Assembly: GCA_021205565.1 (NCBI GenBank)
Contig: JAJPXG010000057.1
Coordinates: forward strand, 21,714-66,568
DNA length: 44,855 nucleotides
From: Lachnospiraceae bacterium
Lineage (GTDB): Bacteria > Bacillota > Clostridia > Lachnospirales > Lachnospiraceae
Reading direction: 5' to 3'
Shown here: positions 1-44,855 of the stretch, one piece after another
How the letters are laid out: the number at the start of each line of letters is the position of its first letter
Numbering within the stretch: position 1 is the first letter of the stretch
Made by a program: the position numbers and the translations under genes
Notes under the pieces: model-generated
What the model was told of the DNA's origin: nothing
The model's input: only the letters and a program-made list of their open reading frames with translations
The model's database searches: none

Positions 1-1
1 T

Positions 2-178
2 GATAACCCCGGACTGGAACGGATGATGCAGCAGAAACCCGCTGGGCGGCAGGTGTCGGAGGAAAGGCCGGCACCTGCCCCCGATTCCCCCTGCTATGAC
101 TGTGGTTATGGCAAGGGGCGGCGCTGTGTGGGTATCTGCTACAAAAAGCTGATGAGCGAAAGGAGGAAAACAGCTTGA
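2..178 (+). CDS. C-terminal part of a Cys-rich ICE protein (…CYDCGYGKGRRCVGICYKK…), cut by window start
   Basis: Open frame from base 2 to TGA at 176-178, overlapping the TTG start of topB. Same CxxC-x-GxxCVGIC motif and same position before topB as on the minus strand at 44638-44775. Confidence 0.6.
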   Translation, partial: DNPGLERMMQQKPAGRQVSEERPAPAPDSPCYDCGYGKGRRCVGICYKKLMSERRKTA

Positions 179-491
179 AGTTAGTAATTGCAGAAAAGCC
201 CAGCGTGGCGCAGAGTTTAGCCGCTGTGCTGGGCGCAAAGGAACGTGGACAGGGATATTTGCAGGGAAACGGTTATGTGGTGTCCTGGTGTGTGGGGCAT
301 CTCATCGGGCTGGCGGCGGCTGACGCTTATGATGCCCGGTATTCCAAATGGTGCTACGAAGATCTGCCTATTATCCCGGAAGAATGGAAATACACGGTGG
401 CACCGGATAAAAAAGACCAGTATGAGGTGCTGGTTTCCCTGATGAACCGTCCGGATGTGGAAAGCCTTGTGTGCGCTACGGATGTAGGACG
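175..491 (+). pseudogene. topB: DNA topoisomerase III, 5' fragment
   Basis: LVIAEKPSVAQSLAAVLGAKE…VSWCVGHLIGL…CATDVGR matches the TopB N-terminus and the intact copy at 42533-44641. Homology stops after CATDVGR, where GREGE is expected. Confidence 0.85.
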
Positions 492-538
492 GATTTTGCG
501 GACATTCAAAATAAAAAAGAATTTGGAGGTAACAGACA

Positions 539-913
539 ATGGCAAAATCATTATTTGAAGAAATGGGCGGCAGATACGAGAAGCAGGGCGATTATTTAAT
601 TCCTTGCCTTACATTGCCCACCGAGGAAGAACAGCCGATAGGCATATGGGGACAGCGGCATTTGCGGTATCTAAAGGAACACCACAAAGGTACATATATC
701 AATCTACTGACAAGCGGCAGACTGAATACCTATCTTGTCGAGATTGATAAGCAGGCACAGGAGCGCTTTGAAAGACTCTTAGAAGAAATGAAATGGGCGC
801 AGGGCATAACGGAACAGCTAAAGGCTGAAAATGCTTTAGAATGGGTTGGGAGAATAAATAATATAAGGGCGTGTGCGAGGGAGATTGTGGAGAAAGAAAT
901 TATATATGTTTAA
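539..913 (+). CDS. tnpV: TnpV family transposon-encoded protein (copy 1, stand-alone)
   Basis: GDYLIP…YLKEHHKGTYINLLTSGRLNTYLVEIDKQA…WVGRINNIRACAREIVEKEIIY aligns with the copies at 36483-36839 and 24588-24755. Confidence 0.8.
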   Translation: MAKSLFEEMGGRYEKQGDYLIPCLTLPTEEEQPIGIWGQRHLRYLKEHHKGTYINLLTSGRLNTYLVEIDKQAQERFERLLEEMKWAQGITEQLKAENALEWVGRINNIRACAREIVEKEIIYV

Positions 914-920
914 GTAGCAA

Positions 921-950
921 AGCAGCAGGGAAAATCTCTGCTGCTTTTTT
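921..950 (+). terminator. Intrinsic terminator after tnpV
   Basis: AGCAGCAG-n9-CTGCTGCT followed by TTTTT. Confidence 0.8.
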
Positions 951-1000
951 CGGAAAGGTTTTGTAAATGAAAACTATATATGAATATAAAGCGAAGCAGA

Positions 1001-1049
1001 TTGACAAAAGCGTGTTAGTAGAATATAATTAAACCGAAGGTTTAATTAT
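1001..1049 (+). promoter_or_regulatory. Consensus sigma-70 promoter with palindromic operator
   Basis: TTGACA (1001-1006), 17 bp, TATAAT (1024-1029). Perfect 11-bp-arm palindrome ATAATTAAACC-GAA-GGTTTAATTAT (1025-1049) overlaps the -10. Confidence 0.85.
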
Positions 1050-1066
1050 TGAAAGGAGAGATACAG

Positions 1067-1705
1067 ATGGCACGCAGAAAAAAAGAACCCAAAAGTGTAC
1101 ATAGAGAAAATATTGCGGCTGCTGCTTCCTCGTTGTTTATGGAGAAAGGGATTACGGCAACTTCCATGAATGAGATTGCAAAAGTGGCTGGATATAGCAA
1201 AGCGACATTATATGTGTATTTTGAGAACAAAGAGGAAATAATCGGATTTTTAGTATTGGATAGCATGAAAAAGCTTTACAGTTATATAACTTCTGCATTG
1301 GAGCAGCAGGAGGATACAAAATCGAGATATGATATGATTTGCCGAGGATTAGTCCTATATCAAGAAGAGTTTCCTTTTTATTTTAAAATGGTGTTAGATA
1401 AAATTAACATTGATTTTGAAAGCCAGAACTATTTACCCGAAGAAAAAGAAACTTATCAAATTGGGGAGGAAATAAATGAAAAAATAAAGGATTTTTTAAA
1501 AAGCGGCATAAAAAAGGGCGATTTGCGTGATGACATAAAAATCATACCTACTATCTTTCAGTTTTGGGGTATGTTGTCAGGGCTTATCCAGTTGGCAGAA
1601 AATAAAGAAGAATACATTGAAAAAACAATGCACTTATCTAAAATTCAATTTTTAAAGAATGGTTTTGATATGCTGTACCATTCGATTGAAAAGAGGAGGG
1701 GATAA
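1067..1705 (+). CDS. TetR/AcrR family transcriptional regulator
   Basis: N-terminal HTH: NIAAAASSLFMEKGITATSMNEIAKVAGYSKATLYVYFENKEEI. SD AAAGGAG before ATG 1067. Confidence 0.92.
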   Translation: MARRKKEPKSVHRENIAAAASSLFMEKGITATSMNEIAKVAGYSKATLYVYFENKEEIIGFLVLDSMKKLYSYITSALEQQEDTKSRYDMICRGLVLYQEEFPFYFKMVLDKINIDFESQNYLPEEKETYQIGEEINEKIKDFLKSGIKKGDLRDDIKIIPTIFQFWGMLSGLIQLAENKEEYIEKTMHLSKIQFLKNGFDMLYHSIEKRRG

Positions 1706-1706
1706 A

Positions 1707-2275
1707 ATGAACAAGAAATCGGTACTTGCAATTTTAGGTAGCCCCCATAGAAACGGAAAGACGGCAGCTATGATGGATATTGCAATCCGTAGAGCCGAGG
1801 AAAATGGTTATATGGTAACTAAAATAAATCTGTATGAGAAGAATATCTCATTCTGCACGGGATGCAGAAGTTGTATTGAAACAAAAATTTGTACGCAAAA
1901 GGATGACATACAGGAAATTATCAAGCATTTGCATGAATGCCAGATAGTTTTTCTTGCGGCTCCTGTTTATTGGGCAAATGTTCCCGCCATTGTAAAAAAC
2001 TTATTTGACCGATTATTAGGAACGGCTATGGAAGAAACAAGCACTTTTCCAAAACCACGACTGCAAGGAAAAAATATATGATTCTGACTTCCTGCAATAC
2101 CCCATTTCCATTTTCATGGATATTTGGACAAAGCAGGAGGGCAGTACGCAATATGGACGAATTCTTTAAAACTGCAGGCATGAAGCCAATAGGAAAAGTT
2201 GTTTATGCAGGCGCAGCTTCTAAAAAAGGTCTGTCAAAGCAGATAGCCAGAAAGATTGAGAGGTGTTTGAAATGA
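1707..2275 (+). pseudogene. NADPH-dependent FMN reductase / flavodoxin-like protein, frame broken at an A-run
   Basis: MNKKSVLAILGSPHRNGKTAAMMDIA… (1707-2081) continues in the -1 frame as MILTSCNTPFPFSWIFGQSRRAV… (2078-2275). The switch lies at GGAAAAAAT just before an ATGA overlap. Confidence 0.8.
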
Positions 2276-2676
2276 GAATATCCAAGAAGAAAGTAATTTC
2301 ATTTATTGTCGTATTTCTTTTTCTTGTTGGTTTGGTTTGGGGAGCAGTTTATCTAAAAAAAGTTGCTGATTATAAGCGAGCTGTAAAGGAAACTGCTTTT
2401 GATGAAATAGATGTTACTAATGTTTCTGATGGAAGTTATATCGGAGAATATGATGTGAATTTTATATATGCCAAAGTGGAAGTTACTGTGGAAGATGGAA
2501 TGATTGTAAGTATTAACATTTTGGAGCATAGGCATGAACGTGGAAAAGCCGCAGAAACAGTCATAGAGAAAATAATTGAAGAACAGAAAATTGATGTTGA
2601 TTCAATCTCTGGGGCAACGAATTCAAGCACTGTCATTAAAAAAGCTGTTGAAAATGCACTCAAAGGAGATCAGTAA
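2272..2676 (+). CDS. FMN-binding domain protein, membrane anchored
   Basis: N-terminal TM segment (VISFIVVFLFLVGLVWGAVYL), then DGSYIGEYD…VEVTVEDGMIVSI…DSISGATNSSTVIKKAV. SGATNSS resembles a flavinylation motif. ATGA overlap with the upstream gene. Confidence 0.85.
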   Translation: MRISKKKVISFIVVFLFLVGLVWGAVYLKKVADYKRAVKETAFDEIDVTNVSDGSYIGEYDVNFIYAKVEVTVEDGMIVSINILEHRHERGKAAETVIEKIIEEQKIDVDSISGATNSSTVIKKAVENALKGDQ

Positions 2677-2679
2677 AAT

Positions 2680-2871
2680 ATGAATGAAAAAACAAAATGG
2701 ATACACTGTCCTGTTTGCGGAAGTAAGACACGTGATAGAATCAGAGAAGATACTGTTTTGAAAAACTATCCTCTCTACTGTCCAAAATGCAAGCAGGAAA
2801 CATTGATTGATGTAAAGAATATGCAGATAACACTCATCACAGAGCCAGACGCACAGACGCAGAGCCGATGA
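2680..2871 (+). CDS. Cysteine-rich KTR protein (Tn916 orf6-like)
   Basis: TKWIHCPVCGSKTRDRIREDTVLKNYPLYCPKCKQETLIDVK…EPDAQTQSR. Confidence 0.85.
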   Translation: MNEKTKWIHCPVCGSKTRDRIREDTVLKNYPLYCPKCKQETLIDVKNMQITLITEPDAQTQSR

Positions 2872-2905
2872 ACTTGTGAGAATAAATCTCACAGATCATC
2901 GGCTC
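2862..2905 (+). terminator. Hairpin terminator overlapping the KTR stop codon
   Basis: GAGCCGATGA … TCATCGGCTC with an inner TGTGAGA/TCTCACA stem, followed by a T-rich tract. Confidence 0.7.
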
Positions 2906-2933
2906 TATTCTTTTATACAATACAGGCAGGGCA

Positions 2934-2968
2934 AGCCCACCAAATAAAAAAACGAGGTTTGGTGGGCT
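2934..2968. terminator. Hairpin / bidirectional terminator candidate
   Basis: Perfect 11-bp stem AGCCCACCAAA-n13-TTTGGTGGGCT. Confidence 0.5.
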
Positions 2969-3345
2969 GTATTTCCATACCCTGATTACCCTCTGACTTC
3001 GTTTTTGGAGTTTGGAGGGATTTTTTATGCGTTGGTCTAAGACTATCGCTCTGCTGCTTATCCGAAGCGGCAGCTACATACATAGTATCATGGATTAGCA
3101 GAGGAACTTTGTTAAAAAAATCTCTGTTATTGCATGGTATTCTTTTACCCTCAAAACAGAAGTCAAATTTCTACAAGATAGAACTGATACACCCTACAAC
3201 CGTGAAGGTCTGACAGCCTTTGCGGTTTTTCTTTTGTCGTTTTTTGTCTGGCGGCAGGACAAGCCCGCTTCGCACACGGGATGCCGCTCCCCGCCTGCCA
3301 GTCTGAATTTTCACTCAAAAAAATTCAGACTGGAGGTAAAGATAA

Positions 3346-3780
3346 GTGGCGTACAATCACGGACGGGAAGAACGCAAGTGGCGTATCTGGAAAGAGAACG
3401 AAGAAAAGATACTGCGGGATTGTGGCGTTGAAGAAAGTGTCATTGAAGAAATCCGCACATATGACAGGGCAGATTTTAATTCCAACCGACGGTTCTACCG
3501 ATGGACAAATGATGTGGCGGAGTATCTGGAAGAAATGGCGGATACAGAGCCGCAGGCAGAGATACATTCCGTTTCGGATTTATTGGACGAGATTGAAAAT
3601 GAAAATCTGTATCGTGCATTACTTACGGTGGACAAGCGTACCCTTCAAATCGTCCTGCTGAAAATGCAGGGCTATTCTACAAAGGAGATTGCCCCCATTG
3701 TCCACTTGACAACAGGGGCGATTTACGCAAGGTTAGACCACCTTCGGAAAAAGCTGCGGCAATTCAAGAAAGAAATCTAA
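3346..3780 (+). CDS. Sigma-70-like (region 4 HTH) regulator
   Basis: DKRTLQIVLLKMQGYSTKEIAPIVHLTTGAIYARLDHLRKKLRQF resembles sigma region 4. Confidence 0.75.
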   Translation: MAYNHGREERKWRIWKENEEKILRDCGVEESVIEEIRTYDRADFNSNRRFYRWTNDVAEYLEEMADTEPQAEIHSVSDLLDEIENENLYRALLTVDKRTLQIVLLKMQGYSTKEIAPIVHLTTGAIYARLDHLRKKLRQFKKEI

Positions 3781-3804
3781 AATCATGCTTTCCTATGGGC
3801 TATT

Positions 3805-3831
3805 GGGTGAGAGGTCAAAAACCTCTCACCC
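3805..3831 (+). terminator. Perfect 11-bp hairpin between the two sigma-like genes
   Basis: GGGTGAGAGGT-CAAAA-ACCTCTCACCC followed by ATTTTC. Confidence 0.6.
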
Positions 3832-3856
3832 ATTTTCATAGCAGGAGGAAAGCAGG

Positions 3857-4330
3857 ATGTCATATCGGACAAAGTCATACACGCTTCGGGAAGAAATCAC
3901 GGAGGACAGTACAAAGTATTTTATCAGCTTTAAGGACGGGCAGGGAGCTTATCACGAATTGGAAGTTTCCCATGCGTTCTATATGGAGTTTCGGAGGTTG
4001 GAGCTGAACAACCGAAAGATACAGAACTGGGATCAGCGGCACAGGGAGTTTAACGAGGTATGGGACGAAACGCTGAACAGGCGGGCATTAAGGCTGCCGA
4101 AAAGTGTGGACGAGCAAATCATTGAGGCAGAACGGGACGAACTGCTCTATCGGGCAATCCACACACTGCCCGAACCACAGAAGCGACGTTTCCTGCTCCA
4201 TTACGAATACGGGTACACCTACCGCAGCATTGGCGTACTGGAACACCGTCGTGAGGAAACCGTGAGAAAATCCACCATCCTTGCAAGGGATAAAGTGAGG
4301 GCGGTTATGCAGAAATATCTCCGCTCCTGA
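3857..4330 (+). CDS. Sigma-70-like regulator
   Basis: LLYRAIHTLPEPQKRRFLLHYEYGYTYRSIGVLEHRREETVRKSTILARDKVRAVM. SD present. Confidence 0.7.
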   Translation: MSYRTKSYTLREEITEDSTKYFISFKDGQGAYHELEVSHAFYMEFRRLELNNRKIQNWDQRHREFNEVWDETLNRRALRLPKSVDEQIIEAERDELLYRAIHTLPEPQKRRFLLHYEYGYTYRSIGVLEHRREETVRKSTILARDKVRAVMQKYLRS

Positions 4331-4432
4331 AAAACTGTCGGAATCAGAACGCGGAACATCAGCCGCCAGAGGGCGGCGTTACATACCGCTGCCGATACGG
4401 GCGGAGGTAAAAATTTTAAGGAGGTTACGCCT

Positions 4433-4498
4433 ATGTATCATTACAAAACCAGACGGAAGGAGGACACCTATGCAGAAGTTACAGACGGTAGACGCTGA
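4433..4498 (+). CDS. 21-aa leader ORF overlapping the ATPase start
   Basis: AAGGAGG-n7-ATG; translation MYHYKTRRKEDTYAEVTDGRR. Confidence 0.4.
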   Translation: MYHYKTRRKEDTYAEVTDGRR

Positions 4499-5465
4499 CA
4501 CCCTGCTCTATGAGCCGCTTGAAAAGCCGAGGTTCGTGGTGGACGGTCTGATACCCACAGGCTTAATCCTGTTCTGCGGCGCACAGAAAATCGGCAAGAG
4601 CTGGCTGATGTTAAAACTCTGTCTTTGTGTGTCACAGGGATTGCCCTTGTGGGAAATGAAAACGGCGGAGGGGGATGTGCTGTACCTCTGCCTTGAGGAC
4701 ACCTTCAGCCGCATACAGGACAGATTATTTCAAGTGACGGACGAAGCAAGCGGGCGGCTCCACTTTGCGGTGGCAAGCTGTAAATTATCAGACGGTCTGA
4801 TCGTCCAGTTGGAGGACTATCTGAAAGACTATCCCGACAGCAGGCTCATTGTCATTGATACCTTGCAGAAAGTCCGCACCGCTTCTAAGGACAACGCCTA
4901 TGCCAGTGATTACGGGGACATTTCCCTTATCAAAGATTTTGCGGACAGACATTCCCTTGCGGTCATTGTGGTTCATCACATCCGAAAGCAGAACGACAGC
5001 GATGTATTCAACAAAGTATCGGGTACGACAGGTTTAACGGGGAGTGCCGACACGACCTTTGTATTGGAAAAGGAAAACCGTGCGTCTGATACCGCAAGGC
5101 TGTATGTGACGGGCAGGGATACGCCCTATCAGGAATTTATCCTGCGTTTCCGTGATTGCAGTTGGGAGTTGGTGGAGAGGAAAACGCAGGAGCAGCTTGC
5201 GAAAGAAGCCATACCCGATGTCCTTTTTCGGTTGGTAAAGTTTATGCAGGATAAAACGGAATGGTCTGGGACGGCAACGGAACTGATAGCGGCTATGGGG
5301 GAAACAGAAACCGTCCCCGCAGTCATTACAAAATGGCTCAATGAATACCGAACCACATTCCTAAGTGAAAACAGTATCGGTTATCAGTACAGCCGCAGGA
5401 AAGAGGGCAGGCAGATTGCCCTCACAAGAAAGGCGGGTGACAGCGATGACAGCAATGACGGTTAG
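4470..5465 (+). CDS. AAA family ATPase (RepA/RecA-fold)
   Basis: Walker A GAQKIGKSW, Walker B RLIVIDTLQKV, VIVVHHIRK. Confidence 0.85.
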   Translation: MQKLQTVDADTLLYEPLEKPRFVVDGLIPTGLILFCGAQKIGKSWLMLKLCLCVSQGLPLWEMKTAEGDVLYLCLEDTFSRIQDRLFQVTDEASGRLHFAVASCKLSDGLIVQLEDYLKDYPDSRLIVIDTLQKVRTASKDNAYASDYGDISLIKDFADRHSLAVIVVHHIRKQNDSDVFNKVSGTTGLTGSADTTFVLEKENRASDTARLYVTGRDTPYQEFILRFRDCSWELVERKTQEQLAKEAIPDVLFRLVKFMQDKTEWSGTATELIAAMGETETVPAVITKWLNEYRTTFLSENSIGYQYSRRKEGRQIALTRKAGDSDDSNDG

Positions 5466-5495
5466 ATTGGGATGCCCCCTGCTCCTGTCACTGTC
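5435..5495. repeat. Quasi-palindromic repeat unit 1
   Basis: GGGTGACAGCGATGACAGCAATGACGGTTAGATTGGGATGCCCCCTGCTCCTGTCACTGTC. Confidence 0.7.
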
Positions 5496-5531
5496 GTTGG
5501 AGGTGTGCGAAGATTGGCGGTTCTGCCCTTC

Positions 5532-5588
5532 GGGTGACAGTGATGACAGCGGTGACGGTAATGTTGGGATATCCTGCCACTGTCACCC
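5532..5588. repeat. Quasi-palindromic repeat unit 2
   Basis: GGGTGACAGTGATGACAGCGGTGACGGTAATGTTGGGATATCCTGCCACTGTCACCC. Confidence 0.75.
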
Positions 5589-5707
5589 TGCGGGAGAACA
5601 CCCCGTAAACGCTAAGTGCAGACGTGGGATTTCCTCGCCTTTTCCTCGGCTCGTAAATCCACCCCTGCGTCAGAAAAATCCTCTGATTTTTCCGACAGCG
5701 TTTACAG

Positions 5708-5725
5708 GGTGTAACACACTACACC
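5708..5725 (-). promoter_or_regulatory. oriT: MobV/pMV158-type oriT core
   Basis: Minus strand GGTGTA-GTGTG/T-TACACC matches the architecture of the pMV158 core GTATA-GTGTG/T-TATAC, just upstream of a MobV gene. Confidence 0.75.
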
Positions 5726-5831
5726 TTGCAGGCAAGGAGCGTGTGCCAGACGTTCCCTCTGGACTCCCTTATGGTGGCAGGGCTTTGCCCTGCGTATCCG
5801 CCGCTCCCCGCTTCGGATACAAGAATGGTGC

Positions 5832-5896
5832 GGGTGACGGTGACAGTGCCGAGGGGTATCCCAAAACTGCTGTCATCACTGTCACCGCCGTCACCC
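5832..5896. repeat. Quasi-palindromic repeat unit 3 (inverted relative to 1 and 2)
   Basis: Reverse complement reads GGGTGACGGCGGTGACAGTGATGACAGCAGTTTTGGGATACCCCTCGGCACTGTCACCGTCACCC. Confidence 0.75.
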
Positions 5897-5936
5897 AGAG
5901 AATGATTACCCGCCGAAAGAAAGGAGGAATCCCGCC

Positions 5937-6902
5937 ATGCCATATGCAATCCTGCGTTTCCAGAAACGCAAGGCAGGCAGCATAGCGAGTTGTGAACGCC
6001 ACAACGAGCGCAGGAAAGAAGCCTACAAGAGCAATCCCGATATTGATGTGGAACGCTCAAAACTGAATTACCACCTCGTCAACCCGCCACGTTACACCTA
6101 CAAGAAAGAAATAAATCGTATGGTAAAAGAAGCGGGCTGTAAAGTGCGGCGGGACAGTGTGATGATGGTGGAAACGCTCATTACCGCATCGCCAGAGTTT
6201 ATGAACAGCTTACCGCCCGAAGAACAGAAAAAGTATTTTACGATGGCTCTGGACTTCATTGCGGAGCGTGTCGGCAGACAGAATATCCTCTCCGCTGTTG
6301 TCCACATGGACGAGAAAACGCCCCATATGCACTTATGCTTTGTGCCGATTACGCCCGATAACAGGCTGTCGGCAAAAGCCTTTTTAGGAAACCAGAAATC
6401 CTTATCCCAATGGCAGAGCGACTACCATGAGCGTATGTCCTCACGGTGGGATGAACTGGAACGGGGGCAGTCCTCAATGGAAACGGGGCGAAAGCATATC
6501 CCCACATGGCTTTTTAAGATGGGTACGAGATTGGATAAGCAGTATGAAGAAATCGTGTCTGCCCTGTCTGATATTAACGCCTTTAACGCAGGAAAGAAGC
6601 GTGATAAAGCACTGGAAATATTAGCTTCATGGCTGCCAGAAATGGAGAAATTCTCAAAGGAAATCCATAAGCAGGACAGCTATATCAAGAATTTGAAAGC
6701 AAGAATCGGGGAAGAAGCCGACTATGCAGGGCGTATGCGGGATGAAAAATATGCGGAGGAACTGAAAGTACAAAAAGCCAATCAGAGGATATTTGAGTTG
6801 CAGAAAACCAATCAGCAGATGGAGCGATTATTAAAAAAGATACCGCCAGAAGTGCTTGACGAGATACAGGAATCAAACAGAAACCAGACCAGAGAAAGGT
6901 AG
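5937..6902 (+). CDS. MobV (Pre/Mob) relaxase, TnpZ-like
   Basis: MPYAILRFQKRKAGSIASCERHNER; HMDEKTPHMHLCFVPIT histidine motif; coiled-coil C-terminus. SD AAAGGAGG. Confidence 0.92.
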   Translation: MPYAILRFQKRKAGSIASCERHNERRKEAYKSNPDIDVERSKLNYHLVNPPRYTYKKEINRMVKEAGCKVRRDSVMMVETLITASPEFMNSLPPEEQKKYFTMALDFIAERVGRQNILSAVVHMDEKTPHMHLCFVPITPDNRLSAKAFLGNQKSLSQWQSDYHERMSSRWDELERGQSSMETGRKHIPTWLFKMGTRLDKQYEEIVSALSDINAFNAGKKRDKALEILASWLPEMEKFSKEIHKQDSYIKNLKARIGEEADYAGRMRDEKYAEELKVQKANQRIFELQKTNQQMERLLKKIPPEVLDEIQESNRNQTRER

Positions 6903-6909
6903 GAAGTGA

Positions 6910-7764
6910 ATGAAGAAACAGGATTTTACCGTGTTAAAGATTAAGGATTTGCACCCGTTCCCCGACAATCCGTTCCATGTGGTGGAGGACGAAGCACTCA
7001 TAGAAATGGCAGAGAGCATTAAGGAATTTGGAATCGTTACGCCGATAATCACACGCCCGAAAGAGGACGGGGACGGTTATGAGGTCATCGCAGGACAGCG
7101 GCGTGTCCGTGCATCCGAGCTTGCAGGGATAGATACCGCCCCCGCCTTTGTCCTGCCCTTAGACCGTGACCGAGCCATCATTACCCTTGTGGACAGCAAC
7201 TTGCAGCGCGAAAATATCCTGCCGAGCGAGCGTGCATTCGCCTACAAGATGAAATTAGAAGCCATGAAGCGGCAGGGTTTCCGTACCGATTTAACTTCTG
7301 CCCAAGTTGGGGAGAAGTTGACTTCGGTGGAGCAGCTTGCGAAGCAGAGCGCAAACAGCCGCACCCAGATACAGCGGTTTATCCGATTGACGGAACTGAT
7401 ACCGCCGATTTTGCAGATGGTGGACGAGGGGAAAATTGCCCTCACGCCTGCGGTGGAGCTGTCCTTTCTGAAGAAAGACGAGCAGGAAAATCTATTTGCC
7501 ACAATGGAGAGCGAGGAGGCAACTCCTTCATTGTCACAGGCACAGCGCATGAAAAAGCTGAGCCAGTCGGGGCGGCTCGATATGGATAAGATATTTTCCA
7601 TTATGACCGAGGAAAAGGGAAACCAGAAAGAAACCATGAAAATCGGTATGGAGAAGCTGCGCCGGTATTTCCCCAAAGGCACAACGCCGAAGCAGATGGA
7701 GGATACCATTCTTCGATTGTTGGAACGTGAATTGCAGAAAAAACGGAGCAGGGACAGCCGATAA
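6910..7764 (+). CDS. ParB/RepB/Spo0J-type protein
   Basis: LKIKDLHPFPDNPF…MAESIKEFGIVTPIITRP…YEVIAGQRRVRASELAG…NLQRENILPSERA. Confidence 0.92.
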   Translation: MKKQDFTVLKIKDLHPFPDNPFHVVEDEALIEMAESIKEFGIVTPIITRPKEDGDGYEVIAGQRRVRASELAGIDTAPAFVLPLDRDRAIITLVDSNLQRENILPSERAFAYKMKLEAMKRQGFRTDLTSAQVGEKLTSVEQLAKQSANSRTQIQRFIRLTELIPPILQMVDEGKIALTPAVELSFLKKDEQENLFATMESEEATPSLSQAQRMKKLSQSGRLDMDKIFSIMTEEKGNQKETMKIGMEKLRRYFPKGTTPKQMEDTILRLLERELQKKRSRDSR

Positions 7765-7809
7765 TCTTTTCTTTTCGGTTGGTAAATGCAGGGCATTGAA
7801 GGATAGAAA

Positions 7810-8037
7810 ATGCGTGAAATTCAGTATGAGATTGTAAAAGAAATCGCTGTATTATCTAGAAACAGCGGCGGCTATACAAAGGAAATCAACCTTATCGCAT
7901 GGAACGGGCATGAGCCGAAGATTGACATCCGCAGCTTTTCCTCGAACCGTGAGAAATGCGGCAGGGGGATTACGCTTTCCGCAGACGAAGCGGCGGCACT
8001 CTTAGAAGTATTGAAGAAGGAACTGGATCACAGATAG
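7810..8037 (+). CDS. YdbC/PC4-like ssDNA-binding small protein
   Basis: EINLIAWNGHEPKIDIRSF…KCGRGITLSADEAAALLEVLKKEL. Confidence 0.6.
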   Translation: MREIQYEIVKEIAVLSRNSGGYTKEINLIAWNGHEPKIDIRSFSSNREKCGRGITLSADEAAALLEVLKKELDHR

Positions 8038-8097
8038 TTGATGGCGGCGTGGAGTGTCTGCGGACGCTCCCGCCCTGCCTTGCAGGGAGGGTTTTAG

Positions 8098-8289
8098 ATG
8101 GACAAGGATAAAAAGACAGCGGAAAGGAAAAAGCGCATCACGCCAAAAGCACCCGTGCAGATGGTTGTGAAGCATGAGTTTGTCGGCACACAGACCGTCA
8201 TAGACGCTTTTATCCCGATTATTTACGAGGATATTCACAGGACGGTCACAGAAGTTGACACCTTAGACACAGGGAGCTTGAGCGCATAG
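8098..8289 (+). CDS. Small hypothetical protein
   Basis: 63-aa ORF in operon order between the PC4-like gene and the recombinase. Confidence 0.5.
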   Translation: MDKDKKTAERKKRITPKAPVQMVVKHEFVGTQTVIDAFIPIIYEDIHRTVTEVDTLDTGSLSA

Positions 8290-8342
8290 AATGTACGCAT
8301 GGAAGTGCAAAGAATTTAGGACAGAAACGGAGGTTTTATCAT

Positions 8343-8758
8343 ATGACAAAGACAGCGGAACAGGTATACAGGGTTGGCATTTACTGCCGTTTATCAAAGG
8401 ACGATGGCACGGATAACGAGAGTGCAAGCATCGCAACACAGAAATCCATCCTTACGGATTATGTGAAAAAACAGGGATGGCACTTGACGAAAACCTATGT
8501 GGATGACGGATATTCGGGTACAAATTTCCAACGACCAAACTTCCAGAGTATGATTAAGGACATTGAAAACGGGCTTATCAACTGCGTGATTACAAAGGAT
8601 TTATCCCGTCTGGGACGGAATTACCTTGACTGCGGCTTATATCTGGAAGTCTTTTTCCCAGAGCATAACGTGCGGTATATCGCTGTCAATGACGGTGTGG
8701 ACACGCTCAATAAATCGGCAATGGACATTACCCCGTTCCGAAATATCCTCAAGAACAT
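8343..8758 (+). pseudogene. Large serine recombinase (TndX/TnpX-like), truncated after the catalytic domain
   Basis: VGIYCRLSKDDGTDNESASIATQKSIL…YVDDGYSGTNFQRPNFQSMI…KDLSRLGRNYLDCG…MDITPFRNILKNM, then unrelated sequence to the stop at 8894. Confidence 0.85.
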
Positions 8759-8864
8759 GGGTTATTTAGGAAAGGTACGTCGCCATTTCTCTCTTTTTCG
8801 ACAGTTGAGAGCCCAACAATCGCTTTTTATTTTCGTTCCTGCAAGGGATAATGTTTGTTCAACG

Positions 8865-9233
8865 CTAAGATATATATTCACTGCTTCTCAATAAAGGGAA
8901 TACTTCGCTGTTTCCGCTGGAGAGTTTCAATCCCCGCTTGTCCAAATCGGCAATAGCCTGTTCCAGCAGAAGGAAGTCACGCGCCACCCGGTCGAGCTTT
9001 GTAACGAGAATGGAAGCCGCATCTTTTTCAGCGGCAAGGTGAATTGCTTTCTGCCAGCCCAGACGATCAAGATAAGTTCCCTTTTCGTAAGCCTGAACCT
9101 CACCGACAATATTGAGATTTTCACGCTCTGCTTGCTGATGCAGCAGGGCGCTTTGGTTTTTCAGAGCCAGATCGTCATCGAGCTGGTTCTTAGTTGCCAC
9201 ACGGCAGTAGATTACTACGCGCATCTTCTTCAT
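8865..9233 (-). CDS. Short serine-recombinase-fold protein with catalytic Ser position = Ala (RVATKNQ)
   Basis: MKKMRVVIYCRVATKNQLDDDLALKNQSALLHQQAERE…ILVTKLDRVARDFLLLEQAIADL. SD GGGAGG. Confidence 0.75.
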   Translation of the reverse strand: MKKMRVVIYCRVATKNQLDDDLALKNQSALLHQQAERENLNIVGEVQAYEKGTYLDRLGWQKAIHLAAEKDAASILVTKLDRVARDFLLLEQAIADLDKRGLKLSSGNSEVFPLLRSSEYIS

Positions 9234-9244
9234 GATACCTCCCT

Positions 9245-10885
9245 TCATATCGCCCCGATAAAGCGGTAAAAGATTTTAATGTCTTGGTGTCTTTGGCCAT
9301 CTACAATGGTGCGCTCACCGATCTCAATGTGGTCAATCAGCTCGTCCAATGTTTCCCGGTCAATTTCCTGCAGGTGCAGATGCTTACGGACGATAGCAGT
9401 CCATTTCTGGACATTTGCCATATCCTGCTGAACCTTGTTTGCTTCTGCAAGGAGCGTATCAAGCCGATCCGCTTTCTGGATTCGCTCCTGTTCACTTTTC
9501 TCAATCAGCATCAGAAAGGTAGCTTCACTGATTGCGCCGCTGACCTTATCTTCATAGAGCTTTGCGGTCAGATGTTCCAGCTCCTGGACACGCCGCCGCA
9601 GCTTCGAGATTTCCTGACGGGTGTTTTCCTGCCGTGCAGCGTCGGCGGAGGACACCTGCTTTTTTAACTGCTTCAGGACAGCATCCTCATCCAGTGTGAT
9701 CGCTTCGGCATGAGCCTTGATCTCACCCAGAACAATTTCCTTCAGAGAGAGTTCATAAATCCGGTGCCAGGAGCAGGTACTGTGTCCAGTGGTAGCAAAC
9801 CGTGAACAGAAATAGGAAATGTACTTTTTGACAGTTCCATTCTTTCGGCGTTGGGTTTCCCGGCTGGCAACGAGGGGATGTCCACAATCAGCGCAGACCA
9901 GCTTGCCAGTAAACAAAGCAGGCTGGGGAGCGGCACTATCGGCGCTTCGGAGCTTTGCCAAATGGTTGATCTCCTGAACCGCATCCCATACCTCGTTAGA
10001 AATAATTGCTTCATGTGCATCCTCATGGGAAATCCATTTTGATTCCGGTTTGCAGATCATTGTCTTATCCTTATAGGAACGGGTGCCAGTGCGGTTCTGT
10101 GTGACCGTACCGAGATATACCTCATCATTCAGAAGCTGCTTTACCGTAGCGTAGGTCCACAGCTTGGAATATTTGCAGGTGCCATTCTTTCCATAGTGGG
10201 TTTCCCAATACCAGCGCGGGGAAAGAATTTCTTCCCTGTTGAGTGCGGCAGCGATTTTGCCGTAGGCCATGCCGGAGCGCCGCATCTCAAATATTCTCCG
10301 CACAACGGCAGCGGATTCATCATCAATAACAAGACGGTGTTTGTCATCTTCGCATTTGCGGTAGCCGTAAGGGGCAAACGCAGTAAGGTATTGACCGCTT
10401 TTCTTTTTGGCATAAATCACCGATTTGATTTTACTACTCAGGTCTTTTAGATGGTAGTCGTTCATCAGACTGCGAAAGTGCAGCATATCGGTGTTATCGC
10501 CCTCACTGTCGAGACAGTCCAGAACAGATACGAACCGGCAGCCCATGGACGGGAATACCACATCCGTATAGCGTCCAACCTCAACAAAGTCACGCCCCAG
10601 GCGGGAAAGGTCTTTGACCAGGATCAGGTTGATAAGGCCGTTTCTTGCATCCTCCAACATTTCCTGAAAGGCTGGCCGCTGGAAGTTGCCTCCACTGTAC
10701 CCATCGTCCCGATATGTCTTGACCTCCACCCAACCGTTGAGCATAACAAATTTTGAGAGGATTTCATACTGGTTTTCGATACTTACCGATTCATCACCGG
10801 GAATGTAGTTTTTCGCTTTTGCAGAGTTGGCGGCGTCATCAACGCTTAAACGGCAGTAGATGCCGACTTTATATAGCTTTTTCAT
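9245..10885 (-). CDS. Large serine recombinase
   Basis: MKKLYKVGIYCRLSVDDA…VKDLSRLGRDFVEVGRYTDVVFP…YGYRKCEDD…recombinase zinc beta-ribbon CADCGHPLV. Confidence 0.92.
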   Translation of the reverse strand: MKKLYKVGIYCRLSVDDAANSAKAKNYIPGDESVSIENQYEILSKFVMLNGWVEVKTYRDDGYSGGNFQRPAFQEMLEDARNGLINLILVKDLSRLGRDFVEVGRYTDVVFPSMGCRFVSVLDCLDSEGDNTDMLHFRSLMNDYHLKDLSSKIKSVIYAKKKSGQYLTAFAPYGYRKCEDDKHRLVIDDESAAVVRRIFEMRRSGMAYGKIAAALNREEILSPRWYWETHYGKNGTCKYSKLWTYATVKQLLNDEVYLGTVTQNRTGTRSYKDKTMICKPESKWISHEDAHEAIISNEVWDAVQEINHLAKLRSADSAAPQPALFTGKLVCADCGHPLVASRETQRRKNGTVKKYISYFCSRFATTGHSTCSWHRIYELSLKEIVLGEIKAHAEAITLDEDAVLKQLKKQVSSADAARQENTRQEISKLRRRVQELEHLTAKLYEDKVSGAISEATFLMLIEKSEQERIQKADRLDTLLAEANKVQQDMANVQKWTAIVRKHLHLQEIDRETLDELIDHIEIGERTIVDGQRHQDIKIFYRFIGAI

Positions 10886-12533
10886 ATTGGTTCCGCCTTT
10901 CCTGCTGCAGCGCATCGTCCACATTACCAACATACCGGTAATATACTTTGATGTCGCGTACCCGCAGCCCATTTTCTTTCCGTGTATCGCCAACCTCAAT
11001 CCGGTCAACCAGTTCAAAGAGAATGGTTTCATCCAGCTGTGTGATCTCTGTATAACGCCGGATCACTTCTGTCCAATGGTCAGCGCCCTGCTGGTTCTCC
11101 TGATGTGCTTTTACCTTGCGCTCCAGTTCGGGAAGCGCACCGGCTTTTTCAGCCCGTTCCGCTTCATATTTCCGCATCAGCGTCTGGAAAACAGTCTGCG
11201 GAATGGTGCCAGTGCATTTATCCTCGTAGAGATTTTGCATCAGGCGTTCCAGTTCCGAAATCCGCGCCTGCGTTGTTTTCAGCTCCTGATCAAAGGAGGA
11301 AAGGCGGGTACGGTTTTCTTTTTCCTTTAGCCGGATGATTTGCTGCGCAAGACGTTCCGGGTCATACTCGGCAAATCGGGCTTTTTCCCGAATGTCAGCC
11401 AGAACAAGCTGCTCTAAAACATGCTCGTAAATCGTATGCACGGTGCAGGCGCTTTTTCCGCTGCGGGCATAATTGCCGCATATAAAGGAGCTGTACCGTC
11501 CCGGCCTGCCATCTTTGTAGGTGAATTTCTCTGTATGGTTCCGCATCTTAAAGCCACAGTCCGCACAATAAACCAGGCCGGTAAAGATACTTTTACAACC
11601 ATCAGAGGTTTCTTTTTTCTGTACGCGCTTCTGGTCGATACCGACGACTGTATCCCATACAGAACGGGGGATAATAGCCTCATGTGTTCCTTCCACACGA
11701 ATCCATTCGTCCTCCGGCTTGTTGATGAGCTTCCGGGATTTATACGACATAGTGCCGGTCTTGCCCTGCACCATATTACCGATATAAACCTCGTTGCGAA
11801 CAATGTTCTTTACGGTAGCATCCGCCCATTTGTGATTAACACGGCGCGGATCGCTCTGGCCCTTTCTCTGATAGTACAGTACCCCAGGAGATTGAACCCC
11901 TTCCTCGTTGAGTACAACAGCAATGGCATGGAAGCCCATGCCGGATGCTCTCATAGCGAAGATCCGGCGCACAACCGGTGCGGTATCCTCGTCAATGATA
12001 AGGTGGTGCTTATCCGCGGGGTCACGCTTATAACCGTATGCGGGATAGGTCCCCATGAATTTGCCGTTTTCAGCACAGGCTTTTTTGACTGCCTTGACTT
12101 TTTTGCTTGTATCGCGGCTATAGAATTCGTTAAATAAGTTCAAAAAGCACATGACATCGGTGCTTCCGTCCTGGCTCTGTGTGTCGATACCGTTATTAAG
12201 AGCGATGAAACGACAGCCAATGGACGGGAACAGATAATCTGTGTACTGTCCAAACTCAATATAGTTGCGCCCAAATCGTGACAGGTCTTTGACCAGAATC
12301 AGATTGATGCGCTTTGCCTTTGCATCTTCGATGAGCCGCTGGACACCGGGGCGGTTGAAGTTCGTCCCAGAGTACCCGTCATCAACGTATACGTCAACCT
12401 CGTTCCAGCCGCGCTGACGCACATAATTTTGCAGAAGCAGTTTCTGGTTTTCGATGCTGACGGATTCCCCGTCACGTTCATCGTCATTGGAAAGGCGGCA
12501 GTAAATGCCGACGTTGTATGTCTTATCGATCAT
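10869..12533 (-). CDS. Large serine recombinase
   Basis: MIDKTYNVGIYCRLSNDDERDGESVSIENQ…VKDLSRFGRNYIEFGQYTDYLFP…CADCGFKMR. Overlaps the next gene by 17 bp. Confidence 0.92.
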   Translation of the reverse strand: MIDKTYNVGIYCRLSNDDERDGESVSIENQKLLLQNYVRQRGWNEVDVYVDDGYSGTNFNRPGVQRLIEDAKAKRINLILVKDLSRFGRNYIEFGQYTDYLFPSIGCRFIALNNGIDTQSQDGSTDVMCFLNLFNEFYSRDTSKKVKAVKKACAENGKFMGTYPAYGYKRDPADKHHLIIDEDTAPVVRRIFAMRASGMGFHAIAVVLNEEGVQSPGVLYYQRKGQSDPRRVNHKWADATVKNIVRNEVYIGNMVQGKTGTMSYKSRKLINKPEDEWIRVEGTHEAIIPRSVWDTVVGIDQKRVQKKETSDGCKSIFTGLVYCADCGFKMRNHTEKFTYKDGRPGRYSSFICGNYARSGKSACTVHTIYEHVLEQLVLADIREKARFAEYDPERLAQQIIRLKEKENRTRLSSFDQELKTTQARISELERLMQNLYEDKCTGTIPQTVFQTLMRKYEAERAEKAGALPELERKVKAHQENQQGADHWTEVIRRYTEITQLDETILFELVDRIEVGDTRKENGLRVRDIKVYYRYVGNVDDALQQERRNQYEKAI

Positions 12534-12672
12534 CTTTATTTTACCTCCCGACAATCTCAGTTTCATACCTCATGCGGCGTGATGGCTTTGCAGTTGTTAC
12601 CCTGCAAGAGTATGATACCTAAAATGCCATCGCCGCGCAAGGATGCGGCAAGCCGAGAGAATATGTTCAAAG

Positions 12673-12864
12673 TTATGTGGCGTGACCAGCGCAGGCAGCA
12701 GCCTGGGGAGAAATTTCTGTCATGGCCCGCCGCACGGCGAGCTGCTCCAAAGCCTTGCCCAGGTCTTTTTCGCCAGAGAAAAAACTTGTCACGCGGTATA
12801 TGGTATTCCCAATCCTGACCTCTTTATAAGAGGTAGTCGGGGCTGATGCAGTCTGGTTATTCAT
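12673..12864 (-). CDS. tnpW: TnpW-like transposon-encoded protein
   Basis: MNNQTASAPTTSYKEVRIGNTIYRVTSFFSGEKDLGKALEQLAVR. SD AAGGAGG. Confidence 0.7.
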   Translation of the reverse strand: MNNQTASAPTTSYKEVRIGNTIYRVTSFFSGEKDLGKALEQLAVRRAMTEISPQAAACAGHAT

Positions 12865-12943
12865 CAGCGCACCTCCTTCAAAAACACAGCCTATGATAAT
12901 TCAATGTATGTAAACACAGGTTGTCTCTATTCGATAAAAGAAA

Positions 12944-13003
12944 GGCAGCTGCGCGGGTAAGATTGGGGCCGTATTACATACGGTGCATTTCGGCGCAGCT
13001 GCC
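12944..13003. other. Nested inverted repeats / structured noncoding element
   Basis: Outer 11-bp perfect arms GGCAGCTGCGC (12944-12954) / GCGCAGCTGCC (12993-13003); inner hairpin CCGTAT-TAC-ATACGG (12969-12983). Confidence 0.6.
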
Positions 13004-13398
13004 TGATGATTGCTTTTTTGATATTCGCCACTTTTGCCACGCGCCCCTGGCGATAGGGATATAGCAGGCCGCCCCTGGCAGGGCTGTCATAACTCCGCAG
13101 CGTCGTTTTACTCGTGCGCCGCAGGGTTCCCCCTCAAGTCTGTGGGAGGTCGTGAGAAAGTATCGTTAGCCCCCGCGCTGTCATCGCGCCCGGATTGCCG
13201 GTCCGGGTCTAAGGCTTCCGTCCATCGCTCGAACAGCTTGTCCTCATCACCTCCTACAAGCTGCTGTCATCGCGCCGGGCCTTACGCCGCTATTCACGCG
13301 GGTTATGTACCTACTATACCGTATATTCAATTTTCAAAGTGCCTGAAGGGTGAGGAAAATGTATCCTTCACTGTGTAGGCACTGGAAAGGGCCGGATG

Positions 13399-13866
13399 TC
13401 ACCCGTTTCGCAAAATTCTTTTGATTTTTTGTATTCGCTTATAGATGGCGTTCCGGGAGCATCCCCACATCCGGGCAACCTCTGACTGACGGTAGCCGTC
13501 CATGGCAATCAGCGTCACCAGTTCCAAATCCTTCTTACTGAGAGAGGAAAGCTGCTGATACAGCTTTTCGTCCTCAATGGATTCCACCCAGGCATAGCGC
13601 CCGGACGGTTGGTGCTGTTCAAATGCCACTGACAGAGCGGCAAACTTCCGAAACAATGTGGAATGCTTGTCCTCATCAAAAGAGGATTCCTCCGGCAGCT
13701 CTTGTGTGTGGTTTGCATAGACTCTCCGACTGCAAAACCAGCCCCAGTCAAATGCTTTCATCTTGGTAATGGCGTTCTCGTCCATGCCGGCGGCGACATA
13801 TTCCCTATGTAGCTGTTCCCATTCTTTATCAAATTTGCGCTTCTCACGCGCGTAATGAAAACTCAT
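13399..13866 (-). CDS. Sigma-70 region-4-like regulator
   Basis: LSSLSKKDLELVTLIAMDGYRQSEVARMWGCSRNAIYKRIQKIKRILRNG. ATG 13866, SD GGAGG. Confidence 0.75.
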   Translation of the reverse strand: MSFHYAREKRKFDKEWEQLHREYVAAGMDENAITKMKAFDWGWFCSRRVYANHTQELPEESSFDEDKHSTLFRKFAALSVAFEQHQPSGRYAWVESIEDEKLYQQLSSLSKKDLELVTLIAMDGYRQSEVARMWGCSRNAIYKRIQKIKRILRNG

Positions 13867-13871
13867 CGTTA

Positions 13872-13915
13872 CCTCCATTTCGATTCGGTTGATTTCGGGC
13901 GAATCGAAATGGAGG
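13872..13915 (-). promoter_or_regulatory. 16-bp perfect inverted repeat that includes the SD of the sigma-like gene
   Basis: Minus strand: CCTCCATTTCGATTCG-n12-CGAATCGAAATGGAGG-TAACG-ATG. Confidence 0.8.
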
Positions 13916-14238
13916 GCGGGGAGCGGCACCGGGGAAACAGAAATGCGCCCGGACAGCAGAAAGCTATTCGAGCGCAAAAACTACGATATTCAGTTAAAAA
14001 GCGACGATTTTCGCACTGGCCAGCAGACTGTTCCCGTTCGGGGGTCTGGCTTTTTTTGACAGTAATGCAAACATTGTCGGAATTTGTCGGCGGTTAGGTT
14101 GTGTCATGGGCGGCTCCCTCCTAAAGCCGCCGTATCTGCCAGCATTGGCGCGTCATTCTTTTTGAGGGCAAAAGAGCGGCGGCCTTGATTTCTCAAAACC
14201 GCCGCCAGCGCATGTGAAAATGAGCATGGAAAATGATC

Positions 14239-14278
14239 TGCCCAGCAGCGGTTTTTTTCTTTTCTGCCGCTGCTGGCA
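14239..14278. terminator. Hairpin at boundary of regulatory and cargo blocks
   Basis: CTGCC(C)AGCAGCGG…CCGCTGCTGGCAG with one bulge. Confidence 0.45.
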
Positions 14279-14360
14279 GAATAAAATAGTATTGACCTGA
14301 TTTTTCAAATTGCTTTAGATATCTCTTTAAATCTTAAATCCCGATTTATTAACTGACCGC

Positions 14361-15149
14361 TTATGGTTTTTGATTGTGGATAGAGTGATTTGAATAAGGG
14401 AACATTGGGGATCGTAAATCAAATCGAAAAGTCTCACGATCCACTATACCGAGCGTACTATCGCTATCATATAACTGCAACAAAAATTCCGCCATTTGTT
14501 TACTGGTGTGATATGTCCCAAAGGCTTTGTCATAATCATACGCATCAACATTATTTGCCTTTTTCCCAAACTCCGTTTGTGTTGCAGCCGGAGCCAGAAC
14601 CTTGGCCCGCATCTTTGCACCTGTTTCCATCAATTCCCAAGCCAGTCCCTCCGTAAATGTGCTGACGTAGAATTTTGTTGCACAATAGGTAACGGCAGTA
14701 GGAACAATCGTGTATCCGCCACAAGAAGAAATGTTGATAAGCTGTGTTTCGGGAACGTCCTTATAGTCATGAACAAACAGGGACGATAGAATAGTTAGCG
14801 CCTCGATGTTCAGCCGTATCATGGTGTCTATCTTCCCTAAATCTTGCTGGGCTACGCTGCCATAGTTTCCAAAACCAGCGTTATTTACCCACGTTTCCAG
14901 CCGTAAACCTTGTAGGCTGGAATAGAATTGATATACATTTTCCAAAACAGAAAGATCAACGGTCTTGATTATAACATCGACAGTAGGGCATTTCTCCAAA
15001 ATTTCATTCTTTAGGGCTTTCAGACAGTCCTTGCGCCGCGCAACGACCACCAAATTCTTGCCACGGGCAGCAAAGGCTTTTGCAGTTTCGTACCCTATAC
15101 CAGAGCTGGCTCCCGTAATGACTGTATATCCCTTTGTTTCATATTTCAT
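14361..15149 (-). CDS. SDR family oxidoreductase
   Basis: YTVITGASSGIGYETAKAFAARG…WVNNAGFGNYG…YCATKFYV. Confidence 0.92.
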   Translation of the reverse strand: MKYETKGYTVITGASSGIGYETAKAFAARGKNLVVVARRKDCLKALKNEILEKCPTVDVIIKTVDLSVLENVYQFYSSLQGLRLETWVNNAGFGNYGSVAQQDLGKIDTMIRLNIEALTILSSLFVHDYKDVPETQLINISSCGGYTIVPTAVTYCATKFYVSTFTEGLAWELMETGAKMRAKVLAPAATQTEFGKKANNVDAYDYDKAFGTYHTSKQMAEFLLQLYDSDSTLGIVDRETFRFDLRSPMFPYSNHSIHNQKP

Positions 15150-15181
15150 TTGAAATTCCTCCATTTCTACGATATAATAAA

Positions 15182-15212
15182 AGCATACAATGTAGAGTTA
15201 ACTCTACGTCAA
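15182..15212 (-). promoter_or_regulatory. MerR-type promoter of the SDR gene with operator in the spacer
   Basis: TTGACG-19 bp-TATGCT; the spacer contains almost all of the perfect palindrome GTAGAGTTAACTCTAC (15192-15207). Confidence 0.8.
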
Positions 15213-15231
15213 GAATACGGAGGAACTTTTT

Positions 15232-15609
15232 TTGGACTATTCTATTGGAGAATTTTCGGAACTCACTGGGCTGGGAATACACACCTTACGCTATTATGAG
15301 CATGAGGGTTTGATTGTTCCTATGAGAAATGCCAGTAACCGACGCCGTTATTCTGATAAGGATATTGCGTGGATTGATTTTATCAAGCGATTAAAAGCAA
15401 CCGGAATGCCTATCAAGGAAATTAAGCAATATGCCGCTTTACGAGCCAAAGGCAACGCAACTCTTGCTGAACGGCTGGAAATGCTGATTCAGCACCGTCA
15501 GTCACTAAATGAGCAGATCAAGCAGTTGCATGAACATGAATCCAAACTGGATGAAAAGATATCTTTTTACCGGCAGGAAATTGAGCGTAGCCAATGCAAT
15601 ACACTCTAA
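15232..15609 (+). CDS. MerR family transcriptional regulator
   Basis: YSIGEFSELTGLGIHTLRYYEHEGLIVPMRNASNRRRYSDKDIAWIDFIKRLKATGM. TTG start with SD GGAGG. Confidence 0.92.
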   Translation: MDYSIGEFSELTGLGIHTLRYYEHEGLIVPMRNASNRRRYSDKDIAWIDFIKRLKATGMPIKEIKQYAALRAKGNATLAERLEMLIQHRQSLNEQIKQLHEHESKLDEKISFYRQEIERSQCNTL

Positions 15610-16409
15610 ACTTGCAGTAATTTTTCAATATTACAGCCTAATGCCATCTCGGTAACGGAAGCGGATGGACTGACAAATTCAATAAGTTGCCTACATAGCT
15701 GAGGCTCTCCAAATGGCGCGTCTGAACCGAACAAACACTTCTCTGGTACTTCTGTCAATGCAGTTTGGACAGATAAAGGCGTAAAGGCCGCAGATAAATC
15801 CAGATACACATTTTCATTGTCTTTTGCAAAGGCAATCACATCCATCCAGTTTGAGCCGCCCATGTGTCCAAAGATAACCGGCACGGTGGGGTATTTCCGG
15901 CACAGCTCCATGAGGATTCTAATGCCGCCCAACGTGACAGGATTGAATGTGTGTACCCAAATAGGGAGACCGCGATAATCGGCCAGTGCCTTGAATACAG
16001 TTTCAAGCTGCATGATCTGTGTTTCAGAGCCGGGAGTAAACTCTCCAATGCCTTTGAATGAGTTTCCGGTGATATAGTCTCTTATCCATTCATTCGTTTC
16101 TTCATCGGAAAGCCCTAACGGTACAGGACCAAAACCGTAGAACCGGTCTGGCGCTTGTTGGATTGCTTGATTTAGCTCCAGAATAGTATCCTTCATTTTG
16201 GTAATCCGGGCTTCGGGGGAATAACCGCCAGCAAGCAGTTGATATAGCACCTGCATTTCCGCTCCGATTGCGTCCAGGGTAGTGGTTGCGGCTTTTTCAA
16301 CGTGCGGGGTCGTTGTGAATAAAACCGCCTTATCAACTCCTGCATTATCCATTTTCTGAATCTGCATGGCGGTAGGGAGCATAACGTGTTGATGGCTATC
16401 TACAATCAT
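15606..16409 (-). CDS. Amidohydrolase family (TIM-barrel) protein
   Basis: MIVDSHQHVMLP…GFGPVPLG…PVIFGHMGGSNW…CLFGSDAPFGE. Confidence 0.85.
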   Translation of the reverse strand: MIVDSHQHVMLPTAMQIQKMDNAGVDKAVLFTTTPHVEKAATTTLDAIGAEMQVLYQLLAGGYSPEARITKMKDTILELNQAIQQAPDRFYGFGPVPLGLSDEETNEWIRDYITGNSFKGIGEFTPGSETQIMQLETVFKALADYRGLPIWVHTFNPVTLGGIRILMELCRKYPTVPVIFGHMGGSNWMDVIAFAKDNENVYLDLSAAFTPLSVQTALTEVPEKCLFGSDAPFGEPQLCRQLIEFVSPSASVTEMALGCNIEKLLQV

Positions 16410-16534
16410 AAAAATCCTTCCTTTCTTTGCCTCTGTGTGACATAATTTAGGATAACATAGGTAGAGAGGATGAACAAGAACGCACTTTTTTGATATGTGG
16501 TGTCTTTTTTGATACTGCTATGGAGGAAAATACT

Positions 16535-16870
16535 ATGGCAAAAGCAGTCGCTATTACAGATCAATGTCCTATGGAGATCGGCCTAAATATTTTAGGTGGC
16601 AAGTGGAAACTAAAAATCTTATGGCAAATTTCCAAAGGAGCTGTGCGCTTTAATGAATTGCAACGGCGCTTAGGAAAGATCACAACTAAAACTTTGACGC
16701 AGCAACTCCGGGAGCTGGAAGATCAGAAAATCATTCGGAGGACAGTCTATCCAGATAACCCACCGAAAGTGGAATATTCTTTGACGGAACTCGGTGAGAG
16801 CATTTACCCTGTTCTGAAATCGCTGTGCGATTGGGGGACAAATTATCAGGATTGTATATCACAGGTATAA
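16535..16870 (+). CDS. HxlR family transcriptional regulator
   Basis: CPMEIGLNILGGKWKLKILWQISKGAVRFNELQRRLGKITTKTLTQQLRELE. Confidence 0.92.
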   Translation: MAKAVAITDQCPMEIGLNILGGKWKLKILWQISKGAVRFNELQRRLGKITTKTLTQQLRELEDQKIIRRTVYPDNPPKVEYSLTELGESIYPVLKSLCDWGTNYQDCISQV

Positions 16871-16988
16871 ATTTAACGCTTTTTTCTATATTCACACCTT
16901 TATTTTCGGCTTTTTGATTACTGATATAGACGTTTTCTTAGAACTGCACACCTACCACGGACAAGACGGATTTTTTATAGTAACCTCC

Positions 16989-18725
16989 TTACTGTGCCAG
17001 TTTCCAGCCAAGAGCCTCCTGCCTGGCCATTACAAAGTCAGCATACAGGCCCTTCTGCCGGATCAGCTCGTCATGAGTGCCGCGCTGGACGATATGGGCA
17101 TTGTCCAGCACAAGTATCTGGTCTGCATTGCGGACGGTTTTCAGCCGATGGGCAATCATGATGATCGTCTTATCATGGGTCAGAGTCGCAATCGCCTGTT
17201 GTAATTCATCCTCATTCTCCGGGTCAACGCTGCTTGTGGCCTCATCCAGAATAATAATAGGAGCATTTTTCAGCATGGCGCGGGCAATGGAAATGCGCTG
17301 CTTCTCACCACCGGACAAGGTGCCGCCGCCTTCACCGATCACGGTATCATAGCCATCCGGCAGAGCAGAAATAAAGTCATGGCAGCAAGCCTTTTTTGCC
17401 GCCTCTACCACCTGTTCATGGGTGGCATCCGGGCAGCCAAACTTAATGTTGTTCTCAATCGTATCGGCAAAGAGATACACATTCTGGAACACCATAGAGA
17501 TATTCTTCATCAGGCTGTCCAGTGTGAAGTCTCGCACATCGATGCCGCCAATGGTAATTTTCCCAGCGTTCACATCCCAAAAACGGGCAATCAGGTTGCA
17601 CATGGTCGTTTTGCCGGAACCGGATGGACCGACAATGGCGGTAGTTGTTTTCTCGGGAACAGAGAGGCTTACATGGTTTAAAATTTTACGGGTCGAATAG
17701 GAGAAATCCACATTCTCAAATACAATGTCTGTGTTTTGGGGCGTGATCTCCGTACCGTTCCCGTCCATAACGGGTGTGTTGTCCACAGAATTGGCAGTAT
17801 CAATAGATGAAGCCAGCATCTGCAGCATAGTGATCTGACTGCCTGCGCTTTCCAAATGATTAAATACCGTGAAAGACAGAATAACAAAAAGGACACCATA
17901 GACAAAGGAAAAGTCTCCCACAGAATAAAGATATATTGTCAACACCAACAGCAGGACACTGAACACCCGCATAACAAGCTGTTGCAGCGCAATGAAAGGA
18001 GCAACTGCATACACAAGTTTCAAATTTCCCTTATTGCTGTTCCGAATCGCAGCGGCGATGGATTTAGAACTATCCTTTTCAAAGCCAAAGGATTTCACCA
18101 CACCCATGCCCTGTATATACTCCAATACAGCCTCTACCAATCCCCGCTGGGCGTTCTGCCTTTTTTCTGCTGTGGCAGTCGATTTACGAGTAGCGGCCTC
18201 TGTCACCAGCAGGTAACAGGCAACGCCTATAAGTGCGACGGTCCCAAGCTGCCAGTTAAAAAACAGCAGAAACAGAATAAGCACAGCGGAGTTGAAGAAA
18301 CCGCCAATCATATTGACTAACGCCACGGGTGCCGAACCTTCCACATCTCCCAATGTTGTGGTTACAATGCCGGTGATGGTTCCGATGTTATTCTTATTGA
18401 AATATCCCATTGGGATGTAACGCAGCCGGTCACCAATGGAAATACGCTTATCGGCCACCATGCCATACCCCACCACTGTCTGCTCATTCATAGAAAAGAA
18501 CGAAGCGAAAATTCGTCCGGCAATAGAAATTACCATCATGCCAAGAGACAGCCATACAGAAGTAAGGCTATGATTCTCAGAAGCTAACGCGTCTACAATG
18601 AAGTAGAGCGCGCCAAATTGAAAGGACGCAAAAATGCCATTGAGGAGAGAAAAGAATAATGATTTTTTCAAAAGCCCTTTCCGCTTGCCGGCAAAGGCAA
18701 ATATTTTCTTTAATGTGCCAAGCAT
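16989..18725 (-). CDS. ABC exporter-fold protein (permease-ATPase fusion), YbtPQ-like half
   Basis: N-terminal TM domain; GPSGSGKTT; LSGGEKQRISIARAMLKNAPIIILDEATSSVDPENE. Confidence 0.9.
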   Translation of the reverse strand: MLGTLKKIFAFAGKRKGLLKKSLFFSLLNGIFASFQFGALYFIVDALASENHSLTSVWLSLGMMVISIAGRIFASFFSMNEQTVVGYGMVADKRISIGDRLRYIPMGYFNKNNIGTITGIVTTTLGDVEGSAPVALVNMIGGFFNSAVLILFLLFFNWQLGTVALIGVACYLLVTEAATRKSTATAEKRQNAQRGLVEAVLEYIQGMGVVKSFGFEKDSSKSIAAAIRNSNKGNLKLVYAVAPFIALQQLVMRVFSVLLLVLTIYLYSVGDFSFVYGVLFVILSFTVFNHLESAGSQITMLQMLASSIDTANSVDNTPVMDGNGTEITPQNTDIVFENVDFSYSTRKILNHVSLSVPEKTTTAIVGPSGSGKTTMCNLIARFWDVNAGKITIGGIDVRDFTLDSLMKNISMVFQNVYLFADTIENNIKFGCPDATHEQVVEAAKKACCHDFISALPDGYDTVIGEGGGTLSGGEKQRISIARAMLKNAPIIILDEATSSVDPENEDELQQAIATLTHDKTIIMIAHRLKTVRNADQILVLDNAHIVQRGTHDELIRQKGLYADFVMARQEALGWKLAQ

Positions 18726-18737
18726 AAAAACACCCCC

Positions 18738-20492
18738 TTACGCTTCGTCTCTGGCTCCAATATGCGCTTGCCACATATTACGGTAAAGCGGGCAGCGAGC
18801 CAGTAATTGTTCATGAGTACCTTGCGCTTCAATATTCCCTGCATTGACCACCACAATGTTGTCTGCTCCTGTGATCGTAGAAAGACGATGGGCAATTACA
18901 ATCAGCGTCTTCCCAGTGGTTAGTGCAGAAATTGCTTTTTGTACTACCGCCTCGTTTTCGGGATCAATGAATGCAGTCGCCTCATCCAAAATAACAACCG
19001 GAGCGTCTTTCAGCATAGCGCGGGCAATTGCAATCCGCTGGCGTTCTCCGCCGGAAAGCTGAGAACCGCTGCTGCCGACAATCGTTTCATACCCTTGATC
19101 CAACCCGCGAATGAAGCTGTCACAGCCGCTTCGCATGGCAGCCTGTTCTACTTCTTCATCAGATGCGCCGGGTTTTCCCATACGGATATTTTCCCGGATA
19201 CTGCGATTAAACAGGTAGTTGTCCTGCGACACATAGGAAATCTGTGACGCAAGTTGTGATAACGGAATCTCCGTGAGTTCATGACCGCCCAGCATAATGC
19301 TGCCGCCCGTCACATCCCAATAACCGGCAATCAGCTTTGCAATCGTGGATTTGCCAGAGCCGGAAGGCCCGACAAACGCGGTCATGGTTCCGGGCTTGAT
19401 AGAAAGGTCAATGCCATGCAAAACTTCCTGCTGTTTATCGTAAGAAAATGATACATCCGTCAGGTTAATTTCCAAACCGCTAAGTGTTACAGGCTTGTCG
19501 GCATGGTGCAATTCTTCGGCACTTAAGATACCGTCGATTTCCGCTGTATTCTTCCCCAGCATAGCTAAAGAGCCGGCAAATGAAAAGGCTTCCATGATTG
19601 GCCCTACAAGACCAAGAGAGAAAATGACCGCTGCCATGAAAGTCATGGTATCCAAACTCCCGGAAAGCCATAGCGCCATACCTCCCGGCAAAACGCTAAG
19701 CAGCACAGATGGAATGATCGCGTTATAGGAACACATTGTTTTCTGGCTGTTTGCCATCCATTTTATGTAGTAATCTGCATTGCCCCGTACTGCGTCAGCA
19801 TATTTTTCGTAAGAGCCTGCCGACTGACTAAATGCTTTGACTACCTCAATACCGCCGATATATTCCACAACAGCGTCAGCCATTTTCTTGCTGGCAGCCA
19901 TTGCGCCTGCGCCCTCCGTGGCGTAGTTCCTCATACCGACGAACATGATGACAAGCCCGATCAACAAAGTAGCCAGTGAAAGAAGCGCCATTCTCCAATC
20001 CAAAATGAACAGATACGCGATAATGAATAGCGGCACCAGCATATTGGAAGTCATTTCCGGCAGCAGGTGGGCGAATGGCACTTCCATACCCTCGATCCTG
20101 TCAACAAGTATGCTTTTATAGTAGCCGGAAGGGGTGTCCAAAATGGTTCCCATGGGAACCTTTGCGAGTTTCTCCACAACCCGCTCCCGAAGATCACGCA
20201 GCGTATTGTATGCCGCATTGTGAGAGGCCACTGTGGACAGGTTTGAAAAGAGAACCTTCCCACAGTACCCGGCCAATGCTAAAAGGCAGACAGGCAGATA
20301 TGCCAAAAACATTGTTTCTCCTGCAAACATTTTCGCAATGAGATTTACAACACAGAAATAGGGTATCATCTGACAGGTCACTCCGAGAATTGCCAGAATG
20401 ATACTAAAAATAAACTTGCCGTGATAAGATTTTCCCCAGCCCCAAAGAGTGCCAAGGGAAGAACTCTTTTTCTGTTTTTTCACAGCTATCAA
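18738..20492 (-). CDS. ABC exporter-fold protein (permease-ATPase fusion), partner half
   Basis: GPSGSGKST; LSGGERQRIAIARAMLKDAPVVILDEATAFIDPENE. Confidence 0.9.
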   Translation of the reverse strand: MIAVKKQKKSSSLGTLWGWGKSYHGKFIFSIILAILGVTCQMIPYFCVVNLIAKMFAGETMFLAYLPVCLLALAGYCGKVLFSNLSTVASHNAAYNTLRDLRERVVEKLAKVPMGTILDTPSGYYKSILVDRIEGMEVPFAHLLPEMTSNMLVPLFIIAYLFILDWRMALLSLATLLIGLVIMFVGMRNYATEGAGAMAASKKMADAVVEYIGGIEVVKAFSQSAGSYEKYADAVRGNADYYIKWMANSQKTMCSYNAIIPSVLLSVLPGGMALWLSGSLDTMTFMAAVIFSLGLVGPIMEAFSFAGSLAMLGKNTAEIDGILSAEELHHADKPVTLSGLEINLTDVSFSYDKQQEVLHGIDLSIKPGTMTAFVGPSGSGKSTIAKLIAGYWDVTGGSIMLGGHELTEIPLSQLASQISYVSQDNYLFNRSIRENIRMGKPGASDEEVEQAAMRSGCDSFIRGLDQGYETIVGSSGSQLSGGERQRIAIARAMLKDAPVVILDEATAFIDPENEAVVQKAISALTTGKTLIVIAHRLSTITGADNIVVVNAGNIEAQGTHEQLLARCPLYRNMWQAHIGARDEA

Positions 20493-20510
20493 CCTCCTTC
20501 TCCACCAATA

Positions 20511-22019
20511 TCAACCAATTTCCTGTGCCCGGCCATCCGTGATTCGGACAATCTTATCACAACATAAAGCAATCAGTTCCGGGTCATGAGTCGAAACAAA
20601 TATGGTTTTCCCATCAGCCGCCAGCCTTTTCAAAAGTCCGGCCACCTCGCACATATGACGGTAATCCAGTCCAGATGTCGGCTCATCGAAAAGTAAAATC
20701 TGTGCCTTAGCCGCCATCGCGGATGCAATTGCTACCCTCTGCTTTTGGCCTCCCGACAAAGCCATTGGGTGTTTTTCCTTGTATTCACCCAGATCAAGGC
20801 TTTCCAGAATTTTCTCCGCCACATTTTTATTCGGATGTTCCATAGATAAAAGGATTTCAGAAAGAACACTGTTTGTAAATAACTGGTGATTGACATCCTG
20901 CATGACCATGTAGCAGATCTTTGTCAACTGACGCCCACGGTAGATTTTTCCTGAAATTTTTATAAATCCGATGCAGGTTTTTTCCAATCCACACAAGCAT
21001 CGAAGGAAAGTAGATTTTCCGGCACCGTTATCTCCAATCACGCCAACAATGCTCCCCTCATGAATTTGAAGGCTTGGTATCCTTAAATCACAGATTCTTT
21101 CATCAGCAGGTGTCAGCTTTGTTTTTATAAACCAATATTTTCGGGGTGTATATGTAAAGTAAAAATCGGAAAGCTGCAATATTCCCCGTCCATCCTCCGA
21201 AGCAGACAGACTACTTTCGCTCACAGAACTTTTGTTATCCGAAATTGATTCATTAGAAAACTGGTGAATGTAGCGTTCCTCCAGTGACACAGGACGCAGT
21301 TCATAGGCTTTCAACTCATCTTCCGTGAGCGCGCAAAATTCCTGTTTTGTCCACTGATTCACAATGCAGCCCTTTTCCATATAGATAGCCCTGTCAATCA
21401 CATCCTTCAGATACCAGAGGCGATGTTCCGAGATAATGATCGTCTTGCCCTGAGATTTCCAAAGCTGCATGGATTTACGCAAGTCACGAATCGCCGCCCA
21501 GTCTAAATTTGATGAAGGTTCATCAAGAATGATAATATCAGGAAGGAGTGCTGCTACAGAAGCACAGGCGATCTTTTGCTTTTCGCCACCAGATAAATCA
21601 AAAAGGCTGCGTTCCAAAAGTTCTTTTAAATTTAATTCCCTGACAACCTGCTCTTTTCTGGAAAGAATTTCTGCCTTCGGTAAACCGATATTTTCAGGGC
21701 CAAATACAATTTCTCCATCCGTGTCCACGGAAAAAAACTGACTGCGTGGATTTTGGAAAACCGAGCCGACAACGCCCGCCAAGTGATAGAGCTCCTGCTG
21801 ACTGATTTCCAATCCATTTACACGAACTTCTCCGGTGAGTTCACCCTTAAAAAAATGAGGGATAAGGCCGTTAATCAGCCGTGTCACTGTTGTTTTTCCA
21901 CAGCCCGATGCGCCACACAAAAGGACGCATTCACCATCAGGTACCGTCAAGGTGAAATCAGACAAGCCTGCTTGATCTAATCCTGCATAATGAAAATTCA
22001 CATTCTTTATCTCAATCAT
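20511..22019 (-). CDS. ECF transporter tandem ATPase (two ABC domains)
   Basis: GASGCGKTT…LSGGEKQKIACASVAALLPDIIILDEP and GDNGAGKST…LSGGQKQRVAIASAMAAKAQILLFDEPTSGLDYRHM. Confidence 0.9.
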   Translation of the reverse strand: MIEIKNVNFHYAGLDQAGLSDFTLTVPDGECVLLCGASGCGKTTVTRLINGLIPHFFKGELTGEVRVNGLEISQQELYHLAGVVGSVFQNPRSQFFSVDTDGEIVFGPENIGLPKAEILSRKEQVVRELNLKELLERSLFDLSGGEKQKIACASVAALLPDIIILDEPSSNLDWAAIRDLRKSMQLWKSQGKTIIISEHRLWYLKDVIDRAIYMEKGCIVNQWTKQEFCALTEDELKAYELRPVSLEERYIHQFSNESISDNKSSVSESSLSASEDGRGILQLSDFYFTYTPRKYWFIKTKLTPADERICDLRIPSLQIHEGSIVGVIGDNGAGKSTFLRCLCGLEKTCIGFIKISGKIYRGRQLTKICYMVMQDVNHQLFTNSVLSEILLSMEHPNKNVAEKILESLDLGEYKEKHPMALSGGQKQRVAIASAMAAKAQILLFDEPTSGLDYRHMCEVAGLLKRLAADGKTIFVSTHDPELIALCCDKIVRITDGRAQEIG

Positions 22020-22753
22020 ACCATCCCACTTCCACTCGAAAGATAAACATATAAAATCGACAACACCAAAGTCACTGCAACTATCACATAATCTCTTCTG
22101 TGAAATCCAATTTCACAAACATTCGTCCTTTTTACCGGGGCACCAAGCCCTCTGGTGACCGCTGCCGCTGATAACTCATCCCCGATACTGATACAGGAAA
22201 ACAGCAATGGAACCAGGCGGTATTCAATCATTTTAGTCACCTTGCCTCCACCCAATGCAATTCCTCTCATACGCATTGCATCACGAATCGATCGATATTC
22301 CTCGGACAGTGTGGGGAAAAAGCGCATCATAACAGCAATAGAAATTGCAAGTCCCTGCGGCAGGCGCATACGGTTCATGGCCGCCATAAACTCGCTGATT
22401 TTTGTTGTTGAAATGCAGTACCAGACCATAATCATTGTGGGAGCAAACTGCGTGATCATATAGCATAGAAACAGTATCAACATGCCCGCTACGCCCCCGA
22501 TGTTTTTCTCCGTGACCTCCATGAACCATGTAGCCAAAATAAAAAGAACAGTGAACCTTACACCTACATGAGGTTTTCCTTCCAGGCAGACCAAAACCAC
22601 CGGAACGTAGGTCATGACGGTTCGGACAATGTAAGCTGGGCCATCCGTTATATCAATCATTACAACAATGGAAAAAAGAATCAGCAAGAGCAGCTTCGTT
22701 CGTGGATCAAGATGAAAGCGAATGTTATGGAGCTTTCTTCCCTCATTTTCCAT
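22016..22753 (-). CDS. ECF transporter T component
   Basis: FHLDPRTKLLLLILFSIVVM…MRMRGIALGGGKVTKMIEYRLVPLLFSCISIGDELSAAAVTRGL. Confidence 0.88.
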   Translation of the reverse strand: MENEGRKLHNIRFHLDPRTKLLLLILFSIVVMIDITDGPAYIVRTVMTYVPVVLVCLEGKPHVGVRFTVLFILATWFMEVTEKNIGGVAGMLILFLCYMITQFAPTMIMVWYCISTTKISEFMAAMNRMRLPQGLAISIAVMMRFFPTLSEEYRSIRDAMRMRGIALGGGKVTKMIEYRLVPLLFSCISIGDELSAAAVTRGLGAPVKRTNVCEIGFHRRDYVIVAVTLVLSILYVYLSSGSGMV

Positions 22754-23344
22754 TTACACAATTCCCGCTTTCTCAAAGTTCCTCCGCACAACCGCTTTTC
22801 CGACAAAGGCGCCAATGACCCCGCATACAAAGCAGCCCAAAATGAGGATCGGATATGTAGCAGGGGTTACGAGCGTGAAAAGAGTATCGGCAAAGGAAGC
22901 GTCAAATCCGCCTTCGATCAGGCTCTGCTTGTAAGAGTCCGCTGTAAGAATGAGAGGGAGATAGCTTGCACTGACCCAAAGATTGAACACACCACAGCTG
23001 ATAACGGTTTTTCTCCAGCTTTTATACCTCCCGGACTTAGCAATCAGGTCTGCAATCACGCCTGCTGCAATACAAATAGGTGCGCCGAGAAAGCCCATGC
23101 CAAAGATAAAAAGCAGGATCGCAACAATAACAGATGTAATTGTAAGCATACCGAACTTTTCGATTCGCGCGTAATAGAGCATCATTGGAATACCTGTGAC
23201 AATCGGGATGAGAACTACATAACCGGCGATGATAAATGGGGACAGAAATCCGAGATACATGATAACCATTTGCACTACCCACAGAATTGCGGTAAAGATG
23301 CCGATTGTGATGAAATCTCTTGCTTTTAGTTTCTTTTCATTCAT
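22754..23344 (-). CDS. MptD/Trep_Strep-type ECF S component
   Basis: Polytopic protein (KARDFITIGIFTAILWVVQMVIMYLGFL…) immediately upstream of T and A components. Confidence 0.75.
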   Translation of the reverse strand: MNEKKLKARDFITIGIFTAILWVVQMVIMYLGFLSPFIIAGYVVLIPIVTGIPMMLYYARIEKFGMLTITSVIVAILLFIFGMGFLGAPICIAAGVIADLIAKSGRYKSWRKTVISCGVFNLWVSASYLPLILTADSYKQSLIEGGFDASFADTLFTLVTPATYPILILGCFVCGVIGAFVGKAVVRRNFEKAGIV

Positions 23345-23369
23345 GAGAATGACCTCCTAACTTTTATTA

Positions 23370-23389
23370 TGGTTAGACTTGGCTAACCA
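23370..23389. promoter_or_regulatory. Candidate operator upstream of the ECF/ABC operon
   Basis: Perfect inverted repeat TGGTTAG-acttgg-CTAACCA in the intergenic region divergent to araC. Confidence 0.5.
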
Positions 23390-23503
23390 CAGTGAAGTAT
23401 AACATATAATTTATCCGAACTTCTATCCCTATATCAATATTTTAGCCCCATATAGCAACAAATTTTCGACTTGACAGGGGCTTAAAACAAGAAGATAATA
23501 ATT

Positions 23504-24532
23504 GTGATAGGCAGCAAATCACAAATATTATTTGCAAAAATGGGTGGTATTATGGGTGATATAATAAATAAAATGCTTGAAAATTATTTGATTTCTTCAA
23601 ATGTGCAGCTTAAAAAAGGGCCGGATAGCTTATCATTTACGCTCAACTCGGCAGAGGGGATCAGCAAGACCACTCTTTTCAATATCCTGCCATATATGCA
23701 TCTGATTTTCTTTGATATTCATGCACGTTCTCTGCCAGGAGAAATCGCAGAAAATGCCGTGTATCACCCCATGCAATTCAATTATTGCATAGGAGGCAGA
23801 ATTGAATTGCTTTTGGATGACAGTTCTTATATTTACCTGAAGGAAAAAGATTTCTGTATAAGCAGACAGACTTCACAGAGCGAATCCTATTTCCCCACAA
23901 GGTACTATCACGGCATTACCATGTATTTTGATCCGGATTTTTTCACAAAGGCTAACTCAAATGTGGAAGAACTATTTAACTTAAACTTGTCACGACTGCC
24001 AGAAATCTATTTTGAACAAAAAGATACCTACATTGCAGAAGCCAATAGTGAGATCAGTAAAATTTTTGAGCGTCTATGGCAGCTCTATGAAGTGCCATCC
24101 TCCTTTTATATGAAGCTCTGTGTCTTAGATTTGCTTCATCTGCTGTCAGATGCAAAAAGCTCTGCCCATGAAAAAACGCTCACTTTTTATACCAACACAC
24201 AAGTTGAAATCGCAAAAAAAGCGGAACAGATATTGACTGCTGATCTAAAACAGCATATTCCCATGAGGCAGATCGCACAGCAATTTGGTGTCAGTGAAAC
24301 AAGTTTGAAAAATTACTTTCGAGGAGTATATGGAAAAAATGTTTCCGACTATCTGCGAGATTTGCGTATGGATATGGCAGAAAAGCTGCTGACCGAAACC
24401 ACACTATCCATATCAGAGATTGCTTCACAAATTGGATATACAAAACAGGGCAAATTTGCAGAGATATTTCGGAAACAATTTCAAATGAACCCCTTGGAAT
24501 ATCGACGCTCAAAAAAATTAGAAAACATTTAG
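23504..24532 (+). CDS. AraC family regulator (YbtA-like position); start may be 23552
   Basis: C-terminal HTH: HIPMRQIAQQFGVSETSLKNYFRGVYGKNVSDYLRDLRMDMAEKLL…ISEIASQIGYTKQGKFAEIFRKQFQMNPLEYR. Confidence 0.9.
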   Translation: MIGSKSQILFAKMGGIMGDIINKMLENYLISSNVQLKKGPDSLSFTLNSAEGISKTTLFNILPYMHLIFFDIHARSLPGEIAENAVYHPMQFNYCIGGRIELLLDDSSYIYLKEKDFCISRQTSQSESYFPTRYYHGITMYFDPDFFTKANSNVEELFNLNLSRLPEIYFEQKDTYIAEANSEISKIFERLWQLYEVPSSFYMKLCVLDLLHLLSDAKSSAHEKTLTFYTNTQVEIAKKAEQILTADLKQHIPMRQIAQQFGVSETSLKNYFRGVYGKNVSDYLRDLRMDMAEKLLTETTLSISEIASQIGYTKQGKFAEIFRKQFQMNPLEYRRSKKLENI

Positions 24533-24533
24533 A

Positions 24534-24574
24534 GTAGGAGCCGAGATTTGCCCCGGCAATATCTCGGCTCCTAC
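24534..24574. terminator. Terminator after araC
   Basis: Perfect 14-bp stem GTAGGAGCCGAGAT-n13-ATCTCGGCTCCTAC. Confidence 0.75.
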
Positions 24575-24587
24575 ACATGTCTTAAAA

Positions 24588-24755
24588 TCATGTATAAATT
24601 AACTCTTGGAAAATAATTTCCTCTGCCTGTGCCTTACAAGCATTTGCCAGCTCCACCCATTTCATCGGGTCAACGGCTTTCAACTCCTCGGTCACACCGG
24701 CAGCTTTCATAAGCTGCGGCATGAGAATGTCCATGCGCTCGTTTGCCGCCTTGTC
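24588..24755 (-). pseudogene. tnpV: TnpV C-terminal remnant (copy 2)
   Basis: DKAANERMDILMPQLMKAAGVTEELKAVDPMKWVELANACKAQAEEIIFQELIYT aligns to copies 1 and 3; upstream part of the ORF is unrelated. Confidence 0.8.
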
Positions 24756-24793
24756 AAGTATAAAGGCCAAGGAACAAAACCGGCAAGCAATGC

Positions 24794-24896
24794 TTTTGGC
24801 TATCCAGATAGCCAAAAACCGCTTGTTGAGGGAATCCCCCCAAGCCCCCCTTGAACAGCTCCGGTACGGAGCTGGCTGCGCGTTTCTGCGAAACGC
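24794..24896. other. Three consecutive perfect hairpins 3' of the relaxase gene
   Basis: TTTTGGCTATC-CA-GATAGCCAAAA (24794-24817); CAGCTCCG-GTA-CGGAGCTG (24856-24874); GCGTTTC-TGC-GAAACGC (24880-24896). Confidence 0.7.
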
Positions 24897-24913
24897 TTTT
24901 GAACATGACCGGC

Positions 24914-26320
24914 TCACCGCTGGTCATGTTCTTTTTCCTTTTCGGCTTCCTGTTCCTCGGTGCCAAGCAGCCGGTCCACATTTGCCTTCACGGTCAGCAG
25001 CTCTCGCATTTCATCGCGGGACTGCCGGTACTCGCCGTAGGCTTTTTTCTTTTCCTCCAGCAGCTTTGCATACTCGGCCTGCAAGCTCTTGACTGTCGGA
25101 ATCTTCTTCAGCCCCAGCTCGTCAAAGGCTTTCTTTGCCGCCTTATGAAGCAGAATATCTGCTTCATGCTCCGCCAGAAATTTCTTGGAATACCCAGCTT
25201 TGCGATAGACCACATACACATCACGGGTCTTGGAATAGTTGATGATATGCGTCCGCAGGACAGCGATCTCAGCCATTCTTTTTTCTGCAGCTTTGATCTG
25301 GCCGGACAGCTCATTATATCGGGCGGTAGCCGCTGATGTTTTCTCTGCCAGTACCGCATACTCCAGCAGGCCATGGTCTGTCAGGTAATTCATGGTCTGG
25401 GCCAGTTGTTTCAGATTGAAAGACCGTGCCCACTTTGCATATCCGGCTCCTTTGCCCTCCCGCAGCTTTGTCTGGATGTCTACCAGGAGGTTGACCTTTT
25501 TGGGGTCTTGGGTAATCTGTTTTTTCTTACGCGGGGTGTGCCTTTTCTCACCTTTGATAACAGAGAGCAGCACATCCTTAGAATAATTCTCGCCCAGTGT
25601 ATCCAGACGGACAGCGCGATCCCAGCCTTCACAGCGGAAGGACGGATTTTTGCCGGTCTTGATTTCATACCCGGCTTCCTGCAGCAGCTTTAACAGTGCG
25701 TCCCAATCCGCAGGTTTCTCCAACAAAGCGTTGTCAATGGCAACGCGCAGCAGCTCACGGTGAGAGGGCTTCGCCTGATCGCCCAGCCACTTGTTGTAGC
25801 TCTTGCCATGGGACTTTGGATTCTCCACAATGGAGTAGCCGTTTTCAATACAGATGGTATCATTGAGCCGCCGCACAGCTCTGGTGCTTCCCCAGAAGTT
25901 TCGGAACTTCCGGTCACATTCCAGATTGACGGAGTTCCAGATGATATGATTGTGGATATGGGCCTTGTCAATATGAGTGCAGACGATAAAGGCGTTGTTC
26001 CCCTTGGTAAATCTCCGGGCAAGCTCCTGGCCCAGCCGGTTTGCTTCCTCCGGCGTGATCTCGCCGGGGACAAAAGACTGGCGCAGATGATAGGCAATCA
26101 CGTCATCTGCGCCGCGCACCCGGCCAGTCTTTTGAATGTACCGCTTTTTCGCAAACAGAAATTCCGCATCCGCGACCCGGCTGTCACACTGATAGCTGGT
26201 GATGAGCTTGCCGTAATCGGTTTTTTCCGGGTTCTTTACATAGTCGATAATGTCACTGATAGCCTGGCCGATTGACCGGCCTTTGCCTGTGTGCAGCGGC
26301 ATGATTCTTGTAGTTGCCAC
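24914..26320 (-). CDS. Relaxase / mobilization nuclease (MobP/VirD2-like)
   Basis: GKGRSIGQAISDIIDYVKNPEKT…NNAFIVCTHIDKAHIHNHIIWNSVNL…KWLGDQAKPSHRE. Confidence 0.92.
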   Translation of the reverse strand: MATTRIMPLHTGKGRSIGQAISDIIDYVKNPEKTDYGKLITSYQCDSRVADAEFLFAKKRYIQKTGRVRGADDVIAYHLRQSFVPGEITPEEANRLGQELARRFTKGNNAFIVCTHIDKAHIHNHIIWNSVNLECDRKFRNFWGSTRAVRRLNDTICIENGYSIVENPKSHGKSYNKWLGDQAKPSHRELLRVAIDNALLEKPADWDALLKLLQEAGYEIKTGKNPSFRCEGWDRAVRLDTLGENYSKDVLLSVIKGEKRHTPRKKKQITQDPKKVNLLVDIQTKLREGKGAGYAKWARSFNLKQLAQTMNYLTDHGLLEYAVLAEKTSAATARYNELSGQIKAAEKRMAEIAVLRTHIINYSKTRDVYVVYRKAGYSKKFLAEHEADILLHKAAKKAFDELGLKKIPTVKSLQAEYAKLLEEKKKAYGEYRQSRDEMRELLTVKANVDRLLGTEEQEAEKEKEHDQR

Positions 26321-26384
26321 GAAAATCCTCCCTTCATAACAAAACGGCCTGCCTATGCAGACCGTTTTGGCGATGTTTTCTTGT

Positions 26385-26588
26385 TCAATTCTTGCGCTGG
26401 ACGACAGGAACCTGCTTGACCTTTTTTCCTACGGTCTGCCGTTCCAAAGCAAAGACCATATCACTGGTGCGCTCAAAAAATCCAATGTCTTTCTTCCAGC
26501 TCATCCCGCATTTGCAATGCTGTAAGCCAATGAATTGCTGCTTCATTTTCCTGCCGCAGTTGGGGCAGACTTTGTTGCTGGCTCCCAT
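26385..26588 (-). CDS. Small zinc-ribbon protein
   Basis: MGASNKVCPNCGRKMKQQFIGLQHCKCGMSWKKDIGFFERT; CxxC…CxC. Confidence 0.6.
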   Translation of the reverse strand: MGASNKVCPNCGRKMKQQFIGLQHCKCGMSWKKDIGFFERTSDMVFALERQTVGKKVKQVPVVQRKN

Positions 26589-26646
26589 TCCTGTCACCAT
26601 CTTTCTTGGTATGCTGAAATGATTATAGCATATCCAGGCACCGGAT

Positions 26647-26937
26647 TCATCCATAAATCCGGTCCTGAATGGCATACCGCAAATCCTGTATCTTGCCCAG
26701 GAACCATGCTGCTGCCATGGGAAGCCCCACCGGGCTGACCAGGAGCGCGATCACCAGCAGGATGACACCGTTCTTCATGGAGTATGTAACCAGGACCGCC
26801 AACCCCAGCAATCCGATCACGGTACTGGCCAGACCAAATATAAAAGCCGAACAGTACAGCAGCGCCGAACATATCCATACGAATAGCATCAACACCAGGA
26901 TAATCGGTGCAGCCAACAATTTTAATAAAAACCTCAT
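26647..26937 (-). CDS. CD1845-like membrane protein
   Basis: Hydrophobic 96-aa protein in ICE operon order, overlapping the next gene by 4 bp. Confidence 0.65.
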   Translation of the reverse strand: MRFLLKLLAAPIILVLMLFVWICSALLYCSAFIFGLASTVIGLLGLAVLVTYSMKNGVILLVIALLVSPVGLPMAAAWFLGKIQDLRYAIQDRIYG

Positions 26938-27254
26938 GTTTTTTCAGCCTCCTTCCGTTTCTCCAGATAAGGCAGGCACATTGCCTGAATCTGAGCCTGT
27001 TCTTCATTTGATAACTTACACTTTACCTTGCTGCTATTCTGTACTACCAAAAATTCCTGATATGAAATGAACGAATCCAATAGTTCCTCAAACAGTGCTT
27101 CCGGTGTAGGGCAGCATTTTACATTTGACCAATCCTCCCCGGCGGTATCCCACAGCATGACTGCGAGGCCGTGCCGGGTCTGAACGATCTCCGTTGCCTG
27201 ATCTTCCTCCAGGTAATCCCGGAAAATATCTAATACCTTTTCGTTTGTGAGCAT
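26934..27254 (-). CDS. ICE-associated hypothetical protein
   Basis: 106-aa ORF in operon order between the membrane protein and mobC. Confidence 0.65.
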   Translation of the reverse strand: MLTNEKVLDIFRDYLEEDQATEIVQTRHGLAVMLWDTAGEDWSNVKCCPTPEALFEELLDSFISYQEFLVVQNSSKVKCKLSNEEQAQIQAMCLPYLEKRKEAEKT

Positions 27255-27409
27255 TGTATTCCCAACTCCTTTGATACCGGCTTTCAGCTACGGTTTTATT
27301 GTAACCGCACCCAAGGGAGAAGTGCAAGGATGCGGCCAAAAAGAAAAAGGCAGAGGGAGTGCGGCGAGTTATGCCGTTCTCCCTCCGCAAATAGGGATTT
27401 ATATCCCTG

Positions 27410-27751
27410 TTATGAAATGGAAGTGAACCGGGTCAATATCTCATTCACCCCGTTCCAAATTGCATCCTGCCTTTGGAGTATATCCTCCAAATCTGCATCA
27501 TAAACACGCCCGGTTTCATGCACACGCTTGGTGAGCTGGTTCAAGTTATTACTGGAATATCGCAGCAGGGAGACCAGCTCCCGAAGCTCCGGTACCTCCA
27601 AATTCACCACAAAACCATCAATCGCCATTTTCCTCAGATAGGCTTCCCGGTTGGTGGTTCCTACCTGGGCCATCTTTGCCTCGATCAGCTCCAGCTCATG
27701 GGGAGATACCCGAAAATTTAATTGTACGTCCCGTTTCCGCTTGAACGCCAT
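27410..27751 (-). CDS. mobC: MobC-like relaxosome accessory protein
   Basis: RKRDVQLNFRVSPHELELIEAKMAQVGTTNREAYLRKMAIDG…LVSLLRYSSNNLNQLTKRVHETG. Confidence 0.85.
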   Translation of the reverse strand: MAFKRKRDVQLNFRVSPHELELIEAKMAQVGTTNREAYLRKMAIDGFVVNLEVPELRELVSLLRYSSNNLNQLTKRVHETGRVYDADLEDILQRQDAIWNGVNEILTRFTSIS

Positions 27752-27755
27752 AGGC

Positions 27756-28844
27756 TCACCGCTCCGGTTCCTGCCGTTTGGCGGCCTTTTTCTTTGGGCT
27801 GGCAGGCGTTTTCTGCAAATCCTTCCGTACTGACTTCCGCAGCTTTTTTAACGGCTGGCTCCGGTCCTCATCCTTGGAGATCAGGACAAAATGCCCTTTG
27901 CGGTCATTCAGGCCAGAGAAGGCCATGGACTGAAAGGGCAGCATCGACATGAGCCGGTCCGTATCCCTGGAAGAACTTCTCGCCAAAAAGTCGTGTGAGA
28001 TCTCCGCCATGAAATGGGTCCCGTTGGGACTGTTCGGTTCCTTCTGTGCCTGCAGCTCCGAAAGCAGCCGTGCGGCTTCTCTTTTGATTTCTTCATCGGA
28101 AAGCGGTGTCCGCAGATGCTGCTCCCGCCGCACCTGACTCAGAAAAATATCGGTCAGGCCGGGATGACAGGCAGATACCACAAATTCCGTATTGCGGTCA
28201 TTGCCCCAGGTATCTGTATCCTCATACACCGGGACGGTCCTGGCCCAATCTTTGTTGGAGCGGGAAATGCGTCCATCCCAATCCATGTGACGGGCAGTAG
28301 CGGCAAGGACATAGAGCGTCCGGTCCATGCCGAATGCGTCAATGACCTCTAATGCGGCCTCTTTCCCAAGCCGGTTATCATGGTAATGCTCCCGAATCGC
28401 TGTCTCAATCGCTTCCTTGCAGGCAACATTCGCTTTGCGGGAAGCCCGGTACTGTTCCAGTTCGCCGTTTTCACGGGCATAGCTGCCCGGATAGGGATAG
28501 ACCGGCGTTTCTTTCAGAATGCGGCGCTGCTCGGCATCGGCAGCGATCACCGCATTGGCCCGGCTTTCCATGGAATCAAAGACCACATCCACGTATCCGG
28601 TCTCCCGGCTCTCAAATTCTTTGAACACATCCTCCAGGGGGCTGGGGGATTTCATGAGTGCGCTTGCCTGCGCATCGGTCAGGTCGTGATATTCCAGTGA
28701 CAGGAGAATATCTTCCCGGACCGTGTACTCATAGGTATGCTTCAAAATTTCATCCGGGGGCTGGGCCAGCAGCCATTTCCGGTAGGTGTCCTGTTCGGCA
28801 AACATCTTCTGATAGAGCGCCGTATTCCGTTCTTCGTTGGTCAT
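27756..28844 (-). CDS. ICE hypothetical protein (DUF3848/DUF3849-like)
   Basis: MTNEERNTALYQKMFAEQDTYRKWLLAQPPDEILKHTYEYTVREDILLSLE…; position next to the SNF2-methylase gene. Confidence 0.65.
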   Translation of the reverse strand: MTNEERNTALYQKMFAEQDTYRKWLLAQPPDEILKHTYEYTVREDILLSLEYHDLTDAQASALMKSPSPLEDVFKEFESRETGYVDVVFDSMESRANAVIAADAEQRRILKETPVYPYPGSYARENGELEQYRASRKANVACKEAIETAIREHYHDNRLGKEAALEVIDAFGMDRTLYVLAATARHMDWDGRISRSNKDWARTVPVYEDTDTWGNDRNTEFVVSACHPGLTDIFLSQVRREQHLRTPLSDEEIKREAARLLSELQAQKEPNSPNGTHFMAEISHDFLARSSSRDTDRLMSMLPFQSMAFSGLNDRKGHFVLISKDEDRSQPLKKLRKSVRKDLQKTPASPKKKAAKRQEPER

Positions 28845-28845
28845 G

Positions 28846-31800
28846 TCATCGTACCTCCAATTCTTTTTTGTGGGATTTGTCCGGTGCGCCATGGACCGGC
28901 GGCACCTTCAGCTTGCTTAACACCGATGGCCTTGCACTTTTGGCGATTGTCTGCTGGGGCTGTGACCGGCCCCGTCCGTCTATGTTCAGATCCATATCCA
29001 ACTGCACCAGCCGGGCCGATTTTTCCCGCAGCTCCTGCTCGTAGGGGAAGGGCTTTCCAACCTCCGCTTTGGCGGCGGTCTGCTGCTGATAGAGATTGTC
29101 CAGCTGGGCCTGCACATTGGTCAGGCGCTGGGGCATCTGGGCCAGGGCATTTTCAATACGGGTCAGGTTTCCACGGGCATCCGTTCCCAGGGCAGTCTTG
29201 TGGCTCATTTCACCGCGTAAGGTCAGTTCATACTGTTTCTCAAACGCATTGAAGCTGACGAACATAGCAAAGCCCCGGTAACTGCCCACCTGTACCGGAT
29301 CGGAGCCTTTCACTTCCTTGCAGGCGTCCAACAGCGCGGCACCGGCGTTTTCCTTATCCACCAGCGTATCGCCCCGGATTTCCATACCTACGAATCCATC
29401 CTCCGGGTGGGGATGGGCGGCGAGAGTTGCCATATCTGCTTCCAGGCCCCGGATATAGCCTTTGTTCTGCTCAATCTGCTCCGGGAAGTATTTCAGCAGG
29501 TTATCCTCCAGACGAAACTGCTTGCTCTGGTGGTCGGCTTTCATCAGCTTCAGCCGGGAGACCTCCACATCCAGGTCCATGCGCTCCTTGATACGGGGAT
29601 CACCGGCACACAGCGCCTTAATTTCCGCAAAGGACAGCGCCGTTTCATCCACATCATCACAGGATCGGACCGGAGATTTTGAGGTCATGATCTGGCTGAT
29701 GAATTTTTGCTTATTCTCCACGGTCTGCCAGAGGTATGCGTCAAATGTCCCTTCCGTCACATAGCGAAACACATGGACAAGGGGATTTTGGTTGCCCTGG
29801 CGCTCGATCCTGCCTTTTCTCTGGGCCAAATCTCCCGGCCTCCAGGGGCAGTCCAGATCATGGAGCGCCACCAGCCGGTCCTGCACATTGGTCCCGGCTC
29901 CCATTTTGGAAGTGCTGCCCATGAGGACACGCACCTGGCCGGTCCGTACCTTGGAAAACAATTCTTTCTTCCGTACTTCGGTATTGGCATCATGGATAAA
30001 AGCAATCTGCTCCGGGGGAATGCCCTGGGCAATGAGCTTTTGTCGGATGTCCTCATAGACAGTAAACGCTGGTTCCGGCTCCGGCACGGGGATAGCGGTT
30101 TCTAAAGCATGGATTTCCGGGTTGTCCAGATTGCCGGTAACTGCCTTTGCCACTTTTTTTGATGGGGCTGCTTTTGGAGTGGAAATATCGCAGAACACCA
30201 GCTGGGTCAGCTTTTCGTCCTGCCCGTCCCTCCAGACCTGCATGATGTTCTCCACACATTGGTTGACCTTGGTGCCTGCTTCGTCTGGCAGCAGCGGACT
30301 GATAATCCGCTGGTCAAGCCCCAGCTTGCGGCCATCCGAAGTAATCTTGAGCATATTGTCAACAGAAGGGTTCACCGATCCGCCGTGAACAAGGGCAGCG
30401 CGTTCGGAGAGGGCCTGCACCATTTCCTGCTGATGCTCCGTAGGTTTTGCCACAACAGTGTGGTATTCCACCTCCGGGGTAGGCAGATGCAGCTGATCGG
30501 CGGTCTTGATGTCCGCCACCTCTTTGAACAGGTTCATCAGTTCCGGTAAGTTAAAGAATTTGCTAAACCTTGTCCTTGCCCGGTAGCCGGTGCCTTCCGG
30601 GGCCAGCTCCAGGCCGGTGACAGTCTCACCGAACCGGGAAGCCCAGCAGTCGAAATGCACCATATCCAGCTCCCGCAGCCGTTCATACTGCAAATACCGC
30701 TGCATGGTATAAAGCTCGGTCATAGAGTTGGAGACCGGGGTGCCGGTGGCAAAGACCACGCCCCGGCTTCCGGTCACTTCGTCCAGGTAGCGGCACTTGG
30801 CGAACATATCAGAGGATTTCTGCGCGTCCGTGGTGGAAAGCCCCGCCACATTGCGCATCTTGGTGTAGAGGAACAAATTTTTATAATTGTGCGCCTCGTC
30901 CACAAACATCCGGTCCACACCCAGCTGCTCAAAGGTGATGACATCATCTTTCCGGTGGTCGGCCTGCAGCTTTTCCAGCCGCGTTTCCAATCCCCGCTTC
31001 GTGCGTTCCAGCTGCTTGACGGTGAACTGTTCGCCGCCGCTGGCTTTCACCTCGGAAATGCCCTGGGTGATCTCCCAAATCTGCTCCTGCAGCAGCCGTT
31101 CCTGCCGCGCCTTGCTGATCGGGATACGCTCAAACTGGGAATGGCCGATGATGATCGCGTCATAGTCTCCGGTGGCGATCCGGGCGCAGAACTTCTTGCG
31201 CCGGTGGGTCTCAAAGTCCTTTTTAGTGGTCACAAGAATGTTGGCCGAAGGGTAGAGCCGCAGAAACTCGGAAGCCCACTGTTCCGTCAGGTGATTTGGC
31301 ACCACAAAGATGGATTTCTGGCACAGTCCCAGCCGTTTGCTCTCCATAGCGGCGGCCACCATCTCAAATGTTTTGCCAGCACCTACCTCATGGGCCAGCA
31401 GCGTATTCCCGCCATACAGCACATGAGCGATGGCGTTTTTCTGATGCTCCCGCAGCGTAATTTCCGGGTTCATGCCCGAAAACACGATATGGCTCCCGTC
31501 ATATTCGCGGGGCCGGGTGCTGTTCATTTCTTCGTTGTACTGGCGCACCAGGGTCTGCCGCCGTTCCGGGTCTCTCCAAATCCAGTCTTTGAAAGCGTCC
31601 CGGATTGCTTGCTGTTTCTGTGCGGCCAGGGTGGTCTCCTTGGCGTTCAGTACCCGGCGCTCTTTGCCGTCCGGGTCCTCTATGGTGTCATAAATGCGAA
31701 CATCCCGGAGATTCAGAGAATCCTCCAGGATGCGGTAAGCGTTGGCGCGGTCCGTGCCATAGGTGGTGTAGGCCGCGATGTTATTATAGGGTATCTGGGT

Positions 31801-34800
31801 TTTGCCGGTGATCTGCCACTCGGCGGTATAGGCGGCGTAATTGACATCAATGGTGCCGCGCAGATACCGGGGCGTGTCAAAGGTTTCGTACATGAATTGC
31901 CGGATGTATGCCTTGTCAATCCAGGTCGCGCCCAGCCGCACCTCAATTTCCGATGCGTCCAGGTCCTTGGGCTGGGCCGCTTGCAGAGCTTCCACGTTGA
32001 CGGTAAAAGCAGAATCCCGTTCCGCCGCCCGCTGTGCGGCCCGGAGCTTCTGCCGGACGTTGCCGGACAGGTATTCGTCGGCGGTCTGCCAGCCGGAAAG
32101 CGGATCGCTGCCATAGGCCGGGTCCTTGAAAATAACTCCGGTCAGGTCAGCGGCGATTTCCTCGGTGGATTTGCCGGTCAGCTGGGACATATACTCCATA
32201 TCCACCCTGGCTTTTTCTGCAATAGAGACAGCCAGTGCTTCGCTGGCGGTGTCCACCGTAGTTACTGCTTTATGGGGCTTGATGGTGCGCTTGGTGAACA
32301 TATCCGCCTTGCGCTCCAGCTTTCCGTCCTCATCCAGCACCTCCAATGCACACAGCAGGTAATAGGAAGAATCGTCCGAAAAGGCCAGCCGGTTTCCACG
32401 GTCATTGATAAGCCCGTATTTGGCGGTAAAGGAATCATAGGCAACGTTTAATTCCCACTGCTTGCCAGCAATGGTTTCATCCGGGTAGTCCTCAAGCTGG
32501 TATGCAATCAGCGTATTTACAATCTGCCGCAGTTCAATCATTCCCATGACGCGCTCTTTGGTTGCGTTGGCAAGCTCTACCGGGCGCATCACAGAATTTT
32601 CCCGGAAATATACTTCGCCGTCTACCACGGCATAGGAATAGTTTTTTACGTTGGGGTCAGCCGGAATGGAGGTGTCAGCGATTTCTCCGTCCCCTAACTC
32701 CGGCAGCTCTGCTTCCTGGTAAGTGCCGCGAATGTATTTCACGGCATCATGGAGCTGGTCGGAAAGCTCCAGCCCTTCAATCGGCTCCACGGTAAAGTCC
32801 TGCCTGCCATATTGGGTACTTTCGGAAGTCTGCCTGCCTAAGATCATTTCCGGGTGGTCCACAAAATAGCTGTTGATCGAAAAGCCATCTTCATTCTGGC
32901 CCAGATGCACCCAATCTGGTTCTATGTCAATAGGGCGGTCCCGTTTTTGCAAAAAGATAATGTCCGAGACCACTTCCGTACCGGCATTGGCTTTGAAAGC
33001 GTTGTTTGGCAGGCGGATTGCCCCCAGGAGATCCGCCCGCTGCGCCAGGTATTTCCGCACTTCCGGGCTTTTGGCGTCCATGGTGTACCGGCTGGTGACA
33101 AAGGCCACCACGCCGCCCGGCCGCACCTGGTCCAGTGCTTTGGCGAAAAAGTAGTTGTGGATGGTAAAGCCCAGCTTGTTATAGGGGCGGTCATTAACCT
33201 GATACTGTCCGAACGGCACATTGCCGATTGCCAAATCATAAAAGTCACGCCGGTCCGTAGTCTCAAACCCTGCCACGGTAATATCCGCTTTGGGGTAGAG
33301 CTGCTTGGCAATCCGCCCGCTGATGGAATCCAGCTCCACGCCGTACAGCCGGGAGGCGGACATTTCCTCCGGCAGCATCCCAAAGAAGTTACCCACGCCG
33401 CAGGAGGGTTCCAGAATGTTGCCGCTGGTAAAGCCCATTTTCTCCACAGCCTCATAGATTGCTTTGATAACAGTGGGGCTGGTGTAGTGGGCATTTAAGG
33501 TAGACGCTCTGGCCGCTTCATATTCAGCCGGTGTCAGCACGGTTTTCAGTTCAAGATATTCCGTTGCCCAAGAAGCCTTGCTTTCGTCAAACGCATCTGC
33601 AAGGCCGCCCCAGCCCGCATACCCGGAAAGGATTTTCTGTTCCTCCGGTGTGGCCTGGCGGTGTTCTTCCTCACATTTTTTCAAAAGCTGGATCGCCATG
33701 ATGTTGGCACGGAATTTCTGTTTTGGGCCACCCTCGCCCAGATGCTCATCTGTGATGCGGAAATTGTCAGTGGTGGGTGTTGGCGGAGTAGGTTCCGGTT
33801 CCTCAACGTGCAGCCGTTCCACCACAATGTCATAGGGCAGGACGTTTTTCTCCCCCGGATAGACCGTATCACTCACATGAGAGGCCGGAGCCATCGGATC
33901 GCGTCTTTCCGGCTTTTCCGCAGCTTCCTGTGAAAATGCATCTCCCGTTATTTGGGGTCCTTCAATTTCCTGCCCTGTGGCTTCCGATATTGGGAAGGCA
34001 CCCAATACACGGAGATATTGTTTCTCCTGCAAATCATAGACAGCAGCGCCATCGTAGGCAAAACCGTCATCTTCCATGGTCCCGTTCACATAGCTCTGTG
34101 CTGCTTTCTCGGCCTCTTGTAACGTCTGGTAATCCAGCTTTTCGTCAAAGCCATTCTCAAAATGGTGATAGACCACTATCTGATACCTGGGAGACATACG
34201 ATCCGCATAGCTGTCAATCGTTTCTTTGGTCAACCATTCGGGTTTTTGGGGAAGGATATCATACAGCTCCCGCATCTTTGCAATCTGCTTGCGGACACTT
34301 CCCGCCCACAGGTGTTTCTCACTGCGTTCTCCCGCGCTTAAGAAGTATTCACAATCGGAGCGCAGACGGTCTAACAGCTGATATTCATAGCTATAATCCC
34401 GTATCCCATCTGTTTTCTCCGGTTCGGTGAAAAACCGATCTTCTTTGATGAGCTGGGCAATCCGGCGTTGTACCTTGGGCCAGGGCAGTTCAAGTGCCTC
34501 TGGGCTTCCAGCACGGACAACGAACAGGCTTTTACTCTCGTCACCACCGTACTCACGGGACAGCCATGCGGCGGTATCTTTATCCCTGGCATGGTCTTTC
34601 ATATAACGGATAACAGCACGTTTGCTGTCTATGTCTCCATTCCATGCGCGAAGGGCATTGTCAATATCGTCTTGCGAGAGAGGACGCAGCAGTTCGTGGA
34701 GACGTGGGTAAGTTTCGTCTATGACCTCTTGATGAAGGCGCTGACGGAACTCTGGCACACCTGAATACAGCCGGATCAGCTCTATATTGCCGGAATTGAG

Positions 34801-37611
34801 GATAGCACGGCGAACAGCGGAGTTGCCCTCGATCACGGCGCTTTCACGGTCAGAGCGGCCACAGGCATTACGGTATGCCGTGTCCTCTGTAATAGCGGCA
34901 AGAACCGTGGGCTTGTATTTCTCAAACTGTTCCCGAATGGTAGGCTGTGTGCGTTCCGCTTCAGTATCCTGAAAAACCCTGGAACCGTCTGCACCAAACT
35001 CTGCTTCGTGGGCATCAATATCCCGTTGTGCTTCATGGTCTATCGACAGCAAGGAATACTCCGAACGCTCGGTGTCTCCTTCCACAACAGCGGAGACCGT
35101 CACATCATATTTGTCTCGCAGCTGTTCCACATACTGTTCCAGCTGTGAAGCCGGAACGCCGCACATTTCCACGCGGCCGCCACCGGGGATTGAGCGGGTG
35201 GTCAGATTCAGCTCCAAGTCTGCAGCAGCTTCTTTTGCATCCTCGCCGTACATCTCAAAGAAATCGCCAATCTGAAACAGCACAATGTCATCCGGGTGGC
35301 GTTCTTTGACGCTGTTATAGTCCCAAACAGAAATGTCAGACTGTGCAGGCGTTTCGATAGCGTCTGCTTCGGCCAGGGCTTTTTCCTGCTGGATTCGCTC
35401 ATACTGCGCCTGTTCTGGTCCGGTCAGATAGCGGCCTTTTTGGATAAGGCTGGTGATTCGCTTGGAAACCTTATCCCAAGTGAGATTTACTTCGGGGCAT
35501 CCATCTTTCCGATAGCGGAGACCTTTCCCATCATGATCTTCCCAACTGCCATTTGCCCCAGAGAGAACATGGGAGCGTCCTCCAATACCATATTCTCTTT
35601 TGAGAAAATCTGTTTTTTCTTTGTCGGTATGGGATTCCTGGAAAAACGCATAGACACGGCCTTTGCCGCCCTCAACACCGCTGCCGTTGGAAAGGGCGTT
35701 GTCGATCTCATCCTCCGTGATAAATTGTTTCACCGCTGGAAGTTCTGTCATATCCGAAACAAAGGTCCTACGGGAAAGATTCAGGTCATGAAGATTTGCA
35801 AGAATCTCTTTGGGAGCGTGATAATGGAATCGCAGAATATTCCGATCCTGCTGATAGGCAGTCAAAAATTGCTCATACTCTGACAGAAGCGCCGCCCGGA
35901 AATCGGGATTTTCCAGCTGCTCGGCAAGCCGGTGTGTCTCATCCGGGAAATTATTACTGCGAATATCGGAAAAGCTGGGCAGATAACCAGCTGTTCTGGC
36001 ATCGTCACTGAAATCGTGATAGAGATTCCAGAGCTTTACCGCCAGTTGTGATCGTTCATGGCCTTCGGCTTCCGCCAGTTCTACATTGGTGGCATACTGG
36101 CCGGATTCCAGCAGCTGGCCGATACGCTCGGCAACGCTCTGCCAGGAAATGACCTGTGCGGACTTATCATATCGGGCTGATTTACCATGGGACAGCCGGA
36201 TACCTTCCTCGGTGTACCATGCGGTCACATTGCCCGTGTCCATGGTGAAGCCGTTGCCGCCGCGATAGAGAGTTTGCAAATAGGCGGCGATCTCCGTGAT
36301 AGTTTTTTGCTTTTCAAAGGCAGCAACCACATCCATACGCTGACCAGTCGTATTGCCGCCTGCCCGCAGCACATGGTCAATCTCGGCCTGAGTAAAAGAA
36401 AAAGCAGAGGATGTATGCGCTACATTCTCTGCTTCATCAATATTTCTGATTTGTTCCGCTTCGGAGAGGAACAGGTCCAGCGTCAGCTGTTGATAAGTTC
36501 CTCCAGAATCAGCTCCTCCGCCTGGGCCTTGCAGCTGTTCATCAGCCCCACCCACTGCATCGGATCGCTGGCTTTCAGAGCTTCCGTCGCGCCCGCCGCT
36601 TTTGCCAGCTCCGGCATCAGCTGCTCCAACCGGCTGTTCGCGGTCTCGTCGATCTCCTGAAGGTGCGGGTACAGCTTCTCCGACAGCAGCATCTGGCTGT
36701 AGAGGACCGGACGATGCTCCTTCAGATAGGTTTTCCGCATCCTGCCGTACTTGCCCAGGGGCTTCACCGGCTGTTCGCTCAGTTCCAGGTTGGGAATCAG
36801 ATAATCCCCGTTCTGTCTGTAAGTCAATGTGTTGTTCATCCTGTGATCTCCTTTCCGCGATTTTCTCGCGCTCTGCATTTTGAATGGTGACGCCGATTTG
36901 CCGCAGCACCTGCTGGTTGATCTGGCTGACCGCCGTACCGAGGGCGGCGACGGTGGCCGGGGTGTTGAAATCGAAGATTGCCATGAAATCCTCATGGTCA
37001 AAATACTGTTCCGGCTCCAGCCCGCAGCGGGACATTAAGGAGTAGGTGATGCTGACTGCGGCGGCAGATCGGAACTGCACCGATATGTTAAGCTCATCGT
37101 ACTCCTCCAAAAAGGAATCGTCAACGATGCGGAGAATGTCCTGCCGGTTATCGTTCCAGTATTCATCTGCCAGTTTCCCGGCCACACCCGCCAGCTGCTG
37201 GGGAAAGTCCGGGTCCGCGACACCGTACCGGCGTTCCAGCATGGCGGCAACCGGGATAATATGTTCCGGTTCCATCGTCCAGAGCCAGGGGCGGCGGGAA
37301 TTGGGCCGTTCCCCCGTGTCGGAGACATCAAAGACATAACGGAGCCTTGGACGGTCCCCGGAATCATCCACCAGGGCGATCCCCTTGGAGCCCCGCCGCA
37401 CATAGCGGCCCATCCGGTTATTCCACAGGTCATATTCCGCGCAGGCGGTAGCGTCCGGGCGCTGGGCATAGATCAGCAGCTGCTCATGGTAGGGATATTT
37501 GTATAGGCGGGAGGCAGTAGTAAGAAACGCCGCCCATTCCTGCCAGCTGCCCACAAGCTGAGTCGATACCTGTTCGGCCATCTGACGGTAAAATTCAGCT
37601 TTAGTTGGCAT
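28846..37611 (-). CDS. Giant polyvalent protein: ArdC-N-like, MutS-I-like, YodL-like, N6-methylase, SNF2 helicase
   Basis: ATG 37611 with upstream GGAGG. ArdC-like N-term (WQEWAAFLTTASRLYKYPYHEQLLIYAQRPDATACA), MutS-I-like (GDFFEMYGEDA), methylase (ILEPSCGVGNFF … AIGNVPFGQY), helicase (LLAHEVGAGKT … DEAHNYKN). Confidence 0.9.
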   Translation of the reverse strand: MPTKAEFYRQMAEQVSTQLVGSWQEWAAFLTTASRLYKYPYHEQLLIYAQRPDATACAEYDLWNNRMGRYVRRGSKGIALVDDSGDRPRLRYVFDVSDTGERPNSRRPWLWTMEPEHIIPVAAMLERRYGVADPDFPQQLAGVAGKLADEYWNDNRQDILRIVDDSFLEEYDELNISVQFRSAAAVSITYSLMSRCGLEPEQYFDHEDFMAIFDFNTPATVAALGTAVSQINQQVLRQIGVTIQNAEREKIAERRSQDEQHIDLQTERGLSDSQPGTERTAGEAPGQVRQDAENLSEGASSGPLQPDAAVGEAVPAPSGDRRDREQPVGAADAGAGKSGGRDGSSESQRSDAVGGADEQLQGPGGGADSGGTYQQLTLDLFLSEAEQIRNIDEAENVAHTSSAFSFTQAEIDHVLRAGGNTTGQRMDVVAAFEKQKTITEIAAYLQTLYRGGNGFTMDTGNVTAWYTEEGIRLSHGKSARYDKSAQVISWQSVAERIGQLLESGQYATNVELAEAEGHERSQLAVKLWNLYHDFSDDARTAGYLPSFSDIRSNNFPDETHRLAEQLENPDFRAALLSEYEQFLTAYQQDRNILRFHYHAPKEILANLHDLNLSRRTFVSDMTELPAVKQFITEDEIDNALSNGSGVEGGKGRVYAFFQESHTDKEKTDFLKREYGIGGRSHVLSGANGSWEDHDGKGLRYRKDGCPEVNLTWDKVSKRITSLIQKGRYLTGPEQAQYERIQQEKALAEADAIETPAQSDISVWDYNSVKERHPDDIVLFQIGDFFEMYGEDAKEAAADLELNLTTRSIPGGGRVEMCGVPASQLEQYVEQLRDKYDVTVSAVVEGDTERSEYSLLSIDHEAQRDIDAHEAEFGADGSRVFQDTEAERTQPTIREQFEKYKPTVLAAITEDTAYRNACGRSDRESAVIEGNSAVRRAILNSGNIELIRLYSGVPEFRQRLHQEVIDETYPRLHELLRPLSQDDIDNALRAWNGDIDSKRAVIRYMKDHARDKDTAAWLSREYGGDESKSLFVVRAGSPEALELPWPKVQRRIAQLIKEDRFFTEPEKTDGIRDYSYEYQLLDRLRSDCEYFLSAGERSEKHLWAGSVRKQIAKMRELYDILPQKPEWLTKETIDSYADRMSPRYQIVVYHHFENGFDEKLDYQTLQEAEKAAQSYVNGTMEDDGFAYDGAAVYDLQEKQYLRVLGAFPISEATGQEIEGPQITGDAFSQEAAEKPERRDPMAPASHVSDTVYPGEKNVLPYDIVVERLHVEEPEPTPPTPTTDNFRITDEHLGEGGPKQKFRANIMAIQLLKKCEEEHRQATPEEQKILSGYAGWGGLADAFDESKASWATEYLELKTVLTPAEYEAARASTLNAHYTSPTVIKAIYEAVEKMGFTSGNILEPSCGVGNFFGMLPEEMSASRLYGVELDSISGRIAKQLYPKADITVAGFETTDRRDFYDLAIGNVPFGQYQVNDRPYNKLGFTIHNYFFAKALDQVRPGGVVAFVTSRYTMDAKSPEVRKYLAQRADLLGAIRLPNNAFKANAGTEVVSDIIFLQKRDRPIDIEPDWVHLGQNEDGFSINSYFVDHPEMILGRQTSESTQYGRQDFTVEPIEGLELSDQLHDAVKYIRGTYQEAELPELGDGEIADTSIPADPNVKNYSYAVVDGEVYFRENSVMRPVELANATKERVMGMIELRQIVNTLIAYQLEDYPDETIAGKQWELNVAYDSFTAKYGLINDRGNRLAFSDDSSYYLLCALEVLDEDGKLERKADMFTKRTIKPHKAVTTVDTASEALAVSIAEKARVDMEYMSQLTGKSTEEIAADLTGVIFKDPAYGSDPLSGWQTADEYLSGNVRQKLRAAQRAAERDSAFTVNVEALQAAQPKDLDASEIEVRLGATWIDKAYIRQFMYETFDTPRYLRGTIDVNYAAYTAEWQITGKTQIPYNNIAAYTTYGTDRANAYRILEDSLNLRDVRIYDTIEDPDGKERRVLNAKETTLAAQKQQAIRDAFKDWIWRDPERRQTLVRQYNEEMNSTRPREYDGSHIVFSGMNPEITLREHQKNAIAHVLYGGNTLLAHEVGAGKTFEMVAAAMESKRLGLCQKSIFVVPNHLTEQWASEFLRLYPSANILVTTKKDFETHRRKKFCARIATGDYDAIIIGHSQFERIPISKARQERLLQEQIWEITQGISEVKASGGEQFTVKQLERTKRGLETRLEKLQADHRKDDVITFEQLGVDRMFVDEAHNYKNLFLYTKMRNVAGLSTTDAQKSSDMFAKCRYLDEVTGSRGVVFATGTPVSNSMTELYTMQRYLQYERLRELDMVHFDCWASRFGETVTGLELAPEGTGYRARTRFSKFFNLPELMNLFKEVADIKTADQLHLPTPEVEYHTVVAKPTEHQQEMVQALSERAALVHGGSVNPSVDNMLKITSDGRKLGLDQRIISPLLPDEAGTKVNQCVENIMQVWRDGQDEKLTQLVFCDISTPKAAPSKKVAKAVTGNLDNPEIHALETAIPVPEPEPAFTVYEDIRQKLIAQGIPPEQIAFIHDANTEVRKKELFSKVRTGQVRVLMGSTSKMGAGTNVQDRLVALHDLDCPWRPGDLAQRKGRIERQGNQNPLVHVFRYVTEGTFDAYLWQTVENKQKFISQIMTSKSPVRSCDDVDETALSFAEIKALCAGDPRIKERMDLDVEVSRLKLMKADHQSKQFRLEDNLLKYFPEQIEQNKGYIRGLEADMATLAAHPHPEDGFVGMEIRGDTLVDKENAGAALLDACKEVKGSDPVQVGSYRGFAMFVSFNAFEKQYELTLRGEMSHKTALGTDARGNLTRIENALAQMPQRLTNVQAQLDNLYQQQTAAKAEVGKPFPYEQELREKSARLVQLDMDLNIDGRGRSQPQQTIAKSARPSVLSKLKVPPVHGAPDKSHKKELEVR
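36483..36839 (-). CDS. tnpV: TnpV (copy 3), out-of-frame nested gene inside the giant helicase gene
   Basis: MNNTLTYRQNGDYLIPNLELSEQPVKPLGKYGRMRKTYLKEHRPVLYSQMLLSEKLYPHLQEIDETANSRLEQLMPELAKAAGATEALKASDPMQWVGLMNSCKAQAEELILEELINS. SD AAAGGAGAT 7-8 nt before ATG 36839. Confidence 0.85.
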   Translation of the reverse strand: MNNTLTYRQNGDYLIPNLELSEQPVKPLGKYGRMRKTYLKEHRPVLYSQMLLSEKLYPHLQEIDETANSRLEQLMPELAKAAGATEALKASDPMQWVGLMNSCKAQAEELILEELINS

Positions 37612-37649
37612 GGTTTTCTGTCCTCCTTTCGTTTTTTGGATAAAAGGAA

Positions 37650-37677
37650 AGCAGGAAACCTCGATGGATTTCCTGCT
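37650..37677 (-). terminator. Leader hairpin/attenuator upstream of the giant gene
   Basis: Minus strand AGCAGGAAA…TTTCCTGCT then TTCCTTTTA. A second hairpin with CCACA/TGTGG core (37701-37726) lies upstream. Confidence 0.6.
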
Positions 37678-38070
37678 CAGATCATTGATTAAGTAAAAAA
37701 GCAGCCCACAGTGACTTGTGGACTGCCTTTCCCAAATTTTTTTACACTCACACATTGCAGAATAGTACCATGACATTTAGCCCATCCAGCTTCGTATTTT
37801 CCACTAGATGTTTTCGTTTGCCAACTCTAGCTATGTTCATGGCGGCCAATGCCTTGGCCCATTTATCTACCATTCACCAGTATAGTCACCCACTAGTTCT
37901 TGATGTGCGCCTTACTTTATGCAGTATTGGTTCTGCATTACCTCGTACGGCAGCGGCATCCTAAGACGAGAGAACCGGCAAGGTCAAAAGTTTTTTCAAA
38001 AGACCACTTCCTTCCATTGCCAATGAGGCATTTATATTGTATACCAATTATGCTGCATTTTCAATAACTT

Positions 38071-38280
38071 TTAAAAGTCTGGGTATAGTTCCAACTGGGC
38101 AAACTCGGCATCGTTCATAGCCTGGAGCTTACCCAGGGCGCTGTCCGTCAGCTCTTGAAGCTCAGTTTCCTCCGGCGAAAGCGCGCCGCGCATCTCGGTC
38201 AGGGCCTCGATCAGCCCGGTGCGGCTGCCGGTGTTGTAGATACAAAGCAGGTTCGTTTCCTCAAAAGTGAAGTTTCCCAT
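38071..38280 (-). CDS. Transposon-transfer assisting family protein (TTRAP)
   Basis: MGNFTFEETNLLCIYNTGSRTGLIEALTEMRGALSPEETELQELTDSALGKLQAMNDAEFAQLELYPDF. Confidence 0.75.
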   Translation of the reverse strand: MGNFTFEETNLLCIYNTGSRTGLIEALTEMRGALSPEETELQELTDSALGKLQAMNDAEFAQLELYPDF

Positions 38281-38281
38281 T

Positions 38282-40528
38282 TCAAATCTCCCTTTCCGAG
38301 CTCTTTTTGGGCGCTGTCTTTTTGTGTTCCGTCTTGGGCTGGCTTTTCAGCTGCTCCATGACGGACTTTTTCTTTTCCCGGTCCTCACGATGGGCGGCGG
38401 CAGCCAAATCCATAAGGGAGATCGGCTGGCCGGAACGGGCCTGCTGTTCCAGCTGGGCCACGGTAGGTTCTTTGGGGCCGTTGTTGATGATCCCGTCAAT
38501 CATGCCGTAATCGTCCTCCATGGACATTTCCGCATTTCTCAGGGGATTGTCCTGGGGAAGAAAGCCGGGAATCGCCTGAAAGCCAAAGCTGTCACAGTAA
38601 TGACAGGATACTGCACCATCTCGCTTGACCGCAACAATGTCGCTGACGCTCATAGAGGGATGCTGATAATCCGCCGGATGTTCATTGTTGAATTGATACC
38701 AAAGGGCATCTAAGGCGGCGTCGGTGCTGTCCGCAGCGGGCAGGGGCGCTGTGTAAACAAGATCATAATTTTCATGCTCCACTTTGCGCCCGATAGATTT
38801 CAGCCAATCCAGCCCTTCATAACGGATGTCCCGCTGGGCGTCATCATGCTTTACCTGATAAATGGCGAAGCAGTCTCCCTCATGGGCCAGAAAAGCCGCT
38901 TCCCGTTCTTGCTGATGGTCATGGCGTTCCATGATTTTATCGTGGAACAGGGGGCATTCTTCCCATTCTTCACGGGACAGGGCGAACACGGTGCCGGGAG
39001 CCTGGGTTTCAAAATCTTCCCGGTCAAGCAACATTTCTGCGCTGCCGCCGCCGACAATGGCATAGACGGTCAAATCCATATCGTACAGCTCCATGGCCCG
39101 CTCTTTGGAGAGGGGCAGCATATCGCCGTCCAGATAGCCGCAGGCTTCCAGATCGGCCATGCCCAGAGATTCATCCGGCATGGGGTATTCATCCAGAGCC
39201 TGCTCCGGCGCATCCGGCAACATGGAGGTGGGTGGTGTTTCCACAGATTCAGCCCCTTCTTCCTGTTGTACCGGCGATTCAACTGTCTGGGAAGAAATAT
39301 CCGGCGTTAAGTCACCTTCCAGTCTTTTGAGGGCTTCATCCCGTGAAATGACACCGCTGTTTAGCTGCTCCGCAACCTCCACACACATTTCTTTTGTATG
39401 AAAGCCGAGAATTTCCGCCGCTATGGGACCACCAGGAGTAGAATCATACGCCTGGATATAATAGCGATCCTGTTCGCCGGTGGCGCGGGGATTGGCGTGT
39501 GCCATGTAGCGTTGTTTTGGCTTTTCCGGCTCCGGTTCTATCCGCTGTTCCTGTACTGTCATTTCAGCAGCTTCTAACGCATGAGGGTCAATTCCGCGTT
39601 CTTTGCAAATCTCGGCAAAATGGCGGTCAATATCGGTAATCAAACCGCTGGCTGTTTTGTTGATGGTCTCCAGACTGGCCCGCAGTTCAGCCAACTCTTT
39701 GCCTTGAGACCAGGACGCAATATAACCGAAGCTGTTTTCTCCGGTCTGGATGCCGTAATACTGGCAGACAGCATAGGAAATGCTTTCAGCCTCGACCTCC
39801 TCGGTGTGCCGGTCCTTTTTCTTGGGCGGCTCCCTGGTTTCATCACCGGCAACTGCCGCCGCCTGCTCCTTCTCGTAATTGTGGAGCTTGGAGTGGGCGA
39901 TCTCATGGACCGTGGCGGAGACAGTCTGTACCTCGCTCATGCCCTCCCGGATGGCGATACGTTGGTCATCAGGGCTGAAATAGCCATCCATGCTGGCATC
40001 CATTTTTTCAAATGTCAACGGCACCGGGGCGGAGCGGCGCAGCGCCTCCATAAATGCGTCAAACTGCTGAACATCGCCGGTCAGGTTGCTGGCCAGCTGG
40101 GGCAGCGGTTTTCCGTCCGTCTGGCTGACATCGAACACCTTGACCGGCTTGAACATGGGAATCTGGATTTCCTTTTCTTCGGTAATGACCTTCCCATCTG
40201 CATCCAGCATGGGCGCTTTGGTGTCCGGGTTCAGTTTCTGTTCCTCGATTTTCTTCTTAAATGGTGTGGGAGCAATGATGGTGATGCCGTGTTCTCCCTT
40301 TTTCACATGGCGTTCAAACTGATCCCGCCATTTGTTGAAGCCCGCCACCAGTGTAGCGTCCGGCTTCTGCATATAAATGAGCATCGTATTGTTGACGGAG
40401 TAGCGGTGGAATCGGGACATGGTGGAGAGGTATTTCATATACTTCTCGCTTTCAAACAGCTCCTTGATCCCCTGTTCGATGCCCTCCGTGATTTCCCGCA
40501 GCCGTTCTTTGTTGGATTTCTTGGGTTC
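38282..40528 (-). CDS. ArdC-like antirestriction protein with zincin metallopeptidase motif and YodL-like domains
   Basis: FHRYSVNNTMLIYMQKPDATLVAGFNKWRDQFERHVKKGEHGITIIAP…TVHEIAHSKLH (HExxH)…ESISYAVCQYYGI. Start within MTNMAEPKKS is uncertain. Confidence 0.85.
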   Translation of the reverse strand, partial: EPKKSNKERLREITEGIEQGIKELFESEKYMKYLSTMSRFHRYSVNNTMLIYMQKPDATLVAGFNKWRDQFERHVKKGEHGITIIAPTPFKKKIEEQKLNPDTKAPMLDADGKVITEEKEIQIPMFKPVKVFDVSQTDGKPLPQLASNLTGDVQQFDAFMEALRRSAPVPLTFEKMDASMDGYFSPDDQRIAIREGMSEVQTVSATVHEIAHSKLHNYEKEQAAAVAGDETREPPKKKDRHTEEVEAESISYAVCQYYGIQTGENSFGYIASWSQGKELAELRASLETINKTASGLITDIDRHFAEICKERGIDPHALEAAEMTVQEQRIEPEPEKPKQRYMAHANPRATGEQDRYYIQAYDSTPGGPIAAEILGFHTKEMCVEVAEQLNSGVISRDEALKRLEGDLTPDISSQTVESPVQQEEGAESVETPPTSMLPDAPEQALDEYPMPDESLGMADLEACGYLDGDMLPLSKERAMELYDMDLTVYAIVGGGSAEMLLDREDFETQAPGTVFALSREEWEECPLFHDKIMERHDHQQEREAAFLAHEGDCFAIYQVKHDDAQRDIRYEGLDWLKSIGRKVEHENYDLVYTAPLPAADSTDAALDALWYQFNNEHPADYQHPSMSVSDIVAVKRDGAVSCHYCDSFGFQAIPGFLPQDNPLRNAEMSMEDDYGMIDGIINNGPKEPTVAQLEQQARSGQPISLMDLAAAAHREDREKKKSVMEQLKSQPKTEHKKTAPKKSSEREI

Positions 40529-40566
40529 TGCCATATTGGTCATGCTCCTTTCGATTAAATGAAAAA

Positions 40567-40595
40567 AGCAGGAAACCTTTTTTAGATTTCCTGCT
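40567..40595 (-). terminator. Leader hairpin/terminator upstream of the ArdC gene
   Basis: Minus strand AGCAGGAAA-n11-TTTCCTGCT then TTTTT. Second hairpin TGCCAC…GTGGCA (40602-40619) upstream. Confidence 0.65.
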
Positions 40596-40672
40596 CGGTG
40601 GTGCCACTGTGAGGTGGCAAGTATTCAGTTGTTTATGGGAAAGTTTCTGTTCAACATATTTTGATTTGTTTT

Positions 40673-42091
40673 TCAATATCCTAAGAATTTCACTTTTGAC
40701 ACTTCGACCCAAACTGCCTCTCCTTTTTTTACAGCTCTGCCTGAAGGAAGTATCCCATCTCTTGCAACTTCTATTCTTGTGTACTTCTTCCCTTCATATT
40801 CATATTCTTCAAAACGTTCCTGATTGCTAAGAGAGACTAAAACCGCAAAATCACTTGGCTTTGGCTGTAGTATTTTTTTCTGCATCACTTCATAACATGC
40901 CCCATCATATAAACTAGAATCATGTAAACACATATCTCTATATGAGGCATTAAGAACCCCATTTTCAATTTCTAAATGAATTCCTGCGCACCGGGAAATA
41001 TTCAATGTAAGCAAATAATACATAATCGCCGTAAGCATTTGATTGAGCAAGAACTCATCATTCTTACTCTTACAAATATCCAGTATCCGTGAAAAATAGG
41101 ATTCTAATACTGATAAAAAGAAAGAGTCTTTTTCTGAATATAGTATTAGTGTCTTTTCGAGACGTTTACGATTAATGGAAAATGCATTTAAGTTTCGCCT
41201 GGCAGGGTACATTGCGTTCTCGCTGATAAAAATAGTATTATCAATCCGTATTAGTGGGCAAATATAAGATATTTGATTCTTCAATGGAGGATAAAAAGTG
41301 CATATCTGCGCCGGTTGTGTTGTTTTTACCCACTGATAACCATCTGAAAATTTTAAATTGATATAATCCTCAACCGGAAGAACAAAAGCAATATCTCTGA
41401 TTGATCCAATATTTAGTGATATCGTTCCTTTCTCTGAATCATATTTTAGATTGCCCGTGTTTTTGCGAACTCGACAACTATCTTCCACGAGATTAATAGA
41501 AATACGGAATTCTTGTTGATAGCTGAAGGCTTGTTCCTTTGTAAATTCGTCAGTTTCTTCATTGCTATGTTCATCAAAATCATAATCGACCAGTCCATAT
41601 GCCACCCAATACAGACTTCCAAGAGAGTCTGAAAGTGTTTGTATTATACGATATAAGAATTGTTTAACATCGTAAATTACTATGGCTAGCCCTTGTTTTT
41701 TATCAGCAAACTGAACTAATTTTTCATTCAGTGGAAGTAGTTCTCCCTTTTCAGAATCATAAAAAAGAGCGGACAGGCAATAAACATTTTCACTTAAAAA
41801 GCGTGTATCTATTTCACCTATGGCATTTGCATCTCTAGGGATTCCACCAATATCTTGAAAAAAGGTAATTGCCTGATTAATTGAAGTTGGATTGTTTACA
41901 TCGATATTCGTTGATAATCCCTCGTTCAAGTCTCCACGATATTTATTGAGCATTTCCTTTTTTTCCGAGAACAAGCTTCCGACTCCAAATGATGCTAATG
42001 GATTAATATATATTGTTCCATTCAGTAAGGCCATTGTATATTTTGCATCACTGTATATTTTCCCCAGAATAAACGGTTTGTCATAATTCAT
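40673..42091 (-). CDS. Uncharacterised AT-rich cargo protein (~472 aa)
   Basis: Long ORF (MNYDKPFILGKIYSDAKYTMALLNGTIYINPLASFG…) with clearly lower GC than the genes on both sides. Confidence 0.8.
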   Translation of the reverse strand: MNYDKPFILGKIYSDAKYTMALLNGTIYINPLASFGVGSLFSEKKEMLNKYRGDLNEGLSTNIDVNNPTSINQAITFFQDIGGIPRDANAIGEIDTRFLSENVYCLSALFYDSEKGELLPLNEKLVQFADKKQGLAIVIYDVKQFLYRIIQTLSDSLGSLYWVAYGLVDYDFDEHSNEETDEFTKEQAFSYQQEFRISINLVEDSCRVRKNTGNLKYDSEKGTISLNIGSIRDIAFVLPVEDYINLKFSDGYQWVKTTQPAQICTFYPPLKNQISYICPLIRIDNTIFISENAMYPARRNLNAFSINRKRLEKTLILYSEKDSFFLSVLESYFSRILDICKSKNDEFLLNQMLTAIMYYLLTLNISRCAGIHLEIENGVLNASYRDMCLHDSSLYDGACYEVMQKKILQPKPSDFAVLVSLSNQERFEEYEYEGKKYTRIEVARDGILPSGRAVKKGEAVWVEVSKVKFLGY

Positions 42092-42202
42092 TTTCTGCCA
42101 CCTGTCCTGTTCAAAAGACTTTACCATTCATTTGTTGTGTTCATTCTTATTCTATCATACAATGTGCAAGAATTGAAGCGAAGAAATGCACTCCATTAAA
42201 GA

Positions 42203-42241
42203 ACCCCGGCGCAGACAGGTGGAAAACAGTCCGGACCGGGG
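42203..42241 (-). terminator. Hairpin between the topB operon and the AT-rich gene
   Basis: CCCCGG…CCGGGG stem at 42203-42241. Confidence 0.45.
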
Positions 42242-42248
42242 TGCAGCC

Positions 42249-42536
42249 TTATTCTGATTTGGGGGATGTATCCCTACGGGGCGGCATATAACCGCCTGCT
42301 TTTGCACGTTCCCGCGCCGCTGCCCGGCGCTCCTCACTGAAAGGCTCCCGAACCAATACGCAGCGTTTGGGGACGGTGTAGGAATGTTCATCCTTCCGGC
42401 TGATCTGGCTGGGGTATTTTTCTGCCAGCCGGGAGAGCTTTTCCAGGAGCTTCGGGTCATGGGTGTAGACCTCGGCAGTGGTTTCCGCCTGATTGTAGAG
42501 GATTATAGTTTCCTGTTCATAGAGGGACAGCTTCAT
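42249..42536 (-). CDS. ICE-associated hypothetical protein
   Basis: MKLSLYEQETIILYNQAETTAEVYTHDPKLLEKLSRLAEKYPSQISRKDEHSYTVPKRCVLVREPFSEERR; overlaps topB by 4 bp. Confidence 0.7.
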   Translation of the reverse strand: MKLSLYEQETIILYNQAETTAEVYTHDPKLLEKLSRLAEKYPSQISRKDEHSYTVPKRCVLVREPFSEERRAAARERAKAGGYMPPRRDTSPKSE

Positions 42537-44641
42537 CCTTTGCCGCCTTTCTGACGGTCAAATTCCAGCTTGAAATTCACGCGCTGCCCGTCATCCTCCA
42601 GCACAACAACGGCATCATAGGTCTTGCCGGTTTTCTCGGAATAGCAGCCCTTCAACGACACGCGGCCTTTTTTCAGCAGCTCCGCCGCCACACTCTTGGT
42701 CAGCTGCTTTTTCTTAGCGGAAAAGAACTTGCTGTTTTTCCAAAGGGCAAACCGGCATTGCTGATTTTCACAGAAAAAGCCCTGCTTGCTTTCGGTCACG
42801 CTGCCTCCGCAGCGGGGGCATTTGCCGATCACCTCCCGGTCAGTGGGGAACAGAACCTCCGCGCCCTGTATTACCTGATAGGTGGAAACCAGCTCCCGCA
42901 GCATAGCGGCGATCCCGTCCATAAATGCAACCGGCTCCAACTGGCCGCGCTCGATCTCTTTCAGCTTGTATTCCCACTCCGCAGTCAGAAGCGGTGATTG
43001 CAGCTGTTCCGGCAGAACTGTGATAAGGGAGACCGCAGGCTGGGTGGGCAGGAGCTGTACCGCCTTTTTGGACTTTTTGCGCTCCACAAATCCGGCAGAC
43101 ACCAGCTTTTCCAGGATACCGGCGCGGGTGGCCGGAGTACCTAATCCCTTGCGTTCCGCATCCTCCGGCATATCTTTGGCACCGGCGGTCTCCATGGCGG
43201 ATAGGAGCGTATCTTCGGTGAAGTGTTTGGGCGGCGTTGTCTTACCTTCCTTGATACCGGGGACAACCACCTCAAAGGACTGTCCCTCGGCTACCACAGG
43301 TAATGCTTTTGCATCCGTTTCTTTGTCTGCTTCCGGCGCGTTTTTCAGAGAGGCCCGGTACCGGCTGTCCAGCTCCTTCCAGCCGGGATTCAAAACAGCG
43401 CGGCCTTTGGCGGCAAATAAGTGACCGGCACAGTCCAGCGTCACATTGGTTTCGGCATATTCATAGGGCTGGCCTACGGCACAGAGCAGCCGCAGGGCCA
43501 CAAGCTCCAGAATGGACCGTTCTCCAACCGGCAGGCCGGACAGATCGGTGGTGAGGATATTCTGCGTGGGGATTACCGCATGGTGGTCGGTGACTTTCTT
43601 ATCATCGATCACGCGGGAACCGTCACACCGGACAGAGATTCCTTTGGCAAAGGGCATGGCCTTGGCGGTGGTGTTGACCAGTACCGGCAGGCCCTCCGCC
43701 ATATCAGAGGTCAGATACCGGCTGTCGGTCCGGGGATAAGTACACAGCTTTTTCTCATACAGATTTTGCAGATAGTCTAACGTCTGCTGGGCCGTATAGC
43801 CTAGGAGCCGGTTGGCATCCCGTTGGAGGGTAGTCAAGTCATAAAGGGCGGGCGGTTTTTCCGCTTTTTCCTTGCGCTCCACCTTCTGTACCACAGCGCA
43901 GCCGTCCACACAGGCTTCCTGCAAGTGTTCCGCATCCGCCTTTTCCTTCATTCGTTCACTGGCAGCGGTAAAATCGGAAAGTCCCAGCATCACGGTATAG
44001 AACGGCTCCGGCCGGAACGCATCAATTTCCGCTTCCCGCTGGACGATCAGCGCCAGCGTAGGTGACATGACGCGGCCCACATTCAAAGTGCGATGATACA
44101 GCACCGAAAAGAGCCGGGTGGCATTGATCCCCACCAGCCAGTCAGCCTCTGTGCGGCAGAGCGCCGCCTGATGCAGCCCGTCATAATCACTTCCGGGGCG
44201 GAGGTTTTGAAAACCGGCGCGGATTGCCTCATCTTCCATGGAGGAGATCCACAGCCGTTTCATGGGTTTCTTGCAGCCTGCCAGGGTGTAGACAGTCCTG
44301 AAAATGGCTTCGCCCTCGCGTCCGGCGTCGCAGGCATTGACGACCTCCGACACCTCCGGGGCGTTCATCAACTCCCGCAGGATTTCAAACTGCTTTTTCT
44401 TATCCGCGCCCACCACAAACTGCCACTTTTCCGGCAGAATCGGGAGATCATCATAGCGCCACTTGGCGTATTTAGGGTCATAGCTCTCTGCATTAGCAAG
44501 CCCGGCCAGATGACCGATGCACCAGCTCACCCGGTAATCGTTTCCTTCCAGATAGCCATTCTTTTTGGATTTTGCGCCGATTACAGCGGCCAAACTCTGT
44601 GCCACAGAGGGTTTCTCGGCAATCACAAGTCGATAGCTCAT
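42533..44641 (-). CDS. topB: DNA topoisomerase III (intact)
   Basis: LVIAEKPSVAQSLAAVIGAK…NACDAGREGEAIFRTVY…LCTYPRTDSRYL…DHHAVIPT; C-terminal zinc finger CPRCGGSV. Confidence 0.93.
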   Translation of the reverse strand: MSYRLVIAEKPSVAQSLAAVIGAKSKKNGYLEGNDYRVSWCIGHLAGLANAESYDPKYAKWRYDDLPILPEKWQFVVGADKKKQFEILRELMNAPEVSEVVNACDAGREGEAIFRTVYTLAGCKKPMKRLWISSMEDEAIRAGFQNLRPGSDYDGLHQAALCRTEADWLVGINATRLFSVLYHRTLNVGRVMSPTLALIVQREAEIDAFRPEPFYTVMLGLSDFTAASERMKEKADAEHLQEACVDGCAVVQKVERKEKAEKPPALYDLTTLQRDANRLLGYTAQQTLDYLQNLYEKKLCTYPRTDSRYLTSDMAEGLPVLVNTTAKAMPFAKGISVRCDGSRVIDDKKVTDHHAVIPTQNILTTDLSGLPVGERSILELVALRLLCAVGQPYEYAETNVTLDCAGHLFAAKGRAVLNPGWKELDSRYRASLKNAPEADKETDAKALPVVAEGQSFEVVVPGIKEGKTTPPKHFTEDTLLSAMETAGAKDMPEDAERKGLGTPATRAGILEKLVSAGFVERKKSKKAVQLLPTQPAVSLITVLPEQLQSPLLTAEWEYKLKEIERGQLEPVAFMDGIAAMLRELVSTYQVIQGAEVLFPTDREVIGKCPRCGGSVTESKQGFFCENQQCRFALWKNSKFFSAKKKQLTKSVAAELLKKGRVSLKGCYSEKTGKTYDAVVVLEDDGQRVNFKLEFDRQKGGKG

Positions 44642-44775
44642 TTTGTGTTCCTCCTTCTATTCAAATAGGCCAGCATTTCCCGATGACAGATGCCCACACA
44701 AGTCTGCCCTGCATGGGAACAGCCATAGCAAGGATGGTTCTTGGGGAGAGAAGGGGCGCGGCGGGGGTTAACCAC
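44638..44775 (-). CDS. Cys-rich ICE protein, C-terminal part (start uncertain, GTG 44775 possible)
   Basis: VVNPRRAPSLPKNHPCYGCSHAGQTCVGICHREMLAYLNRRRNTK; TGA overlaps topB ATG. In-frame stop upstream at 44803-44805. Confidence 0.45.
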   Translation of the reverse strand: MVNPRRAPSLPKNHPCYGCSHAGQTCVGICHREMLAYLNRRRNTK

Positions 44776-44855
44776 CCCCCATTGCGTATGGGTAAAGATA
44801 ATTTAAAAAACACTTTGGGTGGACCGGTTGAATAAGCAAAGTAGAAGAGGGTTTG

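Follow-up and report, generated by a model that had tools for sequence, protein, structure and literature searches.

A predicted Arg-Ser-Pro-Pro leader ahead of a Shine-Dalgarno-hiding hairpin in a family of sigma-like regulator genes from gut Clostridia

The question raised by this locus is how a sigma-like regulator comes to be translated when its Shine-Dalgarno sequence (SD) forms the end of a perfect hairpin. The gene lies in the window, by which we mean the whole stretch of DNA that was analysed, 44,855 nucleotides from a Lachnospiraceae bacterium. Its product ends in the helix-turn-helix of sigma-70 region 4, and it is followed downstream by two large serine recombinases with DUF4368. 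Genes for a short-chain dehydrogenase, an amidohydrolase and an ABC transporter lie upstream, with ICE-type genes (ArdC-like, YodL-like and topoisomerase) farther upstream. The adjoining large serine recombinases suggest that the regulator may control ICE activation. The minus strand near and upstream of the gene showed no consensus sigma-70 promoter. The gene and the two arms of the hairpin are located as follows.

13399..13866, minus strand: regulator with sigma-70 region 4, 155 amino acids (Pfam PF08281, E 4e-7)
13900..13915, minus strand: 5' arm of the hairpin, its first 5 nt CCTCC (13911-13915) being the anti-SD
13872..13887, minus strand: 3' arm of the hairpin, its last 5 nt being the SD GGAGG (13872-13876)

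The minus strand from 13915 to 13866 reads CCTCCATTTCGATTCG-CCCGAAATCAAC-CGAATCGAAATGGAGG-TAACG-ATG, and independent repeat detection returned an inverted repeat at 13915-13872 of the same strand with 16 nt, 100% complementarity and a 12-nt loop. When folded, the 121-nt hairpin region reached -43.2 kcal/mol (z = -3.97), a stability equalled by none of 200 shuffles, and by our own arithmetic 45 kb of random sequence should contain about 0.0003 perfect inverted repeats of 16 bp with a short loop. The first-pass annotation had described a perfect 16-bp hairpin on the minus strand, with the regulator's SD GGAGG ending the 3' arm and its complement CCTCC opening the 5' arm, and sequence, repeat detection and folding against shuffles all bear this out.

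Relatives of the regulator were present in 20 of 295 genomes in an order-level search, and profile and family-level searches recovered many more. Named genomes contributed 79 loci, chiefly from Lachnospiraceae and other gut Clostridia, and the removal of near-duplicates and disrupted loci left 64 non-redundant leaders of intact regulator relatives. The viral collection yielded a single relative, L158, which is distant. Plasmid records of Enterococcus faecalis also contain relatives, with two adjacent sigma-like genes just behind tet(O). In L159 (E. faecalis plasmid pE509-3) and L012, an RSPP leader (see below) and a hairpin precede a different sigma-like gene (MVKYAPRKVYI...) beside tet(O), a layout that resembles tet(M) and the regulators of Tn916. 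The motif is apparently absent from the leaders of the L012 and L179 classes, but these loci have the whole RSPP-hairpin leader one gene farther upstream, where it precedes another sigma-like gene, which indicates that the leader tracks the operon and not one protein. Matches to pemK RNA (RF02913) were seen close to leaders L005, L014, L022, L055 and L073.

The hiding of the SD is a property of the family. Of the 63 scorable leaders, 62 have the SD paired with an upstream strand at P>0.5, and their arm sequences differ widely. Further SD-bearing genes from these loci served as controls. Strong local pairing of the SD (P>0.5, energy < -12) was found in 57/62 family leaders compared with 14/70 controls, and the SD was touched by a helix of 10 bp or more in 31/62 compared with 5/70, one of these five controls being itself such a leader. 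In the close subclass, 97.4% of cells were paired and 5 of the 16 pairs had changed on both sides, compared with at most 57% pairing in slid controls; the SD-pairing stem is kept by compensatory change, as in an attenuator. Covariation among relatives, named beforehand as the test on which the hairpin could fail, is thus present. On the coding strand, the family stems hold 110 G-U pairs and 2 A-C mismatches, a ratio somewhat overstated by the preference of folding itself for G-U over A-C, and the large excess of G-U argues that the stem acts as RNA and not as a DNA operator. Judged from these comparisons of sequence, the hairpin is a member of a recurrent SD-hiding RNA device, and it is very likely an RNA switch concealing the regulator's SD. 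The cis RNA switch proposed in the first-pass annotation therefore stands as regards family-wide sequestration of the SD, compensatory changes and G-U bias, and only in part as regards what opens it: leader translation, one of the openers offered there, has support in the sequence, although that annotation contained no leader open reading frame, and the thermosensor is unlikely.

The support for leader translation comes from a short peptide motif encoded directly against the stem.

13914..13925, minus strand: leader codons CGC TCC CCG CCC for Arg-Ser-Pro-Pro, the second Pro codon overlapping the 5' arm
13926-13928, minus strand: Cys codon TGC before Arg-Ser-Pro-Pro
13869..13871, minus strand: stop TAA of the RSPP leader frame, 2 nt upstream of the regulator ATG

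In the relatives, TGY CGN TCN CCN CCN (Cys-Arg-Ser-Pro-Pro) likewise stands directly 5' of the stem. The pattern R[SAP]PP, at 40-100 nt before the start, occurred in 48 of the 64 leaders, where chance would give it in 0.6% per leader, and the antisense strand of the same 64 leaders had none. These 48 non-redundant leaders divide into RSPP (45), RAPP (1) and RPPP (2). All six Arg codons are used at the motif (CGT, CGG, CGC, CGA, AGA and AGG) and five Ser codons (TCA, TCT, TCC, TCG and AGC), and this synonymous spread, along with Ala or Pro at the Ser position in three leaders, points to selection on the peptide. The reading frame gives a similar picture: between the A run described below and the motif, 4 of 1309 codons in the RSPP frame are stops, compared with 59 of 1285 in each of the other two frames, and the RSPP frame is open in 22 of 24 leaders, the other frames being rich in stops. 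As in known arrest leaders, which carry R-A/G-P-P or a permissive variant, the motif sits close upstream of the regulated gene. Neither the residues after RSPP nor, between subclasses, the sequence preceding it is conserved, and the leader stops are scattered, the range being from -39, ahead of the 5' arm or in it, to positions far into the gene. A hydrophobic stretch, AFAVFLLSFF, was noticed by eye in leaders of the MAYN subclass, and none is clear in the leader of the window.

Two other readings of the motif were considered and rejected. As a nucleic-acid element pairing with the AUG region, it is excluded as the main cause by the codon pattern and the use of AGA, AGG and AGC; an antisense reading would need mixing of Asp with Glu and of His with Gln. 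RSPP is absent from the distant relatives L006, L007, L008, L020, L057, L077 and L078. Among these, L006, L007 and L078 have short leader open reading frames (MFYRWLCYEAKYP*, MKWLCYQARYP* and MTYWWQPYIAKYP*) whose stop lies at the start of the SD-hiding stem, and [RK]YP-stop is possibly the end of another stall motif in these leaders.

The position of the motif is as regular as its sequence. In every scored leader, the second Pro codon ends close to the SD-pairing bases, which lie at -6 to +6 nt from that point, and in the family leaders the SD begins 29-41 nt beyond it. With an assumed ribosome footprint, the stall site would cover the anti-SD strand but not the SD, which is the geometry of an attenuator; with the usual footprint, a ribosome stalled on the anti-SD is estimated to leave the SD accessible and enough space for another ribosome to initiate. 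The scheme that we propose is as follows. By default, CCUCC would pair with the SD of the regulator and the gene would be silent. A ribosome that initiates at ORF1 (14107) would slip by -1 at a run of seven A residues (A7) and continue through the leader in the RSPP frame, where it would slow or stall at RSPP with its body over the 5' arm. The freed SD would then allow a second ribosome to initiate, and the sigma-like regulator would be made. Judged from the leader sequences, the hairpin is probably opened by a leader ribosome that stalls or slows at RSPP. The hairpin, its conservation at the RNA level, translation of the RSPP frame and the fixed place of the motif over the anti-SD are well supported by sequence analysis; we infer stalling in vivo, the frameshift, a tuning signal and an effect on excision or transfer of the element. 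In ApdA and ApdP, RSPP is reported to permit arrest in part, and it has also been found in arrest sequences from random screens (PMC12992588).

How a ribosome would enter the RSPP frame is less uniform among the leaders. In the window, the frame has no ATG, GTG or TTG and closes 36 nt upstream of the A7 run, and a second open reading frame with an SD of its own leads into this run.

13994..14107, minus strand: ORF1, 37 codons (MTQPNRRQIPTMFALLSKKARPPNGNSLLASAKIVAF), the zero frame entering the A run
14117..14121, minus strand: SD GGAGG of ORF1, in the loop of a 7-bp stem GGCGGCT/AGCCGCC (14109-14131)
14051..14057, minus strand: A7 run, TCA AAA AAA GCC in the ORF1 frame, a -1 shift leading into the RSPP frame

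In its longer form the SD of ORF1 is AGGAGG, and its start is at 14107 of the minus strand. An in-phase slippery run and a receiving frame without a start are the layout of programmed -1 frameshifting, and 15 leaders are alike in this; in these leaders, with an SD-bearing open reading frame and an in-phase run, the RSPP frame often closes just 1-5 codons upstream of the A run. L067 has A5GA2 in place of A7, where the extra base fuses ORF1 to the RSPP frame without a shift and the A run is broken. Entry through a frameshift is, on this pattern, somewhat favoured for the window, and transcriptional slippage on the A run would yield the same product. Among the 48 RSPP leaders, 9 have an SD and start of their own in the RSPP frame (L009 and the subclass L202, L204, L206, L207 and L210 among them), 15 show the -1 route at the A run and 25, including 4 of the L030 type, show neither, one leader being counted twice. 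In leaders of the M[RC]WS type, ORF1 ends just before the A run. Since neither route was found for such cases, including the second copy in the window, frameshifting is a likely route for the window and no rule for the family. For the MAYN subclass, a conserved TTG was considered as the leader start and discarded, because the MGF subclass uses a different reading frame for the homologous DNA.

The second copy just mentioned lies on the plus strand, surrounded by a Mob_Pre relaxase and a ParB-like gene.

3346..3780, plus strand: second sigma-70 region-4 regulator with a GTG start, 29% identical to the first copy
3857-4330, plus strand: further sigma-like gene after the second regulator
3294..3336, plus strand: SD-hiding hairpin of the second copy (arms 3294-3311 and 3320-3336)
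3285..3296, plus strand: RSPP codons of the second copy
3114-3120, plus strand: A7 run of the second copy

A conserved short peptide, M[RC]WSxxxAxLLIxSSxY, is encoded at 3027-3098 of the plus strand and in L014, L022, L044, L048 and L193; it has a strong SD in a stem and ends just before the A run.

Two further hairpins belong to the leader of the first copy.

13944..13976, minus strand: weak terminator-like hairpin TGCGC...GCGCA, inside the RSPP frame
14238..14279, minus strand: upstream hairpin with an A-rich loop, part of a weak SQ2397-like match at 14159-14310

A terminator-like hairpin lies within the RSPP frame in most of the relatives inspected, much stronger than that of the window, and the leader ribosome could influence termination besides SD exposure. 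Taken together, the two steps would form a gate in which -1 frameshifting at A7 admits the ribosome to the arrest frame and arrest at (C)RSPP exposes the SD of the regulator, the same ribosome possibly melting the terminator; we put this full scheme forward tentatively and rate it a little below even. The upstream hairpin has a nearly invariant A-rich loop (AATAAAAAAAACGG) and varied stems, lies about 360-430 nt before the regulator start and was matched in 24 of 60 leaders. An A-rich-loop hairpin was also seen at about 2934-2970 of the plus strand and in L022, L048, L095, L097, L189 and others. The Rfam match of this region to SQ2397 (RF03532) scored 28.3 bits, below the gathering score of 100, and no Rfam family matched the leader-hairpin element at gathering level. 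A match to mir-2574 was set aside as a chance match to a palindrome.

Other explanations of the arrangement have to be weighed against a stall at RSPP. The leader ribosome could simply run through the stem, end beside the SD and re-initiate at the regulator, and the leader stop 2 nt before the ATG in the window, as well as stops at -3 to -9 in a few relatives, would suit such translational coupling. A stall is nevertheless favoured over coupling because the residues after RSPP are not conserved and the stops are scattered, from -39 to inside the gene, yet RSPP is fixed over the anti-SD, and we regard coupling without a stall as unlikely. A hairpin that silences transcripts entering from upstream, with a private promoter starting inside it to give a translatable mRNA, would resemble the protection from read-through that is known for transposase genes of insertion sequences, and the terminator-like hairpin upstream in most relatives fits this idea. 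However, the minus strand has no promoter-like sequence here, and such insulation leaves the conserved RSPP peptide and the open frame unexplained, making it quite improbable as the main function.

It could also be argued that the RSPP frame is a bystander and the hairpin alone is sufficient, especially as some distant relatives have the stem without RSPP, and that the hairpin responds to temperature, a protein or a trans-acting RNA. Thermometers rely on a marginally stable helix over the SD, but the stem here is a perfect 16 bp of about -25 kcal/mol, too stable for a thermosensor near 37 C; with the loop unconserved and the placement of RSPP too regular for a bystander, we consider an input of this kind very improbable. 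The perfect symmetry in the window would suit an inverted repeat that binds a dimeric repressor as DNA with no role for RNA, but the stems of the relatives are rich in G-U and almost without A-C, and they contain internal loops, unlike arms and, always, the SD, so that a DNA operator is hardly credible. Slowed or stalled leader translation at RSPP is thus the reading that we carry into the comparison with known systems.

Two further observations from the window may be added. In the intergenic region after the regulator (13000-13380, minus strand), the blocks CAGTGCCTAC, GGTACATAACC and GATGACAGC-like sequence are common to relatives, for example L004 downstream of its sigma gene, and this conserved region could be a target promoter of the regulator or an RNA. 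A FuFi-1 RNA (RF02986, 89 bits) was found at 37696-37951 of the minus strand, immediately upstream of a gene of the helicase type with 2976 amino acids.

Among the open-licence papers searched, we found none that deals with arrest peptides of ICEs, with SD hairpins upstream of sigma genes of this kind or with the trigger of these sigma-like regulators. What appears to be new here is the placement of R-[S/A/P]-P-P leader codons immediately before an SD-hiding hairpin. SQ2397, a cis-regulator of a helix-turn-helix transcription factor, touches the locus only in part: it has two hairpins in tandem, of which the first has an A-rich loop, and these align just upstream of ORF1, and the match excludes ORF1, the RSPP frame and the SD hairpin. 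In Erm-type attenuation, a stalled leader ribosome releases the downstream gene from an inhibitory stem-loop (PMC5118997). The motif here differs in being RSPP, and no drug link is shown. Erm stalling depends on macrolides and on other peptides.

With regard to the peptide, the nearest counterparts are ApdA, ApdP, ApcA and SecM, which likewise carry R-x-P-P (or RAPG, RAGP) near the leader end upstream of the regulated gene, and RAPP/RGPP upstream open reading frames have been reported absent in many Bacillota (PMC10951233, PMC12992588). In contrast to RAPP-type arrest peptides, the motif here is almost always RSPP and mostly preceded by Cys, the leader of the window has no clear export signal and the downstream gene is not a component of protein export. 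In Bordetella, downstream genes are controlled by the upstream open reading frame for CruR (DUF2946), which has conserved cysteines and a RAPP arrest motif at its C-terminus, but it acts through Rho-dependent termination, and an SD hairpin, unlike here, is not described in the available part of that report (PMC9426467). The closest scheme is that of CutF and cutO in Rhodobacter capsulatus, where likewise a leader with a stall-like motif, proline-rich and C-terminal, lies upstream of an SD-hiding stem-loop before the next gene, and slowed translation opens the stem-loop (PMC9973294). CutF is, however, an exported copper sensor with CxxxC and its own start, whereas here a short peptide, often without a start, precedes a sigma-like regulator of Clostridia mobile elements. 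Since many of the leaders have no start codon in the arrest frame, Clostridia arrest leaders may be a class that protein-based surveys miss. If our reading is true, a frameshift-gated arrest peptide in ICEs of gut Clostridia and in tet(O)-linked elements of Enterococcus would be a new arrangement compared with these systems, and the control of conjugative elements in gut and clinical Firmicutes would be tied to the behaviour of the ribosome, with a stall, and perhaps a frameshift, deciding whether the regulator is synthesized.
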